Source: Myxococcales bacterium
GTDB taxonomy: Bacteria > Myxococcota_A > Polyangia > Polyangiales > Ga0077539
Length of the DNA stretch: 64,000 nucleotides
Direction: 5' to 3'
Assembly: GCA_016792845.1 (NCBI GenBank)
Contig: JAEUKH010000004.1
Coordinates: 62,001-126,000, forward strand
Position 1 is the first letter of the stretch. Every line of letters starts with the position of its first letter. The notes below the pieces were generated by a model, which was given only the letters and a program-made list of their open reading frames with translations, made no database searches and was not told where the DNA came from. This document shows, piece by piece, positions 1-64,000 of the stretch. The translations under genes and the position numbers were made by a program.

Positions 1-372
1 CTGAATCTGAGTCTGGACCTCGCGCGAGACCCGGCGGCACACGGTCACCACCGGGAGCTCGCTCGCGGCCATGGGAGTGTAGTCTCGCTCGGCGAGCCCG
101 AGGTCTGTGCCGATGGCCCGGCACGCGGTCAGGAGGCGGTCGTTGAGGGCGGTCACCGAGGCCGAGAGGTCGATGGTGGCCTTGAGGAAGTTCTCGACCT
201 TGCGCCCGTCGGCGGTGGTGCCGAAGGTCGCGACGCGGCCGCCCGGGATGTCAAAGGTCGTCGCCGAACAGAGCGGGTCGCCGAGGTTGGGGTCTGCGCC
301 GGTGTCGCCGCCGCAATCAATGAGCGCGAGGGCACCGAGCGCGAGCACGGGGAGGGTGGTCTTGCCGATCAT
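1..372 (-). CDS. lipoprotein, 3' end outside window
   Basis: The reading frame begins at an ATG complementary to 370-372 and stays open to the left edge, so only the first 124 codons are visible. The N-terminus has a short basic start (MIGK), a hydrophobic stretch and a lipobox-like LIDC followed by GGDTG, which fits an exported lipoprotein although Asp before Cys is not the usual residue. The rest shows no domain I recognise. It starts 29 bases after the stop of the E1 beta gene and lies in the same direction, so it may be the last gene of that transcript. Function unknown. Confidence 0.6.
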   Translation of the reverse strand, partial: MIGKTTLPVLALGALALIDCGGDTGADPNLGDPLCSATTFDIPGGRVATFGTTADGRKVENFLKATIDLSASVTALNDRLLTACRAIGTDLGLAERDYTPMAASELPVVTVCRRVSREVQTQIQ

Positions 373-400
373 CGCGGCAAGGATACCGCATCGACCGCGT

Positions 401-1375
401 TCAGTAACGGGCCAGCTTGCGGAGCGCCGCGACGATGGCCTCGCGGCCGGGCAGGAGGGCCTTCTCCATGTGCTTGTTGTAGGGCGACGAGCGGTCGGCG
501 TAGGTGACGCGCTTGACGGGCCCGTCGAGCCACTCGAAGGCCTGGTCGGCGATGCGGGCGGCGAGCTCGGCGCCGTACCCCGCCGTGGCGGTGGCCTCGT
601 GCACGATGAGCACCTTCGAGCACTTCTTCACCGACGCCATCACCGTCTCTTCATCGAGCGGGACGAGGGTGCGCAGGTCGATCACCTCGACCGAGATGCC
701 CTCGCGGGCCACCTCTTCGGCGGCGGCGAGCGACTCGTGGAGCGTCCACGACCAAGACAAGATGGTGATGCTGCGGCCCTCGCGGGCCACCCGGGCCTTG
801 CCGAGCGGGGTGAGCTGCTCGCCCTCGCCGAGGCTCTCTTTCTCGCGCCGATAGAGAAACCGGTGCTCAAGGTAGACCACGGGGTTGTCGTCTCGGATGG
901 CCGATTTCATCATCCCCAAGGCGTCAGCCGGGGTCGAGGGCGCCACCACCGCGAGCCCCGGAACGTGGGCGAACCACGCCTCGGGCGACTGCGAGTGGAA
1001 GGGCCCCGCGCCTGCGCCGCCGCCAAAAGGCAGCCGCAGCACGAAAGGCACGGGCTGCTCCCAGCGGTAGTAGGTGCGCGCGATGTTGTTGACGATCTGG
1101 TTGAACCCGCACGACACGAAATCGGCAAATTGCATCTCGACGATGGGGCGCTTGCCCACGAGGGCCGCGCCGAGGGCCGCGCCGAGGGCGCCCGACTCGC
1201 AGAGCGGGGTGTTGACCACCCTGAGGCGCCCGAAGCGCTCGTAGAGGCCCTTGGTGACGCGGAACGCGCCGCCGAACTGGGCGACGTCTTGGCCCATGAC
1301 GAAGACGTTGGCGTCGCGCTCCATCTCTTCGAAGAGGGCGCGGCGGATGGCGTCGAGGTAGGTCGTCTCAGCCAC
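401..1375 (-). CDS. 2-oxoacid dehydrogenase E1 component, beta subunit
   Basis: A 324-residue protein with the standard length and N-terminus of the beta subunit of thiamine-diphosphate-dependent 2-oxoacid dehydrogenases (it opens MAETTYLDAIRRAL, then the GQDVAQFGGAF stretch seen in PdhB/BkdB/AcoB). With the alpha subunit it decarboxylates a 2-oxoacid and passes the acyl group to the lipoyl arm of an E2. Its ATG at 1375 overlaps the end of the alpha-subunit gene by 8 bases, so the two are translationally coupled. Substrate (pyruvate, branched-chain oxoacid or acetoin) cannot be fixed from sequence alone. No E2 or E3 gene is present in this window, so those subunits must be supplied from elsewhere. 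Confidence 0.93.
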   Translation of the reverse strand: MAETTYLDAIRRALFEEMERDANVFVMGQDVAQFGGAFRVTKGLYERFGRLRVVNTPLCESGALGAALGAALVGKRPIVEMQFADFVSCGFNQIVNNIARTYYRWEQPVPFVLRLPFGGGAGAGPFHSQSPEAWFAHVPGLAVVAPSTPADALGMMKSAIRDDNPVVYLEHRFLYRREKESLGEGEQLTPLGKARVAREGRSITILSWSWTLHESLAAAEEVAREGISVEVIDLRTLVPLDEETVMASVKKCSKVLIVHEATATAGYGAELAARIADQAFEWLDGPVKRVTYADRSSPYNKHMEKALLPGREAIVAALRKLARY

Positions 1376-2492
1376 GGGTCACCTCGGCGTGCTGGCGGGC
1401 GAAGGCGTCGGCGACGGGGCCGGGCGCGAAGGGGTTTCTCCACGCCTCGTGGAGCTCGGGTTCGGGGGTGGCGAGGCCGCGGGCGACGGCCGCTTCGATG
1501 ATCGCGGTGGCGGTCTCTTGCACCGCGGCGATGCGTGCCGCGTCGGCGGCGCCGATGCGGGTGAGCCAGGCCTCGAAGCGCGGCAAGGGGTCGTGGGTGA
1601 GCCAGCGGGCCCGCTCGTCGGCGGCGATGAGCTCGTACGAGCCGTCGCCCTCGGCGTGACCGCGCATGCGGGGCAGCATCGCCTCAAGCAGCGTGGCGCC
1701 TTCACCCGTTCGGGCGCGGGCGAGGGCGCGCTCGAAGGCGCCATGCACGGCTTCGAAGTCGGTGCCATCGAAGGTCTCGCCGGCGATGCCGTACCCGGGG
1801 GCCCGATCGCTGAGCTTCTCGCAGGCGAACTGCTCGTGCAGCGGGGTCGAGAAGGCGTAGCGGTTGTTTTCGACCACGAGAATGAGCGGGAGCTTCATCA
1901 CCCCGGCCATGTTGAGGGCCTCGTGGAAATCGCCCTGCGAGGTCGCGCCTTCGCCGATGAAGCCGACCACCACGTTCTGGTTGCCGTCTTGGAGGTTGGC
2001 GAGGGCGAGCCCTGCCGCCACGGGGATCATCGCGCCGAGGTGCGAGATCATGCCGACGTGCCGAAGCCCCGTCGCGCGGTCGATGAGGCCGTAGTGAAAC
2101 GAGCGGTCGACCCCGCGGGTGAAGCCGTCGCGGCGGCCGAGGACCTGCGAGGCGAGGCGGTGCAAGAGCGCGCCGGGGTCTGGGCGGAGGGCGTCCCACG
2201 CGGTGCGGTCTTGGGGCTCGAAGAGCGCGGGCGCGAGCCGCGTCGGGTCGAGGTAGTGCGTGAGGATGGCCCCGAGGTCGCGGTGCACCGTCGAGAGCGC
2301 GTCGTTCGGCAAGAGGCTCAGCGCGGCGCCCACGGTGGTGGCCTCGTTGCCGACGGCGCTGTACCAACGGCCGATGTTGCCCGCCCGGGCCATCGACTCG
2401 AAGCGTGAGTCCCACGCGCGCGAGAGGCGCATGAAAAAGTGGGCGCGCCGCAGCGTGGTCGGCGAAGGTGTGCCCGCGGTCTGTTCTGCCAT
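1368..2492 (-). CDS. 2-oxoacid dehydrogenase E1 component, alpha subunit
   Basis: A 374-residue thiamine-diphosphate enzyme subunit. The TPP/Mg2+ motif is visible as GEGATSQGDFHEALN followed about 20 residues later by VVENNRYAFSTP, and the GNEATTVGAA stretch near the N-terminus is the usual E1 alpha phosphate/TPP-contact region. The first position of the classical GDG motif is kept and the second is Glu (GEG), as in many branched-chain E1 alpha subunits. It precedes and overlaps the beta subunit gene. The branched-chain type is my best guess; a pyruvate or acetoin type is also possible. Confidence 0.92.
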   Translation of the reverse strand: MAEQTAGTPSPTTLRRAHFFMRLSRAWDSRFESMARAGNIGRWYSAVGNEATTVGAALSLLPNDALSTVHRDLGAILTHYLDPTRLAPALFEPQDRTAWDALRPDPGALLHRLASQVLGRRDGFTRGVDRSFHYGLIDRATGLRHVGMISHLGAMIPVAAGLALANLQDGNQNVVVGFIGEGATSQGDFHEALNMAGVMKLPLILVVENNRYAFSTPLHEQFACEKLSDRAPGYGIAGETFDGTDFEAVHGAFERALARARTGEGATLLEAMLPRMRGHAEGDGSYELIAADERARWLTHDPLPRFEAWLTRIGAADAARIAAVQETATAIIEAAVARGLATPEPELHEAWRNPFAPGPVADAFARQHAEVTRG

Positions 2493-2562
2493 AGCGTCTG
2501 GGCCGCGGGTCTACCCTCGCGTCGACCCGAGAAGCAAGCCCCAGCTACGCACCCGCCGCGAC

Positions 2563-3123
2563 TTAGAGCCGCCCGAGGATGGCTCGGAGGTGCGCCCGGG
2601 CGACGTCGCCGTCGAAGAGCTCGGCCAGGGCGCGGCTCAGGTGCTCGATGGCCACGAGGAGGGCGTCGCCCCGGGCCCCCACCCGCTCGGCCTGGGCCGC
2701 CGCACGCAAGAGCGCGATGGCCGACTCGACGTGATCGCGCGGCCCCGCGGGGCCGTGGTGATCGTCAGGCTCGAGCGCGTCGGTGAGGGTGCGAAGACCC
2801 CGCGGGAGCACCACCGAGGGGTTGTCAGCCCACGGCGGCACCGTCTGTAGCGCGGGCTTGAGGCCCAGCGAGAGCTGCCGCGGCCCCGCCCCGGGCGGCG
2901 GCGACGGCAGGCCCTTCAGCGGCAACACCCGCGCCGAACGCCCCTCGACCGCGGCGCCCCGCGCGGGCTGCAACGACTCAGGCGCCTCGGCCAGGGTCAC
3001 CCCCTCGCGCGAGAGCAGCGTCATGCGCACCGTCGGGCGACGGCGCGAGCGGCCGCGGCCCGCGGCGACCGTGAGAGTGGGGCCCGGTGTGCCCGGGGTA
3101 CCAGGGGGCTGCCCTTTTCGCAT
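2563..3123 (-). CDS. hypothetical protein, divergent from the XRE regulator
   Basis: I do not recognise this protein. The frame is open upstream to 3174, but a start at 3123 leaves the two palindromic sites at 3126-3171 between it and the divergent regulator, which is the more natural arrangement; no strong ribosome binding site helps decide. From 3123 the product has 186 residues: a basic Pro/Gly/Arg-rich N-terminus, a proline-rich middle, and a helical C-terminal third. Around residues 83-88 it carries QLSLGL, loosely like a beta-clamp-binding motif. It sits 70 bases upstream of the E1 alpha gene on the same strand but shares the operator region with the recombination locus, so it may belong to that unit. 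Confidence 0.55.
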   Translation of the reverse strand: MRKGQPPGTPGTPGPTLTVAAGRGRSRRRPTVRMTLLSREGVTLAEAPESLQPARGAAVEGRSARVLPLKGLPSPPPGAGPRQLSLGLKPALQTVPPWADNPSVVLPRGLRTLTDALEPDDHHGPAGPRDHVESAIALLRAAAQAERVGARGDALLVAIEHLSRALAELFDGDVARAHLRAILGRL

Positions 3124-3125
3124 GC

Positions 3126-3139
3126 AAGCAATACTGCTT
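3126..3139. promoter_or_regulatory. palindromic operator-like site 1
   Basis: AAGCA-ATAC-TGCTT forms an inverted repeat (five-base arms, four-base spacer). It lies just upstream of the minus-strand gene starting at 3123 and 68 bases upstream of the XRE gene. The sequence matches site 2 (AGCAAT-N-ATTGCT) with small deviations, and the centres of the two sites are about 33 bases apart, close to three helical turns. AT-rich sequence of this kind stands out in this GC-rich region. Likely binding site for the adjacent XRE protein (inference). Confidence 0.55.
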
Positions 3140-3158
3140 AAGTCGAAATTGGCAGTCA

Positions 3159-3171
3159 AGCAATGATTGCT
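3159..3171. promoter_or_regulatory. palindromic operator-like site 2
   Basis: A perfect inverted repeat AGCAAT-G-ATTGCT in the divergent intergenic region, 35 bases before the XRE start codon. Paired with the related site at 3126-3139; a third, shorter copy of the core (GCAATATTGC) is at 3975-3984. Autoregulation by the XRE protein is the simplest reading. Confidence 0.6.
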
Positions 3172-3206
3172 CAAAAAGTGCGCCCGGGTTAGCTTTGCGG
3201 GAGCCG

Positions 3207-3824
3207 ATGCCGAGACCCGTCGCCACCGAGGATGCAGCGCGCCGTCGGGCGCGTCTCGGGGCCTTGATCGAGGCCCTCGGGGCGGCGCGCGGCGCGAAGG
3301 TGACGCAGCGAGAGTTCGCGGCCTCGATCGGGCGCGAGCAGGGCACCATCGCGGCCATCCTCGGGGGGCACCGGGCGCTCGGGGGCGACGTGATGTTGGC
3401 GGTGGTGCAGGCCTACGGGCTGCCGGCTGACTATTTTGACAGCGCCCTCGCGCCGAACCCGCGGCCCTTCGCGCGGGCGGCGGTGGGGGCGGTTCCGGCG
3501 TTGCGGGGTGAGGCGACGGGGCCGGGGCCGCTGCGGGCGCCGCCGGTGTCGGTGGCTTACGGCTCGCGCGACCCTGGGCTCGCCGAGGTGATCGCGGCCC
3601 TCGCGCCCGATCGGGCCGTGGCCATGGCCCTCGAATCGCTCTCGCGCCGCGGCATGGCGCGCGACAGCGACGGGTGGAGCCTCCTGGCCATCGAGGCCCA
3701 GAGCGCCCACGACCGGGGCGCCCTCGGGGGGTGGTTCGCCGAGGCGCAGCGCCTCCCCCTCGCGCAGCCTGAGGTGAGCGCCCGCGGCCGGAGCTCTAAG
3801 ACGAAGCGCGTCGGCGCGGTCTGA
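3207..3824 (+). CDS. XRE-family HTH transcriptional regulator
   Basis: A 205-residue protein. Residues about 15-80 form a Cro/CI-type helix-turn-helix domain: VTQREFAASIG is helices 2-3, then EQGTIAAILGGHRALG, then a typical ending LAVVQAYGLPADYF. The remaining 120 residues are Ala/Arg-rich without a recognised fold. I start it at the ATG at 3207 rather than 40 codons upstream, because the upstream codons cover the palindromic operators and have non-coding composition. GGGAG precedes the ATG by only three bases. It leads the cluster that includes the RecT-like and exonuclease genes, so it is the probable repressor of this phage-like module. Confidence 0.82.
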   Translation: MPRPVATEDAARRRARLGALIEALGAARGAKVTQREFAASIGREQGTIAAILGGHRALGGDVMLAVVQAYGLPADYFDSALAPNPRPFARAAVGAVPALRGEATGPGPLRAPPVSVAYGSRDPGLAEVIAALAPDRAVAMALESLSRRGMARDSDGWSLLAIEAQSAHDRGALGGWFAEAQRLPLAQPEVSARGRSSKTKRVGAV

Positions 3825-3833
3825 CATCTGGTG

Positions 3834-3848
3834 TGACAGAGTATGTCA
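3834..3848. promoter_or_regulatory. palindrome TGACA-N5-TGTCA
   Basis: An inverted repeat with five-base arms and a five-base spacer lies just after the stop codon of the XRE gene; a further TGACAT at 3822-3827 can pair with the same right arm. It differs from the AGCAAT-type sites, so a second regulator may act on the downstream genes. Alternatively it is chance, since the arms are short. Confidence 0.35.
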
Positions 3849-3961
3849 ATCGTGCCCTTGCGAGGGTCGCGAGGGTGCGTACCTTCCGGGGCGTGAAGGA
3901 CGACCGACAAAACGGGGCGCGGTGGGTTCGGGGCGGCGCCGAGCTGCCGCGCAGGGCGCCG

Positions 3962-4357
3962 ATGGGCGACGCTGGCAATATTGCTTCAGCATTGTCATCG
4001 CCCGGCTACGACGAGCGCCCCGTCGAGAGCGCCCTCGAGCTCGACGAGCTCGTGCGGCTGCGGGCCGAGCTCTCGTGGGCTGATTGGAAGTCGCATCCGC
4101 GGTTCAAGAAAGACCGGGTGCTCGGCGAGGCGCAGCGCACGCTGGGCGCGGGTTGGGGCGCGCTGCGCTGGCCGGTGCTGCCCGGGGTCGTGGCGGAGCT
4201 CCGCCCGGCGAACGATGTGCCTGACGCGACCTCTCCGTTGCCGCCTTCGCTTGAGGCCGAGCTCATGGCCGACGAGGCGTACTTGCAGCGCTGCGACGCG
4301 GCCTTCGAGGCGTGGATCGACGCCCTCGACGCGCAGGGGCCCGACAACGACGAGTGA
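3962..4357 (+). CDS. small acidic hypothetical protein in recombination locus
   Basis: Function not recognised. From the ATG at 3962 it has 131 residues, is strongly acidic at both ends (the C-terminus ends DAQGPDNDE) and has a basic/aromatic centre (WADWKSHPRFKKDR). The frame is open further upstream to a GTG at 3833, but that start would put the operator palindrome inside the gene and the extra codons look unlike the rest. It lies between the regulator and the annealing protein, so a role in the same module is likely. The palindrome GCAATATTGC falls inside codons 5-8. Confidence 0.6.
   Translation: MGDAGNIASALSSPGYDERPVESALELDELVRLRAELSWADWKSHPRFKKDRVLGEAQRTLGAGWGALRWPVLPGVVAELRPANDVPDATSPLPPSLEAELMADEAYLQRCDAAFEAWIDALDAQGPDNDE
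3975..3984. promoter_or_regulatory. third AGCAAT-type palindrome core
   Basis: GCAATATTGC is a perfect ten-base palindrome that shares its arms (GCAAT/ATTGC) with the two sites upstream of the XRE gene. It is either inside the first codons of the 3962 gene or, if translation starts later, in its leader. It could be a secondary operator for the downstream genes. Confidence 0.4.
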
Positions 4358-4443
4358 TCGAGAGGCCGGGCTCGCGCATGGGGCGCGCGCGCCGGCGACC
4401 AGCATCGGTGCGGCCCGAGGGGCCCAACACACAGGGTAGAGCG

Positions 4444-5337
4444 ATGAACGAGAAGGCTGAAAAGACCGAGAAGAAGAGCGTGGGCGAGCGGGCCGAGTTT
4501 GGGGTCGACGCCCTGACCGGCGCGCGGGTGATCGAGTCGCTGGTGCTGCGGGGCGACGTGTCGGCGCTGAACGGCACCGACCGGGCGAAGTTCTACGTTC
4601 AGATGTGTGACGGCCTGGGGCTCAACCCGCACGCCCAGCCCTTCGCGTTTCTCAAGCTGAACGGCAAAGAGGTGCTCTACGCCACCCGCGGGGCCACCGA
4701 TCAGCTCGCGGCCATTCATAAGCTGAACCGCGAGATCATCGACGGGCCCAAGGTGATCGACCTCGCGGGCACCAAGCTCGTCTACGCGGTGTGTCGCGCG
4801 ACGCACCCCAACGGTCGGGTCGAGACCGCGACGGCCACGGTGCCCCTGGTCGACCCGGTGAACGTGCTCATGAAGGTCGAGACCAAGGCCAAGCGCCGGG
4901 CCACGCTGTCGATCCTCGGGTTGGGCGTGCTCGATGAGATGGAGCTTGAGACCATTCCGGCCAACGTTCAGGAGCCCGCGGGCGGTGTTGACCTGGCGTC
5001 GATCGCGAACCAGGCGCGGGCCCACGAGGCGCCGCCGGTGCCGGCCAACGATGAGGGCAGCCCGGCGCCGAGCGAGGCGCACCCCGCGCTCGAGAGCTTC
5101 TATGCGCGGCTCGGCGAGATCGAGCTGCCGGGCGAGGCCGTGGGGGTCTGGGTCAAGCACCGCGCTGACATCGCGACCCTCGACGCCGCCGTGCGCGAGG
5201 CCGCGTGGAAGGCGCTCTGTCTGCGCACCGAGGAGGTGGGCAAGATGAAGAACGCCAAGATCTGGCTCCGAAAGGCGATCGCGGAAGAAGACCAGCGGCG
5301 CGGTGCGAGCGCCACGGGTGATACCCAGGCCGCCTGA
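4444..5337 (+). CDS. RecT/Red-beta-like single-strand annealing protein
   Basis: A 297-residue protein whose first 175 residues resemble phage single-strand annealing recombinases. Visible features are the FYVQMCDGLGLNPHAQPF stretch (residues 50-67, comparable with the GLNP region of Red-beta), LYATRGATDQLAA (79-90), and KVETKAKRRATLSILGLGVLDE (144-165), the basic conserved segment of this group. Such proteins coat and anneal complementary single strands produced by a partner exonuclease. The C-terminal 100 residues are a proline-rich linker plus a helical domain. The exonuclease gene follows 47 bases downstream. Family membership is by motif; a more distant annealase family is possible. Confidence 0.68.
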   Translation: MNEKAEKTEKKSVGERAEFGVDALTGARVIESLVLRGDVSALNGTDRAKFYVQMCDGLGLNPHAQPFAFLKLNGKEVLYATRGATDQLAAIHKLNREIIDGPKVIDLAGTKLVYAVCRATHPNGRVETATATVPLVDPVNVLMKVETKAKRRATLSILGLGVLDEMELETIPANVQEPAGGVDLASIANQARAHEAPPVPANDEGSPAPSEAHPALESFYARLGEIELPGEAVGVWVKHRADIATLDAAVREAAWKALCLRTEEVGKMKNAKIWLRKAIAEEDQRRGASATGDTQAA

Positions 5338-5384
5338 ACGGGGCGGCGTGTAGTTTCACCGAGGTCGGAGGGGGGCAATGGGCT

Positions 5385-6530
5385 ATGCTCGGGTGTCGCT
5401 CGCGTCGCCCGCTCATGGACCCAGCCCCGAACCTCCTCGACGTTGCGCAGCTTGCCGAAATCGCGCAGGCGAGGGCCGAGTGCGCGCCGCGGCTGTACGC
5501 CCTCGTGTCGAGCGTGGGCTCGCAGCGGGCGGCGTGGGAGGTGCTGCACGAGGCGGGCCTCTTCCCCGACGCCGCGGGGAAGTTCTACGCCGCGGTGCGA
5601 AAGTACGGGCTCGAAGCGACCCTCGACGGGCTCTTCACCCTCGACCGTCTGGCGATCATCCGCGCGCTGATCGTTAACCCAGCGCCCTTCGCCATCCCGC
5701 GGGTGAGCGTCTCGACGCTGGCCAATCAGTTCTACTGCGAGATGCAGGTCCACCTCGCGCGCTCGCACGCGCTGCGCACCGAGAGCGCCGAGCTCGCCGC
5801 CGGGGCCGCGGGGCATGCGGCCTTCGAGGCCGAGGCCGAAGAGATTTCGCCCGAAGAGATCAACCGCGCCATCACCGCGGGCGAGCCCCTCGAGCTCGTC
5901 GAGATGCCGCTCTCGGCCGAAGTTCACGGGGTGCGGATCGTCGGCCGGGCCGACCGCATTCACCTCGAAGGCAAGCGCGCCACGCTGGTGCTGGAGTTTA
6001 AGTTCAGCGGCCGCCGAGAGCTCTTCCCCTCGCACATCGTGCAGGTCGAGGCCTACGGCCGGATGCTCGAAGCCAACGGCTTTAGCACCGACCGTCTCGT
6101 CTACGCGGTGGCGGTGCTCCCGCGGGGCCGCAAGGTCACCGACGGCCTCGCCGCGCAGATCGCAGAGCGTGCGTTTCGCGCCGCCCGCGACGGTCTCAGC
6201 ATGACCGACCCGCGGCCGCCGACGGGGGCCCCCGACCCCTTGGCCGGGCTCACCGCGCGCCGCATCGACGACGAGGCCTTCGGGCTCTGGGTCTTTCGTC
6301 ACCACCGGGCCCGGGTCGAGCGCGACCTCTCGTGGGCCCTCCACTACTGGTCAGGCCGCCGGGCCCCTGAGGGCACCGCGTCGCGCGGCAAATGCAGGGC
6401 GTGCCCCTTCAACGCCGCGACGCTCTGTGAGGCCGCGAAGGCTCCGCCCGATGGCCGCTATGCGGTGAAGCGCACCGAGGGGCGCTACGGGGTCTTGCAC
6501 GTCGTTCAGCCCGCCCGCCGCGGGCCCTGA
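5385..6530 (+). CDS. Cas4/RecB-type Fe-S exonuclease
   Basis: A 381-residue PD-(D/E)XK nuclease. Motifs in order: first cluster Cys118 (FYC), His144 (AAGHAAFE), Asp190 (GRAD), Glu204-x-Lys206 (LEFK), Gln220...Tyr224 (QVEAYG), then Cys337, Cys340 and Cys348 (KCRACPFNAATLC). The one-plus-three cysteine layout is that of the 4Fe-4S cluster in Cas4 and AddB. The first 100 residues are an extra helical domain. The start at 5385 is preceded by a strong GGAGGGGGG at nine bases. Next to a RecT-like gene it most likely supplies the 5'-3' resection activity of a two-component recombinase. No cas1, cas2 or repeats are nearby, so a CRISPR role is not supported. Confidence 0.82.
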   Translation: MLGCRSRRPLMDPAPNLLDVAQLAEIAQARAECAPRLYALVSSVGSQRAAWEVLHEAGLFPDAAGKFYAAVRKYGLEATLDGLFTLDRLAIIRALIVNPAPFAIPRVSVSTLANQFYCEMQVHLARSHALRTESAELAAGAAGHAAFEAEAEEISPEEINRAITAGEPLELVEMPLSAEVHGVRIVGRADRIHLEGKRATLVLEFKFSGRRELFPSHIVQVEAYGRMLEANGFSTDRLVYAVAVLPRGRKVTDGLAAQIAERAFRAARDGLSMTDPRPPTGAPDPLAGLTARRIDDEAFGLWVFRHHRARVERDLSWALHYWSGRRAPEGTASRGKCRACPFNAATLCEAAKAPPDGRYAVKRTEGRYGVLHVVQPARRGP

Positions 6531-6569
6531 GCGCCGCCGAGACGGCCTCGGGCGGGCCCAAAGGCCGAC

Positions 6570-6605
6570 GGCCGTGAGGGGCGCGGGTCGCTGCCCCTTA
6601 CGGCC
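6570..6605. terminator. hairpin between convergent genes
   Basis: GGCCGTGAGGGGC (6570-6582) pairs with GCCCCTTACGGCC (6593-6605) with one G-T wobble and a ten-base loop. It lies between the convergent ends of the exonuclease gene and the NHL lipoprotein gene, so it can act on both strands. There is no T-tract, so it may act with Rho or as an mRNA 3' end stabiliser. Confidence 0.5.
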
Positions 6606-6629
6606 GCCGAGACGGCATTGTGATGCCTG

Positions 6630-7772
6630 TCAGTTCGGGTCGATGCGCACCACGCGGCTCGCCTCGCCGCCCGAGGCGTCGACGGCGTAGAGCTTGTTGT
6701 CGGGGCCGAAGGCGATCGAGCGGAGGCCGTTGGTGATGCCCGTGTCGAGGTAGTTCACGCGCTCGCCGTTCGAGACGCGAAAGGCCGAGATGCGGCCCGT
6801 GGCGAAATCGCTCACGTAGAGGAAGCCGCCGCGGAGGGCGATGCCCGAGGGCGTGTCGAGCTCGCCCGCGGCGCCGACGACCTCTTCGACGTGCGAATCG
6901 GGGGCCTCGTAGAGCGGCGTCTCGCGGATCGCCGTGGTGACCCTGGGCATCGTGCGGTCGGTCTCGACGGCGGTGTTGAGCCGCACCACGCGGTGGTTGC
7001 CGCTGTCGGCGACGTAGATGAAGTTGCTCTCGCGGTCGAAGACCATCTGGCTCGGCACGTTCTCGACGCGGCTGAGCTCGCCCGCGGCGAAGCGCCAGGT
7101 CAGGCCGTCGGCGTGGTCGTCGGCGCCCGGGGCGTGCCAGTCGTGAAACTCGTACTTGTCGATGCTGCCGGCCTGACCGTTGAAGGCCCAGAAGATGCGC
7201 GGGGCGGTGCTCGCGATGCCCATGCAGAGCGGCGAGTGGTGAAGCATGTCGAGGTGCGAGCCCGAGGGGCGGCGCGCCTGGAGCTGGGCGATGTCGGTGG
7301 TGTGCACCACGGGGCCCATGAAGTTGTTGGGCGCCGCGCGGCCGCGGTAGTCGTTGCGCGACTCCTGGCAGGTGGCCACGGTGCCGTCGCCCCCGAAGGC
7401 GAGGCTCGTGGGGTAGACCAGGAAGTGATAGCTGAGGTCGCGGATGGTGAGCGGCGCCTCGGGCATCTGCTTCATGGTGTCGGCGATGGTGAAGCTGTCG
7501 CCCGACCAGTTGGTGACCCAGAGCTGGGTGGGGCTCTCGGGGTTGAAGGCGAGCCCCGTGGGCTGCCGCAGGCCCTCGACGATGGGCGTGAGGGTGACGG
7601 TGCTCGCCGAGTGGTCGCCTCGGCCGATTTCGGGCGCGAGGCGCGGCGGGGGTGCGTCGACGACCACCCCGGCGTCTGTGCCGGTCATGCCGGTGTCACC
7701 CGTGTTTGAGCCACAGCCGAAGGCCGTCGCGCCAAGCATCACCAACGAACCAAGCTTCATCATCGAACGCAT
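6630..7772 (-). CDS. NHL/beta-propeller-type lipoprotein
   Basis: The open frame extends far upstream over carA, but the real start is the ATG at 7772: it has GAGGAGGG seven bases upstream and opens a lipoprotein signal (MRSMMKLGSLVML, lipobox AFGC). The 380-residue product has repeats of the NHL/SMP-30 kind, for example GLAFNPESPTQLWVTN, FIYVADSGNHRVVRLN, GFLYVSDFATGRISAF and IAFGPDNKLYAVDA. It should fold as a beta-propeller anchored to a membrane. Ligand or enzymatic activity cannot be read from the sequence. It is divergent from carA. Confidence 0.85.
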   Translation of the reverse strand: MRSMMKLGSLVMLGATAFGCGSNTGDTGMTGTDAGVVVDAPPPRLAPEIGRGDHSASTVTLTPIVEGLRQPTGLAFNPESPTQLWVTNWSGDSFTIADTMKQMPEAPLTIRDLSYHFLVYPTSLAFGGDGTVATCQESRNDYRGRAAPNNFMGPVVHTTDIAQLQARRPSGSHLDMLHHSPLCMGIASTAPRIFWAFNGQAGSIDKYEFHDWHAPGADDHADGLTWRFAAGELSRVENVPSQMVFDRESNFIYVADSGNHRVVRLNTAVETDRTMPRVTTAIRETPLYEAPDSHVEEVVGAAGELDTPSGIALRGGFLYVSDFATGRISAFRVSNGERVNYLDTGITNGLRSIAFGPDNKLYAVDASGGEASRVVRIDPN

Positions 7773-8009
7773 CACAAAGCCCTCCTCAGGCCGAGGCACA
7801 ACGCCGCCGTTCATAGCACCAATACGCGCCACCGGAAGCCCCGGATTGTGCGCCCTCGACGCCACACCTGCGCGATGTCGCCCGAATGTTGCTGCGCCGC
7901 GTTGAAAACTCTGTACCTTCCCGCGCCCGACGCCACGCGCGCCCGAAGCCGATCTGGTGAGGGTGTCGCGCCACGCGAAGGGCACAGAGCGCCCGAAGGA
8001 GTGCCATCG

Positions 8010-9113
8010 ATGCAGTGGATGAAACTCGTGCTTGAGGACGGGACCGTGTTGCGCGGCCGGGCCTTCGGCGCCCCGCGAGAGGTCGCCGGAGAGGTGGTCT
8101 TCAACACCGGCATGAGCGGGTACGTCGAGACCCTCACCGACCCGAGCTACCGCGGGCAGATCTTGGTGACGACCTTCCCCTTGCAGGGCAACTACGGGGT
8201 GCCGGCGGCGCGGGCGGCGGGCACCCTCGATGAACCCTTTGAGAGCGACCGCATCCAGGTCGAGGGCCTGGTGTGTCTTCGGCATAGCGCGCATCCGAGT
8301 CACCACGCCAACGCGCGCACGCTCGGGGCATGGCTCGCGTCGGAAGACGTTCCGGCCATTGAAGGGATCGACACGCGGACGTTGACGCGCAAGCTGCGCG
8401 AGCACGGCACCTTGCGTGGTTACCTCGTGGCCGACGACGTCGACACGCTCGAAGGCGCCCGGGCCCGGGCCCGCGGCGTCGCGATGGAGCAGGCCGTCGC
8501 CGACACCACGGTGCGCGCGCCGATCACTTACGAGGGCGGCTCGCTCAAGATCGTGCTGGTCGACACGGGCTGCAAAGACCACATCGCGCGCTCGCTCTTG
8601 CGTCGCGGCGCCTCGGTGCTGCGGGTGCCGGCCCACGCCGACCTCGCCCGCGCGGTCGAGGGCTACGACGGCGTGCTGCTGTCGAACGGCCCGGGTGACC
8701 CCAAGAGCCTCATGCCCCTGGTCGACCAGATTCGCGGGTTGTTTGAAAAGAACATCCCCATCTTCGGGGTCTGTCTCGGCAACCAGCTCTTGTCGCTGGC
8801 CGCAGGGGGCGACACCTACAAGCTCAAATACGGGCACCGCGGGCAGAACCAGCCGGTGCAAGACCTCTTGACCCGCCGGTGCTATGTGACCTCACAGAAC
8901 CACGGCTACGCCGTGCGCGACGAGAGCCTCGGGGCCGACTGGGAGCCTTGGTTCGTCAACGTCAACGACGGCACCAACGAGGGCATCCGCTGTCGCAACC
9001 GGCCCATCGCGAGCGTTCAGTTTCACCCCGAGGCGCGGCCGGGGCCCGAAGACACGGGCTTTCTCTTTGATGACTTTCTGCGCCTTGTGGGCAGCATGAA
9101 GCGAGGTGGCTGA
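8010..9113 (+). CDS. carA: carbamoyl-phosphate synthase small subunit (glutaminase)
   Basis: A 367-residue class I glutamine amidotransferase subunit. The N-terminal half is the CarA-specific domain (EVVFNTGMSGYVETLTDPSY); the C-terminal half has the catalytic Cys255 in GVCLGNQ and the His/Glu pair in QFHPEA. It hydrolyses glutamine and channels ammonia to CarB for carbamoyl phosphate used in pyrimidine and arginine synthesis. The ATG at 8010 is chosen because GAAGGAG lies eight bases upstream and the protein then starts as CarA family members do. It is followed directly by carB. Confidence 0.97.
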   Translation: MQWMKLVLEDGTVLRGRAFGAPREVAGEVVFNTGMSGYVETLTDPSYRGQILVTTFPLQGNYGVPAARAAGTLDEPFESDRIQVEGLVCLRHSAHPSHHANARTLGAWLASEDVPAIEGIDTRTLTRKLREHGTLRGYLVADDVDTLEGARARARGVAMEQAVADTTVRAPITYEGGSLKIVLVDTGCKDHIARSLLRRGASVLRVPAHADLARAVEGYDGVLLSNGPGDPKSLMPLVDQIRGLFEKNIPIFGVCLGNQLLSLAAGGDTYKLKYGHRGQNQPVQDLLTRRCYVTSQNHGYAVRDESLGADWEPWFVNVNDGTNEGIRCRNRPIASVQFHPEARPGPEDTGFLFDDFLRLVGSMKRGG

Positions 9114-9114
9114 G

Positions 9115-12100
9115 ATGTTCGGGCAGTATCTACCGAAGAAGCCCCGCAGGGTGTTGGTGCTCGGCTCGGGGGCGCTCAAAATCGGCGAGGCCGGCGAGTT
9201 CGACTACTCAGGCTCGCAGGCCATCAAGGCCTTTCGCGAGGAGGGCATCACGACCATCCTCGTGAACCCTAACATCGCCACCATTCAGACCAGCGAAGAG
9301 ATGGCCGACAAGGTCTACTTTTTGCCGGTCGACCCGCACTTCGTCGAAGAGGTGATCGTCAAAGAAGAGGTCGACGCCATCACCTGCTCGTTCGGCGGGC
9401 AGACGGCGCTCAACTGCGGCGTCGCCCTCGACGACAGCGGGGTTCTCGCCAAGTACGGCGTGCGGGTGCTCGGCACCCCCATCGAGACGGTGCGCGACAC
9501 CGAAGACCGGCTCCGCTTCAAGCGAAAGCTCGACGAGATCGGCGTCAAGACCGCGCGCTCTGCGGCCTGCACCTCGCCCGAAGAGGTGAACGAGGCGGTC
9601 AAGCGCATCGGCCTGCCGGTGATCTTGCGAGGGGCCTACTCGCTCGGCGGCAAGGGCTCGCGCATCTGTGACACCCAGGCCGAGCTCGACGACGCGCTCC
9701 TGCGGGCCTTCTCGGGCGGCACCACCCAGGTGCTCGTCGAAGAGTCGCTCCGCGGCTGGAAGGAGATCGAGTACGAGGTCGTGCGCGACGCCCGCGACAA
9801 CTGCATCACCGTCTGCAACATGGAGAACGTCGACCCGCTCGGCATCCATACGGGCGAGTCGATCGTGGTGGCGCCCTCGCAGACCTTGAACGATGAGGAG
9901 TATCAGAAGCTCCGCACCATCGCGATCAAGACGATTCGGCACCTCGGCGTGGTGGGCGAATGCAACATCCAGTACGCCCTCGACCCGCGCTCGTGGGATT
10001 ACCGCGTCATCGAGGTCAACGCGCGGCTCTCGCGCTCGTCGGCGCTCGCGTCAAAGGCCACGGGCTACCCGCTGGCCTACGTCGCCGCGAAGATCGCCCT
10101 CGGGTACGCGCTGAACGACCTGCCCAACGCGATCACCCGCCGCACGAGCGCCTTCTTCGAGCCGGCGCTCGATTACATCGTCTGTAAATTCCCCCGGTGG
10201 GATTTGCAGAAGTTTCGCGCCGTCGAGACCCGCATCGGCAGCGAGATGAAGTCGGTGGGCGAGGTCATGGCCATCGGCAAGACCTTCGCCGAGGTCTTGC
10301 AGAAGGCCACGCGGATGCTCGAGATCGGCGTCACGGGTCTCGACCCCGCGGCCTTCGCGTTCGACGACCTCGTTCACGAGATTCGCAACCCTTCGCCGCG
10401 TCGCATCTTCGCCGTGGCCCGCTGCCTCGCCGAGGGCATGTCGGTCGAGGCGGTGCACGGGCACACGGGCATCGACCCTTGGTTTCTTGAGCAGATCGCC
10501 GAGATGATGCGGTGTCGCGCCTCGCTCGCGGCGCGCCCTGAGCCGCTCGACGAGGCTTCGATGCGCGAGGCCAAGCAGCTCGGCTTCAGCGACCGGGCCA
10601 TCGCGCTCCTGCAAGGCAGCGACGAGGCCGCGGTGCGGGCCCACCGGAGCGCCCTCGGCGTCTTGCCCAAGCTCTGCCAGATCGACACCCTCGCGGCCGA
10701 GTACCCCGCCGAGACGAATTACCTCTATTTCAGCCATCACGCGAGCGCCGACGACGTGCCCGCCTCGTGGCGAAAGAAGGTGCTGGTCTTGGGCGGCGGG
10801 GCCTACCGCATCGGGTCGAGCGTCGAGTTCGACTGGTGCTGCGTCAACACCGTGAAGGCCGCGCAGGAGCTCGGGTACGAGACGCTCTTGCTCAATTACA
10901 ACCCCGAGACCGTGAGCACCGATTACGACGTGTGCGACAAGCTGATCTTTGATGAGATCAGCCTTGAGACGGTGCTCGACCTCTGGCACCGCGAGGCCCC
11001 CGTCGGCGTGGTGGTGTCGATGGGCGGCCAGGTGCCCAACAACCTCGCGCTGCGGCTCGACCAGGCGGGCGTGAAGGTGCTCGGCACCGCCCCCGAGGCC
11101 ATCGACCGGGCCGAAGATCGAAAGAAGTTCAGCGACCTCCTCGACGCCCTGCACATCGACCAACCCCGGTGGATGAGCACCGCCGACACCCGCGAGGCCG
11201 AGCTCGAAGGCCTCGTCGAGACCCTCGGCGGGTACCCGGTGCTCGTGCGGCCGTCGTATGTGCTCTCGGGCGCCGCGATGACCGTGGCCCATCAGACCTC
11301 GCACCTCGCGAACTACCTCCAGCGCGCGGCCTCGGTGTCGCCCGAGCACCCGGTGGTGGTGACCAAATTCGAGACCCACGCCAAAGAGATCGAGATCGAC
11401 GCCGTGGCCGACCGCGGCGAGATCGTGCTGTGGGCGCTCTCTGAGCACATCGAGAACGCGGGCGTTCACTCGGGTGACGCCACGCTGGTGCTGCCGCCGC
11501 AGAAGCTCTACATCGAGACCGTTCGGCGCATTCGGCGCATCGCCCGCGACGTGGCCCGGGCCCTCGCGATCACGGGCCCGTTCAACATGCAGTTTCTCGC
11601 CAAAGACAACGTCGTCAAGGTGATTGAGTGCAACCTCCGGGCTTCACGCAGCTTCCCCTTTGTTTCAAAAGTGACCGGGGTGAACTTCATTCGAGAGGCG
11701 GCCCGGCGCATGCTCGGCGTGGCGACCCCGGTGGCCTGCGAGTCGCTCGACCTCGATTACGTCGCGGTGAAGGCCGCGCAGTTCTCGTTCTCGCGCCTGG
11801 CGGGCGCCGACCCGACCCTCGGGGTCGAGATGGCCTCGACGGGCGAGGTGGGGTGCCTCGGCGATGACTTGCACGAGGCGCTCCTCAAGGCGCTCCTGGC
11901 GACGGGCATGCGGGTGCCGAAGAAGGGCGTTCTTTTGTCGCTCGGCCCGGTGGCCGACAAGTACCGCTTCGAGCGCGAGGCGCAGCTTCTGGCCCAACTC
12001 GGGCTCACGCTCTATGCCACCCCGGGCACCCTCGACGTGCTCCGCGAGCAGGGCATCGACGCCAAGGTCGCGTACAAAGACAGTGAGGCGCGCGAGCCCT

Positions 12101-12339
12101 CGGCGGTGTCGCTCCTTTCGCGGGGCGAGATCGATCTGGTGATCAACATCCCGCGGAGCTACGACCGCGAAGGGCGCCCCGACGGGTACCGCATCCGTCG
12201 CAGGGCCGTCGACCTGAACGTGCCCTTGCTCACCAACCTTCAGCTCGCTCGCGCCTTTGTTGAAGCGATCGCGCGCTACAAGGTCGAAGACCTCAAGCCC
12301 CTCGATTGGGCGAGCTACCTCGCGCGCAACACGCAGTGA
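9115..12339 (+). CDS. carB: carbamoyl-phosphate synthase large subunit
   Basis: A 1074-residue protein, the usual CarB length, starting one base after the carA stop; GAGG lies eight bases before the ATG (a GTG three codons upstream is an alternative). It has two homologous synthetase halves, each with a pre-ATP-grasp segment (VLVLGSGALKIGEAGEFDYSG near the start, VLVLGGGAYRIGSSVEFDW at the second half) and an ATP-grasp domain, followed by the allosteric domain. It makes carbamoyl phosphate from bicarbonate, ammonia and two ATP. It ends five bases before the convergent AlkC-like gene. Confidence 0.97.
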   Translation: MFGQYLPKKPRRVLVLGSGALKIGEAGEFDYSGSQAIKAFREEGITTILVNPNIATIQTSEEMADKVYFLPVDPHFVEEVIVKEEVDAITCSFGGQTALNCGVALDDSGVLAKYGVRVLGTPIETVRDTEDRLRFKRKLDEIGVKTARSAACTSPEEVNEAVKRIGLPVILRGAYSLGGKGSRICDTQAELDDALLRAFSGGTTQVLVEESLRGWKEIEYEVVRDARDNCITVCNMENVDPLGIHTGESIVVAPSQTLNDEEYQKLRTIAIKTIRHLGVVGECNIQYALDPRSWDYRVIEVNARLSRSSALASKATGYPLAYVAAKIALGYALNDLPNAITRRTSAFFEPALDYIVCKFPRWDLQKFRAVETRIGSEMKSVGEVMAIGKTFAEVLQKATRMLEIGVTGLDPAAFAFDDLVHEIRNPSPRRIFAVARCLAEGMSVEAVHGHTGIDPWFLEQIAEMMRCRASLAARPEPLDEASMREAKQLGFSDRAIALLQGSDEAAVRAHRSALGVLPKLCQIDTLAAEYPAETNYLYFSHHASADDVPASWRKKVLVLGGGAYRIGSSVEFDWCCVNTVKAAQELGYETLLLNYNPETVSTDYDVCDKLIFDEISLETVLDLWHREAPVGVVVSMGGQVPNNLALRLDQAGVKVLGTAPEAIDRAEDRKKFSDLLDALHIDQPRWMSTADTREAELEGLVETLGGYPVLVRPSYVLSGAAMTVAHQTSHLANYLQRAASVSPEHPVVVTKFETHAKEIEIDAVADRGEIVLWALSEHIENAGVHSGDATLVLPPQKLYIETVRRIRRIARDVARALAITGPFNMQFLAKDNVVKVIECNLRASRSFPFVSKVTGVNFIREAARRMLGVATPVACESLDLDYVAVKAAQFSFSRLAGADPTLGVEMASTGEVGCLGDDLHEALLKALLATGMRVPKKGVLLSLGPVADKYRFEREAQLLAQLGLTLYATPGTLDVLREQGIDAKVAYKDSEAREPSAVSLLSRGEIDLVINIPRSYDREGRPDGYRIRRRAVDLNVPLLTNLQLARAFVEAIARYKVEDLKPLDWASYLARNTQ

Positions 12340-12344
12340 CCGCG

Positions 12345-13466
12345 TCAGGGCTTCACGTCGACGGTGCCGATCTCTCGATCGGTGCCGTCGACCCGGAGCG
12401 CGATCTTGTGGGGCCCCGGGTACACCGTGCGGGTGCTGAACTGCGCGAAATGAATCGTCTTCTGGAAGCGCTGCGGGCCCGCCTCGGCGAGTGAGAGCCT
12501 CGCGCCGCGGAACACCTTGGGCGCCGCGTCTCCGGCCTTCTTGATGAAGAAACACACCAGGTCGACGTTGACCACCGCGTCGGTGGCTTCGAGGCCGTCG
12601 AGGGTCACCTTGACGGTGAGCTTGTCGCCGATGCAGAGCGCGCGGGTCGAGAGCGCGGCGTCGAGGCGGTAACGGTGCGCCGGGGCCGCCGTGCCGCCGA
12701 GGAGGGCGAGGGCTCCGCGGTGGCCCGCTTTGACCATCGAGCGCAGGGCGTGGGCGATCACCGGGTGGCGGCTCGGGCGGGCCTTGAGCCACGCCGCGCA
12801 GCGCGCAAGGAGCCCTTCGGGGTCGCTGCGGCTCAGGTCGTTGAGGTGGTTGGCGACGCTGCGCCGGACGTACAGCTCGGGGTCGTCGACGAGGGCTTCG
12901 AGGAGCGCGTAGATCGGCTCGGGGCGCGCGGCGAAGACCGTGAGCCGGCCCGCCCAGGGGAGCCGCGGCCGGGTGCCCTCGCTCACCAGGCGGCGCACAT
13001 GGAGGCTCGGGTCGGAGACCCACTTTGTAAAGTATTGGAGCGCGAGGTCGGGGTTGTCTTCAATGAACGGGCGGATGCAGAACTCGCTCGACATGCGCTG
13101 GGTGAGGGCGTGCATGGCGTCCATCGAGGGGCCGTAGTGCCCGCGGCCGACCCGGGCGATGAAGCGCGAATAGGGGAGGTAGAAGAAGAGCGCGTCGCCG
13201 AAGCTCTGGCCAGACGGCGACACCGGGTGCATCGACGCGACGAGGGTGTCGAGGGCCTCGACGACGTCGCGCGGGAGGGCGCGCTCGAGGGCCTGCGAGA
13301 CGTGCTCGGCCCGGGCCATGAGGGTGAGGGCATCAAGGCCCGCGGCGGCTTCGGCGACGAAGCGGGGGGCGTCGAAGCGCGGGTCGACGGCGGTGATGCG
13401 CGCCGCGATGTCGGCGACGAGGGCGGGTGAGAGGCGGTCTTTGAGTGCGGTGCTGGTCTCGCTCAC
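12345..13466 (-). CDS. AlkC-like DNA alkylation repair glycosylase
   Basis: A 373-residue HEAT-like repeat protein. The stretch HVRRLVSEGTRPRLPWAGRL, with the following LEALVDDPELYVRRSVANHLNDLSR, is the hallmark of the AlkC/AlkD superfamily that excises N-alkylated purines without base flipping. The C-terminal about 100 residues form an extra beta-rich domain, as in some AlkC members. The GTG at 13466 overlaps the stop of the upstream gene as GTGA, so it is the last gene of the cysteine operon by coupling. Why a DNA repair gene is in that operon is unclear. Whether the catalytic residues are intact was not checked. Confidence 0.8.
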   Translation of the reverse strand: MSETSTALKDRLSPALVADIAARITAVDPRFDAPRFVAEAAAGLDALTLMARAEHVSQALERALPRDVVEALDTLVASMHPVSPSGQSFGDALFFYLPYSRFIARVGRGHYGPSMDAMHALTQRMSSEFCIRPFIEDNPDLALQYFTKWVSDPSLHVRRLVSEGTRPRLPWAGRLTVFAARPEPIYALLEALVDDPELYVRRSVANHLNDLSRSDPEGLLARCAAWLKARPSRHPVIAHALRSMVKAGHRGALALLGGTAAPAHRYRLDAALSTRALCIGDKLTVKVTLDGLEATDAVVNVDLVCFFIKKAGDAAPKVFRGARLSLAEAGPQRFQKTIHFAQFSTRTVYPGPHKIALRVDGTDREIGTVDVKP

Positions 13467-14182
13467 GGGTCTGACGAGGTGCCGCGTCGGGCCTGGGCCC
13501 ACAAGTCTTTGACGACACTTTGCACCGCCTCGGGGGGCTCGGCGACCAGCGCCTCGACGGCCGCGTCGTGGTCCGAGGGGGGCTCCGGTGACGCCGCCGC
13601 GGGGGCCTGGTCGGAGGGCGCCGCGGTCGGGCCCTGGCGACGCTGGGCGGCGAGCCGGGTGCGGGTGGTCTCGACGCTCCAGCGCGAGGCGGCGCGGAAG
13701 GGCCACTGCCACGTCTCCCACCCTTCGAGGGGGAAGAAGGGCAGAAAGTGCGCGAAGGCTGCGAGCCTCGCGGCCCGCGCGAGGGCCGTCACGGCTGCGA
13801 GGTGTGAGAGCCCGAGGTCTGCGTCTTCGGCCGCCCAACGCGCGAGGAGCCACGCGATGAAGAGCGCGACCTGACCGCCGAGGGCGACCCGCGAGCGCTC
13901 GGCCGGCGCGGTCTCGGGGCCCCAGACGATGTCGCCGCCGAGGGCCGAGAAGCGCCAGGCGCGCACCGACTTGCCGAGGCGGCGCGCCATCACGTGGTGC
14001 CCCAAGGCTTTGGTGAGCGAGAGCGCGACGAAGGCGACGAGCGCGGCGCGATGCCAGGCCATTCCGCCGAGGAGCCATGGGGTGAGGGCGACCGTCCAGT
14101 GGAGGCGGAGGCGCTGCCCGAAGAGCCCGAGGGCGCCGCGGTCGAAGTCTTCGGTGCTGTCGTAGTTTGAAGGGCAGCTCAT
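13463..14182 (-). CDS. M50 (site-2 protease)-like membrane protein lacking the metal motif
   Basis: A 239-residue membrane protein. Its layout follows small M50 proteases: LHWTVALTPWLLGG near the N-terminus, then a helix with KALGHHVMARRLG (residues 58-70) where active enzymes have HExxH followed by an Ar-x-LG pattern, LGGDIVW, a later transmembrane helix, and FFPLEGW (149-155) where enzymes have PxxPLDG. The first His and the Glu of HExxH are Lys58 and Ala59, so zinc proteolysis is not expected. A Pro/Ala-rich cytoplasmic tail follows. The start at 14182 is chosen because the next gene ends at 14191. Family assignment is tentative. Confidence 0.6.
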   Translation of the reverse strand: MSCPSNYDSTEDFDRGALGLFGQRLRLHWTVALTPWLLGGMAWHRAALVAFVALSLTKALGHHVMARRLGKSVRAWRFSALGGDIVWGPETAPAERSRVALGGQVALFIAWLLARWAAEDADLGLSHLAAVTALARAARLAAFAHFLPFFPLEGWETWQWPFRAASRWSVETTRTRLAAQRRQGPTAAPSDQAPAAASPEPPSDHDAAVEALVAEPPEAVQSVVKDLWAQARRGTSSDP

Positions 14183-14190
14183 CAGGGCCG

Positions 14191-14832
14191 TCAGCGCGGG
14201 CGCCGCCGCGCGAGCATGCACCAGATCGGCCCGCCGAGGAGCGGCAGCCGCGAGAGGGCCGCGAGCCGCGGGGCCTCGGTCACCCGCTCGTTCTGCCGGC
14301 AGAGCGAGAGCGTGTAGGGCATCAAGAGCCCGCAGAGCGCGAGGTCGAGGGTCATCACATGCACGAGGCGGTTTGTGTGAAAGAGCCGCGTGTACAAGGC
14401 AAAATCACCGGTCGCGGCGCCCCACCCGAGGAGCCCCGCGATGGCCCCGAGGCTGAGCGCCCCGAGCCAGCGCGCGCGAAAGGCCGCGTCGAGGCGAGAC
14501 TCGGGCTGCCCTGTCATTCGCGCACGGGCGAGGGCGAGCCAGGGCAAGAGCGCGAAGCCACCGAGGGCCAGCATCGCCAGCACGAAGGGCCACGCGGGCG
14601 GCCGGAGCGCGCTGCGGAGCGGCACGAGCATCGCCGCGTAGACCCAAGGCACCACGCCGAGGGTCATGAACACCGCGAAGACCAGCGGGTCGAGGCCGTC
14701 TCGCCGCAACGTGAAGGCCGCCCGAACGAGCCGCGCCGTGAGCGCAGGGTCGTCGGGGGGGCTCAGGCGAAGGGCGTAAACGACGAAGCCGAGCCAGAGG
14801 GCGCCGAAGAAGACCGCGCGAAGACGCAACAC
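14191..14832 (-). CDS. multi-pass membrane protein of unknown function
   Basis: 213 residues with about six hydrophobic helices, for example LRAVFFGALWLGFVVYAL, PLVFAVFMTLGVVPWVYAAML, WPFVLAMLALGGFALLPWLAL, WLGALSLGAIAGLLGWGAA and LVHVMTLDLALCGLLMPYTL, ending with a basic RRRPR tail. I do not recognise the family. It starts 15 bases after the CysM-like gene and ends eight bases before the M50-like gene, so it is part of the cysteine operon. A transporter or quinone-type membrane role would be a guess. Confidence 0.75.
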   Translation of the reverse strand: MLRLRAVFFGALWLGFVVYALRLSPPDDPALTARLVRAAFTLRRDGLDPLVFAVFMTLGVVPWVYAAMLVPLRSALRPPAWPFVLAMLALGGFALLPWLALARARMTGQPESRLDAAFRARWLGALSLGAIAGLLGWGAATGDFALYTRLFHTNRLVHVMTLDLALCGLLMPYTLSLCRQNERVTEAPRLAALSRLPLLGGPIWCMLARRRPR

Positions 14833-14847
14833 GACGCTCCGGCGAGG

Positions 14848-15786
14848 CTACCAGAGGTAGCGCTTCTCCCAACGCATGGGGGCGAAGTATCGGTCGCCGC
14901 GGTCGCAGAGCACCGTCACGATGCAGCCCGTCTCGCCGCGCGCCGCGAGCTCGCGGCCGATCGAGAGCGCCGCGAAGACGTTGGCCCCGGCGCTGTGGCC
15001 GAGAAACAGGCCGTCTTCGGCGGTGAGCCTGTCGGTCATGTCCCAGCCGTCGTCGGTGCTCACGAAGCGCGTCTCGTCGACCAGCGAGGGGTCGTAGATG
15101 GGCGGCACGAGCGAGCTCGCCAGGTGCTTGAGCCCTTCGAGCCCGTGGAGCTGCTCGGCGGGCTCGACGGCGACGCAGCGCACCCGGCGGTGGTGCTCGC
15201 GGAGCCTCCGGGTGGTGCCGACGAAGGTGCCCGTGGTGCCGAGGCCCGCGACGAAATGCGTGATGCGGTCGCCCACGTCGCGCAAGATCTCAACCCCGGT
15301 GCCGAGGTAGTGGGCCCTCGGGTTCGAAAGATTAGAATACTGGTCAGGATAGTAGAAGCGATCGGGGTCGTCGGCCACCACCTCGCGCACATGGCGGATG
15401 GCCCCGTCGGAGCCCTCAAGGGGGTTCGAGAAGATGAGCTCGGTGCCGTAGGCGCGGGTGATGTCTTTGCGGGCCTGCGAGACGTTCGAGGGCATCACCA
15501 GCGCGACGCGGTACCCGAGGGCCGCGCCGACCATCGAGTAGGCGACCCCGGTGTTGCCCGAGGTCGAGTCGATGAGGATCTTGTCGCGGGTGAGCTCGCC
15601 GCGGGCGATGGCGTCGAGGAAGATCTGCCGCGCGGCCCGGTCTTTCACCGAGCCGCCGGGGTTGGCGAACTCGACCTTGGCGTAGAGCGACACGCCGGGG
15701 GTCTCTCGTTCGAGCGTGCGGAGGCGGAGCAGCGGGGTGTTGCCCACCGCGTCGAGGATCGAGTCAAGGCGCCGAGGGCGTAGCAT
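14848..15786 (-). CDS. cysM: CysM-like PLP cysteine synthase
   Basis: A 312-residue fold-type II PLP enzyme. Lys48 in NPGGSVKDR is the Schiff-base lysine, TSGNTG (residues 75-80) is the substrate loop, and GLGTTGTFVG is the phosphate-binding loop. HFVAGLGTTGT, the EPAE segment and VPPIYDPSLVD match the mycobacterial CysM pattern, which uses O-phosphoserine and a thiocarboxylated CysO carrier. With the CysO-like carrier and an E1-like gene just upstream, that reaction is the best reading; an O-acetylserine enzyme or cystathionine beta-synthase is possible. It starts two bases after the stop of the preceding small gene. Confidence 0.85.
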   Translation of the reverse strand: MLRPRRLDSILDAVGNTPLLRLRTLERETPGVSLYAKVEFANPGGSVKDRAARQIFLDAIARGELTRDKILIDSTSGNTGVAYSMVGAALGYRVALVMPSNVSQARKDITRAYGTELIFSNPLEGSDGAIRHVREVVADDPDRFYYPDQYSNLSNPRAHYLGTGVEILRDVGDRITHFVAGLGTTGTFVGTTRRLREHHRRVRCVAVEPAEQLHGLEGLKHLASSLVPPIYDPSLVDETRFVSTDDGWDMTDRLTAEDGLFLGHSAGANVFAALSIGRELAARGETGCIVTVLCDRGDRYFAPMRWEKRYLW

Positions 15787-15788
15787 GG

Positions 15789-16136
15789 TCAGCGGGCCGA
15801 GGGGGCGAGCGAGAGCCGTGAGAGGAAGGGCGAGGGGTCGGGCGCCGCGGGGCCGTCGAGCACCGCGCGGGCCGCTTCGAGCGCCGCGAGGGCCGCGCGA
15901 CCGAGGCGCTCGGGGGCGCTCGCGGGGGGGGCGTCGCCGACCGAGACTGTCGCGGCGGCGCCGGGGTCGACGAGGCCGCCAGCGCGGGTGTGGAGCATCG
16001 CCGCGAGGCCGACCACGTCGGGGTGACCCACGAAGCGGAGCCCAACGGTGCCGAGCCGCGACTGCCCGGCGACGCCGACCTCGGCGAGCGCGATCTGCCG
16101 CGCGAAGCGGGCCCAGTCGAGGGCGGGCTCAGCCAC
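15789..16136 (-). CDS. degenerate ThiF N-terminal-like small protein
   Basis: A 115-residue protein beginning WARFARQIALAEVGVAGQSRL, which matches the conserved N-terminal RYSRQI...GxxGQ helix pair of ThiF/MoeB/HesA E1-like enzymes. The next segment (GTVGLRFVGHPDVVG) corresponds to the first Rossmann strand, but the GxGGLG nucleotide loop is absent and the rest is Ala/Pro-rich. The full E1-like gene two positions upstream lacks exactly this N-terminal helix pair, so the two may be halves of one split enzyme, or this is a decayed copy. It overlaps the sulfur carrier gene by eight bases. Confidence 0.65.
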   Translation of the reverse strand: MAEPALDWARFARQIALAEVGVAGQSRLGTVGLRFVGHPDVVGLAAMLHTRAGGLVDPGAAATVSVGDAPPASAPERLGRAALAALEAARAVLDGPAAPDPSPFLSRLSLAPSAR

Positions 16137-16401
16137 CGGCGACCGCGGGGATCAACGACACCACGTCGCCCGCCTTCACCGCGGTGTCGAGCTTGTCGAG
16201 GAAGCGCACGTCTTCGTCGTTCAAGAACACGTTGATGAAGCGACGGATGCCCTTGTCGTCGACGATGCGCTCGCGCAACCCTGGGAAGCGCCCGCCGAGG
16301 TCGTCGACCAGGGCGCGCACGGTGTCGCCCGACGCGGTCACCTCTTCTTGGTTCTGCGTCAAGGTGCGGAGCTGCGTCGGGATACGAACCACAATCGACA
16401 T
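16129..16401 (-). CDS. cysO: CysO-like ThiS/MoaD-family sulfur carrier
   Basis: A 90-residue ubiquitin-fold carrier ending in the required Gly-Gly (AVAGG). The pattern VRIPTQLRTLT, TASGDTVRALVDDL, RRFINVFLNDEDVRF and GDVVSLIPAVAGG is very close to mycobacterial CysO rather than to ThiS or MoaD. Its C-terminal glycine would be adenylated by the E1-like protein and converted to a thiocarboxylate that donates sulfur to the CysM-like enzyme. The start at 16401 is preferred over one 12 codons upstream because GAGAGG lies just before it. It overlaps the following small gene. Confidence 0.9.
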   Translation of the reverse strand: MSIVVRIPTQLRTLTQNQEEVTASGDTVRALVDDLGGRFPGLRERIVDDKGIRRFINVFLNDEDVRFLDKLDTAVKAGDVVSLIPAVAGG

Positions 16402-16420
16402 CGAAGTACCTCTCGTTGAG

Positions 16421-16436
16421 TGGCGCCGCGGCGCCA
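16421..16436. repeat. 16-base perfect palindrome
   Basis: TGGCGCCGCGGCGCCA is perfectly self-complementary. It lies about 20 bases upstream of the CysO-like start, between that gene and the E1-like gene. It could be an operator for an internal promoter or form an RNA hairpin that tunes expression of the carrier. Confidence 0.4.
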
Positions 16437-16470
16437 AAGCGCGCCGACGACAGTGTTCAGTCTTCTAGCA

Positions 16471-16515
16471 CGGGCCTTCGGCAGTGTGAACGCCGTCGCT
16501 CAGACTGAAGGCCCG
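16471..16515 (-). terminator. hairpin at the end of the E1-like gene
   Basis: GAAGGCCCG (16507-16515) and CGGGCCTTC (16471-16479) pair perfectly over nine bases with a 27-base loop, covering the last codons and stop of the E1-like gene. There is no U-tract. An intra-operon attenuator or RNA-processing element is possible; it would divide the operon into cysK/E1 and carrier/CysM parts. Confidence 0.35.
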
Positions 16516-17165
16516 CAGCCCGGGCACCCGGGCCTCCGCGCGAAGGTCGTGCTGCGCAGGGTGCCGCGCCACGCGTCGACCCGGGTCACCCGACCGGGCT
16601 GCCAGTCTCGCCCTTCGAGGGCGCGCAGGGCCTCGGCGGCCATCAGCGCGCCCACGAGGCTCGTGACGGGCCCGTAGACCCCCGCGGTGGCGCAGTCGAC
16701 GGCCTCGTCGTCGCCGGGCACGTCTTCGAAGACGCAGCGGTAGCAGGCCGCCCGGCCGACCTGGGCGCTCAGCACGGTGCCGACAAAGCCCACCGACGCG
16801 CCGTGCACCACCGGCACCCCGCGCCGCGCCGCTGTGTCGCTCACCAGGAACTTCGTCGGTACGTTGTCGCACCCTTCGACCACCAGCGCGACGTCGGCGA
16901 GCAGGGCCTCGGCCCGCCCCGGCACCACATGCTCGACGCGGGTCTCGTGCCGGAGCCCCGGGTTCAGCGCCGCGAGGGCCGCCGCCGCCGCCTCGACCTT
17001 GGGCAGGCCCAACTGCGCCTCGGTGAAGAGCATCTGGCGATGGAGGTTCGAGCGCTCGACCCGATCTTCGTCGATGAGTCTGAGCGAGACCCCCGCCTCG
17101 GCGAGGGCGAAGGCGACCGGGCAGCCGAGGCCGCCGAGGCCCACGAGCGCGACCTGCGGGCTCAC
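16500..17165 (-). CDS. ThiF/MoeB-type E1-like sulfur carrier adenylyltransferase
   Basis: A 221-residue E1-like enzyme. GLGGLGCP (residues 9-16) is the nucleotide loop, IDEDRVERSNLHRQ holds the acidic and SNLxRQ residues that bind ATP and the carrier, CATAGVYGP resembles the region around the thiol cysteine, and CYRC plus CPGC form a zinc site. It should adenylate the C-terminal glycine of the CysO-like carrier, as MoeZ does in mycobacteria. Unlike MoeZ it has no rhodanese domain, and it lacks the usual N-terminal RYSRQI helix pair. GTG at 17165 overlaps the cysK stop as GTGA. Confidence 0.9.
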   Translation of the reverse strand: MSPQVALVGLGGLGCPVAFALAEAGVSLRLIDEDRVERSNLHRQMLFTEAQLGLPKVEAAAAALAALNPGLRHETRVEHVVPGRAEALLADVALVVEGCDNVPTKFLVSDTAARRGVPVVHGASVGFVGTVLSAQVGRAACYRCVFEDVPGDDEAVDCATAGVYGPVTSLVGALMAAEALRALEGRDWQPGRVTRVDAWRGTLRSTTFARRPGCPGCGPSV

Positions 17166-18091
17166 GCGACGGCCTCGCCGAAGTGCTCGCGGAGCGAGAA
17201 GTACCGCTCACCGGTGTCGCAGAGCACGGTCACCACCACGGCCTCGGGGCCGAGTCGCTCGGCCACCCTGAGCGCCGCGACGACGTTGGCCCCGGCCGAG
17301 ATGCCGACGAGCAGGCCCTCTTCGCGGGCGAGCCGGGTCTTCATCTGCCACGCCTCGTCGTCGCCGACGGTCATCACCGCGTCGACCACGCCGGGGTCGT
17401 AGTTGTCGGGCACAAAGCCCGCGGCGAGCCCCTGGATCTTCGTCGGACCGCGCGCCCCGGTCGAGAGCGTCGGGCTCGCGGCGGGCTCGACGGCGATCAC
17501 CCGGGTGTTTCGCCCCGCGTCGCGCAGCGCCCGGCCGACGCCGGTGACGGTGCCCCCGGTGCCGACGCCCGCGACAAAGGCGTCGATGCGGTCGAGGGCC
17601 TCGACGAGCTCGCGGCCGGTGCCGAGCCGGTGGGCCTCGGGGTTCGCTGGGTTGGCGAACTGACGCGGCAAGAAGGCCCCGGGCGTCTCTCGGGCGAGGG
17701 CCTCGGCGCGGGCCACGGCGCCGTCGAGCTGCTCGGCCTCGGGGGTCAAGACGACCTTGGCGCCGAGCGCTTCGAGCAGGGCCCGACGCTCCAGGCTCAT
17801 GCTCTCGGGCATGGTGAGCACGGCGCGGAGCCCGTTGGCCGCGCAGGCCATCGCGAGGGCGATGCCGGTGTTGCCGCTGGTGGGCTCGATCACCGTGCCG
17901 CCCCGGGCCACGCGGCCGTCGCGCAGGGCGGCTTCGAGCATCGACACGGCGATGCGGTCTTTCACCGAGCCGCCAGGGTTCTGCTGCTCGAGCTTCACCC
18001 AAACGGTCGCCCCGCCCGCGGGCGCCACCCGCGACAGCTTCAACAAGCTGGTCTCACCGACGAGGCCAAGCAGAGAGTCTACGATCGTCAT
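17162..18091 (-). CDS. cysK: cysteine synthase A type (O-acetylserine sulfhydrylase)
   Basis: A 309-residue PLP enzyme with Lys44 in NPGGSVKDR, TSGNTG at residues 71-76, GVGTGGTVTGVGR and IQGLAAGFVPDNYDPGVVD, the usual CysK signature. It forms cysteine from O-acetylserine and sulfide. The start at 18091 gives the standard N-terminus. It is the first gene of the eight-gene minus-strand operon, and the presence of a second, CysM-like, synthase in the same operon suggests two sulfur routes (sulfide and carrier-bound). Confidence 0.93.
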   Translation of the reverse strand: MTIVDSLLGLVGETSLLKLSRVAPAGGATVWVKLEQQNPGGSVKDRIAVSMLEAALRDGRVARGGTVIEPTSGNTGIALAMACAANGLRAVLTMPESMSLERRALLEALGAKVVLTPEAEQLDGAVARAEALARETPGAFLPRQFANPANPEAHRLGTGRELVEALDRIDAFVAGVGTGGTVTGVGRALRDAGRNTRVIAVEPAASPTLSTGARGPTKIQGLAAGFVPDNYDPGVVDAVMTVGDDEAWQMKTRLAREEGLLVGISAGANVVAALRVAERLGPEAVVVTVLCDTGERYFSLREHFGEAVA

Positions 18092-18111
18092 TCGAGTCGA
18101 TGCCTCGTCTG

Positions 18112-18130
18112 CTAGAGTAGAACTTTCTAG
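18112..18130. promoter_or_regulatory. inverted repeat upstream of cysK operon
   Basis: CTAGA (18112-18116) and TCTAG (18126-18130) form an inverted repeat with a nine-base spacer, 21-39 bases upstream of the cysK start and about 90 bases upstream of the divergent gene. CTAG is rare in most bacterial DNA, so two in 19 bases are notable. Possible operator for the divergent promoters. Confidence 0.35.
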
Positions 18131-18220
18131 TGACCCTTGGCTAGCCCGACGGCCCCGACCGGGCGCCAACGATGCTGCGCGGGGGCGCTCGTTTGATGTA
18201 CGCTCTGCGCGGTTTTGCCG

Positions 18221-18823
18221 ATGCACCCTGACTTCGTACTGCGGCGTTTGAGCCTGGCCTTCGATTTCACCGCGCGGGCCTCGCTCCAGGCCGCGCTCGG
18301 CGCCCTCGGGGCCTCGGTCGACCTCGGCTCGGGCGAGGGCCGCCGCGCCGCGCTCGGGTCGGCGCTCGCGCTCGCGTCGCGCGCGGTCTCGGGCCTCGTC
18401 GGGGCCGCCGCGTCGAGCGAGTGGCTCACCGCTGCCGAGGCGCCGCAGCGCTTCGAGGCCCTGGCGACCTCGCTCCGGGGCCGGTACGTCGTCGAGACGG
18501 CGCGCAACGGGGTCGAGACGCCGGTGAGCCTCGCCCCGCCGCGCGCTGACGAGGGCGACGGTTACCTCGTGGTGACGCTGCTGGTGGCCCTCGACGCGCC
18601 CTTCGCCGAGGGTGAATTCGCGCTCACCTCGCGGGCCGCGGCGCCTGATCTTATGCGCGTCCTGGCCGTCGACGGCGGCGAGGTGGTGGCCCTTGAGGTG
18701 ATCTGGTCTCCCACCAAAGAAGCCGACCGCATGAGCCCTGACGAGCTGCGCACGCATTACCCCGAGGTGCTGCGCCTCGACGACGTCGCCGCGTGGCCGC
18801 TCTGCGCTGAGGCGCGCGCATGA
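18221..18823 (+). CDS. DUF1517-like protein
   Basis: A 200-residue protein with an N-terminal half rich in Ala (alpha-helical) and a C-terminal part that resembles DUF1517: GYLVVTLLVALDAP, then VVALEVIWSPTKEADRMSPDELRTHYPEVLRLD, close to the EVLWTP...LS..EL...YP pattern known from cyanobacterial and plastid proteins. No signal peptide is seen. The ATG at 18221 is preferred to the TTG two codons earlier. It overlaps the next lipoprotein gene as ATGA and heads a four-gene operon. Function unknown; family call is by motif memory. Confidence 0.6.
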   Translation: MHPDFVLRRLSLAFDFTARASLQAALGALGASVDLGSGEGRRAALGSALALASRAVSGLVGAAASSEWLTAAEAPQRFEALATSLRGRYVVETARNGVETPVSLAPPRADEGDGYLVVTLLVALDAPFAEGEFALTSRAAAPDLMRVLAVDGGEVVALEVIWSPTKEADRMSPDELRTHYPEVLRLDDVAAWPLCAEARA

Positions 18824-20175
18824 AGCGCAGGGCGGGCTGGGTCGCGCTCTCGACGGCGCTCGGGGCCGCGGGGTGTCTGGCGCCGCAGGTGCCGGTGATG
18901 ACGCCTCCGGCGGCGGGCGTTCGCCGGCTCGCGGCGGGCGGGGGTGACGGCTTCGGCGGTGTCGCGTCGGCGCCCCTCGGGGCGCGGGTGACGGCGGCGA
19001 GACAGGCCTTCGCCGAGGCGTCATCGACCGCCGAAATCGCCCGCGAGGTGTGGGTGAGCTTTCTACGCGAGGGCCAGAGCGACGGCTTCGAGGTCGAGAC
19101 CCGGGCGCGGGGCTGCGTGGGCTTCCAAGGGCTCGCCCGCGAGGGCGTGGTCGACCTCAACCTTGAGGTCTTCTCGGCCTCCGGCGAGCGAGCCGGCGAC
19201 GACCTCAGGGCCGACGCGAGGCCCTACGTCCAGCTCTGCGGCGAGGCCGGGCGTTGGGCCGTGCGGGCGCGGGCGGCGCGGGGCGCGGGCGAGGTGGCGG
19301 TGATGCTGGTGAGGGGGGCCCCCGGGGTGACGCCGGTGCCCGAAATCGCAGGCGACGCGACCACGCTAACGGGGTTGTTCTCTGGCCCGAGGGCCGGGCG
19401 GCCGGAGCTCGGTCACGACCCTGCCCAGGTGGCGCCGCGGGTGCTCGTCGACGAGACCATGGCGGCGCTGAGCGCCCGAGGGTTTCGGCCGACCCTCGAA
19501 GTCTTCTCGGGCCAGCTCGGCGCGCACGAGAGCGACGAGGCCGAGGTGAACCTCGAAGCCGACGCGTGTTACGTCGCCCACGCCTGGGGCGACCGGGGCA
19601 TCGCCGAGCTCGACCTCGCGCTCTTCGGTCGCGTCGAGGGGCTCGTGGCCCGCGACAACGGGCTCGGGGCCCACGCCACCATGCGGTTCTGCGCCCACGA
19701 GGCCGCCGCGTATCGGCTCGGGGTGCGGGCCGCCACAGGCCGCGGCGCGTGGAGCGCGGCCCTCGCGCGGATGCCCGACGGGCCAGGGGCGGGGGTGCTG
19801 AGCGCGCGGCTCCGGGGGGTGATGCGGGCGCGGGCGCTCGAGCTCGCCATCGAGGCCCGCGAGCGGGGCATGCGGCCGGTCGAGGCGGGGCGCCTCGGGC
19901 AGCCGTGGGGCGGGGCCAACACGCTTGATTTTCAGCTCCCGGTGCGCGCGGGGCGGTGCTACCTGGCGGGCGCCGCGGCGAGCGACGGGGTCGAGGTGAT
20001 CGAGACCTGGCTCTCGGGCCCCGGGGGCGTGACCCTGGCCAGCGACACGACCGAGTTTGAGCGCGCGCGGGTGTTTCACTGCGCGGCCCGCGACGGGGTG
20101 CTTCAGGCCCACGTTCGGGTGCGCAGCGGCCTCGGCCCCTTCTTCTGGATGGCTTTCGAAAGCGGTGAACCGTGA
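18820..20175 (+). CDS. lipoprotein with three cysteine-paired modules
   Basis: 451 residues, with a signal ending in the lipobox GAAGC. The mature part holds three similar modules of about 70 residues, each starting at a cysteine (GCVGF, ACYVAH, RCYLAG), continuing with a D-L-x-L strand and an ALFG-like turn, and closing with a second cysteine (QLCGEAG, RFCAHEA, FHCAARD) about 35-45 residues later, then VRA..G.G. The pattern suggests beta-sandwich domains stabilised by a disulfide, similar in look to pre-peptidase C-terminal domains. Translationally coupled on both sides (ATGA and GTGA). Function unknown. Confidence 0.85.
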   Translation: MKRRAGWVALSTALGAAGCLAPQVPVMTPPAAGVRRLAAGGGDGFGGVASAPLGARVTAARQAFAEASSTAEIAREVWVSFLREGQSDGFEVETRARGCVGFQGLAREGVVDLNLEVFSASGERAGDDLRADARPYVQLCGEAGRWAVRARAARGAGEVAVMLVRGAPGVTPVPEIAGDATTLTGLFSGPRAGRPELGHDPAQVAPRVLVDETMAALSARGFRPTLEVFSGQLGAHESDEAEVNLEADACYVAHAWGDRGIAELDLALFGRVEGLVARDNGLGAHATMRFCAHEAAAYRLGVRAATGRGAWSAALARMPDGPGAGVLSARLRGVMRARALELAIEARERGMRPVEAGRLGQPWGGANTLDFQLPVRAGRCYLAGAAASDGVEVIETWLSGPGGVTLASDTTEFERARVFHCAARDGVLQAHVRVRSGLGPFFWMAFESGEP

Positions 20176-21923
20176 AGTTGACCTGGGCGCCCGGGCGGGG
20201 CCTCTCGGTGGCGTTGGCGGGGCTCCTCGGATGCGTGCGGGGGGCCCCTCGCGCGGCGGCGCCGACGGCGCCCGAGGTGAGCGTCGCGCCGCCGGTCGAG
20301 TCGGTGTTTCGCGAGCGCGTTCGGTCGCTCGATGAGGGCCTCGGCACCCGCGGGTTGCGCCGCGTCGCGGTGCTCGGGCAAGGCTTTCTGAGCGCAGAGG
20401 GGCGACGCACGACGGCGCTCCGGGTCGAGTCAGGGCGCTGCGTCTCGATCGTGACCTTGGGCACGACAGGGTTTCGCGACCTCGACGCCCACCTCTACGA
20501 CCCCAACGGCGACGTGGTGGTCGAAGACGTCGAGACCGACACGCACCCGACGGTGCAGCTCTGCGCGTCGGAGGCCCGCACGCTCTACCACGTCGTCGAG
20601 GCCTTCGACGGGCAGGGGGCCTTCGTCGCCCTCGCGTACGAGGGCCCGCGGGCGAGCCTCGATCGCGTCGTCGAGGTGGTCGGCGGCGCGCCCGCGATGG
20701 CCGGCACCCGCGGCGCCGCGCGGAGCGACATCGAGCGGCGCAACAACACCCTGCGCGACAGCCTCGCGCGGGCGGGCTTTCAACAGACCGGCGACCCGGT
20801 GGTGGTGCAGCTCTCGGCCGGCGAGCGGGTGCGCCTGCCGCGGCCCGTGACGCCCGACCGCTGTTACACCCTCGCGGCCCTGTCAGAGGGCAACCTCGAC
20901 GACGTCGACCTCGAGGTCATCGACGCGGCGGGGGCCGTGGTCGCGCGGAGCCGGAGCGCCGCCCGCGACGCGTTCGTGCAGTTCTGTCCGACCCTCGCGA
21001 CGACGTGGTTTGTCGACGCGATCGGCGTTCGCGGAGGCCCGGGGGGGCGCGCGCTGCTCACCGCCTACGACGTCGACGCGTCGGCCGCGGGGGTGACGGC
21101 GCTCTGGCTCGGCGAGCGGCTCGACGGCAGCGCCTCGGGGCTCAGCCTCGACGCGGCGCAGCCCGTGCTCGACGCCCGCAGGGTCGCCGCAGGATTCACC
21201 CAGACTGTCATGGCCGCGAACACCGTGAACGTCATCGCAGGCCAGGTGATCGAGCGGGCGGTGCGCGTCCCCGCGGGGCGCTGCGTCGCGGTGACGGGGC
21301 TCGGGGGCCGGGGCATGGGGCGCATCGCGGTGTCGCTCTACGACGGCGCCGCGCGGGTGGCCGAGGGCGACTCAAGCGGCGTCGGCGCGGCGGCGGTGGT
21401 GTGCTCGCTCGAAGCCCTGGAGCTCCGGGCGCGTTGGCAGCCGCTCACCGGGGCCGGGGCGATGGTGCTGCGGGCCGACGCGTCGGCTGAGGCCTTTCGG
21501 CCGACCGCGGCCCTCGTCGCGGGGCGCCCCTACCTCGGGCGGCCGGGCGACGAGCTCTCGCTCCCCGAGGGCACCTGGAGCCCGGGCGAGACCCAGAGTT
21601 TCGCCTTGGCGGGGGGCGCCGTTCAACGGGTGTCGCTGCGTCGCGACGCCGACGCGTGTGTGCGCGCGAGCGTCACCGCGATGCGGGCCGGGGTGCCTTT
21701 ACGCCTCGCGGCGCGGCGCGGCGACGGCACGCTGATCACCCAGAACCGCGGCGAGAGCGCGGTGGCGCTCGGTCTCTGCGGCAGCGACGCCGAAGAGGTC
21801 AGCCTCGAGCTCGCGGTCGAGGCGCCCGAGCATGTGAACGTTTCGGCGCTCCTGCGCACCATGAGACGGCAGCAGGCGCACACCACATGGTCAATCGGGT
21901 CGGAGTCAGGTCAAGCGCGATGA
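20172..21923 (+). CDS. lipoprotein with four cysteine-paired modules
   Basis: 583 residues; signal sequence ends with the lipobox LLGC. Four modules like those in the preceding lipoprotein are visible: RCVSIVTLG...QLCASEA, RCYTLAALS...QFCPTLA, RCVAVTGLG...VVCSLEA and ACVRASVTA...GLCGSDA. Spacers between modules contain Ala/Arg-rich segments such as VLDARRVAAGFTQT. The two genes probably arose from a common modular ancestor. GTG at 20172 overlaps the previous stop. A cell-surface or periplasmic scaffold role is possible but not shown. Confidence 0.85.
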   Translation: MKLTWAPGRGLSVALAGLLGCVRGAPRAAAPTAPEVSVAPPVESVFRERVRSLDEGLGTRGLRRVAVLGQGFLSAEGRRTTALRVESGRCVSIVTLGTTGFRDLDAHLYDPNGDVVVEDVETDTHPTVQLCASEARTLYHVVEAFDGQGAFVALAYEGPRASLDRVVEVVGGAPAMAGTRGAARSDIERRNNTLRDSLARAGFQQTGDPVVVQLSAGERVRLPRPVTPDRCYTLAALSEGNLDDVDLEVIDAAGAVVARSRSAARDAFVQFCPTLATTWFVDAIGVRGGPGGRALLTAYDVDASAAGVTALWLGERLDGSASGLSLDAAQPVLDARRVAAGFTQTVMAANTVNVIAGQVIERAVRVPAGRCVAVTGLGGRGMGRIAVSLYDGAARVAEGDSSGVGAAAVVCSLEALELRARWQPLTGAGAMVLRADASAEAFRPTAALVAGRPYLGRPGDELSLPEGTWSPGETQSFALAGGAVQRVSLRRDADACVRASVTAMRAGVPLRLAARRGDGTLITQNRGESAVALGLCGSDAEEVSLELAVEAPEHVNVSALLRTMRRQQAHTTWSIGSESGQAR

Positions 21924-22546
21924 GGCCTTTGCCGCCGTGGCCCACCGTGGCCCTCGCGGGCATCGCGGCGTTCGGCTGCGGCGCGGCGCTCCAGGTCGCG
22001 CCCATCGCCGCGGTCGCGGTGCCTGAGGGCGTGGCCCATCGGCCTTGGGTGAGCGCGCAGCTCCAGGCGTCGAGCCCGGTGGTGCTGCGGGCGATGTTGG
22101 CCGGTCCGCGCGCGACGCAGCGCGCCCTCGGTCTCAGCGAGGGGCTCAGGCTCGGGCTCTTCGACGCCGCGGGGCTCACCCGGGCGGCCCAAGGGCTCGC
22201 CAGCGGCGGGCCGAGCGAGGGCGACCTCCGGTGGGTGCGGTTTCGGGCGCTCCGGGGCAGCGCGTCGGCAGGCTGGTGCGCCCGCGGGGTGCGGGTGGTC
22301 GAGGCCGGCGCCGAGGGCTTCGCGCATCGCGCGGTGGTGATCGACAGGCTCTTGCTCGTGGGGCGCGAATCAGGGCCGACCGCGGGCCTCTGGGCGAGCT
22401 GGCTCGAAGGGCTGGTGGTCACCGCCGAGGGCGTCAAGGTGCTGCCGTGGATCTCATGGCGAGACGCCGTCGAGGCGCCGCGCCGCGACCACGTCGACAT
22501 TTCGCTGTGGGATTGTGACCTCGCCGCGCGGCCCGCGCAGCCGTAG
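21920..22546 (+). CDS. lipoprotein of unknown function
   Basis: The ATG at 21920 overlaps the previous stop (ATGA). The 208-residue product has a lipoprotein signal with lipobox AFGC at about residue 18. The mature part contains LSEGLRLGLFDAAGLT, RWVRFRALRGS, VVIDRLLLVGRESGPTAGLWASWLEG and ends with a conserved-looking WDCDLAARPAQP. It does not carry the Cys modules of its two upstream partners. Last gene of the operon; it converges on the small gene at 22565. Confidence 0.8.
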   Translation: MRPLPPWPTVALAGIAAFGCGAALQVAPIAAVAVPEGVAHRPWVSAQLQASSPVVLRAMLAGPRATQRALGLSEGLRLGLFDAAGLTRAAQGLASGGPSEGDLRWVRFRALRGSASAGWCARGVRVVEAGAEGFAHRAVVIDRLLLVGRESGPTAGLWASWLEGLVVTAEGVKVLPWISWRDAVEAPRRDHVDISLWDCDLAARPAQP

Positions 22547-22564
22547 CTTGGCCGCGGCGCGGGC

Positions 22565-22933
22565 TCAGGCGACGGTCGAGGCCTGGCGGATCAAGTCTGA
22601 GAGCGAGGCCGTGGTGCTGTCGTGGGTCAGCGGCGCGGCGCTCGGCACCGGCGGACGCACCGACTCGGCGCCCGACTTCACCCGCGCGAGGCCCGAGCCT
22701 GGGTTCTCTCGGGTGACCAAGGTCAGCACGTGCATGCGCACCTCGCTCGCCTCGCGGGGCGGTCGCCCGCGGCGCGCGTCGGCCACTCCCAAGGCCAGGG
22801 CCTTGAGGAGCGCGCGACTCTGGGCCGCGTCAGGGGCGCCCGCGCGGCCGAGAAACTGCGCCTCGGCGATGGGCATCGAGCGCGCGCCCGCGAGGTACCC
22901 GAGCAGATACTCAGCGTGAAGGCTCAAGGCCAC
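22565..22933 (-). CDS. small hypothetical protein downstream of tRNA-Leu
   Basis: A 122-residue protein starting at GTG 22933, with GAAGGAG nine bases upstream, a strong signal for a real start. It has no signal peptide or transmembrane segment; it opens MALSLHAEYLLGYLAGA and ends LSDLIRQASTVA, mostly helical with a Pro-rich centre. Not recognised. It begins only 28 bases past the 3' end of tRNA-Leu on the same strand, so it may be transcribed with the tRNA. Confidence 0.7.
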   Translation of the reverse strand: MALSLHAEYLLGYLAGARSMPIAEAQFLGRAGAPDAAQSRALLKALALGVADARRGRPPREASEVRMHVLTLVTRENPGSGLARVKSGAESVRPPVPSAAPLTHDSTTASLSDLIRQASTVA

Positions 22934-22961
22934 AGAGAGACACTCCTTCGTGCGATCTGAG

Positions 22962-23042
22962 TGCGAGGAGAGGGACTTGAACCCTCACACCTTGCGGCGC
23001 CAGATCCTAAGTCTGGTGCGTCTGCCATTCCGCCATCCTCGC
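22962..23042 (-). tRNA. tRNA-Leu (anticodon UAG)
   Basis: Read on the minus strand, the acceptor stem GCGAGGA (23042-23036) pairs with TCCTCGC (22969-22963) and the discriminator A is at 22962. The anticodon arm is CCAGA-CTTAGGA-TCTGG with anticodon TAG at 23009-23007, and the T arm is GAGGG-TTCAAGT-CCCTC. The variable arm and the GGCGGAATGGCAGACGC D region are typical of class II leucine tRNAs. The CCA end is not encoded (CTC follows the discriminator). Confidence 0.96.
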
Positions 23043-23237
23043 AGATCGGTGAACCGAACCGTGGCTGAGCTTTGCACTGTGTCTGACATCCGGGCAAGCG
23101 CTGAGGGGCTCGAACAATTCTGAGCCCTGCGGGCGCACAATTCCCTTGTGTCGCCGCCCCCCACCCCGAGGCTCGCGCGGCGTCGTGAACGACATGCACC
23201 CGAAGGCTTGAGACTTCTGCTAGAAGCCTCCACCGCC

Positions 23238-26186
23238 ATGTCGGATCCGACCGAAAACGATCGCCCCGAGGAGTCTGAGGCCGCCCAGGCCGAGACGCCA
23301 GAAAGCCGCAACGATTCGCCCGAAGCGCCCCCGACCGCGACGTCGGCCGCCGCGGCCGCGCCCGACGCTGGGGTGACCGAAGAGGCCACCGCAGAGGCGG
23401 CGCCGCCGAGCCCGTTTGGGGCGCCGCGACGGCCTGCGGGGCGCGACTGGGCTTTGACCCTCGGGGGCCTCGCGGGGCTTGTGTTCCTCTACACCCGCAG
23501 CGGGCATCAGCGATGGGGCGTGCTCTTCGGGCTCGTCTCGACGGTGGCCGCGGTCTTGGGGCTCTTGGGGCTCCTCGGCGACTCGCCGCTGTCGCTCCGC
23601 GGTGACGAAGAGGCGCCGGGCCCCGAGGCCGAGAAGGTCTGGTGGAAGCGCGAGGGCGTTTGGGTCTTGCTCTTCGGCGCCGCGCTCTACCTGCCGATGG
23701 CGGGCGCGTACGGGCTGTGGGATCCGTGGGAGACGCACTACTCCGAGGTGGCCCGCGAGATCTTGTCGCGCGACGACTGGATCACCACCTGGTGGGGCCA
23801 GGAGGGGTGGTTCCTCTCGAAGCCCATTTTGATCTTCTGGATGAGCGCCCTCGGCATGGGCTTCGGGAGCCTCTTCGGCTTGCAGACCCACGCCGACGCG
23901 GGGCCTCAGTGGCAAGAGTGGTGCATCCGGGTGCCGATTTCGCTCCTGGCCATCACGGCTCTTTTCGCGCTCTACCGCGCGGTGTCGAGCGCCTGGGGCA
24001 AGCGCGCCGGCGTGCTGGTGGCGATGGTGCTCGGCACCATGCCGCACTGGTTCTTTCTCGCGCACCAGGCGATGACCGACATGCCCTTCGTGGCGCCGCT
24101 CACCATCGCGATCTCGATGCTGATGCTGGCCGTGACGGCGCGCGATCGGGTGGCCACGCCCCGGGCGGTGAAGGTGTTCGGTCGCACGCTCCGCCTCTCG
24201 CTCTGGCACGGGGTCATCGGCACGACGCTGCTGTTTAGCCTGCCGCAGGTGATGTACCTGCTCACGCGGCCGATGGTGACGCGCTGCCCCGAAGACTCGC
24301 GGCTCGCGCAGTGCCAAGACATGCTCGCGCAGAACCGCCTCGGGTCGATGCAGTTTCCGGTCGAGACGTACTTCTACGGCTCGGCGAACAACAGCGCTGA
24401 CACCCTCGCCAACAGCGTGCCGGGCTCGCCCGCGTGGGAGCGCCTCGCCAACGTCGTGCCCTTCTTCCCGTCGGTGGTGCAAGGGGTGCTCTGGTCGGTG
24501 CTCGGGGCCCTCGCGATGTGGATGTTGCGCCGCGAGCGTCGCGCGCAAGACCTCTTCTTCGTGATGTTTTACGTCTGGTGCGCGGTCGCGACGATCGGCA
24601 AGGGCCCCGCGGGGCTGGCCATCCCCGTGGCCGTGGCGGGCGCCTGGCTCGTGATCTCGGGCCGGTGGAAGTTGATCTTCAGGGCGCGCATTTTCACGGG
24701 CCTCTTGGTCTTCCTCATCGTCGGCATGCCCTGGTACATCGCGATCACGGGCCGCCTCGGCAACGAGTTCTTCGACCGCTTCGTGGTGCACGACATCATC
24801 AACCGCACGGTGGTGGGCGTCCACGGCGACACCGGGAGCGTGCGGTATTTCATCTTGCAGCTCGGGTACGCGATGTTCCCGTGGTCGGGGCTCGTGCCGG
24901 TGGCGCTTCTCGGGTGGCGACAGCTCGTGCCCTCGACGGCGAGCGAGGCGCAGCGCGACGTGGCGCGCATCGGGGTGCTGTGGTTCCTCGTCGCGTTTGT
25001 GCTCTTTTCTGCGATGATTACGAAGTTCCACCATTACATCTTCCCTGCGGTGCCGGGCGCCGCGGTGATGGTGGGCTTGCTCCTCGACCGGATGCTCGGC
25101 TCGACGCGGCTCTCGCGCTCGCCCAACGCGGGGCGCTCGCTCGCCGCGCTCACCGTGGGCATCGGCGCCTTGGTCATCGGCGTCGCGAGCTTCGTAGGCT
25201 CGGCGCGGGGGCTCATCCCGCGCAACGGCACCCTCGCGGGGCCCAACGTGGGCCTCGGGCTCGTGCTGGTGCTCGCGGGCCTCGCGGCCGTGGTGATGTC
25301 GTGGCTCTGGGCACGCGAAGAGGCCCTCGCGGCCGACACCGCCGACGCGTCGTCTTCTCAGGCTGACGGCGCCGCGGCGGTGGCGGGCTTCGACCCCGTG
25401 GCCCGGCTCACGGCGTATTTCACCGCGCCCGACCCCGCGCCCGAGCGCGCCGTTGAAGCCGCCCGCGACCCCTTGCGGCACGGCAGCATTTCGCACGGCG
25501 CCCTCGCGGCCTTCGCGGCCGGGGTGGTGGCCTTCGTCGGCCGCGACCTCGCGTATCACGGCAGCCAGCGGCCGCCGGGGTATCAGCGCCTGCTCCAGCT
25601 GTTTACCTATCAGTACGAGCGGCTTTGGCCGACCGAGTCGATCGACTATCACCCCATCATGGCGGGCTTCGCGGTGGTGGCCATCGTGGTGTCGTCGGCC
25701 CTCGTGGTGCACGCGCTGCGGGCCCACGCGGTGCGCGCGATGGTGGTGCTCGGGGCCGTGTTCGCGGTCTGGGCGCTCGACTTCTACATGATCGATGCGT
25801 CACGGCACTGGTCGCAGCGCGGCCTCTTCGAGCGCTACTACGCCATGCGGCGCAATCGCAGCCCCGACGAGACGCACACCAACGAAGACGCCCGGTACAC
25901 CGCCGACCCCGTCGGCGCCTACATGATGAACTGGAAGGGCGAGAACTTCTACACCGGCGGCCGCTGCGCGATGCTCGACTGCGGCGACCTGCCCTTCTGC
26001 TCGAACCACGCGCGGCAGTGGATCCCGAACCACCGCGGGCAGCGCTTGTTCTTCGTCACCGAGCGCACCCACGGGTCTTCGATCGTGTCAGTGGCCCAGT
26101 CGGCCGGGGCCCAGGCCCGCGAGGTGACCGACGCGTGGGACAACAACAAGTTCGTCCTCGTCGAGGCGACCTGGCCTTCGAACTGA
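23238..26186 (+). CDS. ArnT/PMT-type membrane glycosyltransferase, copy 1
   Basis: A 982-residue integral membrane protein with more than ten hydrophobic helices. LWDPWETHYSEVAREILSRDDW and FLSKPILIFWMSALGMGFG match the first periplasmic loop of GT39/GT83 enzymes, where the acidic residues near DPWETHY are catalytic and the KP motif follows. The N-terminal about 90 residues are acidic and disordered. Such enzymes move a sugar from a polyprenyl phosphate donor to a lipid or protein. The ATG at 23238 avoids 30 improbable upstream codons. A close paralogue follows 13 bases downstream. Acceptor unknown. Confidence 0.85.
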   Translation: MSDPTENDRPEESEAAQAETPESRNDSPEAPPTATSAAAAAPDAGVTEEATAEAAPPSPFGAPRRPAGRDWALTLGGLAGLVFLYTRSGHQRWGVLFGLVSTVAAVLGLLGLLGDSPLSLRGDEEAPGPEAEKVWWKREGVWVLLFGAALYLPMAGAYGLWDPWETHYSEVAREILSRDDWITTWWGQEGWFLSKPILIFWMSALGMGFGSLFGLQTHADAGPQWQEWCIRVPISLLAITALFALYRAVSSAWGKRAGVLVAMVLGTMPHWFFLAHQAMTDMPFVAPLTIAISMLMLAVTARDRVATPRAVKVFGRTLRLSLWHGVIGTTLLFSLPQVMYLLTRPMVTRCPEDSRLAQCQDMLAQNRLGSMQFPVETYFYGSANNSADTLANSVPGSPAWERLANVVPFFPSVVQGVLWSVLGALAMWMLRRERRAQDLFFVMFYVWCAVATIGKGPAGLAIPVAVAGAWLVISGRWKLIFRARIFTGLLVFLIVGMPWYIAITGRLGNEFFDRFVVHDIINRTVVGVHGDTGSVRYFILQLGYAMFPWSGLVPVALLGWRQLVPSTASEAQRDVARIGVLWFLVAFVLFSAMITKFHHYIFPAVPGAAVMVGLLLDRMLGSTRLSRSPNAGRSLAALTVGIGALVIGVASFVGSARGLIPRNGTLAGPNVGLGLVLVLAGLAAVVMSWLWAREEALAADTADASSSQADGAAAVAGFDPVARLTAYFTAPDPAPERAVEAARDPLRHGSISHGALAAFAAGVVAFVGRDLAYHGSQRPPGYQRLLQLFTYQYERLWPTESIDYHPIMAGFAVVAIVVSSALVVHALRAHAVRAMVVLGAVFAVWALDFYMIDASRHWSQRGLFERYYAMRRNRSPDETHTNEDARYTADPVGAYMMNWKGENFYTGGRCAMLDCGDLPFCSNHARQWIPNHRGQRLFFVTERTHGSSIVSVAQSAGAQAREVTDAWDNNKFVLVEATWPSN

Positions 26187-26199
26187 TCGATCGGGCACC

Positions 26200-28872
26200 A
26201 TGGCTGAGAATGACCCCCCCTCAGGCCCCGCAGAGACGCGACGGCGGCCCCTTGTTGAACGGTTGAAGTCACGCGACGGCGGCCTCGCCCTCGGCGGCGC
26301 CCTGGGCCTCCTCGGGCTCATGGCATGGCCCGGTCAGCACCGGGTCGGCGTGGTCGTGGGGCTGCTCTGCACCCTCGCGGCCACCCTCGGGCTGCTCGGG
26401 CTCCTCGGCGACTCGCCGCTCGACCTGCGCGGCGACGAGAAGACCGCCGACCCCGACGCCCCCCCGTGGTGGAAGACCCCCCTCGGCTGGGTCTTGATCG
26501 TCTCAGGCCTGCTGTATCTCCCCATGGCCGGCGCCTTCGGCCTGTGGGATCCGTGGGAGACCCACTACATGGAGGTCGCCCGCGAGATCTTGTCGCGCGA
26601 CGACTGGATCACCCTCTGGTGGGCCCAAGAGGGGTGGTTCATGTCGAAGCCCATCTTGATCTTCTGGATGGGCGCCCTCGGCATGGGCTTTGGCACGATG
26701 TTCGGCCTCGACGTAGGCGCCGACGCGGGCCCCCAGTGGCAAGAGTGGTGCATCCGGGTGCCCATCGTGCTCCTCGCGATGGCGGCGCTGGTGGCGCTCT
26801 ACCGCGCGGTGTCGAGCGCCTTCGGCAAGCGCGCGGGGCTCCTCTCGGCGCTGGTCTTGGCGACGATGCCGCAGTGGTTCTTTCTGGCGCACCAGGCGAT
26901 GACCGACATGCCCTTCGTGGCGACGCTCACGCTGGCGCTGTCGATGTTCGGGCTCGCGCTTACGGCGGGCCCGGAGGCCCTCGCCGAGGCCCACGAGGTG
27001 CGTCTCTTCGGGCGCCGCGTGAGGGTGTCGCTCTGGCACCTCGCGGTGGGCGCGGTGCTGGTCTTCTCGCTGCCGCAGATCGCGTACCTGCTCACCCGGC
27101 CGATGGTGCTCGGGTGCCCCGGCGATGCGACGGCGCAGTGCCGTCAGATCGCGGCGCTCAACCGGGTGGGGGGCGTTCAGCTGCCCTTCGAGATGTTCTA
27201 CTCGGGGTCGCCGGGCAACTCGGGCGTCGACGGGGCGCCGAGCCTGCCGGGCTCGCCCGCCTGGGAGCGCGTCGCGAGCAGCGTGGCGCTCTTCCCCTCG
27301 GCGCTCCAGGGGGCGGTCTGGGCGGTGGTGCTCGCGTGGGCGCTGTCGATCCTTCAGCACGAGAAGAAGCGCGAAGGGCTTTACTTTACGCTCTTTTATC
27401 TGTGGTGCGCGATCTCCACCATGGGCAAGGGGCCGGCCGGCCTGGTGATCCCCGGGGCGGTGGCCTTTCTTCACTACGCCGCGGCGGGTGACTGGGCGGG
27501 GCTCAAGCGCGTGCGCTTGGGGCTCGGGGTGCTGGTCTTCCTCGTGATCGGGATGCCTTGGTACGTCGCGATTACGGGGCGCCTCGGCAACGAGTTCATC
27601 CAGCGCTTCGTCGTGCACGACATCATCAACCGCACCGTCGCGGGGGTTCACGGCGACACCGGGAGCGTGCGGTATTTCATCTTGCAGCTCGGGTACGCGA
27701 TGTTCCCCTGGTCGGGGCTCGTGCCGGTGGCCGTGGCGGGGTGGCGCACGGTGCTCGGGCCCTCGCCGAGCGTCGCCGAGAAGGCCATCGCGCGCCTGGG
27801 CCTCTACTGGTTCGGCTTCGCGTTTGTGCTGTTCTCGGCGATGGTGACGAAGTTTCACCATTACATCTTTCCGGCCCTGCCCGGCGCCGCGGTGATGGTG
27901 GGGCTCACCCTCGACAAGATGCTGCCGCGCAGCGCCTCGGGGTCGCGCGGCGCGCGGGTGCCGTCGCTCATCGTGCAGGGGCTCGGCTTCGCGATGGTGG
28001 TCTACGGCGCTGCGCGCTGCGTCGGCCCCTTCTCGGCGGCGCTCCCTGCGGGCACGAGCCCGGCGCCCGCGGGGCACCTCGGCCTGGGCGTCACCATGCT
28101 CGTGCTCGGCGTCGCGGCGCTCGGGGCAGGGTGGGCGCTCGGGCGCGCCGACGACGCTGACGACGGGGCCCAAGACGACGCGAGCGCGGGCTGGTCGGGG
28201 CTCGCGATCTTCGCCGTCGGCGTCGTCGGGCTCGTGGCCCGCGACATGACCGCCGTGCGGAGCAACCCCCCCGGCGGCGAGCGGCTCATTCACCTCTTTG
28301 TGTACAACTACGACCGCGCGTGGCCGGGGCCGTACCTCGATTTTCGGCCCGCGTTTCTGGGCTTCGGCGTGGCCGCGATGGTGGCCATGGCGCTCATCGC
28401 GGTGCCGCGCCTCCGCGCGTACGGCGTGCGGGGCGCTGTGGTCTTCGCGAGCCTCTTCGCCCTGTGGACCCTCGACGTCTACATGATCGACCTGACCCCG
28501 CACTGGTCGCAGCGCGGGCTCTTCGCGCGGTACTACGCGATGCGCAGGGCGCGGCCGAACGCGGCCGATGCGCGCTACCGCTTCGACCCCGTCGTGGCCC
28601 ACCAGATGAACTGGAAGGGTGAGAATTTCTACACCGGCAACCACGTCGTCGCGATGGAGTGCGGGCTGAAGTACTGCACCGGCACGAGCAACGAGTGGAT
28701 GCGGCAGCACCCCGGCGAGCGGGCCTTCTTTGTCACCGAGCACGGCCGCGTCGAGACGCTCCTGTCGAACATCCGGAACACCGGCGGCGACGGCCGCACC
28801 GTGACCACCGCGCGCGACGACAACAAGTTCGTCCTCGTCGAAGCCACGCTCGGAAATGGACGTCGACCCTAA
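26200..28872 (+). CDS. ArnT/PMT-type membrane glycosyltransferase, copy 2
   Basis: 890 residues, clearly a paralogue of the preceding gene: LWDPWETHYMEVAREILSRDDW, MSKPILIFWMGALGMGFG, GNEFIQRFVVHDIINRTVAGVHGDTGSVRYFILQ-type blocks and the LDVYMIDLTPHWSQRGLF region recur. The acidic N-terminal extension is shorter and the central and C-terminal linkers differ. Tandem duplication with divergence suggests two acceptors or donors. Same operon as copy 1. Confidence 0.85.
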   Translation: MAENDPPSGPAETRRRPLVERLKSRDGGLALGGALGLLGLMAWPGQHRVGVVVGLLCTLAATLGLLGLLGDSPLDLRGDEKTADPDAPPWWKTPLGWVLIVSGLLYLPMAGAFGLWDPWETHYMEVAREILSRDDWITLWWAQEGWFMSKPILIFWMGALGMGFGTMFGLDVGADAGPQWQEWCIRVPIVLLAMAALVALYRAVSSAFGKRAGLLSALVLATMPQWFFLAHQAMTDMPFVATLTLALSMFGLALTAGPEALAEAHEVRLFGRRVRVSLWHLAVGAVLVFSLPQIAYLLTRPMVLGCPGDATAQCRQIAALNRVGGVQLPFEMFYSGSPGNSGVDGAPSLPGSPAWERVASSVALFPSALQGAVWAVVLAWALSILQHEKKREGLYFTLFYLWCAISTMGKGPAGLVIPGAVAFLHYAAAGDWAGLKRVRLGLGVLVFLVIGMPWYVAITGRLGNEFIQRFVVHDIINRTVAGVHGDTGSVRYFILQLGYAMFPWSGLVPVAVAGWRTVLGPSPSVAEKAIARLGLYWFGFAFVLFSAMVTKFHHYIFPALPGAAVMVGLTLDKMLPRSASGSRGARVPSLIVQGLGFAMVVYGAARCVGPFSAALPAGTSPAPAGHLGLGVTMLVLGVAALGAGWALGRADDADDGAQDDASAGWSGLAIFAVGVVGLVARDMTAVRSNPPGGERLIHLFVYNYDRAWPGPYLDFRPAFLGFGVAAMVAMALIAVPRLRAYGVRGAVVFASLFALWTLDVYMIDLTPHWSQRGLFARYYAMRRARPNAADARYRFDPVVAHQMNWKGENFYTGNHVVAMECGLKYCTGTSNEWMRQHPGERAFFVTEHGRVETLLSNIRNTGGDGRTVTTARDDNKFVLVEATLGNGRRP

Positions 28873-28899
28873 GCGCCTTGCTACCCTCGGGGCACCCTC

Positions 28900-29745
28900 G
28901 TGGACGCTCCCTCTCTCCTCTCGCCCGCCCTCGTCGCGCTCGGGGCCCAGCTCGAAGCCACCGCGGCCCTCGTCGCCGAGGCGCCCGAGCGGCGCCGCGC
29001 GGTCTTTGACGAGTTCGTGCCCTTCCTCGAAGCCGCCGCCCGCGCCGAGGCCGAGCCGCACGTCGAGGCGCTCTGGCACGAGGCCCGCTCGCTCGTGTAC
29101 CTCTTCGCGTATCGCCTCGCCGACCAGGGCTTTCGCGCCCTCACGGTGAGCGCCGCGGTTTCCGCGTGGGCCGCGAAGACCGAGGGCCTCGCGCCCCTCA
29201 GGCTCGGTGAGGTCAACGCACTCGTCCTCGACGGATACGCCCAAGGCCGCGAAGACCGGCTGAAGAGCGCCCTCTACGAAGCCCTCTGCGAAGACCTGCC
29301 CGTGCTGCGCCTCGCGCCCGGTGTGGTGCTCGCGTGCGCCGCCGCGAAGCTCGACCCCGAGGCGGCCAGGGCCCTCGCAGACCGCGTCGGGCGGCTCATG
29401 CTGCGCCTCGAAGCGAAGGCCCTGATCTTCGACCTCTCGGGCCTGCGGGAGCCCTCAGAGGGCGTGTTCCTGGAGCTCCTGAGCGTTGCCTCGACGGCGC
29501 GGATGCTCGGGGTGACGGTGATCACCGTCGGGCACGACGAAGGGGCCGCCGCGGCGCGCAGCGAGTCGAGCATCCAGACCGAGCACTGGGTGCACGCGCG
29601 CTCGCACCCCGAGGCCCTCGCGCTCGCCCTCGGGCGCACCGGCCAGCGGCTCGTCGAGGCCGGCTCTCTCGCCGGGTGGATCGCCCGCATCTGGCCTGCG
29701 GCGGAGCCACCGCCCGCGGCGGCGCGGCGCGGCGTGCGGGGCTGA
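28900..29745 (+). CDS. STAS-domain protein, RsbR-like
   Basis: A 281-residue protein. Residues about 130-215 (LRLAPGVVLACAAAKLDPEAARALADRVGRLML, then KALIFDLSGLREPSEGVFLELLSVASTARMLGVTVITVG) form a STAS domain like that of RsbR/SpoIIAA proteins; the usual phosphorylatable Ser/Thr after DLSG is Leu-Arg here, which may make it non-phosphorylatable. The N-terminal helical domain resembles RsbR sensor domains only in layout. It starts at GTG 28900 and lies 49 bases before a pseudokinase gene; the two may form a regulatory pair. Function in a stress or partner-switch circuit is inference. Confidence 0.7.
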   Translation: MDAPSLLSPALVALGAQLEATAALVAEAPERRRAVFDEFVPFLEAAARAEAEPHVEALWHEARSLVYLFAYRLADQGFRALTVSAAVSAWAAKTEGLAPLRLGEVNALVLDGYAQGREDRLKSALYEALCEDLPVLRLAPGVVLACAAAKLDPEAARALADRVGRLMLRLEAKALIFDLSGLREPSEGVFLELLSVASTARMLGVTVITVGHDEGAAAARSESSIQTEHWVHARSHPEALALALGRTGQRLVEAGSLAGWIARIWPAAEPPPAAARRGVRG

Positions 29746-29756
29746 GATTTTGGGAG

Positions 29757-29774
29757 TTTCGCCCCGCGGCGAAA
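29757..29774 (+). repeat. hairpin between STAS and pseudokinase genes
   Basis: TTTCGCC-CCGC-GGCGAAA is a perfect seven-base stem with a four-base loop, ending 19 bases before the pseudokinase ATG. No T-run follows directly. It may limit read-through or shape the ribosome binding region. Confidence 0.4.
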
Positions 29775-29793
29775 TCGGGCACCTTTTCCCGCG

Positions 29794-31452
29794 ATGGGCG
29801 GCATCGTGACAGCCGGAGCCCAACTCCCCGGGGCGTACCTCGCCGGCGAAATGCTCCGCGTAGAGCCGATTGGCGAGGTGTACGAGGCGATCCCGACGCG
29901 CAAGGGTCAGCGTCGCGCGCAGGCCGTGGTGCTGCACCCGATGTTCGAGGCCGTGCTCGGGCCCTGGTTCGCTCAGATGGCGGGCCTCCACGAGCGCGTG
30001 TCTCACCCGAACCTCGTCGAGCGCTTCGCCTTCGGCACCGCAGACGGCGGCCTCTCGGCGATGGTGGTCGAGTGGCTCGAAGGCACCACCCTGCGCGAGC
30101 GCCTGAAGGCCGAAGGGCCCTTGCCGATCGAAGAGGGGCTGCGGGTGCTGCGCGCCTTGGCCGCCTCGCTCGACTATCTGCACGAGCAGTCGCCGACCAT
30201 CGTGCACCGCGCGCTCACGCCTGAAAACGTGTTGTTTCTCGAACCCGATCACCGGGTGAAGCTGGTGGGCTTGGGCGACTGCGACCGGGTCGAGCCCGCC
30301 GCCGCTGCGCCGCGTTATCTCGCGCCTGAAGAGTTCGCTGCGCCCGAGAAGGCCGACGCGGCGAGCGACGTGTTCTCGCTCGCGACGCTGACCTATGAGC
30401 TTTTTCGCGCCGAGCCCGCCTTCGGCAACAGCGAGGCCGAGGTGATCGACGCGGCCCGCAGCGGCCGTGTGCCCAAGCTCGGGCGGGCCAGCCGCGACCC
30501 GCTCAGCGACTTCGACCCTCTGTTGCGTCGCGCGTGGTCGCTCGCGCCGAGAGAGCGCTTCGGGCGGGCCTCGGAGTTCGTCGGCGCGCTGCGCGAGGTG
30601 TGGGAGCAGCGCAAGCTCGCGCGGGCGACGCCGCTCGAGATCAGCGCGGTGGGCAGCACCACGGCGACTCGGGCGGCGATCCCGATGGTCGAGCCCGAGC
30701 GGGTCGCGAACGCGCGGAGCGAGATGCCACCGCCGGTGCCGGCTCCGGCGAATCACTTGCGTTCTCCGACACTTCCGGGGGCGAGGGGCCGCGGCGACGC
30801 CGATCGGAGCGGCGCCCACACGGCCTTCGCAGCGGGCCCCGTGCGGCCGGTCTCGTCGGTGGTGACGCCCGAGCCCGAGGCGGGTCGCAGCCCGTCTTCG
30901 CTGGCGGCGGTGATCGCCGAGGTGACCGCGCGGCGCCTCGGCCCCGGGATGCCCACGCCCTACCGCGGCGTGCCGGTGTACCGACCCGAGGGCAGGGGCG
31001 AGGGGGCTGAGCCCGTACGAAGGCCTGAGATGGGGCTGGTGCTCGCGCCGCCGATGCGCCCCGAGGTCGATGACGCCGAGCACGACCCCAGCGAGCGCCC
31101 CACCCAGGTGATGGACGAGCGGGTGGTGCCGCGGGCGCCGCTCCAGCGGAGCGGAGAGACGCCGCAGCGGTCGTTGACGGTGAGCGGCTCGGGCGCGGCG
31201 CCGACCGGAGCTCCGAGCGGTGCCACCCGCGCCCCGTGGGAAGACCGCGGGTCGTGGGACGGGTGGGCGCCTGACATGGGGCAGGTGAAGAGTGATGTCG
31301 CGCGGCCCGCTCCGACGAGCGCGCCGACGGCGCCGAGCGTGGCGCCGCGTTCTGGCATCGCGGTGACGCAGACGACCCTGGCGCTCTTGCTCGTGGCCTT
31401 GCCGCTCTTGATCGCGCTGGTGGTGATCTTGGTGGGCAGGCTGCTGCGGTAG
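29794..31452 (+). CDS. membrane-anchored protein pseudokinase
   Basis: 552 residues. The first 280 are a Ser/Thr kinase fold, but the catalytic residues are lost: the glycine loop is degenerate (VEPIGEVYEA), no VAIK lysine is present, HRD is HRA at 138-140 (HRALTPEN) and DFG is GLG at 159-161. The HPNLV turn and the APEEF region, however, are kept. A 200-residue Pro/Ala-rich linker leads to one C-terminal transmembrane helix (residues about 520-550) ending in LLR. A scaffold or allosteric role is expected. It is followed by an intrinsic terminator. Confidence 0.85.
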   Translation: MGGIVTAGAQLPGAYLAGEMLRVEPIGEVYEAIPTRKGQRRAQAVVLHPMFEAVLGPWFAQMAGLHERVSHPNLVERFAFGTADGGLSAMVVEWLEGTTLRERLKAEGPLPIEEGLRVLRALAASLDYLHEQSPTIVHRALTPENVLFLEPDHRVKLVGLGDCDRVEPAAAAPRYLAPEEFAAPEKADAASDVFSLATLTYELFRAEPAFGNSEAEVIDAARSGRVPKLGRASRDPLSDFDPLLRRAWSLAPRERFGRASEFVGALREVWEQRKLARATPLEISAVGSTTATRAAIPMVEPERVANARSEMPPPVPAPANHLRSPTLPGARGRGDADRSGAHTAFAAGPVRPVSSVVTPEPEAGRSPSSLAAVIAEVTARRLGPGMPTPYRGVPVYRPEGRGEGAEPVRRPEMGLVLAPPMRPEVDDAEHDPSERPTQVMDERVVPRAPLQRSGETPQRSLTVSGSGAAPTGAPSGATRAPWEDRGSWDGWAPDMGQVKSDVARPAPTSAPTAPSVAPRSGIAVTQTTLALLLVALPLLIALVVILVGRLLR

Positions 31453-31453
31453 T

Positions 31454-31477
31454 GACGTCGGGGTGAGACGTTTTTTT
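31454..31477 (+). terminator. intrinsic terminator after pseudokinase gene
   Basis: GACGTC (31454-31459) and GACGTT (31467-31472) form a six-base stem with a seven-base loop, followed by an uninterrupted run of T to 31477. It begins two bases after the TAG stop, separating this gene from the riboswitch and nrd operon. Confidence 0.7.
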
Positions 31478-31504
31478 GGCGCTCCCGTGAGGCTGTTCTA
31501 GGCT

Positions 31505-31650
31505 CTGAAGGTGTCTACGGTCTGTCGCTCGCTTCGGCGGGCGACAGCGCAAAGGGAACCTGGTGTGACTCCAGGGCTGCCCCGCAACGGTGATCGCCGC
31601 GCACGCTCCCACAAGGGCTGCGCGGCCGAGAGTCCGGATACCTTTCGTAG
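31505..31650 (+). promoter_or_regulatory. cobalamin riboswitch (AdoCbl class) upstream of nrdAB
   Basis: The conserved core is present: AAAGGGAACCTGGTGTGACT, TCCAGGGCTGCCCCGCAAC, then GAGTCCGGATACC, matching the box and flanking elements of cobalamin riboswitches. The terminal stem is formed by GAAGGT near 31507 and ACCTTTC near 31640. Its location about 250 bases ahead of nrdA fits the known control of class I ribonucleotide reductase by B12 in bacteria that also have a B12-dependent reductase (established for Streptomyces). Boundaries are approximate. Confidence 0.93.
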
Positions 31651-31818
31651 ATGCGTCGAGGGCGTTACCCCGGTGCCGATGTGCGGCGCCGCGGGTGGGC
31701 CTTCGGCGCGCGCGACCCTGCTTCGGCCTCGCGGGAGAGCCACGCGCAGTCGAGCCGTCGGTGATGTCAGGTGCTTCTGCGCGCTGCGATGGCGCCGGTG
31801 CGTCTGCGCCCTCGGCAA

Positions 31819-31882
31819 CCTCTGCGACGTGATGCCCTCTGGCGCGACCGCGGCCCCGGGTCATCGTGATGGATCGCAGAGG
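31819..31882 (+). promoter_or_regulatory. candidate SD-sequestering expression platform of the riboswitch
   Basis: CCTCTGCGA (31819-31827) is perfectly complementary to TCGCAGAGG (31874-31882), which contains most of the nrdA Shine-Dalgarno region (AGAGGAG). Pairing would hide the ribosome binding site. GGCA (31814-31817) and TGCC (31833-31836) flank the first arm and could form a competing hairpin. This would make the switch translational; the rest of the 170-base leader to the aptamer has no clear terminator. Confidence 0.5.
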
Positions 31883-31897
31883 AGCTGAGCGGTTGCG

Positions 31898-34318
31898 ATG
31901 AGCTTCAACCTTGCTGACACCCTTGTTTTGACGCCGCCCCGCCGCAGCCCAGGCGCTGCCGGAGAAGACCTCCCGCTCACCACGATGCGGGTCAAGAAGC
32001 GCAGCGGCGCGCTCGAACCCGTCGACCTCAACAAGATCATGCGGGCGATTAGCCGGCACTGCCACGGCCTCGCCCACGTCGACGCGCTGCGCGTGGCCAC
32101 CCGCACGATCTCGGGCCTCTACGACGGCGCGCCGACCACCGAGCTCGACGCGCTCTCGATCCAGACGGCGGCGGCGCTCGTGTCTGAGGAGCCCGAGTAC
32201 GCGCGGCTCGCGGCGCGGATCCTCGGCACGGTGATCGACAAAGAGGTCGAGGCCCAGGAGATCCACGCGTTTTCGCAGTCGATCGGGGTGGCGCACCGGG
32301 TGGGCCTGGTGAACGAGCGGGTGCACGATTTTGTCGCGACCAACGCGCGAAAGCTGAACGCCGCGATCGACCCCTCGCTCACCGACCGCTTCGAGTACTT
32401 CGGGCTCCGCACCCTCTACGACCGGTACCTCCTCAAGCACCCGCGGAGCCGCGTCGTGCTCGAGACGCCGCAGTATTTCTTCATGCGCGTGGCCGCCGGG
32501 CTGGCCGAGTCGGTGCAAGACGCGCTCGACCTCTACACCCTGTTCTCGTCGCTCGAGTACCTCCCGAGCTCGCCGACGCTGTTCAACTCGGGCACGCGGC
32601 ACGAGCAGCTCTCGTCGTGCTTCCTCCTCGACTCGCCCCTCGACGACCTGTCGTCGATCTATCAGCGCTACGCCGACGTGGCGCAGCTCTCGAAGTTCTC
32701 GGGCGGCATCGGCCTCGCGTACCACCGCATCCGCGCCCGGGGCTCGCTCATCCGCGGCACCAACGGGCTCTCGAACGGCATCGTGCCGTGGCTCAAGACC
32801 CTCGACGCCTCGGTGGCCGCGGTGAACCAGGGCGGCAAGCGCAAGGGCGCGTGCTGCGTCTACCTTGAACCCTGGCACGCCGACATCGAAGACTTTCTGG
32901 AGCTCCGAGACAACACCGGCGACGAGTCGCGCCGCGCGCACAACCTCAACGTCGCCAACTGGGTGCCCGACCTGTTCATGCGACGCGTCGAGGGTGACCA
33001 GGAGTGGTCGCTCTTCGACCCCGCCGAGGTGCCCGAGCTGCCCGACCTCTACGGGCCCGCGTTCGAGCGCGCCTACGAGGCCGCCGAGCAGGCCGGCAAG
33101 GCTCGCCGCAAGGTGCCCGCGCGCGACCTCTACGCGCGGATGATGCGCACCCTCGCGCAGACCGGCAACGGCTGGATGACCTTCAAAGACAAGTCGAACC
33201 TCGCGTGCAACCAGACCGCCGAGCCCGGGCGCACGGTGCACCTGTCGAACCTCTGCACTGAGATCATCGAGGTGACGCAGCACGACGAGACGGCGGTGTG
33301 CAACCTCGGCTCGATCAACCTCGCGCGGCACGTCACCGACGGGCGCGTCGATTTCGACAAGCTGCGGCGCACGGTGAAGATCGCCGTGGCACAGCTCGAC
33401 CGGGTGATCGACCGAAACTTCTACCCCATCGACTCGACGGCGCGCTCGAACGCGAAGTGGCGCCCCGTGGGCCTCGGGCTCATGGGCCTGCAAGACGTCT
33501 TCTTCCAACTTCGGATGAACTTCGACTCGCCTGAGGCGCTGGCGCTCTCGACGAAGATCTCAGAAGAGATCTACTTCGCGGCGCTTGAGACCTCGTGCGA
33601 GCTCGCTGAGAAGCTCGGGCGTCACCCGGCCTTCGGCGAGACCCGCGCGGCGCGCGGCGAGCTTCAGTTTGACGCCTGGGGTGTCACGCCGAGCGACACG
33701 GGCCGCTGGGAGGCGCTTCGGGCGCGCATCGTCGAGAAGGGGCTGCGTAACTCGCTGCTCATCGCCATCGCGCCGACGGCCACCATCGCGAGCCTCGCGG
33801 GGTGCTACGAGTGCATCGAGCCGCAGGTGTCGAACCTCTTCAAGCGCGAGACCTTGTCGGGCGACTTCCTCCAGGTCAACCGCTACCTCGTGAGCGAGCT
33901 GCGCCGCATCGGCCGGTGGAACGAGGACACCCGCAACAAGATCAAGCTCGCCGAGGGCTCGATCCAGCCGCTCGACGAGCTGCCCCAAGACCTCAGGATG
34001 CTCTTTCGCACCGCCTGGGAGCTGCCGATGCGCGGGCTCGTCGACCTCGCCGCCGCGCGCGGCGCCTTCATCGACCAGTCGCAGTCGCTCAACCTCTTCG
34101 TCGAGAGCCCCAACATCGGCCGTCTCTCGTCGATGTACATGTACGCGTGGAAGAAGGGCCTGAAGACCACGTACTACCTCCGCTCGCGGCCCGCGACGCG
34201 GATCGCCAAGGTGACCGTCTCGACGGCGACCCCTGAGACCGCGGCGGCCCCTGCGGCGGACGCCTCGGCGGTGGCCTGCTCGCTTGAGAACCCCGAGTCA
34301 TGTGAGGCCTGTCAATGA
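31898..34318 (+). CDS. nrdA: class Ia ribonucleotide reductase, alpha subunit
   Basis: An 806-residue R1 protein. Residues about 29-110 are an ATP-cone domain for overall activity control. The catalytic set is visible: SSCFLLD (redox cysteine), the NLCTE thiyl/Asn/Glu triad (corresponding to N437, C439, E441 in E. coli), CNLGSINLA, the TTYYLRS tyrosine pair for radical transfer, and a C-terminal CEACQ cysteine tail for re-reduction. Makes deoxynucleoside diphosphates. ATG 31898 has AGAGGAG 13 bases upstream. nrdB overlaps its stop. Control by the upstream cobalamin switch is likely. Confidence 0.97.
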   Translation: MSFNLADTLVLTPPRRSPGAAGEDLPLTTMRVKKRSGALEPVDLNKIMRAISRHCHGLAHVDALRVATRTISGLYDGAPTTELDALSIQTAAALVSEEPEYARLAARILGTVIDKEVEAQEIHAFSQSIGVAHRVGLVNERVHDFVATNARKLNAAIDPSLTDRFEYFGLRTLYDRYLLKHPRSRVVLETPQYFFMRVAAGLAESVQDALDLYTLFSSLEYLPSSPTLFNSGTRHEQLSSCFLLDSPLDDLSSIYQRYADVAQLSKFSGGIGLAYHRIRARGSLIRGTNGLSNGIVPWLKTLDASVAAVNQGGKRKGACCVYLEPWHADIEDFLELRDNTGDESRRAHNLNVANWVPDLFMRRVEGDQEWSLFDPAEVPELPDLYGPAFERAYEAAEQAGKARRKVPARDLYARMMRTLAQTGNGWMTFKDKSNLACNQTAEPGRTVHLSNLCTEIIEVTQHDETAVCNLGSINLARHVTDGRVDFDKLRRTVKIAVAQLDRVIDRNFYPIDSTARSNAKWRPVGLGLMGLQDVFFQLRMNFDSPEALALSTKISEEIYFAALETSCELAEKLGRHPAFGETRAARGELQFDAWGVTPSDTGRWEALRARIVEKGLRNSLLIAIAPTATIASLAGCYECIEPQVSNLFKRETLSGDFLQVNRYLVSELRRIGRWNEDTRNKIKLAEGSIQPLDELPQDLRMLFRTAWELPMRGLVDLAAARGAFIDQSQSLNLFVESPNIGRLSSMYMYAWKKGLKTTYYLRSRPATRIAKVTVSTATPETAAAPAADASAVACSLENPESCEACQ

Positions 34319-35319
34319 GCGCGATCCTTGACCCGGGGCTCGAGCTCACGCTCCGCCCGATGCGTTACCCGGTCTTCTACGAGATGTACCGAAACGCCAT
34401 CCGTAACACCTGGACCGTCGAAGAGGTCGACCTCAGCGCCGACCTCAACGACCTCAGGGTGCGGATGACCGACGCTGAGCGGCATCTCATCCACCGCCTC
34501 GTGGCCTTCTTCGCCACCGGCGACTCGATCGTGGCCAACAACCTCGCGCTGAACCTCTACCGGCACATCAACGCCCCCGAGGCGCGGATGTACCTCTCGC
34601 GGCAGCTCTACGAAGAGGCGCTGCACGTTCAGTTCTACCTCACCCTCCTCGACACCTATGTGCCCGACCCAGAGGAGCGCGTGCGGGCCTTCGCGGCGGT
34701 CGAGCACATCCCGTCGATTCGCGACAAGGCCGCCTTCTGCCTGAAGCACACCGACGCGATGGTAAAGCTCGACCGGCTCAGCACCCGCGCCGACCGCCAA
34801 GGCTTCTTGCGGAACCTCCTCGCTTACGCCTGCGGCATCGAGGGCCTCTTCTTCTTCGGGGCCTTCGCGTACGTGTACTTCCTCCGCTCGCGGGGCATGT
34901 GTCAGGGCCTCGCGTCGGGCACCAACTGGGTGTTTCGTGATGAGAGCGCGCACATGGCCTTCGCCTTCGAGGTGGTGAACGTGGTGCGCCAGGAGGAGCC
35001 CTCGCTCTTCGACGCCGCGCTCCAGCGCGACGTGGTGGCGATGCTCGAAGAGGCCGTGCGCTGCGAGGCCCGCTTCGCCGACGACCTGCTCGGCGGAGGG
35101 GTCGGCGGCCTCTCGACCAGCGACATGCGGAAGTACCTCGAATTCGTGGCCGATCAGCGCCTCGCGATGCTCGGGTACGCGCCGCGCTTCAGGGCCAAAA
35201 ACCCCTTCTCGTTCATGGAGTTCCAAGACGTTCAGGAGCTCGCGAACTTCTTCGAGCGCCGGGTCTCGGCCTACCAGGTCGCGGTCGACGGCGAGGTTCG
35301 CTTCGACGAAGCGTTCTGA
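34315..35319 (+). CDS. nrdB: class Ia ribonucleotide reductase, beta subunit
   Basis: A 334-residue R2 protein. Metal ligands include the Asp in TGDSIVANN, the EALH pair, the E/H set later on ([10 protein letters not shown]), and the radical tyrosine four residues past the ligand histidine (EALHVQFY), as in E. coli Y122. So it is a tyrosyl-radical enzyme, not the Phe variant of class Ic. The ATG at 34315 overlaps the nrdA stop (ATGA). Works with NrdA as an R1/R2 complex. Confidence 0.96.
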
Positions 35320-35374
35320 GCCTCGCAGTCTTTTTGCTCGCCGCGGGGGCGCGGGTGTCTACTCGCCCTCCGTC

Positions 35375-36583
35375 ATGGCGATCATCGTTCAGAAATATGG
35401 TGGCTCGTCGGTGGCCGACCTCACCCGCGTGGGGCTCGTCGCCGACCGTGTGGTGGCCGCGCGTCGCGCTGGCAACGACGTCGTGGTGGTGGTCTCTGCG
35501 ATGGGCAAGACCACCGACCAGCTCCTCGCCCTCGCGCGGGGCCTCAGCGACGCGCCCCCGCGGCGCGAGCTCGACATGCTGCTCTCGGTGGGCGAGCGCA
35601 CCACCATGGCGCTCCTCGCCATCGCGCTCGGGGCCCGCGGCGTCGACGCGATCTCGTTCACGGGGTCGCAGTCGGGCATCCTCACCAACGACCGCCACTT
35701 CGACGCGCGCATCATCGAGGTGCGGCCCTTTCGCATCGAAGACGAGCTCGCCCGCGGGCGCGTGGTGATCGTCGCGGGCTACCAAGGCATGAGCTACCGC
35801 CGCGAGATCACCACCCTCGGCCGCGGCGGGAGCGACACCACCGCGGTCGCCCTCGCCGCCGCCCTGCGCGCCGAACGGTGTGAGATCTACAGCGACGTCG
35901 ACGGCGTCTACTCGGCCGACCCGAGGGTCGTCGCCGAGGCCGAGCACCTGCCCGCGGTGGGCTACGAGGCCCTCCAAGAGATGGCCGAGGCGGGGGCGAA
36001 GGTGCTCAACGCCGAGGCCGTGGCCTTCGCGCGTCGCGAGCGCATCGCGATCTACGCTCGCCGCACGAGCGACGAGGTCGACAGCCCCGCGCGCCGCGAA
36101 ACGGTCGTCTCTGACGACGCGCCGCGACACGCCGGGGGGGTGATCGCGGTGGTCGGCGATCTCCAGGTCGTCTGGCTCGAAGGCGCGCCCCGCGGCGGGC
36201 TCGCGGCCCTCTTGCGCTGCGCCGACGAGGCGGGGGTCTCGCTCCGCGCGCTCAACGTCGAAGGGGGCGTCGTCGGCGCCCTGGTGAGCACCCTCAGGGT
36301 GCCCGATTGGCGCGCGCGCAAGGCGCCCTTCGAGGCCCTCGGGATGACGGCCCTGGAGCCCGACACCGACGTGGCCCAGGGCATCGTCTCGCTCGTCGGC
36401 GACGGCCTCGCCGAAGACGCCTCGGTGCTACGCCGCGCCCTCGACGCCGCCGACGCGCTCGGCGTCACGGTGAACGGCGTGACCAGCGGGCCCTTCAGGG
36501 TCGCGCTCAGGGTGCAGGCCGGGCACGTCAACGCGCTCACGGTGGCGCTGCACCGTCGCTTCGTGGGCACTACCGCCGTGTGA
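35375..36583 (+). CDS. lysC: aspartate kinase
   Basis: A 402-residue monofunctional aspartokinase. [10 protein letters not shown] at the start binds ATP, followed by [18 protein letters not shown] and [16 protein letters not shown], and [12 protein letters not shown], all family signatures. The C-terminal 140 residues carry two ACT-type regions; the last one ends in LVGDGLAED and [16 protein letters not shown]. It opens lysine, methionine and threonine synthesis, presumably with feedback by lysine or threonine. It starts 55 bases after nrdB. Confidence 0.96.
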
Positions 36584-36605
36584 AGATGGGTGTACCCTCG
36601 TCGCG

Positions 36606-37093
36606 ATGAACGCCATGCTTTGGAGCCGCCGCCGGTGGGTCGTCGGGCTCGCCTCGGGCCTCGCCGTTGCGCTCACGGGGGCGCCCCGACTTCTTGCGCA
36701 AGTGCCTGGTTTTGCTGAGTTTTCTCTGGCTGCGGTGGGGCAGGCCAACGGCAACACGGGGGTGGCCGGCGAGTCTCGGCTGCCGATCCGTCCGCGCGAC
36801 GCGACGGTGAGCGCGGGCACGCTGCGGCTGCGGGCGATGGGCACCCGGGGGTCGGTGCGGAGCTTGTTGATCGAGACGCAGGGCGCGGCGGGCGAGCGCC
36901 TCGCGACGGCGAGCGGCGCGCGGCTCGTGCTCACCTTCGCGTCGGGCAACACCCTCGAGGTCGAGCCCGATCGCGGGTGGGTCGAGCTCGAAGCCCGCGA
37001 CGCGACCCGGGTGGCGGGGCGCTTCGAGGCCACGCTCACCGAGGGCCGCGTTCCGCTCACGCTGCGCGGGCGTTTTGAGAGCGCGGGGGTGCC

Positions 37094-37097
<4 letters not shown>
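36606..37097 (+). CDS. secreted protein of unknown function
   Basis: 163 residues. The N-terminus MNAMLWSRRRWVVGLASGLAVALTG looks like a Sec or Tat-like signal with a basic n-region and AQVPG near the cleavage site. The mature part has about six short beta strands (FAEFSLAAVGQA, LRLRAMG, SLLIET, LVLTFASG), suggesting a small beta domain. No recognised family. The stop overlaps the ATG of the NtrC-type regulator, so the two are coupled, which is unusual for an exported protein and a regulator. Confidence 0.75.
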
Positions 37098-38545
<1,448 letters not shown>

Positions 38546-38578
38546 CCTCGCGCGCGGGTGCGTCTACCGCCCTGAGGG

Positions 38579-39052
38579 GTGAATTCATCGCACCCCGCCT
38601 GTGCCTCGCTGTTCGTCATCACCGCGCTCGCCCTCGGGTGCAACCGCGCCCCCGCCGAGCCCGAGATGCGGCCCGGTGCGGGCGCGCTCCCGGCCCCGCC
38701 GCCCGACCCGAACCGTCGCCAGGCCCCCGCCCAGGTCACGGCCTCGCATGTGCTGGTGATGCACCGCGGCTCCGAGCGCGTTCCGGGCACCGTGACCCGC
38801 ACCCGCGACGAGGCCCAGACCCGCGCCCGCGAGGTGCTGCGGCGCGCCCGAGGGGGCGAAGATTTCGCCCAACTCGCCCGGCAGTTCTCAGACGAGCCCG
38901 GCGCATCGCAGTCGGGCGGCGCGCTCGGCGCCTTCGGCCACGGTCAAATGGTGCCGCCCTTCGAACAAGCCGCCTTCGCCCTCAACGTTGGAGAAATCTC
39001 AGACGTGGTCGAGACAAGTTTCGGTTTTCACGTCATCAAGCGCACTCAGTAA
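38579..39052 (+). CDS. parvulin-type peptidyl-prolyl isomerase lipoprotein
   Basis: 157 residues. The signal ends in a lipobox (LALGC), so the protein is a lipoprotein. The C-terminal about 100 residues form a parvulin domain: ASHVLVMH, REVLRRARGGEDFAQLARQFSDEPGASQSGGALGAFGHGQMVPPFEQAAFAL and SDVVETSFGFHVIKR. It likely helps fold outer-membrane proteins in the periplasm. GTG 38579 is preceded by TGAGGG with almost no spacing, so the start is uncertain. It follows the regulator by 33 bases. Confidence 0.85.
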   Translation: MNSSHPACASLFVITALALGCNRAPAEPEMRPGAGALPAPPPDPNRRQAPAQVTASHVLVMHRGSERVPGTVTRTRDEAQTRAREVLRRARGGEDFAQLARQFSDEPGASQSGGALGAFGHGQMVPPFEQAAFALNVGEISDVVETSFGFHVIKRTQ

Positions 39053-39155
39053 CTGTGCAAGGGTGCGACCTGCGGCCCTCGGCGTCGCCGGGTCGGGGCC
39101 GATGCGCACAAAGTGTTGGTTGATTTCGCGGTGCGAGTTCGACGACCTTCGGGTC

Positions 39156-39674
39156 ATGATGAAGCTCACGCTTTCAGCGGGTCTTGTAGCGGCGTCGGCC
39201 TTTGCGCTCACCCTCGCGGGGGCGCCCTCGGAGGCGCACGCGCAGGTGGGTGGCGGTCGTAACTTCGGCCTCGGCCTCGCGCTCGGTTTCCCCAATGTGG
39301 GCATCAGCGCGAACATTATTCAGGGCTCGAACTCGATCCAGCTTGTGGGCGCGCTGCGGTACCGCAACTACTCAGAGTCGGGCGGGTTGTTTCTTCGCGG
39401 CGACTACCTCTTCTACCCCGCGGTGCTCACCCGGGCATCGGCCCTCGACCTGAAGTTCTACGTCGGCCCCGGCGTGAACCTCGGCCTCGGTCTCGGCCGC
39501 GCCGACGGCTTCTATCTCGGCGCTGAGCTGCCGGTCGGCCTCGCCTTCCAGTTTCGCCGGGTGCCCATCGACATCGGCCTCGAAGCCGTGCCGGTCTTGA
39601 CGCTCTTGAGCTCGAACGAGTTCGGGCTCGGCTTCGGCATCGGCGGCGCCGCGCACATCCGTTACTACTTCTGA
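39156..39674 (+). CDS. outer-membrane beta-barrel-like protein
   Basis: 172 residues starting at tandem ATGs (39156); the frame upstream is not coding-like. It has a signal peptide (LAGAPSEAHAQV) and a mature part of alternating amphipathic strands (NFGLGLALGFPNVGISANII, IQLVGALRYRNY, GGLFLRGDYLFYP, LDLKFYVGPGVNLGLGLG) ending in RYYF, a C-terminal aromatic usual for outer-membrane proteins. Eight to ten strands are estimated. No specific family is recognised. Confidence 0.8.
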   Translation: MMKLTLSAGLVAASAFALTLAGAPSEAHAQVGGGRNFGLGLALGFPNVGISANIIQGSNSIQLVGALRYRNYSESGGLFLRGDYLFYPAVLTRASALDLKFYVGPGVNLGLGLGRADGFYLGAELPVGLAFQFRRVPIDIGLEAVPVLTLLSSNEFGLGFGIGGAAHIRYYF

Positions 39675-39831
39675 TCGTCGCCTCTTCGGCGCGACGCAAG
39701 CGCCCCGTTGCGGCTCGGCCGCGCCTTCGCCATCGCACACACATCAGCCTTCGACAGCATTGACCCGCGAGGCGCTTTGACGCGCGCGAGACCCATGCAG
39801 CTTGGGGGCAGGTGTGGTAGGGCCTTCGGCC

Positions 39832-42800
39832 GTGAGCCGAGACTACAAAGAGACCTGTCTGCTCCCGAAGACAGGGTTTGCCATGAAGGCCGATCTGTTC
39901 AAGCGCGAGCCGCTCTGGCTCAAGCGCTGGGACGCGATGGGGCTCTACGAGAAGATGCGCGCGCGCCCCGCGAAGGCGAGCTTTCGCTTCCATGATGGCC
40001 CGCCTTACGCGAACGGGCGCATGCACTACGGGCACATTCTCAACAACGCGCTCAAAGACTTTGTCACGCGCTCGCGCACCCTCCTCGGCGAGCCCGTGAA
40101 GTTTGTGCCCGGGTGGGACACCCACGGCCTCCCGATCGAGCTCAACGTCGACCGAGAGCTGAAGAAGAAGGGCAAGGCGGTGCCCACCGCGGTGCTCCGG
40201 CGGCTCTGCAAAGAAGAGGCGCTGAAGTGGGTCGGGGTGCAGCGCGAAGAGCGCAAACGGCTCGGCGTGCTCGGCACCTGGGAGTCGCCGTATCTCACCC
40301 TCAACCCGCAGTTCGAGGGGCGCATCGTCGAGGCCCTCGCGGCCTTCGTGCGCCACGGGATCGTGTACCGCGGGCTCAAGCCCGTGCAGTGGAGTTGGGG
40401 CGCGCGCACGGCGCTGGCCGAGGCCGAGGTCGAGTACGCCGAGCGGCACGTCTCGCCGTCGGTGTATGTGAAGTTCGACCTCGACGCCGATGCCGCGGCC
40501 CGCCTCCGCGCCCTCACCGGCGCCGCCCACGCCCGCCTCTCCGCCCTCATCTGGACGACCACCCCGTGGACGCTGCCGGCCAACCTCGCCATCGCCGTTC
40601 ACCCCGCGCTGAAGTACCGGGTGCTCACCGTCGGGCCCGACGAGGGCGTGCTGGTGACCGAGGCGCTCGCCGCCGCGGTGGCCAAGGCCGCCGGCCTCGA
40701 CGCGGCGGTCACCAGCGAGGCGGTGCTCGGCGAGGCGCTCGTGGGGCTCATCGCGCGGCACCCCTTCGAAGACCGCCCGTCGCCGCTCTTGCCCGCGCTC
40801 TACGTCGACGATCAGACCGGCACGGGGCTCGTGCACACCGCGCCGGGCCACGGCCGCGATGACTACAACACGGGTCGCAAATACGACCTCGACCCCTACG
40901 CGCCGGTCGACGACGACGCGCGCTACACCGCCGAGCTCGGCGCAGGGGCCAAGGCCCTCGGGCTCGAAGGGATGTTCGTCTTCGACGCGAACCCGATCAT
41001 CGCCGCCAGGCTCGCCGAGACGGGGCACCTCTTGAACCGCGTCGGCGAGACCATCACCCACAAGTACCCGATCTGCTGGCGCACCAAGACGCCGCTCATC
41101 ACCCGCGCCACCACCCAGTGGTTCATCGCGATGGACGAGCCCATGAAGGGCGACCCCGAGGGCAGGAGCCTCCGCACCCTCGCCCTCGCCGAAATCGACC
41201 GCCTTCAGGCCGAAGGGCAGGGGGCCGGCCGTCACGGCGACGCGGTCGGCTGGATCCCCGGTTGGGGCTACGAGCGCATCCGCGCGATGATCGCGGGGCG
41301 TCCCGACTGGTGCATCTCGCGGCAGCGCGCGTGGGGGGTGCCCATCCCCGCGGTGCATCACCGACCGACCGGCGAGGTGGTGCTCGACCCGGGGCTCCTT
41401 GAGCACGTCGCCGCGGTGTTCGCCGAGAAGGGCGCCGACGCCTGGTACCTCGACGACGCCGCGGTCTTGCCCGAGACCATCGCCCTCGCGAGCGGCGAGC
41501 GTCGCCCGCGCGAAGAGTTCGCCCGCGACCCGAGCATCGTCGACGTGTGGTTCGAATCAGGGAGCTCGTTCTACGCGGTCTGCGGGGCAGACCCCGAGAT
41601 CGGCATGCCCGTCGATCTCTACCTCGAAGGCTCAGACCAGCACCGCGGGTGGTTTCATTCGAGCCTCCTGGTGGGCTGCGCGGTGCTCGGCCGGGCGCCC
41701 TTCAACGCCGTGCTGACCCACGGGTTCGTGTGCGACGAGCACGGCCGCCCGTACTCGAAGAGCGACATCCTTCGGCGGCAAGAGAGCCGTCGCGACGAGA
41801 TCGTCGCGCGGGTCACCGCGGGCGAGACCCTGTCGGCGGTGCTCGGCGCGCTCAAGAGCACCTGGGCCGGCGCAGAGAAGCTCGCAGAGGCCGACAAGCG
41901 GCTGAAGAAGCAGAGCCTCGCCGAGGTGGCCGCGGCCATCGCCGAAGAAGACATCGAGTACATCGCGCCCGAGAAGATCATCGCCGAGCAGGGCGCCGAG
42001 CTCTTTCGCGCCTGGGCGGCCTTTGTCGACTACGAGCACGACATGCCGTACTCGCGGCATCACCTGAACCAGGCCATCGACGGCTACCGCCGGGTGCGCA
42101 ACACGGCCCGCTTCCTCCTCGGTGCGCTGCGTGACGAGGCCGCCCCGATGACCGCCGCGGTGGCCCTCGAGCCCCTCGACCGGTGGGCCCTCGTGCGCCT
42201 CGGCGAGACCCTGAGCGCCGTCGAAGGGGCGTACCGGCGCTATCGGTTTCGAGAGGCCTTCGCGCTGGTGCTTGAGCTCTGCCAGGAGCTCTCGGCCTTC
42301 TACCTCGATGCCAGCAAAGACTGGCTCTACAACGACGACCCGCGCTCGCCGCGGCGCTGCTCGACCCTCGCGACCATGCAGGCCATCGCCGCCGCGGTGG
42401 CGGTGATGATCGCGCCGATCTTGCCCTTCTCGGCCGAAGACATCTGGGATAGTTTGCCGAGCTTCGAGGGCAAGACCGAGAGCGTCCATCTGGCGTCGTG
42501 GCCGACGGTGCAGGGCTTCGACGACGCCGCCGCGCTCGCGCGGGCGATGACCAGCTTGCGCAAGCTGCGCGACGCGACCCACGCGACCCTCGAACCGATG
42601 GTGTCGGCCTGGGGCGCCGAGAAACAAGCCGCCAAGCGCGAATCGCGGGAAGCCGGCGCCGGGCCGCAGACGTTTGAGCCCGCGATGCAGATCGACCACG
42701 CCCGCGACGCGGCGCTCACGGTGACCCTCGCGGCCGCCGAGCACGACGCCCTCGGGGCGATGGGTGACAACCCCGCCGAGCTCCTCGGGGTCGGGGTCTT

Positions 42801-42963
42801 GACGCTGACCCGCGGCGAGTCGAACCGCGTGGCGGCCCGCCGGGCCGAGGGTGAGGCCTGCGCCCGGTGTTGGCGTCGGCGTGGCGACGTCGCGGCGACG
42901 GGGCTATGTAGTCGTTGCGCGGCGGCGGTGTCGGCCTTCGATGCGCGTACTGTGACAGGGTGA
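39832..42963 (+). CDS. ileS: isoleucyl-tRNA synthetase
   Basis: 1043 residues from GTG 39832, chosen because the product then begins SRDYKETCLLPKTGFAMKADL, the usual IleS start. HYGH (65-68) is the HIGH motif, TTPWTLPANLAIAV marks the editing domain, and CARCW...CSRC is the C-terminal zinc site. The KMSKS loop is degenerate, PYSKS at 640-644, and is followed by about 62 extra residues (645-706) before IAPEKII. It charges tRNA-Ile. The gene precedes lspA, as in many bacteria. An upstream region of 157 bases has no clear feature. Confidence 0.96.
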   Translation: MSRDYKETCLLPKTGFAMKADLFKREPLWLKRWDAMGLYEKMRARPAKASFRFHDGPPYANGRMHYGHILNNALKDFVTRSRTLLGEPVKFVPGWDTHGLPIELNVDRELKKKGKAVPTAVLRRLCKEEALKWVGVQREERKRLGVLGTWESPYLTLNPQFEGRIVEALAAFVRHGIVYRGLKPVQWSWGARTALAEAEVEYAERHVSPSVYVKFDLDADAAARLRALTGAAHARLSALIWTTTPWTLPANLAIAVHPALKYRVLTVGPDEGVLVTEALAAAVAKAAGLDAAVTSEAVLGEALVGLIARHPFEDRPSPLLPALYVDDQTGTGLVHTAPGHGRDDYNTGRKYDLDPYAPVDDDARYTAELGAGAKALGLEGMFVFDANPIIAARLAETGHLLNRVGETITHKYPICWRTKTPLITRATTQWFIAMDEPMKGDPEGRSLRTLALAEIDRLQAEGQGAGRHGDAVGWIPGWGYERIRAMIAGRPDWCISRQRAWGVPIPAVHHRPTGEVVLDPGLLEHVAAVFAEKGADAWYLDDAAVLPETIALASGERRPREEFARDPSIVDVWFESGSSFYAVCGADPEIGMPVDLYLEGSDQHRGWFHSSLLVGCAVLGRAPFNAVLTHGFVCDEHGRPYSKSDILRRQESRRDEIVARVTAGETLSAVLGALKSTWAGAEKLAEADKRLKKQSLAEVAAAIAEEDIEYIAPEKIIAEQGAELFRAWAAFVDYEHDMPYSRHHLNQAIDGYRRVRNTARFLLGALRDEAAPMTAAVALEPLDRWALVRLGETLSAVEGAYRRYRFREAFALVLELCQELSAFYLDASKDWLYNDDPRSPRRCSTLATMQAIAAAVAVMIAPILPFSAEDIWDSLPSFEGKTESVHLASWPTVQGFDDAAALARAMTSLRKLRDATHATLEPMVSAWGAEKQAAKRESREAGAGPQTFEPAMQIDHARDAALTVTLAAAEHDALGAMGDNPAELLGVGVLTLTRGESNRVAARRAEGEACARCWRRRGDVAATGLCSRCAAAVSAFDARTVTG

Positions 42964-42973
42964 GAGTGCTGCA

Positions 42974-43729
42974 ATGAGTGACGAGAGCAAAGAGACAGAA
43001 GCGACGGTTGCGACCTCTGACGATGCGGCGCCCGCGCCCTCTCCTGCGGTCGAAGCGGCCGCCCCCGACGCGGCGAAGACCACGGTCAGCCCGGGTCGCA
43101 CGGCGGGTGATTGGGCCTTCCTCGCGGTGGTGAGCTTCGGCACCGCGGTGGCAGACCTCTGGTCGAAGCATTGGGCCCTCAACGCCCTCTCGCGCACCTC
43201 GTCGTCGCCGCCGCCGCTCTGCACCCCGCCCGCGGGCATGAGCCACTACCTCCCGCAGCGCGTCGGCACCCGCGACGTCACGTGGATCCGCGATTACCTC
43301 GACCTGCAATACGCCGAGAACTGCGGCGGCGCGTGGGGGCTCTTGCACGGCGCGAGCGAGGCGGTGCGCAAGCCCTTCTTCCTGCTCGTGACCCTCGGCG
43401 CCATCGCCTTCATCGTGCATCTCTACCGCGGCCTTGAGAAGGGTCAGACGGCGATGAAGTGGGCCCTGCCGCTGGTGCTCGGCGGCGCCATCGGCAACCT
43501 CGTCGACCGGGTTCGGCTCGGGTACGTCGTCGACTTCATCCACGCCCATTGGCGCGACAAGGCCCACTGGCCGACCTTCAACGTGGCCGACATCGCCATC
43601 ACCGTCGGCATCGGGCTGATGGTGCTCGAGTACATCGTCGGCCCGAAAGAAGAGCCGAAGCCGAAGAAGAAGGCCGCGCCGCAGGTCGAGGCCCGCGCCG
43701 AGGCGACGGTCGAGACGCCCAGCCCCTGA
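42974..43729 (+). CDS. lspA: lipoprotein signal peptidase II
   Basis: 251 residues. The catalytic region is LVLGGAIGNLVDRVRLGYVVDFI and FNVADIAI, containing the two conserved aspartates of LspA; QYAENCGGAWGLL matches the NxGxAFG-type segment. Four transmembrane helices are expected. There are a 40-residue Ala-rich acidic N-terminal extension and a basic/acidic tail absent from usual about 165-residue LspA. It cleaves prolipoproteins before the lipid-modified cysteine. Confidence 0.96.
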   Translation: MSDESKETEATVATSDDAAPAPSPAVEAAAPDAAKTTVSPGRTAGDWAFLAVVSFGTAVADLWSKHWALNALSRTSSSPPPLCTPPAGMSHYLPQRVGTRDVTWIRDYLDLQYAENCGGAWGLLHGASEAVRKPFFLLVTLGAIAFIVHLYRGLEKGQTAMKWALPLVLGGAIGNLVDRVRLGYVVDFIHAHWRDKAHWPTFNVADIAITVGIGLMVLEYIVGPKEEPKPKKKAAPQVEARAEATVETPSP

Positions 43730-43740
43730 GGCCGCGACCC

Positions 43741-44697
43741 ATGCGGCCGAACCTCGTCTCTCTCTTTCACATCGATCTGCCGGCGTATTTCGCGATGCTC
43801 GCGGTGGGCTTCGCCCTCGCCACCTGGCTCGGCGCGCGCTGGCTCGGGCGCCTCGGGCAAGACCGCGAAGTCGTGATCGACCTCGGGCTCGCGATGGTGG
43901 TGGCCGGGGTGGTCGGGTCGCGGCTCTTGCACGTCGTCGCCGACGGGCATTTCTGGGATTATGTGCATCTCTGCACCGACCCGAGCCGCGTCGACTGGCA
44001 TGTGTCGCGGGCCTACTGCGAGCACGCGTCCATCGGCGGCGTGTGGGACGGCGCCCGCGGCGTGTGCCACCCCCGCGAGGCCAACTGTCTTCAATGGGCG
44101 GCGTTCTGGGCCGGGGGGCTCACCTACTACGGCGGGCTCATCGGGGCGACCGGGTACGCGGTGTACTTCCTCCGGCGAGAGGCCTTCCCGTTCTGGAAGG
44201 CGGCCGACATGGCGGGCTTCGCGGTGGCCCTCGGGCTCGCCTGGGGGCGCATGGGGTGCTTCCTCGCGGGGTGCTGCTTCGGCGTTCAGACCGCGCGCCC
44301 TTGGGGCGCCATCTTCCCCGCGTTTAGCCCCGCCAGCGAGGCTCAGTTTCGCGAGCACGTCTTGCCCGCCGAGTCGCTCCCGAGCCTCCCGGTGCACCCG
44401 ACGCAGCTCTACGAATCGCTCGGTTGCCTGCTCATCGCGGCGGCCTGCTACTACGGCATCGCGCCGCGGAAGCGCTACGACGGGCAGGTGTTCGTGTGGT
44501 TCCTCGCGAGCTACTCGGTGCTCCGCACCTTGCTTGAGTTTCTCCGCAACGACGAGCGCGGCGGGCTCTTGGGCCTCTCGACCTCGCAGCTCATCTCCCT
44601 CGCGATCTGCCTCCCGCTGCCCTGGCTCGCGGTGCAGCTCAAGCGCCGCGCGGCGCGGGTCAAAGAGGGCGCCCCGGTGACCTTGATCGTGCCTTGA
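43741..44697 (+). CDS. lgt: prolipoprotein diacylglyceryl transferase
   Basis: 318 residues, start at 43741. WGRMGCFLAGCCFG with HPTQLYESLGCLL and the arginine-containing loop are family signatures of Lgt; seven transmembrane helices are expected. It adds the diacylglyceryl group to the lipobox cysteine. It follows lspA 11 bases downstream, so both lipoprotein maturation steps are in one transcript, in line with the many lipoproteins in this window. An insertion of about 40 residues with several Cys occurs near residues 75-115. Confidence 0.95.
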   Translation: MRPNLVSLFHIDLPAYFAMLAVGFALATWLGARWLGRLGQDREVVIDLGLAMVVAGVVGSRLLHVVADGHFWDYVHLCTDPSRVDWHVSRAYCEHASIGGVWDGARGVCHPREANCLQWAAFWAGGLTYYGGLIGATGYAVYFLRREAFPFWKAADMAGFAVALGLAWGRMGCFLAGCCFGVQTARPWGAIFPAFSPASEAQFREHVLPAESLPSLPVHPTQLYESLGCLLIAAACYYGIAPRKRYDGQVFVWFLASYSVLRTLLEFLRNDERGGLLGLSTSQLISLAICLPLPWLAVQLKRRAARVKEGAPVTLIVP

Positions 44698-44736
44698 ATT
44701 GCACCCCCCTTCGGGCGCGCGTAGTACCCTCGCGCT

Positions 44737-45609
44737 GTGCTCCGCGTGACGCTCTCGCTCTGCGCCTCGATGGCGCTGCTCGGCTGCTCTGACGACGCGA
44801 CCCCGCGCGCGCCGCCGCTGCTCTGCAACGACCTCGACGGCGGCTGCAACCGCACCGGCGGGGGCGGTGGCGGGGGCGGGGGCGGCTTCGACGCGGGGGT
44901 CACGCTCCGCGACGCCGGCAGCGGCGGCCTCGACGCGGGCGCCGACGGGCGCGTCACCGTGAGCGGCCGGGTGGTCGTCTACCAAGACATCGTCGGCCCC
45001 GCCCTCGGCGGCGCCTCAACCCCCGGCGCCGGGTGGACGCTCCGCAGCAGCCGCGACGAGGCCCTCAGCGGGCTCAGCAGCGACACCGGAGGCTTCTCCC
45101 TGAGTGGCATCCCCTCGGAGGTCTTCGCGGGCACTGCGGGGCGCTTCTACGGGCTTCTCGCGTCGCCGCCGGTCACCCGCGAGCTCGGCTCGTTTCGGTA
45201 CTATCCCGCCGACGGGAGCCTCGCCATCGTGCCCGCGGTGGGTTTTGACGCGTTGCAGACCGCCGTCGCGGGCGCCAACGGCGTGGTCGACCTCGACGCG
45301 GCCCACGTCATCGTGCTGGTGCGCGACAGCTTCGACACCGGGGGCATGCCCCTCGCGGGAGTGAGCGTTCAGGCCCGCTCGCAGCCCGTGGTGACCTACT
45401 ACGACAGCGCGTTGCAGAGCGGGCAGCTCCAGGTGGGCGACCCCCGCACCGGCAACCGGGGCATCGCCGCGGTGCTGAACCTCTCGGTGCCCCGCGAGGG
45501 CGCGGGCTCGGCCACGCTGGTGCTCTCTGGGGTGGGGGCCAGCGTGAACCTCGACGTGCCGCTCTACCGCCGCACGGTGACCTGGGTGACCTGGGTGCCG
45601 CGGAGCTAG
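44737..45609 (+). CDS. lipoprotein with poly-glycine linker
   Basis: 290 residues from GTG 44737. The signal ends at the lipobox LLGC. After it come CNDLDGGC, a run of ten glycines and an Asp/Ala-rich hinge, then a region with carboxypeptidase-regulatory-like strands (VTVSGRVVVYQD, GGFSLSGI) and a second beta-rich domain to the C-terminus. No function recognised. It converges on hutI with ten bases between. Confidence 0.8.
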   Translation: MLRVTLSLCASMALLGCSDDATPRAPPLLCNDLDGGCNRTGGGGGGGGGGFDAGVTLRDAGSGGLDAGADGRVTVSGRVVVYQDIVGPALGGASTPGAGWTLRSSRDEALSGLSSDTGGFSLSGIPSEVFAGTAGRFYGLLASPPVTRELGSFRYYPADGSLAIVPAVGFDALQTAVAGANGVVDLDAAHVIVLVRDSFDTGGMPLAGVSVQARSQPVVTYYDSALQSGQLQVGDPRTGNRGIAAVLNLSVPREGAGSATLVLSGVGASVNLDVPLYRRTVTWVTWVPRS

Positions 45610-45619
45610 CGGCGCGGTT

Positions 45620-46876
45620 TCAGCCGAGGGCGCCGTGCGTGAGGGCGCCCCCAGACCAGGCCCAGACCGCGCGCGGAGTGCCAAAATCGTAGGGCAGCGC
45701 TTCGTAGGTCGGGTACGCAAAGACCGCGAGGTCGGCGCGGGCCCCGGGCACGATACGACCTCGGTCGGCGAGGCCCAAGGCGTCGGCCGCGACGCGGGTG
45801 ATGGCGTGCCACGCCTCGACCGTCGAGAGGCCCATCTGTCGCACCCCGAAGGCCGCCATGAGGGGCAACGATTGGGTGTGGCTCGTGCCGGGGTTGAAGT
45901 CTGTCGCGAGCGCCACCGACACGCCCCGGGCGCGCATCTGGCGGGCGTTCGGCATCGACTGACCGAGCGAGAAGGCCGCCCCCGGGAGGAGCACCGCCGT
46001 CACCCCCGCGGCGGCCAGACGGTCGAGCCCGTGCGCCGAGACGTGTTCGAGATGGTCGACGCTTTGGGCCCCGAGAGAGGCCGCGAGCTCGGCCCCGCCC
46101 ACGTCTTCGAATTGCCCGACGTGGAGCCGAATGGCGAAGCCCTCGGCCTTCGCGCGGGTGAGCGTCGGCAGCACCTCGGCCACAGAGAAGCCCGGCCCGT
46201 CGATGTACGCGTCGATGGCGCGGGCGAGGCCCTGGCGCAAGACCGCGTCGAACATCGGGCCCTCGACGCAGGCGAGGTACCGCGCGCGACCGTCTGCGAG
46301 ACCGCGAAGCTCGGGCGGCACCGCGTGGAGCGGCAGCCAGGTCGGAATCGCGCCCGCGCCCGCGATGATGCCGAGCGACCGCAGCTCGTCGTCGATCGAG
46401 AGCGCATAGCCCGTCTTCACCTCGACGGTGGTGGTGCCGTGGGCGCGCATCGTCGCGAGGTGTTGCGCGAGCTGGGCCGAGAGGGCCGCGTCGTCGGCGG
46501 CGCGGAGGCTCCGCACCGAGGCGGCGATCCCGCCCCCGCGGGCCGCGATGGCGGCGTAGCTCTCGCCCCGCACGCGGAGGGCGTATTCGCCTGCCCTGGA
46601 GCCCGCAAAGAGGCTGTGGGTGTGCGCGTCGACGAGCCCCGGCGCGAGCACGCGATCGCCCACCTCGATGACGGCGATGCTGGGGTCTTTGACGAGCCAT
46701 GGGTCGAGCGCGTCGGTGCTCCCTACGGCGACGATGCGGTCGCCGTCGACGAGCACGGCGCCGTCGCGGATGAGCCCGAGGGGGGCCTCGTCCCACGGGT
46801 CGGCCGAGGGGTCACCCGAGAGCGGCCGAGCGAGGGTCAAGAGCTCGCGCGCGTGCCGTAAACAGAAGCGCCCCAT
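45620..46876 (-). CDS. hutI: imidazolonepropionase
   Basis: 418 residues, an amidohydrolase-fold enzyme. DAHTHSLFAGSR carries the metal-binding His-x-His, EVKTGYAL, HVGQFEDVGGAELAA, and ATDFNPGTSHTQSL with the later Asp are HutI signatures. It opens the imidazolone ring in histidine breakdown. It lies six bases after hutU and is transcribed with it. The gene for histidine ammonia-lyase is not within this window. Confidence 0.95.
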   Translation of the reverse strand: MGRFCLRHARELLTLARPLSGDPSADPWDEAPLGLIRDGAVLVDGDRIVAVGSTDALDPWLVKDPSIAVIEVGDRVLAPGLVDAHTHSLFAGSRAGEYALRVRGESYAAIAARGGGIAASVRSLRAADDAALSAQLAQHLATMRAHGTTTVEVKTGYALSIDDELRSLGIIAGAGAIPTWLPLHAVPPELRGLADGRARYLACVEGPMFDAVLRQGLARAIDAYIDGPGFSVAEVLPTLTRAKAEGFAIRLHVGQFEDVGGAELAASLGAQSVDHLEHVSAHGLDRLAAAGVTAVLLPGAAFSLGQSMPNARQMRARGVSVALATDFNPGTSHTQSLPLMAAFGVRQMGLSTVEAWHAITRVAADALGLADRGRIVPGARADLAVFAYPTYEALPYDFGTPRAVWAWSGGALTHGALG

Positions 46877-46882
46877 GCGGCT

Positions 46883-48544
46883 CTAGGCTCCGACGCGGTG
46901 AGGCACATGCACGCCCCGCTCGCCCGCGCACGCGACGGCCTCGTCGTAGCCCGCGTCGGCGTGCCGAATGACCCCCATGCCCGGGTCGCTGGTGAGCACT
47001 CGTTCGAGGCACCGCGCCGCCCGCGCCGTGCCGTCGGCCACCACCACCATGCCCGAGTGAATGCTGTTGCCGATGCCGACCCCCCCGCCGTGGTGCACGC
47101 TCACCCAGGTCGCCCCCGAGGCGCAGTTGACCAGGGCGTTCAAGATGGGCCAATCGGCGATGGCGTCGCTGCCGTCGCGCATGGCCTCGGTCTCACGGAA
47201 GGGCGAGGCCACCGAGCCGCAGTCGAGGTGATCGCGGCCGATGACGATGGGCGCCTTCACGCGCCCGGTGCGTACGAGCTCGTTGAAGACCTGCCCCACC
47301 CGCGCCCGCTCGCCGTAGCCGAGCCAACAAATGCGAGAGGGGAGGCCCTGAAACGCGACGCGGGTCTGGGCGAGCTCGATCCACCGGCGGAGCGAGGGGT
47401 CGTCGGGCACCGCGTCGAGCACCGCGCGGTCGGTGACAGCGATGTCGGCCGGGTCGCCCGAGAGCGCGACCCATCGAAACGGCCCGCGGCCCGTGCAAAA
47501 CTGCGGGCGAATGTAGCTCGGGATGAAGCCCGGGATGTCAAACGCCCCGGCGGCCCCTGCGCTCCGCGCCTCACCGCGGAGGTTGTTGCCGTAGTCGCAC
47601 GCGAAGACCCCGCGGGCCATCATCGTACGCATCGCCTCGACCTCGGCCACCATGCCCTCTCGGGCGCGTTGAACGTACGCGGCCGGATCTTGCGAACGCA
47701 GCGCCGCGGCGGCCTCGAGGTCGAGCCCCGGGGGAATGTACCCCACCAAGGGGTCGTGGGCGCTCGTCTGCTCGGTCACAAAGTCAGGCAAGACGCCCCG
47801 CCGCACGAGCTCGGGGTAGACCTCGGCGGCGTTGCCCACGAGCCCGACGCTGAGCGCCTCGCCGGTCTTGCAGGCCTCGGCGATCCACCCGAGGGCCTCG
47901 TCGAGCGAACGGGTGGCGCGGTCGACGTAGCGGGTCTCAAGGCGACGCTCGACCCGGTGGGGGTCGACCTCGACGGCGAGGCACGAGGCGCCGTTCATGG
48001 TGGCCGCGAGGGGCTGCGCGCCGCCCATGCCGCCGAGCCCCGCGGTGAGGATCCAGCGCCCGCGCCACGAGCCCCCGAAGTGCTGCCGCCCGGCCTCGGC
48101 GAAGGTCTCGTAGGTGCCCTGGAGGATGCCCTGGGTGCCGATGTAGATCCAGCTCCCGGCGGTCATCTGGCCGAACATGGTGAGCCCGAGGCCTTCGAGC
48201 CTGCGAAACTCGTCCCATGTGGCCCAGCGGGGCACGATGAGCGAGTTGGCGAGCAAGACCCGGGGGGCGTCTTCGTGGGTGCGAAAGCGCCCGACGGCCT
48301 TGCCCGACTGAACGAGCAAGGTCTCGTCGCTCTTGAGGTCTTTGAGCTCTCGCACGATGACGTCGAAGGCCTCCCACGAGCGCGCGGCGCGGCCGGTGCC
48401 GCCGTAGACGACGAGGTCTTGGGGGCGCTCGGCCACGTCGGGGTCGAGGTTGTTCATCAACATTCGAAGGGCGGCCTCTTGGGGCCAATCGCGGGCCGAG
48501 AGGGTGGTACCGCGGGGGGCTCGAACGGTGCGCGCTGTGCTCAT
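46883..48544 (-). CDS. hutU: urocanate hydratase
   Basis: 553 residues from ATG 48544, the normal urocanase length. [56 protein letters not shown] (NAD-binding) and [10 protein letters not shown] are conserved urocanase segments. Converts urocanate to imidazolonepropionate with NAD as electrophile. The upstream 143 bases to the divergent KOW gene hold no evident regulator site that I could assign. Confidence 0.96.
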
Positions 48545-48687
48545 GGCGGCGCCGAGGGTAGGGGATGCTGAGACCCTTCGGCAATCGTCACCCGTCACGA
48601 CGCGGCGCGTATTCGGGTCGAAGGGCGCACGGGCGCGTTGACGAACCGTAGGGGGTCGATCATGTTGCGCGCCCACGGAGGTCGACG

Positions 48688-49911
48688 GTGTCGTCGCAGT
48701 TTGCGGGCTTCCAAGAAGCTGAGTTTGAAGTTTATGCGCCCCCGATGTCAGGGTCGAACGCCGCGACCCTCACGCGGATGCGCGTCGCCGACAAGTGCGT
48801 CGCCGTCGCTAAAGAGGCCGCCGCGGCCGCGCTCGCTGAGGGCCTCTCGCTCGAGCTCCGCGCCAGCGACGTCGCCCTCTCGGTGTGGAACAAGCGGTGC
48901 GTCTCGGCCCAATGGGTCTTTCTCTGGCGCGACGCCGCGGCCCGCAAGGTGCTCGAAGAGCTCCTCGACGCGGGGCGCACCCTCGCGGCCACGCTCAGCG
49001 ACCCGACGCCGTTCTATCGCCACGCGTTCTTGGCCCTGCACCTCACGCCCGAGGCCGTCTCGGTGGGGTTGAACGTCCACGGCGACGCTTGGGTCGATGT
49101 GAAGCACCTCCGCGCCGTGGCCGCCGATGCCGCCGCCAGCGCGACGCTCCTCGCGGCGCTCCGCGCGCTCCCCGAGGGCTTCACCGTGGGCGTCACGGGT
49201 CACGCCGAGGCGGCAGTCACGGGCCTCGACCTCGCGGGGCTGCGCGCGAGCGTCGCCGCCCTCACGCAGAACGACCAGTGGTGGTCGGTGCGCTTCACCG
49301 TGTCGAAGGCCGAGGCCGTGGGCGCGGGGGCGCTCCTCGCCGAGGCCCTCGAGGGCGGTCTCGCGGCGCTCCTTGCGGTGTACCGCCAGGTCGCGTGGCG
49401 GCCCGACAACGACCTCGCCCATCTCGACGCAGAGCTCGCCAAGGTGCACCGCGACCGCGCCGCCCTCGACGCCGATTTCGCGGCCCGCACCCAAGCTTGG
49501 GAGCAGGCCCGCGAGGCCGACCTCGCCCGCGCCCGCGAGGCCGCCCAAGAGCGCGCCCAAGAGCGCGTCGCCGCCGCGGCGCCCGCTCGCTTCGCGGTGA
49601 TGCGCGAGGTGGTGCGCGACCGCGCCGAGGTCGAGCGTCCGGCGAAGGCTGAGAAGCCGCGGGTGTCGCCGCCGCGCCCCGAGCGCCGCGCAGCCCCGAC
49701 CGTCGCCGAGGCCCCCGCCGCGGCCCCAAAGCCGAGCCCGAGCGCCGCGCCGCAGGGCGTGAGCCTCGGGGCCAGGGTGCGCGTCAACGAAGGCCCCTTC
49801 GCGGGTCGTGTCGGCACCGTGGCCGAGCTTGACGCGCGGGTCGTCAAGGTGAGCTTCGGGCTGCTCTCGGCGCGGGTCGACCGCGGCGCCGTGAGCCCCG
49901 CCGAAGACTGA
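48688..49911 (+). CDS. KOW-domain protein of unknown function
   Basis: 407 residues from GTG 48688. The N-terminal 240 residues are a globular region ([47 protein letters not shown]) that I cannot place. Next is a highly charged helical stretch (about 255-300, rich in [10 protein letters not shown]) likely to be a coiled coil, then a proline/arginine-rich linker. The C-terminus ([29 protein letters not shown]) is a KOW motif as in NusG and ribosomal proteins. RNA or ribosome binding is likely. It is divergent from hutU. Confidence 0.7.
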
Positions 49912-49916
49912 GCCGC

Positions 49917-50402
49917 TCAGCCCTCGGGCTCGTCGTCTTTGGGCGGCTCGGGGGCGAGGCTCGTGCGCTTCTTTCGGGTGTTCTTCACCGTCGCGTCGGC
50001 CTTCACGTCAGGGCGAACGCTGTCGCCCCCGGCCTCGTCTTCGACGCTCTTGAAGCGCACCTCCATCTTCACCTCGAAGGCCAGGCCCGTGAGGATCTTC
50101 TTGATATCACTCGCGAAATTGGTCGACTGAAGAAACTCTCTGATCTCTTGGGCGACCACCGTGTAGAGCCCGCGCTTGGTCTCGTCGACCTGCTCTAGGA
50201 GGCTCTGCGCGACCTCGCCGGGCATCTTCACGTTCTCGATGAGGCCGCGCACGGTGTCTTGAGACTGCGAGATCTTGCCGATGCCGGTCTCGATGCCCTT
50301 CTTGACGATGCGCCCGAGGATGCCCCGACCCTCGGCACCCCGCGGCTCTTCGCCAGAGTTTGGGGCCTCGGGGTCGCGGGCTCGGTCGTCGCGGTTGCTC
50401 AC
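49917..50402 (-). CDS. helical hypothetical protein
   Basis: 161 residues from GTG 50402; a start 12 codons upstream is possible, and neither has a clear ribosome binding site. The centre (ILGRIVKKGIETGIGKISQSQ, VKMPGEVAQSLLEQVDETKRGLYTVVAQEIREFL) is strongly amphipathic and resembles phasin-like or helix-bundle proteins. The C-terminus is a charged tail. Its stop is six bases from the stop of the KOW gene, convergent. Function unknown. Confidence 0.65.
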   Translation of the reverse strand: MSNRDDRARDPEAPNSGEEPRGAEGRGILGRIVKKGIETGIGKISQSQDTVRGLIENVKMPGEVAQSLLEQVDETKRGLYTVVAQEIREFLQSTNFASDIKKILTGLAFEVKMEVRFKSVEDEAGGDSVRPDVKADATVKNTRKKRTSLAPEPPKDDEPEG

Positions 50403-50463
50403 GGCGACACCGTAGCCATCGCTGCCGCAAAGCGTCAACGAAGTGTGCTAGCGGAGTGACGCC

Positions 50464-51561
50464 ATGGCTCGCCCCCGCGCCCTCTTCGTCTCAAAGCCCA
50501 TCGCCCCTCCGTGGAACGACTCGAACAAGAACCTCGTCCGCGACCTCGCCCGCGCCACGACCCGCGTCGAGCCCGTGGTGATGACCCCCCGCGGGGTCGA
50601 CTTCGACGGCGCCGCGCAGGTCGCGCTCTACCAAGACCTCGGCACCTACGCGCCCTCGAAGTGGGCCAACCTCCGCGTGCTCGAGCACCTCGTCGCGGGC
50701 CCCCGATACGCGCTCTGGCACTTCTTCTTCGCGCCGAACCCGCCGACCCTCCACGCCGGCCGCGCGGCCGCGTGGCTGCGCAAGACCCCGACGGTTCACA
50801 CCCTCGCCTCGGCGCCCGATCGCCTTGAGGCGGTGGCCCCGTCGCTCTTTGCCAACCAGGTGGTGGTGCTGAGCGAGCACACCCGCCGCCGCCTCGCCCG
50901 GGTGGGCGTCGAGAGCACCGTGATCGCGCCCTGCCTCGGGCCCGTGAGCGTAGACCCCGAGGCCGTCGCGGCGGCCCGCCGGCGCTACGACCTGCCCGCA
51001 CGCTTTGCCCTCTACGCGGGCGATCTCGAGCACTCGAACGGGGCAGAGACCTTCGTCAAGGCCGCGGCCCTCGCGCCCTCGGTCGGGTGGGTCATCGCCG
51101 CGCGACCGAAGACCGCCCGCGCCCATGAAGCCCTCGCGGCGCTGAAGGCCCTGGCCGAACACACAGGCGCGAAGGTGACCTTTCTCGGCGCCCTCGACGA
51201 CATCCTCGCGGTGGTCAAGGCCGCTTCGGTCAACACCCTGGTCGTCGACACCCTCAACGCCAAGATGGATTACCCCCTCGTGCTCCTCGAAGCGATGGCC
51301 CTCGGTGTGCCCGTGATGGTGGGCGCCGGAACCGCCGCCGAAGACCTCGTGGCGGGCGGCGCAGAGGCCCTCGCGCCGGGTGACGCCGAGGCCCTCGCCG
51401 CGCGGGTGCTGGCACGGGTCGACACCCCGAGCGATGACTACGCCGAGGGGGCGAGGGCCTGGCTCGCGGCGACCTGCTCGCCCGCCGCCGTCGCCGCGGC
51501 CTATGCGCGGGTGTACGAAGCGGCGCTCGCGGGCTCGCCGCGGCCGCGGGGGCTGTGGTAG
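50464..51561 (+). CDS. GT4-type glycosyltransferase
   Basis: 365 residues with a GT-B layout: RALFVSKPIAPPWNDSNKNLVRDLA in the N-terminal domain, FALYAGDLEHSNGAETFVKAAAL opening the second domain, and VDTLNAKMDYPLVLLEAMALGVPVMVGAG with the E-x7-E-type region. It transfers a sugar from a nucleotide donor; acceptor unknown. A methyltransferase gene follows 11 bases after its stop, so they may modify the same glycan or lipid. Confidence 0.85.
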   Translation: MARPRALFVSKPIAPPWNDSNKNLVRDLARATTRVEPVVMTPRGVDFDGAAQVALYQDLGTYAPSKWANLRVLEHLVAGPRYALWHFFFAPNPPTLHAGRAAAWLRKTPTVHTLASAPDRLEAVAPSLFANQVVVLSEHTRRRLARVGVESTVIAPCLGPVSVDPEAVAAARRRYDLPARFALYAGDLEHSNGAETFVKAAALAPSVGWVIAARPKTARAHEALAALKALAEHTGAKVTFLGALDDILAVVKAASVNTLVVDTLNAKMDYPLVLLEAMALGVPVMVGAGTAAEDLVAGGAEALAPGDAEALAARVLARVDTPSDDYAEGARAWLAATCSPAAVAAAYARVYEAALAGSPRPRGLW

Positions 51562-51572
51562 GGCAGAGCCCG

Positions 51573-52301
51573 ATGGCGACTCCAGAGACCACCGACGCGG
51601 CCAACAGGGCCTACTACGACGAGTTCTCACGCTGGTACGAGCGCGAGCGAGGGCGCGGCTATCACCAGCTCATCGACGACCTCGAGGTCGGGGTGACCTT
51701 GCCCTTCGCGCGCAACCGCCGCGTGCTCGAAGTGGGCTGCGGCACGGGGCTGATCCTTCAGCGTCTCGCGCCCCACGCGAGCGAGGCGGTGGGCATCGAC
51801 CTGTCGCCGGGCATGCTCGAAACGGCCCGGTCGCGCGGGCTCACCGTGCATGAGGCCTCGGCCACGGCGCTGCCCTTCGAAGACGGCCGCTTCGATGTGG
51901 TGTGCTCGTTCAAGGTGCTCGCCCATGTGCCCGACATCGCGCAGGCCTTGCGCGAGATGGGCCGGGTCTGCGCCCCCGGGGGCGTGGTGCTCGCCGAGTT
52001 CTACAACCCCTGGAGCCTGCGCCACCTCGCCAAGCGCCTCGGCCCCGCGGGGAAGATCTCAGAGGGCACCACCGAGGCGGCGGTGTACACGCGCTTCGAC
52101 TCGCCGCGCGACATCGCGGCGATGGTGCCGCCGGGCCTGGTGCTCGAGGGCTTCCGCGGGGTGCGGGTGTTCACGCCGGTGGCGGCCGCGGTGAAGGTGC
52201 CCGTGGTGGGCTCGCTCTTGCGGCGGGCCGAGTCGCTCGCGGTCGACTCGCCGCTGTCGCGCTTCGGCGGCTTCCTGATTGCCGTACTTCGCCGCGTCTA
52301 A
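51573..52301 (+). CDS. class I SAM-dependent methyltransferase
   Basis: 242 residues. VLEVGCGTGLILQRL is motif I, followed by AVGIDLSPGMLETARSRG, VVCSFKVLAHV (motif II/III) and GVVLAEFYNPWS. It resembles UbiE/Methyltransf_11-type enzymes. ATG 51573 is chosen over the GTG at 51555 that overlaps the preceding gene. Substrate not known. Same direction as the glycosyltransferase and likely co-transcribed. Confidence 0.88.
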   Translation: MATPETTDAANRAYYDEFSRWYERERGRGYHQLIDDLEVGVTLPFARNRRVLEVGCGTGLILQRLAPHASEAVGIDLSPGMLETARSRGLTVHEASATALPFEDGRFDVVCSFKVLAHVPDIAQALREMGRVCAPGGVVLAEFYNPWSLRHLAKRLGPAGKISEGTTEAAVYTRFDSPRDIAAMVPPGLVLEGFRGVRVFTPVAAAVKVPVVGSLLRRAESLAVDSPLSRFGGFLIAVLRRV

Positions 52302-52341
52302 TCTGGCGCGCCGCCGCGGCTGATCGGGTAGACTTGTCGCC

Positions 52342-53778
52342 ATGCCGGTGGCGCGGGTGTTGGTGGTCGACGACGAGGCGTCGTTGCGACAGATGATGGA
52401 GGTCCTCTTGCGCAGGGCCGGTCACGAGGTGACCCTCGCGTCGGGGGTCGCCGAGGCGGTCGAGCGCATCGAGGGCGTCGCGGTGCCCTTCGACCTCGTC
52501 GTGACCGACCTCCTCATGGCCGACGGCAGCGGGATGGACGTCGTCGCCTGCGCCCGCCAGCGCAGCTCCGAGACCCAGGTCTTGATGGTGACCGCCCACG
52601 CCTCGGTCGAGACCGCCGTCGAGGCGATGCGCCGCGGCGCCTACGGCTTTCTAGAGAAGCCCCTCAGCCTCGCGACGGCCCGCGCCCAGATCGAGAAGGC
52701 CCTCGAAAAGCGGGTCTTGCTCCGCGACAACGCCTCGCTCCGGCTCCTCAATCGCAGCCTCGGCTCTGAGAGCGAGGGGGCCCGCGTCGTGGGCCAGTCG
52801 CCGGCCTTCGTGGGCGCGATGGAGCTCATCCGTCGGGCGGGTCCGAGCCGCGCCTCGGTGCTCATCACGGGCGAATCGGGCACGGGCAAAGAGCTCGCCG
52901 CCCGCGCGCTGCACAACGGCAGCGACCGACGCGACAGGCCCTTCGTGGTGCTCAACTGCGGCGCCGTGCCCGCCGAGCTGATGGAGTCTGAGCTCTTCGG
53001 TCACGAGAAGGGCGCCTTCACCGGGGCGACCTCGAAGCACCTCGGGATGTTTCGCGACGCCGACGGCGGCACGCTCTTCCTCGACGAGGTGGGCGAGATC
53101 GCGCTGCCCTTGCAGGTGAAGCTCCTGCGCGCCCTCCAAGAGAAGAAGGTGCGCCCCGTGGGGGCCTCGCAAGAGATCGCCGTCGACGTGCGGATCGTCG
53201 CCGCGACCAACCGCGACCTCGCCCAGATGGTGCGCGACCGCACCTTCCGCGAAGACCTCTTTTACCGATTGAACGTGCTTCGGGTGCACCTCCCGCCGCT
53301 GCGCGACCGGCGCGAAGACCTGCCGAGCTTGATCGAGCATTTTCGCGCCCGCTTCGCCCGCGAACAGGGCCGCGAGCTCGTAGCCTTCAGCAGCGAGGCC
53401 ACCCGGGCCCTCCTCGGATACGACTGGCCTGGCAACATCCGACAGCTCGAGAACGCGGTCGAGCGCGCGGTGACGCTGGCCCAGGGCAACACCGTGGCGC
53501 TCGACGACCTGCCGCCCGAGGCGCTCGGGGCGCGGCTCAGCGAGGGGGCCGAGGTCGCGCTCGGCAAAGAGGGCCTCGACCTTGAGGCCACCCTCGAACG
53601 CATCGAGCGGTCGCTCTTGCGGCAGGCCCTCGAGCGCGCGGGGGGCGTCCGCACCAACGCGGCGAAGATCCTGGGGCTGTCGTTTCGGTCGTTTCGGTAT
53701 CGCCTTCAAAAGCTGGGCATGGCTTCGGGCGAGGCCGACGAGCTCGAGGGCGACGCGCCGGGCGCCAAGGGTCGCTGA
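52342..53778 (+). CDS. pilR: PilR-like sigma-54 response regulator
   Basis: 478 residues: receiver (Asp in VVTDLLMADGSGMD), AAA+ domain with GESGTGKE, KGAFTGA and DEVGEIA, and a Fis-type HTH ending AAKILGLSFRSFRYRLQKLGM. The phrase SFRSFRYRLQKLG is close to the PilR C-terminus, and a pilin-like gene begins 47 bases downstream, so control of pilin expression is likely. No PilS-like kinase is visible nearby. Assignment as PilR is inference. Confidence 0.8.
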   Translation: MPVARVLVVDDEASLRQMMEVLLRRAGHEVTLASGVAEAVERIEGVAVPFDLVVTDLLMADGSGMDVVACARQRSSETQVLMVTAHASVETAVEAMRRGAYGFLEKPLSLATARAQIEKALEKRVLLRDNASLRLLNRSLGSESEGARVVGQSPAFVGAMELIRRAGPSRASVLITGESGTGKELAARALHNGSDRRDRPFVVLNCGAVPAELMESELFGHEKGAFTGATSKHLGMFRDADGGTLFLDEVGEIALPLQVKLLRALQEKKVRPVGASQEIAVDVRIVAATNRDLAQMVRDRTFREDLFYRLNVLRVHLPPLRDRREDLPSLIEHFRARFAREQGRELVAFSSEATRALLGYDWPGNIRQLENAVERAVTLAQGNTVALDDLPPEALGARLSEGAEVALGKEGLDLEATLERIERSLLRQALERAGGVRTNAAKILGLSFRSFRYRLQKLGMASGEADELEGDAPGAKGR

Positions 53779-53825
53779 CAGGGCGCGTCGTGATGTGCTT
53801 CAATCGCGAGAGAGGTGCAGCTGTG

Positions 53826-54389
53826 ATGGGTCGAATGGCACGACGCTGGGCACGATCGCGGGGCATGACCCTGATCGAAATGATGATCGTGGTGGTCATC
53901 TTGGCGGTGCTCGCGGGCATCGCGACGATGTCGTACAGCCGCTACATCAAGCGCACCCGCACCACCGAGGCGAGCACGATGTTGCAGAGCATCGCGGGGC
54001 GCGAAGAGGCGTACCGGCAAGAGTTTGGGGTGTACTGCGGCGCCGGGCGCACCGACTCGATGCCGCCGGCCTCGCTCGGGCCGAGCAGCGCGTACCCGGC
54101 GTCGAGCCCCACGGTGACCCCGGTCGATTTCACCGTCACAGGCATGCCCCGCGAGTGGACGCAGCTCGGATTCCGCCCCGCCGGCCGCGTGCGGTATCGG
54201 TACGTCGCCGTGGCCGGGGCGCCGCCCAACGCGCCGCCCGGTGAGTCAACCTGGTCGAGCAACCCGAACCAAGACGCGTGGTACGTCACCGAGGCCTACG
54301 GCAACCTCGACAACGACAGCGCGCTCAGCACCTTTCGGCTCTTCTCGGGCAACGGCAACACCCTCGCGGTCACGAGCGAGCTTGAGTGA
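53826..54389 (+). CDS. type IV pilin/pseudopilin
   Basis: 187 residues. The class III signal is MGRMARRWARSRG, cut after Gly13 to expose MTLIEMMIVVVILAVL, with Glu at +5. The globular part contains two Cys-poor beta regions. GAGAGAGG lies ten bases before ATG 53826; a GTG at 53823 is an alternative start. The length is between major pilins and pseudopilins. It follows a PilR-like regulator and overlaps a gene for a helical-repeat protein (GTGA). Confidence 0.88.
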   Translation: MGRMARRWARSRGMTLIEMMIVVVILAVLAGIATMSYSRYIKRTRTTEASTMLQSIAGREEAYRQEFGVYCGAGRTDSMPPASLGPSSAYPASSPTVTPVDFTVTGMPREWTQLGFRPAGRVRYRYVAVAGAPPNAPPGESTWSSNPNQDAWYVTEAYGNLDNDSALSTFRLFSGNGNTLAVTSELE

Positions 54390-55202
54390 GAGACCTCGGC
54401 CTCGGGCTCGCGGTGGCCGCCGTCGCCGCGCTCGCGTCGCGCCCCCTCGCGGCTGACCTCAACCGACGCTACGAGACCGCCCCCACGGTGGTCGATGAGG
54501 CCCGCATCCCGCGCCCCGCCGTCGCGCAAGCGCTGTCGCTCGGGCACACCGAGTGGGCCGCCGACGTGCTCTGGATCAACGCCCAGATCTACTACGGCGA
54601 GGGCCTCCTCGGGCGGCTCCCGGGGCGCTTCAGCCGTGTGTACGGCGAGGCGATCGTGGGCCTCGACCCGACCTTCGCGCAGGGCTACCTCTGGGGCGCC
54701 CTCGCGCTCACGATGCGCGCCACCGAGGTGCCCGTCGACGACATCGCCGCGGCGGTCGACTTTCTGAGACGCGGGCACCGCGCGAGGCCCACAGACCTGG
54801 AGCTCCAGGGGCAGCTCGGGTACGTGCTGGCGTACGAGTACGCGCCGCGCTTTCCGCGCGAGAGTGCGGCGTTCAGGGAGCACCGCGGCGAGGGCGGGGC
54901 CGAGCTCGCGAGCGCTTTTCTGGCCGGGTGGGGGCCTTCGTGGTTGGGCCTCTCGGCGGCGCGGGCCTTGGTGATGGGCGGGCGGCGTGCCGAGGCCCTC
55001 GGGGTGCTCAGGGCCTCGCTCGGGCGGGTCGAAGAGCCCGAGCTGCAAGCGCGCATCGCGGCCGAGATCGCCGAGCTGAGCCGCACCGCACCGGGCGACG
55101 ACCCCTTGGTCGAGGTCAACCGACAAATCGAGCGAGGGCGGCGCGAGGAGTACCCCTACATGCCGCCGACGCTCTATCTGTTTGTGGGCCCGAGGGCCGA
55201 CA

Positions 55203-57857
<2,655 letters not shown>

Positions 57858-58014
57858 CGCAACTGCACTCCTCGGAGCCATCGTGGCGAGCCCCGCTCAC
57901 GACCATGGCGAGCGTGTTCTACTCACACGCCGCGCGCGCCGTCAACGATGCGAAGCCATAGTGACACCGTGTGTTTTGCTGATTGATTCCGTCGCTGGAG
58001 TTGTGTGACCGCAA

Positions 58015-58072
58015 GGGGGCGCCGGGCCTTTGGTGCGCGGTGCGATTGCCACGCGCTGGGGGCGCCGGGCCT
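58015..58072. repeat. short direct repeat in intergenic region
   Basis: GGGGGCGCCGGGCCT occurs at 58015-58029 and again at 58058-58072, 43 bases apart, in the region between the kinase gene and the stop of the phosphodiester glycosidase gene. The repeat contains the palindrome GGCGCC. Otherwise the roughly 230 bases between 57857 and 58086 hold no gene that I can support; function of the repeat is unknown. Confidence 0.4.
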
Positions 58073-58085
58073 CGACGGCTTGCTT

Positions 58086-60704
58086 TTACGGGTTCGGGCC
58101 GGGTGTCGCCCCTGCGTCTCGCGGGGTCGAGCCGCCCCACGCAGGCACCGAGACGCGGTGGCCGCCGTTGAGCTGAACCTGCACCGCGCCGTCTTCGCTA
58201 CGTTGGTACCGCACCCGTCGGTGCTGGGCCTCGTACCAGACCCGCTGCGGCACCGGCGTCACCTCGGGAAACACCCTGGTGGCCCCGCGCTCGTCGCGGA
58301 GGGTCAGCGCCCACGCCGCGGTGCTGCTCGGGTCGATGGCCGCCCCGGCCGCGTCGCGCCCGCCCGAGAGGCTGAGGGCCGCCGAGGGCGGCAAGGCGAA
58401 GCGGCGGCTGCGACACCCGGCGAGGCGCAGCGCGCGGTCGATGAGGTCGGGCGTCCCGCGGTCGGCCACGGCCCAGACGAGGAAGCCGTCATCGTCGAGG
58501 CCCGCCCCGCGGGTCACCGTCGCGCCCGGTTCGAGCGGGCTCACGGCGATGCCCGGGCCCGCGTCGGCGACCCCCCAACGGCCGCCGCCCTGAGGGGCGC
58601 TCCAGACGATTCGTAGGCCCTGCGGCGCGTCGGGGCCGAGGCCCACCACCCGCGCGAAGGGGGCGGGCGCCTGATCGGGGGCGCAAAGGGCGACGCGCCG
58701 CGGGTCGACCCGCACGAGGTTGACCCAGCGGTCGGGTTGGGCCGGGTCGGGGCGCACCCGAGTTCGGGCCATCGGCCAGGGGAAGGGCGCGTCGCCGAGG
58801 CCCGCGACCGAGAAGACGCCCTCGTTGGGCTGCGCCGAGGCCTGCGGGGGCCTGAGGTTCTCTCCCGGCAACACAGGCCTGAGGAGGAGATAAAAGAAAT
58901 CGCGCGGGTCGCGCTTGATGTACCGCGGGAAGCTCATCTCGTGCATGCCCCGCACCATCCTTCGGGCTCGCACGGTGAAGCTCGGGGCGCTCGGCACCGG
59001 GCCCTCGTGTTCGCCGCTGGCGAGGGGCCGGGGGCGCGTCGGCGTCGCATCGGTCGGGGTCACCCGCAGAAACTCGAAGCCCGTGTTCGCGCCGTTCATG
59101 TCAAGGTGGACGCCGTAGCTGCACCGCGCCGCGAGCATCGCGTCGCCGAGCGAGCGCTCGGTGAGGCCGTTGCCCCAGAAGAAGCCCACGAAGCCCTCGC
59201 GGGTCATGCAGAGCCCCGTGCGCGCGGTGTGCGTCTCGCCAGGCGGCGCCCCCGGCACCGTGCCGCCCCAAAACGTGCGGCGGTAGGGGTTGAGCTGGCC
59301 GTCTTCCACGAGCGCCGTGAGGTTCTGGCGAAACTCGTTGACTTCACTGGGGATTTCGGTCGTTCCGCCGGGCCACGAGCCGAAGCCCGTGCGACCCCCT
59401 TCGAGGGCGAAGATGGTCGCGCCCCAAGGCTTGGGCGGCAGAAAGAGCGTGCCCTCGGCGTAGACGCCCCACTCGCCGTGCAGCGCCTGAAACCCGCCGT
59501 TGAAGCCCGCTGCGAGGCGGGTGAGGGTGCGGGCGTCGCGGGGCACCGAGCCGCTGCCGGTCTCGCCTGTCGCGCCCATGGGCTCCTGCGAGCCGGGCAC
59601 GACGTGGAGCTCGACCTGGCGGGCGTCCCACAGGGTGACGTAGACCCGGGTGTCGGGGCGCTCGGGGTCGGTGCGCACAAAGCCCTGATAGAAGGTCGGC
59701 GGCGCGCCCGGCGAGCGGGCCACGAAGACGTCGTCGTGCGAGGCCGCGATCCATTCGCCCTCGTGGGCGAGGGGCGGCGAGAGGGGGCCCCGCATCGGCG
59801 GCGGCGGCCAGTCGGCGACGGGGCCCGCGACCACGTCGGTCGCGCCGTGATGGAGCACGTCTGCGAGGTCTTCGGCCACCTCGTCTTGCGAGCGGTCGCC
59901 CTCGACCCGAACCCGCGCCCGCGCCACCTCGTGCTGGAGCCCGAAGGCCAGGTGCTCGGCCCATGCGATGGGCGCGCCGCCGATCCAGGGGATGGCCCGC
60001 ACCGTGTCGACAGCCCAGGTGAGGGCGCCGGTGGTGCCCGCGAGGCGGGGCCGGTAGCGCGCGAAGCGAGCCCCTTCGACGAGGCTGTGCGCCGCGGGTT
60101 CGAGGGTGATGGTGCGCGTGTCGGCCCGCACGATGAGCCGGGCGCCGTCGAAGTCGAGCGAGACGGCCCGGGCTTCGGGGGTGAGGTCGTAGCGGTCGAC
60201 GCCGTACCCGGAGAGACGGCCGGTTTGTTGCCAGCGGGTGATGGCGGCCCGCGCCCGGGTGCCGAGGTCGCTCGCCGGAGGGGCCTTGTCGCCCGCGAGG
60301 TCGAGCACCGTCACGGCGGCGACCCGGGTGCCGACGCGGGTGGTGAAGGCCGCGAAGCGACCCGCGACCCGGAGGTTGCCCTCGGAGGCGTCAGGCGAGC
60401 GCGTGAGGTTCGACACGTCGAGGAGCTTCAACACCCTGCCGTCGGGGGTGCTCCGAGCCGTGACGGCGTAGAGGTCGTCGGGGTCGGTGCCGCGCGCGGC
60501 GAGCACTAAAGCGCGTCGCGGGCCGAGGGTGGGCGGGTCGATCCACAGGGCGCGCTCGGGCAAGACCTGAAGCCCGCGGGCCGCGAGCGCGGCTTCGAGC
60601 GAGACCGGGCGGCCGCTGGCCAAGGCCGAGAGCGCGCCGACCGAGAGGCCCACCGCGAGGGCGCGGAGGCTAAAGGTGATCGAACGTGTAGGCCGCCGTC
60701 GCAT
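58086..60704 (-). CDS. secreted NAGPA/DUF2233-type phosphodiester glycosidase-domain protein
   Basis: 872 residues. ATG 60704 has GGAG four bases upstream and begins a signal peptide (LRALAVGLSVGALSALASG). The middle (about 390-560) matches the NAGPA/DUF2233 domain: LAAGFNGGFQALHGEWGVYAEG, GATIFALEGGRTGFGSW, MTREGFVGFFWGNG and GVHLDMNGANTGF; the last corresponds to the usual LDGGGS-like motif. Substrates are phospho-linked sugars. Flanking 380 N-terminal and 300 C-terminal residues are not recognised. It is divergent from the HEAT-repeat gene. Confidence 0.82.
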   Translation of the reverse strand: MRRRPTRSITFSLRALAVGLSVGALSALASGRPVSLEAALAARGLQVLPERALWIDPPTLGPRRALVLAARGTDPDDLYAVTARSTPDGRVLKLLDVSNLTRSPDASEGNLRVAGRFAAFTTRVGTRVAAVTVLDLAGDKAPPASDLGTRARAAITRWQQTGRLSGYGVDRYDLTPEARAVSLDFDGARLIVRADTRTITLEPAAHSLVEGARFARYRPRLAGTTGALTWAVDTVRAIPWIGGAPIAWAEHLAFGLQHEVARARVRVEGDRSQDEVAEDLADVLHHGATDVVAGPVADWPPPPMRGPLSPPLAHEGEWIAASHDDVFVARSPGAPPTFYQGFVRTDPERPDTRVYVTLWDARQVELHVVPGSQEPMGATGETGSGSVPRDARTLTRLAAGFNGGFQALHGEWGVYAEGTLFLPPKPWGATIFALEGGRTGFGSWPGGTTEIPSEVNEFRQNLTALVEDGQLNPYRRTFWGGTVPGAPPGETHTARTGLCMTREGFVGFFWGNGLTERSLGDAMLAARCSYGVHLDMNGANTGFEFLRVTPTDATPTRPRPLASGEHEGPVPSAPSFTVRARRMVRGMHEMSFPRYIKRDPRDFFYLLLRPVLPGENLRPPQASAQPNEGVFSVAGLGDAPFPWPMARTRVRPDPAQPDRWVNLVRVDPRRVALCAPDQAPAPFARVVGLGPDAPQGLRIVWSAPQGGGRWGVADAGPGIAVSPLEPGATVTRGAGLDDDGFLVWAVADRGTPDLIDRALRLAGCRSRRFALPPSAALSLSGGRDAAGAAIDPSSTAAWALTLRDERGATRVFPEVTPVPQRVWYEAQHRRVRYQRSEDGAVQVQLNGGHRVSVPAWGGSTPRDAGATPGPNP

Positions 60705-60852
60705 AGAGCTCCAGGCGGGGGTAGTACTTCAAAGCAAGGCGATGAGACAAAACTTCAACGGTCGCGGGGGCCCCGGGGCGATGGGGTCTTGAAAAGGGTG
60801 TCTTGATCGCAGGCGAAGGCTCGCGGTATGCCTCGGCCCGATTCGGAGCCTG

Positions 60853-61740
60853 ATGAACCACTCGAAGCGACTCATGCCGATGTTGGCGGGTGTCCTTGCC
60901 CTCGGGGCCGGGGCGACGGCGCCTGCAAATCTCTGGGCTCAGCCAGCGCGACCGCCCGCGGGGCAGGCGCCGCGGCGCATTCCGACGGTGCGTGAGGCGG
61001 TGACTGCGTTGCAGTCGTCGAACCCTGACGCCGTCGAGCAGGCCCTCGAAGACCTCACCCGCATCGGTACGCCCGAGGTGGTGCCGCCCTTGGTCTCGCT
61101 CATCCACGGCGGCCTGAGCGACGACATGCTCGAAAAGGTGGTCGACAAGCTCGGCATCATCGGTCGCCCCGAGGCCATCGACGAGCTCTCGTCGCTCCTC
61201 CGGCACCGTCGCGCGGCGGTGCGTCAGCACGCCCTCACGGCCCTCTCGCGCATCCGCGACCCGCGGGTCCGGGGGCTCCTCGAAGCGGGGCTCCGTGACA
61301 GCGACAGCAACGTCAGGGCCGAGGCCGCGCAGGCCCTCGGTCGCACCAACGCGCGACCCTCGATCGAGCTCCTTCAGCGGGCCTTCGAGCGCAACGTGCC
61401 CGAGGCCGCCGAGGCCATCGGCGCGTTGGGCGACGCCGCCGCCGCCGACCGACTTCTCGAATCGGTGGGGCGCGCGCCGCTCTCGGTGCTCTTGCCGGGC
61501 TTTCGGCGCTTCCTCGACCGACGTGACCTCACCGACGAGGTGAAGGTCCGCATCGTCGAGCAGCTCGTGGCGCGCTCTCCGACGGCGCAGATCAAGGGCT
61601 TTTTGCAAGAGTGGGTGGCGCACCTCTTGCCCACCGACCGCACCCGTGCGCGTCAGCGGGCCGAGCGCGCGATTCGACAGATCAACGATGCACCGGCGGC
61701 CCCAGCGGCGCCGGCGGCTCCGGCGGGGGGTGCGCGATGA
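60853..61740 (+). CDS. secreted HEAT-repeat protein
   Basis: 295 residues with an N-terminal signal (LAGVLALGAGATAPANLWAQ). Residues about 45-210 contain HEAT/PBS-lyase-like repeats such as VPPLVSLIHGGLSDDMLEKVVDKLGIIGRPEAIDELSSLLRHRRAAVRQHALTALSRIRDPR and VRAEAAQALGRTNARPSIELL. The C-terminus is a Pro/Ala tail. It overlaps the next gene as ATGA. A protein-protein scaffold in the periplasm is likely. Confidence 0.85.
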   Translation: MNHSKRLMPMLAGVLALGAGATAPANLWAQPARPPAGQAPRRIPTVREAVTALQSSNPDAVEQALEDLTRIGTPEVVPPLVSLIHGGLSDDMLEKVVDKLGIIGRPEAIDELSSLLRHRRAAVRQHALTALSRIRDPRVRGLLEAGLRDSDSNVRAEAAQALGRTNARPSIELLQRAFERNVPEAAEAIGALGDAAAADRLLESVGRAPLSVLLPGFRRFLDRRDLTDEVKVRIVEQLVARSPTAQIKGFLQEWVAHLLPTDRTRARQRAERAIRQINDAPAAPAAPAAPAGGAR

Positions 61741-64000
61741 AGCGCGGGGTTACACGCGCGGGCCTCGGGCTCGCGGTCTGTCTTGCGGTGTCGCCCTCGG
61801 GCTGCATGCCGCCGATTCGGGTCACCAACGCCTTCTCGTCGCGCTTCCGCGACAACGACCGCGCCCGCATCGACGCGGTGCTCGCGCGGGTCCAGACGGC
61901 GGCGTCGCGGCCGGTCAACAGCCTCAACCAGGCCCTCATGGCGGCGGTGGTGCAGGGCGACGCCCGGGCCGTCGCGCTCTACGATCTCAGCGCCCACCGC
62001 GCGCTCTGGTCGCGCCCCCTCGCGGCGTCGAGCACGCCCGAAATCGTGGGCGACGTGGTGGTGGTCGAGACGGGGTCGAGCACGCGGCTCCTCGACCTCC
62101 GTTCGGGCGCCGAGCGCGGTCAGATCGAGCACGCGGGTCTCGAGCTCGCCGGGGCGGCGCAAGACGGCGACACGGTGGTGCTCTCGTTCGCCTCGGGCCT
62201 CTCCGGGGGCTCGCGTCGCGCGGGCCGCGTGGTGGCCGTCGACGCGGCGTCTGGCTCCGAGCGCTGGAGCCACCAGATCGGCGGCATCGTCGGCCGCCCG
62301 TCGGCCCGCGGTGGCCTCGCCTTCATCCCCTGGGATCGCCAGTCGATCGCGGTGCTCGAGCTCTCGAACGGCCACGAGGTCGCGCGCATTCGCTCGACCG
62401 ATGACGTGCTTTCGTGGGTCTCGGCGACCCCCGAAGGGGTGTTCTACGGCGGCCGCGGGGTGTACCGGCTCACCCCCGACAGCGCCTCGGGCACGCGCAC
62501 CGGCAGCGCGTACCTCGGCAACCCGCTCGAAGGCGTTCCGGGCGACCCGCAGCTCTACCCTGACGCGTTTCTCGCGACCACGGGCACCCGCACCGCGCGC
62601 GACAAGATCCGCTTCGCGATGCGGCCCCGCGCGGGGGCGACCGGCAACGCCGTAGCGCTCCAGCACGACGCGGTGTTTCTCGCGTATTATCGAGACCTTC
62701 TGGCCATCAACACGAGCGACGGCACGGTGCGCTGGGCGGTGCGTCTCGACGACGACGTCGAGGCCCTCGAGGTCACCTCGGCGGGGGTGATCGTGGTGGC
62801 GGGCAACGGCCAGGTGCGCGGCGTCGACGCGACCACCGGGGCCGTCTCGTCGCTCGGCGAGCTTGGGGCTCAGGTGGGCGCCATCGACCTCGACGCCGAG
62901 GGCCTCGCGCTCGCGGCCGGGGGCGCCGCCCCCGAGGGTGATGTGCGGGCGCAGCTGGTGGCGCTCGTGCGCGACACCGACAACCGCCTCGTGCCGTTCC
63001 GGTCGTTCTTGACCGGGGTCCTCGCGCGCCGCGAAGAGCCCGAGGTGACCCGCGACCTGCTCGATCTCTACACGCAGCGGTCGATCCCGGTGCAGCTGAA
63101 GCAGGCCATCGCGACAGCGCTCCAGTCGCGTCGGGTGGGCGCGAACTTCCTCGTCGCGGCCCTCAGCGATCACTACGATTACCTTGAGAATCGCCAGGCC
63201 CCGCCGCTTCAGGTGATCGCGCCGACCCTCGTGGCGATGAACGCCCGCGACGCGACCCAGGGGCTCTTGTCGCACCTCTTCGACCACGAGACGCCGGTGG
63301 CGGCACTGCCCGCGGTGGTCAACGCCGTGGCGACCCTCGGCGAGGCGGCGGTGGTCGAGCCGCTCAAGCGCTGGGTTCAGCTCTACAAGAGCGATTCGGC
63401 CTTCCGCGGGGCCGACAACGCCGCCGCGCTCAACGCCGCGGTCGATGCGATCTTGCGCTACGGCGACGCCGGGCACCGCGAGTGGTTGCAGCAGTTTCAG
63501 CGCGACGCCACCGCCAACCCGCTCGTGCGCGCCCACATCGAGGAGCTCTTCGCGCGCGAGACCAACGAGGCCGCGAGCCGCGCGCGGCAGGCCTCAGAGG
63601 GTGAAGAGCAGGCGGCCCGCGAGGCGGCGCTCACGGCCCTGCGCGAGGCCCAGGCCGCGGTGGCCCAATCGCTGAGCGACGAGGCCCTCGACACGGCGTG
63701 GAACACCCGGCTCGATGAGATCCGCGAGTGCGCCCAAGGGGCCGTGGCGCGAAACCCCTCGCTCAACCAGATCCGCCTCGTGGTGACCTTGCGGAGCGAG
63801 CTCCCGCGGGTCGCGATGCAGCCGAACCCGCCCGCGCGCACCACCCCCGAGGGGCAGAGCGAGTCGCACCCGACCACCCACGCCGAGGCGATGGCGTGGA
63901 TCGCGGCGCAGCGCGAGGTGCTCGGCACGCTCCACGGCACCGCCCGGCAGATCACGTATTCGCCCCGCGACACGCAGCTCCAGCAGTGCCTCGACCCTGT
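61737..64000 (+). CDS. PQQ-like beta-propeller lipoprotein, 3' end outside window
   Basis: The frame from ATG 61737 is open to the right edge (754 codons seen), so the gene is partial. The lipobox is PSGC. The first 400 residues have propeller repeats with W-containing blades (ALWSRPL, SERWSHQIGG, TVRWAVRLDD), resembling PQQ/BamB-like folds. The second part is helical with an Ala/Glu-rich coiled-coil-like stretch around residues 610-650. It may work with the HEAT protein encoded just before it. Function unknown. Confidence 0.8.
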   Translation, partial: MKRGVTRAGLGLAVCLAVSPSGCMPPIRVTNAFSSRFRDNDRARIDAVLARVQTAASRPVNSLNQALMAAVVQGDARAVALYDLSAHRALWSRPLAASSTPEIVGDVVVVETGSSTRLLDLRSGAERGQIEHAGLELAGAAQDGDTVVLSFASGLSGGSRRAGRVVAVDAASGSERWSHQIGGIVGRPSARGGLAFIPWDRQSIAVLELSNGHEVARIRSTDDVLSWVSATPEGVFYGGRGVYRLTPDSASGTRTGSAYLGNPLEGVPGDPQLYPDAFLATTGTRTARDKIRFAMRPRAGATGNAVALQHDAVFLAYYRDLLAINTSDGTVRWAVRLDDDVEALEVTSAGVIVVAGNGQVRGVDATTGAVSSLGELGAQVGAIDLDAEGLALAAGGAAPEGDVRAQLVALVRDTDNRLVPFRSFLTGVLARREEPEVTRDLLDLYTQRSIPVQLKQAIATALQSRRVGANFLVAALSDHYDYLENRQAPPLQVIAPTLVAMNARDATQGLLSHLFDHETPVAALPAVVNAVATLGEAAVVEPLKRWVQLYKSDSAFRGADNAAALNAAVDAILRYGDAGHREWLQQFQRDATANPLVRAHIEELFARETNEAASRARQASEGEEQAAREAALTALREAQAAVAQSLSDEALDTAWNTRLDEIRECAQGAVARNPSLNQIRLVVTLRSELPRVAMQPNPPARTTPEGQSESHPTTHAEAMAWIAAQREVLGTLHGTARQITYSPRDTQLQQCLDP

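Follow-up and report, generated by a model that had tools for sequence, protein, structure and literature searches.

The closest described counterparts of the locus analysed here are two-component recombination systems such as lambda Red (Exo and Red-beta) and RecE/RecT, in which an exonuclease-type gene stands beside an annealase-type gene of the RAD52 superfamily. Five families are supported within the Rad52/Erf/Sak3 annealase superfamily (PMC11783212), and a core common to RecT and RAD52 has been described (PMC9772228). Our analysis concerns a chromosomal locus of a family of uncultured myxobacteria, set among housekeeping genes, in which a gene for an annealase-like protein (ANN) directly precedes a gene for an Fe-S-type PD-(D/E)XK nuclease (NUC). 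This pair is probably a host-owned two-component module for single-strand annealing, of phage ancestry, that has become fixed in the chromosome and passes on largely by vertical descent; it would combine an annealase of phage type with an Fe-S nuclease resembling Exo5 and Cas4. Computation gave the order of the genes, their conservation, evidence of purifying selection, a predicted fold of annealase type for ANN, and the conservation of active-site residues, cysteines and operators. Among the titles and abstracts that literature searches listed, none described the pair.

Within the window, meaning the whole 64,000-nucleotide stretch of DNA that was analysed, the module spans 3126-6530 and comprises operators and four genes, all on the plus strand:

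3126..3139, no strand: AAGCA-ATAC-TGCTT, an imperfect palindrome resembling an operator, within the divergent promoter of XRE, as read from the sequence
3159..3171, no strand: operator-like palindrome AGCAAT-G-ATTGCT, perfect, some 45 bp before the start of XRE
3207..3824, plus strand: XRE-type HTH regulator, 205 aa, pI 10.7
3834..3848, no strand: palindrome TGACA-N5-TGTCA between the XRE and acidic genes
3962..4357, plus strand: small acidic protein, 131 aa, pI 4.3, matching no family
3975..3984, no strand: palindrome GCAATATTGC within the opening codons of the gene for the acidic protein
4444..5337, plus strand: ANN, annealase-like protein, 297 aa, with a core at about 22-176 and a C-terminal helical domain at about 214-292
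5415..6530, plus strand: NUC, Fe-S PD-(D/E)XK nuclease, 371 aa, with a helical N-terminal domain at about 10-87 and an Exo5/Cas4-like core at about 96-340

The sequence-only reading had listed these four genes in a row and had seen no integrase, terminase or structural genes; the row stands, recurs in the same order in relatives, and has a GC3 of 0.87-0.92 in every ORF, like real genes of this 71% GC genome. The genes called from 12 kb to 70 kb of the contig (C4) and elsewhere in the window appear cellular when read by eye, and an isolated MuF-like gene was the only exception when integrase, terminase and structural genes were sought around the module there. The module thus lies outside any prophage, whereas membership of a complete prophage would have refuted the sequence-only reading, and the prophage reading was dropped because the surrounding genes look cellular. 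The lone MuF-like phage head gene is situated about 31 kb from the module.

NUC is by its sequence closest to Exo5, and nearer to it than to Cas4. The whole protein scores 30.0 bits against Pfam Exo5 (PF09810; cut-off 25), a score that comes from two partial stretches and does not reach the cut-off when searched from DNA; it scores 24.7 bits against PDDEXK_1 (cut-off 22) and matches human EXO5 at 1e-5. PADLOC Cas4 models match at 7e-8, and the NCBIfam cas4 model (TIGR00372) gives 22.7 bits against a cut-off of 65, so NUC falls outside Cas4; a CRISPR-Cas4 reading was dropped on this score, and no CRISPR genes were noticed nearby. Among 10 aligned sequences the catalytic residues H134, D180, E194, K196, Q210 and Y214 are invariant, as are cysteines C108, C327, C330 and C338, the set of four characteristic of Exo5/Cas4 Fe-S nucleases, which would bind an Fe-S cluster. 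The structure model of NUC has a pLDDT of 49 outside the N-terminal helical domain and its matches (Cas4, EXO5 and RecB-type, Z 3-4) were not counted, so the assignment of the core draws on sequence. What had been called a Cas4/RecB-type nuclease of the Fe-S kind has Exo5 rather than Cas4 as its nearest relative, and the extra N-terminal domain of about 100 residues also noted before is a family-specific helical domain of about 95 aa.

For ANN, profile searches gave no match in Pfam (E<=1), PHROGs, NCBIfam or PADLOC, including the RecT (PF03837) and Rad52_Rad22 (PF04098) profiles, and a PDB sequence search with the ANN alignment returned nothing even at E<=10. Among 78 diverse relatives, 4/78 match Pfam Rad52_Rad22 (best 1.7e-4) and 2/78 match RecT (best 5.4e-4), all weakly. 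In comparisons by hhalign of ANN with small RecT and Rad52 alignments the reversed-sequence controls were lower, and the same profiles failed to link Rad52 with RecT. The AlphaFold2 model, with pLDDT mostly >90, predicts a core of hairpin (E67-72/E75-80), helix (H82-91), three strands (E95-107/E110-120/E126-134) and helix (H138-157), in agreement with the RecT/RAD52 common core (PMC9772228). Foldseek places RAD52 and Mgm101 as the best PDB matches (probability 1.0), and among viral structures its matches include proteins annotated as Sak3, RecT, Erf and Rad52. A VIA comparison of the model ended in a tie between RAD52 (Z 8.1, rmsd 5.4, 107 aligned) and ribosomal protein S5 (Z 8.4, 82 aligned). 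On the predicted structure, the likeness of ANN to RAD52 is one of fold, and ANN appears to represent a sequence family of RAD52-fold annealases that has no name. The earlier description of a RecT/Red-beta-like annealing protein, which was to fall if the product of the 4444 gene had no annealase fold, thus holds for the predicted fold and fails for membership of Pfam RecT.

Viral contigs contain at least 544 relatives of ANN, frequently close to genes for exonuclease, SSB and replication proteins. One phage relative adjoins a YqaJ/RecE-like exonuclease (3e-12, 7e-49) and another lies near a PDDEXK_1/phrog_69 exonuclease (1e-15, 9e-22); at 143 such loci, read by eye, nucleases, SSB, Gp157, DnaB and primase recur as neighbours. 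The ANN C-terminal domain also occurs in fusion proteins, joined either to an ATPase resembling Sak4 (56% over 110 aa) or to a protein of Rad52 type (64% over 73 aa). Phage-annotation family libraries name almost none of the 78 sampled relatives, and since the viral relatives are so many, a common type of phage annealase has probably been overlooked by annotation. Relatives occur in Paenibacillus, Bacteroidota, Chloroflexota and myxobacteria, for which ANN-type proteins are candidate recombineering tools. In a tree the chromosomal ANN sequences are intermingled with those of phages and prophages. Prophages that carry ANN exist in the same bacterial family.

The comparison across related Myxococcota genomes showed ANN-NUC synteny throughout the bacterial family, with ANN and NUC adjacent in 5/5 genera (g1 to g5; genome G002 is the exception) and the catalytic residues of NUC intact, the gene arrangement of a two-component recombinase. 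In g1-g3 the full XRE-acidic-ANN-NUC row adjoins E1 genes. NUC was found in 12/13 genomes of the family, including all 10 of good quality, and ANN in 11/13; outside the family NUC was found in 0/279 other genomes of the phylum, and none of its relatives was confirmed in viral contigs or found in sequenced phages. Both genes are under purifying selection: dN/dS between close pairs is 0.02-0.04 in g3 and 0.12-0.26 in g4 for NUC and 0.07-0.18 for ANN, the comparison value for the neighbouring E1-beta gene in g3 being 0.06-0.07. In G002, ANN and the greater part of the acidic gene are gone and a scrambled remnant is left, but NUC is kept at a dN/dS of ~0.02; this natural annealase deletion indicates that the pairing is not obligatory, and that either NUC can act on its own or ANN was lost recently. 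The higher count of NUC, its very low dN/dS in g3 and its persistence in G002 are what would be expected if the module centred functionally on NUC, as an Exo5-like nuclease specific to the family that serves to repair ssDNA or crosslinks or to clear mobile DNA, with ANN and the acidic protein as dispensable accessories. We regard this as unlikely, because ANN is kept under purifying selection directly upstream of NUC in all five genera and its phage relatives likewise lie near nucleases.

The XRE protein matches Pfam HTH_3 weakly (E 0.005) and phage-repressor PHROGs at 2e-4. Homologues occupy the same place in g3 (59-61% identical) and g2 (54%), and none was found in g4 or g5, so that the gene and its operators are present in three of the five genera; its dN/dS is well below 1. 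The acidic protein has no match in Pfam, PHROGs, NCBIfam or PADLOC, and its C-terminal motif D..F...CD..RDAW is kept in all five genera. The operator-like palindromes of the sequence-only reading proved real: GCAAT(0-2)ATTGC occurs at 3 sites in the 6.7 Mb genome, two of them in this locus, against a chance expectation of ~0.5-1.1 (control pattern, 0). A third copy, at C4:221024, lies within an unrelated radical-SAM gene and was taken to be a chance occurrence. Because the count is close to that expectation, the conservation of the XRE-promoter site (about -45) in another genus is the stronger argument: the 3159..3171 palindrome recurs at the equivalent position in G010 and G002 and with one mismatch in G008, and is replaced by a different palindrome, AGATTGCAGCAATCT, in G001. 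The 3126..3139 palindrome has a counterpart (AATATTGCGCAAG / TGTATTGCGCAAG) at the same place in g2 and g3; that at 3834..3848 is kept in G008 and G002 as GTGACA-N5-TGTCAC, 147 nt past the aligned XRE end; that at 3975..3984 is conserved in g1 and g3 and absent from g2. The XRE protein may repress its own promoter through the AGCAAT-ATTGCT sites in the three genera, and possibly the acidic-ANN-NUC operon as well.

Such control, the phage-type components, the mixed ANN tree and the PADLOC Cas4 matches would also suit an anti-phage module, in which the host keeps recombination proteins of phage type to disturb phage recombination or to degrade invading DNA. This defence option, also raised in the sequence-only reading, appears improbable: the locus is fixed and syntenic over five genera, unlike the patchy distribution of most defence genes, PADLOC reports no complete system (only the Cas4 models on NUC and a weak RmrA match on XRE), no defence neighbours were noticed, and beyond the Cas4-like matches nothing points that way. 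An ancient prophage remnant in neutral decay, which the phage-type ANN gene, the losses in G002 and the ANN-bearing prophages of the family might suggest, is very improbable: ANN, NUC and XRE each have a dN/dS well below 1, the genes are syntenic across the five genera, and NUC was not found in viral contigs.

The single-strand-annealing module thus remains our preferred reading, and the domesticated recombination or repair unit suggested earlier gains support from the family-wide synteny. NUC, acting as a nuclease, would trim or resect DNA ends and expose single strands; ANN would cover the single strand through a RAD52-type groove and then pair it with the complementary strand, and the outcome would be repair that does not depend on RecA. 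The helical domain at the C-terminus of ANN may serve as a partner-docking module, through which ANN and NUC might physically pair. RecC (PF04257) was not found in 12 family genomes, which counts in favour of this reading. Some overlap with other repair routes is possible, since the genome analysed here also encodes a Pfam RecT protein and has a pair of large PDDEXK_1 genes side by side that are likely AddAB. A broader proposal, which we hold tentatively and consider quite possible, is that ANN belongs to a family of RAD52-fold phage annealases that spans phyla and has gone unrecognised; ancestors of the myxobacterial family would have captured lineages of it and joined them with a host Exo5-like Fe-S nuclease as a fixed cellular annealing-repair system. 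Such a pairing of a cellular annealase with an Exo5-like protein would echo the yeast mitochondrial proteins Mgm101 and Exo5. The chromosomal module can serve as an example, open to test, of how a recombinase of phage type becomes a conserved cellular function.

Compared with known systems, NUC shares the PD-(D/E)XK core and four cysteines with the Cas4 nucleases, but it is about twice as long and stands apart from any noticed CRISPR genes. It matches Exo5 in two places, the Cys region towards the N-terminus and the region with YW.G.R.P...C..C......C; it differs in being bacterial, in its added N-terminal domain and in matching over these two partial stretches only. ANN shares with the Rad52/Erf/Sak3 superfamily the predicted core of beta-hairpin, helix, three-stranded sheet and helix and its best structural matches, but it differs in lacking a Pfam, PHROGs or NCBIfam assignment, in the few weak matches among its relatives, and in a C-terminal helical domain common to Sak4-like and Rad52-type fusion proteins. 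The resemblance to RecE/RecT and Red claimed for the pair is borne out in the exonuclease gene beside an annealase-type gene, an arrangement repeated by the phage ANN relative next to a YqaJ/RecE-like exonuclease, while the likeness to RecT is confined to the fold. Unlike those systems, ANN is not recognised by sequence as RecT or Red-beta, NUC is Fe-S Exo5/Cas4-like and not of the lambda-Exo/YqaJ or RecE type, and the pair forms a fixed chromosomal locus outside prophage, accompanied by an XRE gene in three genera.

The four open reading frames that the sequence-only reading had placed in the module, at 3126-6530 of the window, are borne out by the sequence:

Window 3207-3824 (+), XRE-type regulator gene (XRE), 205 aa, pI 10.7.
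Window 3962-4357 (+), acidic protein gene, 131 aa, pI 4.3.
Window 4444-5337 (+), annealase-like protein gene (ANN), 297 aa.
Window 5415-6530 (+), Fe-S PD-(D/E)XK nuclease gene (NUC), 371 aa.

GC3 lies between 0.87 and 0.92 across the four frames, and the source assembly comprises 6.7 Mb in 56 contigs, the window being C4:62001-126000. Going by their translations, the genes to the left of the module are E1 beta and E1 alpha of pyruvate-dehydrogenase type and a conserved small gene in divergent orientation; those to its right are a beta-propeller-type gene and carA-carB. By-eye gene calls over 12 kb-70 kb of the same contig (C4) and the remainder of the window revealed no integrase, terminase or structural cluster, and the genes are cellular-looking save for one phage head gene, whose identity was read by eye from sequence:

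C4:32855-33988 (C4:32.9-34.0 kb; 2855-3988 of extracted locus L006), isolated MuF-like minor head protein gene.

NUC is present as a single gene in 12 of the 13 genomes of the bacterial family, including all 10 of good quality, and in none of 279 other genomes sampled from the phylum (E<=1e-10). ANN occurs in 11 of the 13 and was found in no genome sampled from elsewhere in the order. Three of five genera (g1-g3) keep the order E1 beta, E1 alpha, small gene, XRE, acidic gene, ANN, NUC; the other two (g4 and g5) carry the acidic gene ahead of ANN-NUC, no XRE homologue was found in them, and carAB lies near ANN-NUC in g4. Nei-Gojobori dN/dS between close genomes, approximate given the GC-rich genome, is 0.02-0.04 (g3) and 0.12-0.26 (g4) for NUC, 0.07-0.18 for ANN and 0.11-0.17 for XRE, compared with 0.06-0.07 for E1 beta. 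In a fragmented MAG, NUC runs across two frames (G005:C404, L033, 497-1604), from a frameshift or an assembly error.

The palindrome AGCAAT-G-ATTGCT lies ~45 bp upstream of XRE and at the same position in g3. In g1 and g3 the acidic gene has GCAATATTGC within its first codons, and the gap between XRE and the acidic gene contains TGACA-N5-TGTCA. The pattern GCAAT(0-2)ATTGC has three sites in the whole genome, one inside an unrelated coding sequence; since 0.5-1.1 would be expected by chance (Markov estimate from the window), it is conservation across genera, not rarity, that carries the operator argument. We infer that XRE binds these palindromes. The small divergent gene (window 2563-3174, -), conserved in its C-terminal part across g1-g3, lies ahead of the E1 genes and has the operator-bearing intergenic region in common with XRE; XRE might therefore act on that operon as well.

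Scored as a whole protein, NUC exceeds the Pfam cut-offs for Exo5 (30.0 vs 25, from two partial stretches) and PDDEXK_1 (24.7 vs 22) and falls far under the NCBIfam cut-off for cas4 (22.7 vs 65). A profile of the NUC family picks up human EXO5 (1e-5) through the segment YW.G.R.P...C..C......C, and the catalytic residues and four cysteines are all invariant. Residues 1-95, which match no family, are confidently modelled as a helical domain; the rest of the model is poor. Neither viral contigs nor sequenced phages yielded NUC, so the ANN-NUC partnership appears to be host-made; none of the titles and abstracts listed in literature searches describes the pair.

Relatives of ANN were found at 74 loci in many phyla by the genome scan and at least 544 times in viral sequences. 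A YqaJ/RecE-like exonuclease gene directly precedes ANN in a Campylobacter phage, and the genes after ANN in a prophage of G003, a family genome, encode a 123-aa protein and then a PDDEXK_1/phrog_69 exonuclease. By-eye readings of clustered neighbours at 143 loci gave YqaJ-like (18 loci) and Cas4-like (8 loci) nucleases, Gp157, SSB, DnaB, primase-type proteins and a resolvase-like protein as recurrent families. The C-terminal domain of ANN also occurs in two other proteins of relatives' genomes: a Sak4-like ATPase (56% identity; AAA_24 2.5e-27, phrog_124 1.6e-9) and a Rad52-type protein (64% identity, 5.8e-16) that is followed by a PDDEXK_1 nuclease gene. The swapping of this domain among three annealing-type protein kinds strengthens the assignment of ANN and suggests an adaptor role for the domain.

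L040 (G003:C38), prophage-like region: integrase and ANN, then the 123-aa gene, PDDEXK nuclease, SSB-like and sliding-clamp-like genes.
L008 (C50:41001-61000), prophage-like region: integrase and an ANN copy.
L041 7327-9354 and L042 7406-9046, C-terminal domain fusions: Sak4-like ATPase and Rad52-type protein.

A tree of the ANN core (27 rows, few well-supported forks) places chromosomal ANN in two places, that of g4 and g5 beside a G003 prophage copy and that of g1-g3 beside the viral sequences L012, L132 and L134; ANN has likely been exchanged between chromosomal and phage copies. Outside the window, a solo second copy (C4:45719-46522, -; L006 15710-16546), 64% identical, has cellular gene surroundings and no adjoining nuclease, and a weak (30%), possibly degenerate relative (C35:107556-107957, L009) lies beside an M78-type-peptidase-like gene.

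We favour RecA-independent annealing repair as the role of the module, in which NUC would expose single strands and ANN would pair them. One family genome, G002, keeps XRE and NUC and has lost ANN and most of the acidic gene, leaving scrambled remnants:

L055 8404-9051, deletion of ANN and most of the acidic gene, with operators retained and a short inverted remnant.

This state reflects either NUC maintained without ANN, a recent loss or a local misassembly. A role centred on NUC is less likely than annealing repair, and one in defence less likely still. Annealing repair by the module would add to other routes, because two large neighbouring PDDEXK_1 genes probably represent AddAB, a Pfam RecT protein (2e-27) is encoded elsewhere (L253, C15:131605-132126; G001 and G002 have one as well), and a search of 12 family genomes detected no RecC.

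ANN itself matches no family in Pfam, PHROGs, NCBIfam or PADLOC. Among 78 aligned relatives, in which C55, L60, Y79, T147, K148, R151, R152 and G159 are invariant, a few had weak Pfam matches, to Rad52_Rad22 (4/78) or RecT (2/78), bet_lambda matched one at 0.006, and PHROGs gave none a recombinase name. Such recombinases of Firmicutes have been sorted into seven families (PMC8093625), and a superfamily of five annealase families has been supported, with thousands of unnamed structural candidates (PMC11783212) among which ANN relatives may already be included. In Foldseek searches with the AlphaFold2 model (mean pLDDT 86; core mostly >90), RAD52 chains headed the PDB hits, closely followed by Mgm101 (E 7e-4, probability 1.0), and uncharacterised phage proteins preceded ones named Sak3, RecT, Erf and Rad52 among viral models; VIA-align gave RAD52 a Z of 8.1 over 107 residues, level with ribosomal S5, so that the fold match by itself is suggestive. 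The predicted core of ANN (hairpin 67-80, helix 82-91, strands 95-134, helix 138-157) has the same order of elements as the common core described for LiRecT and RAD52 (PMC9772228).
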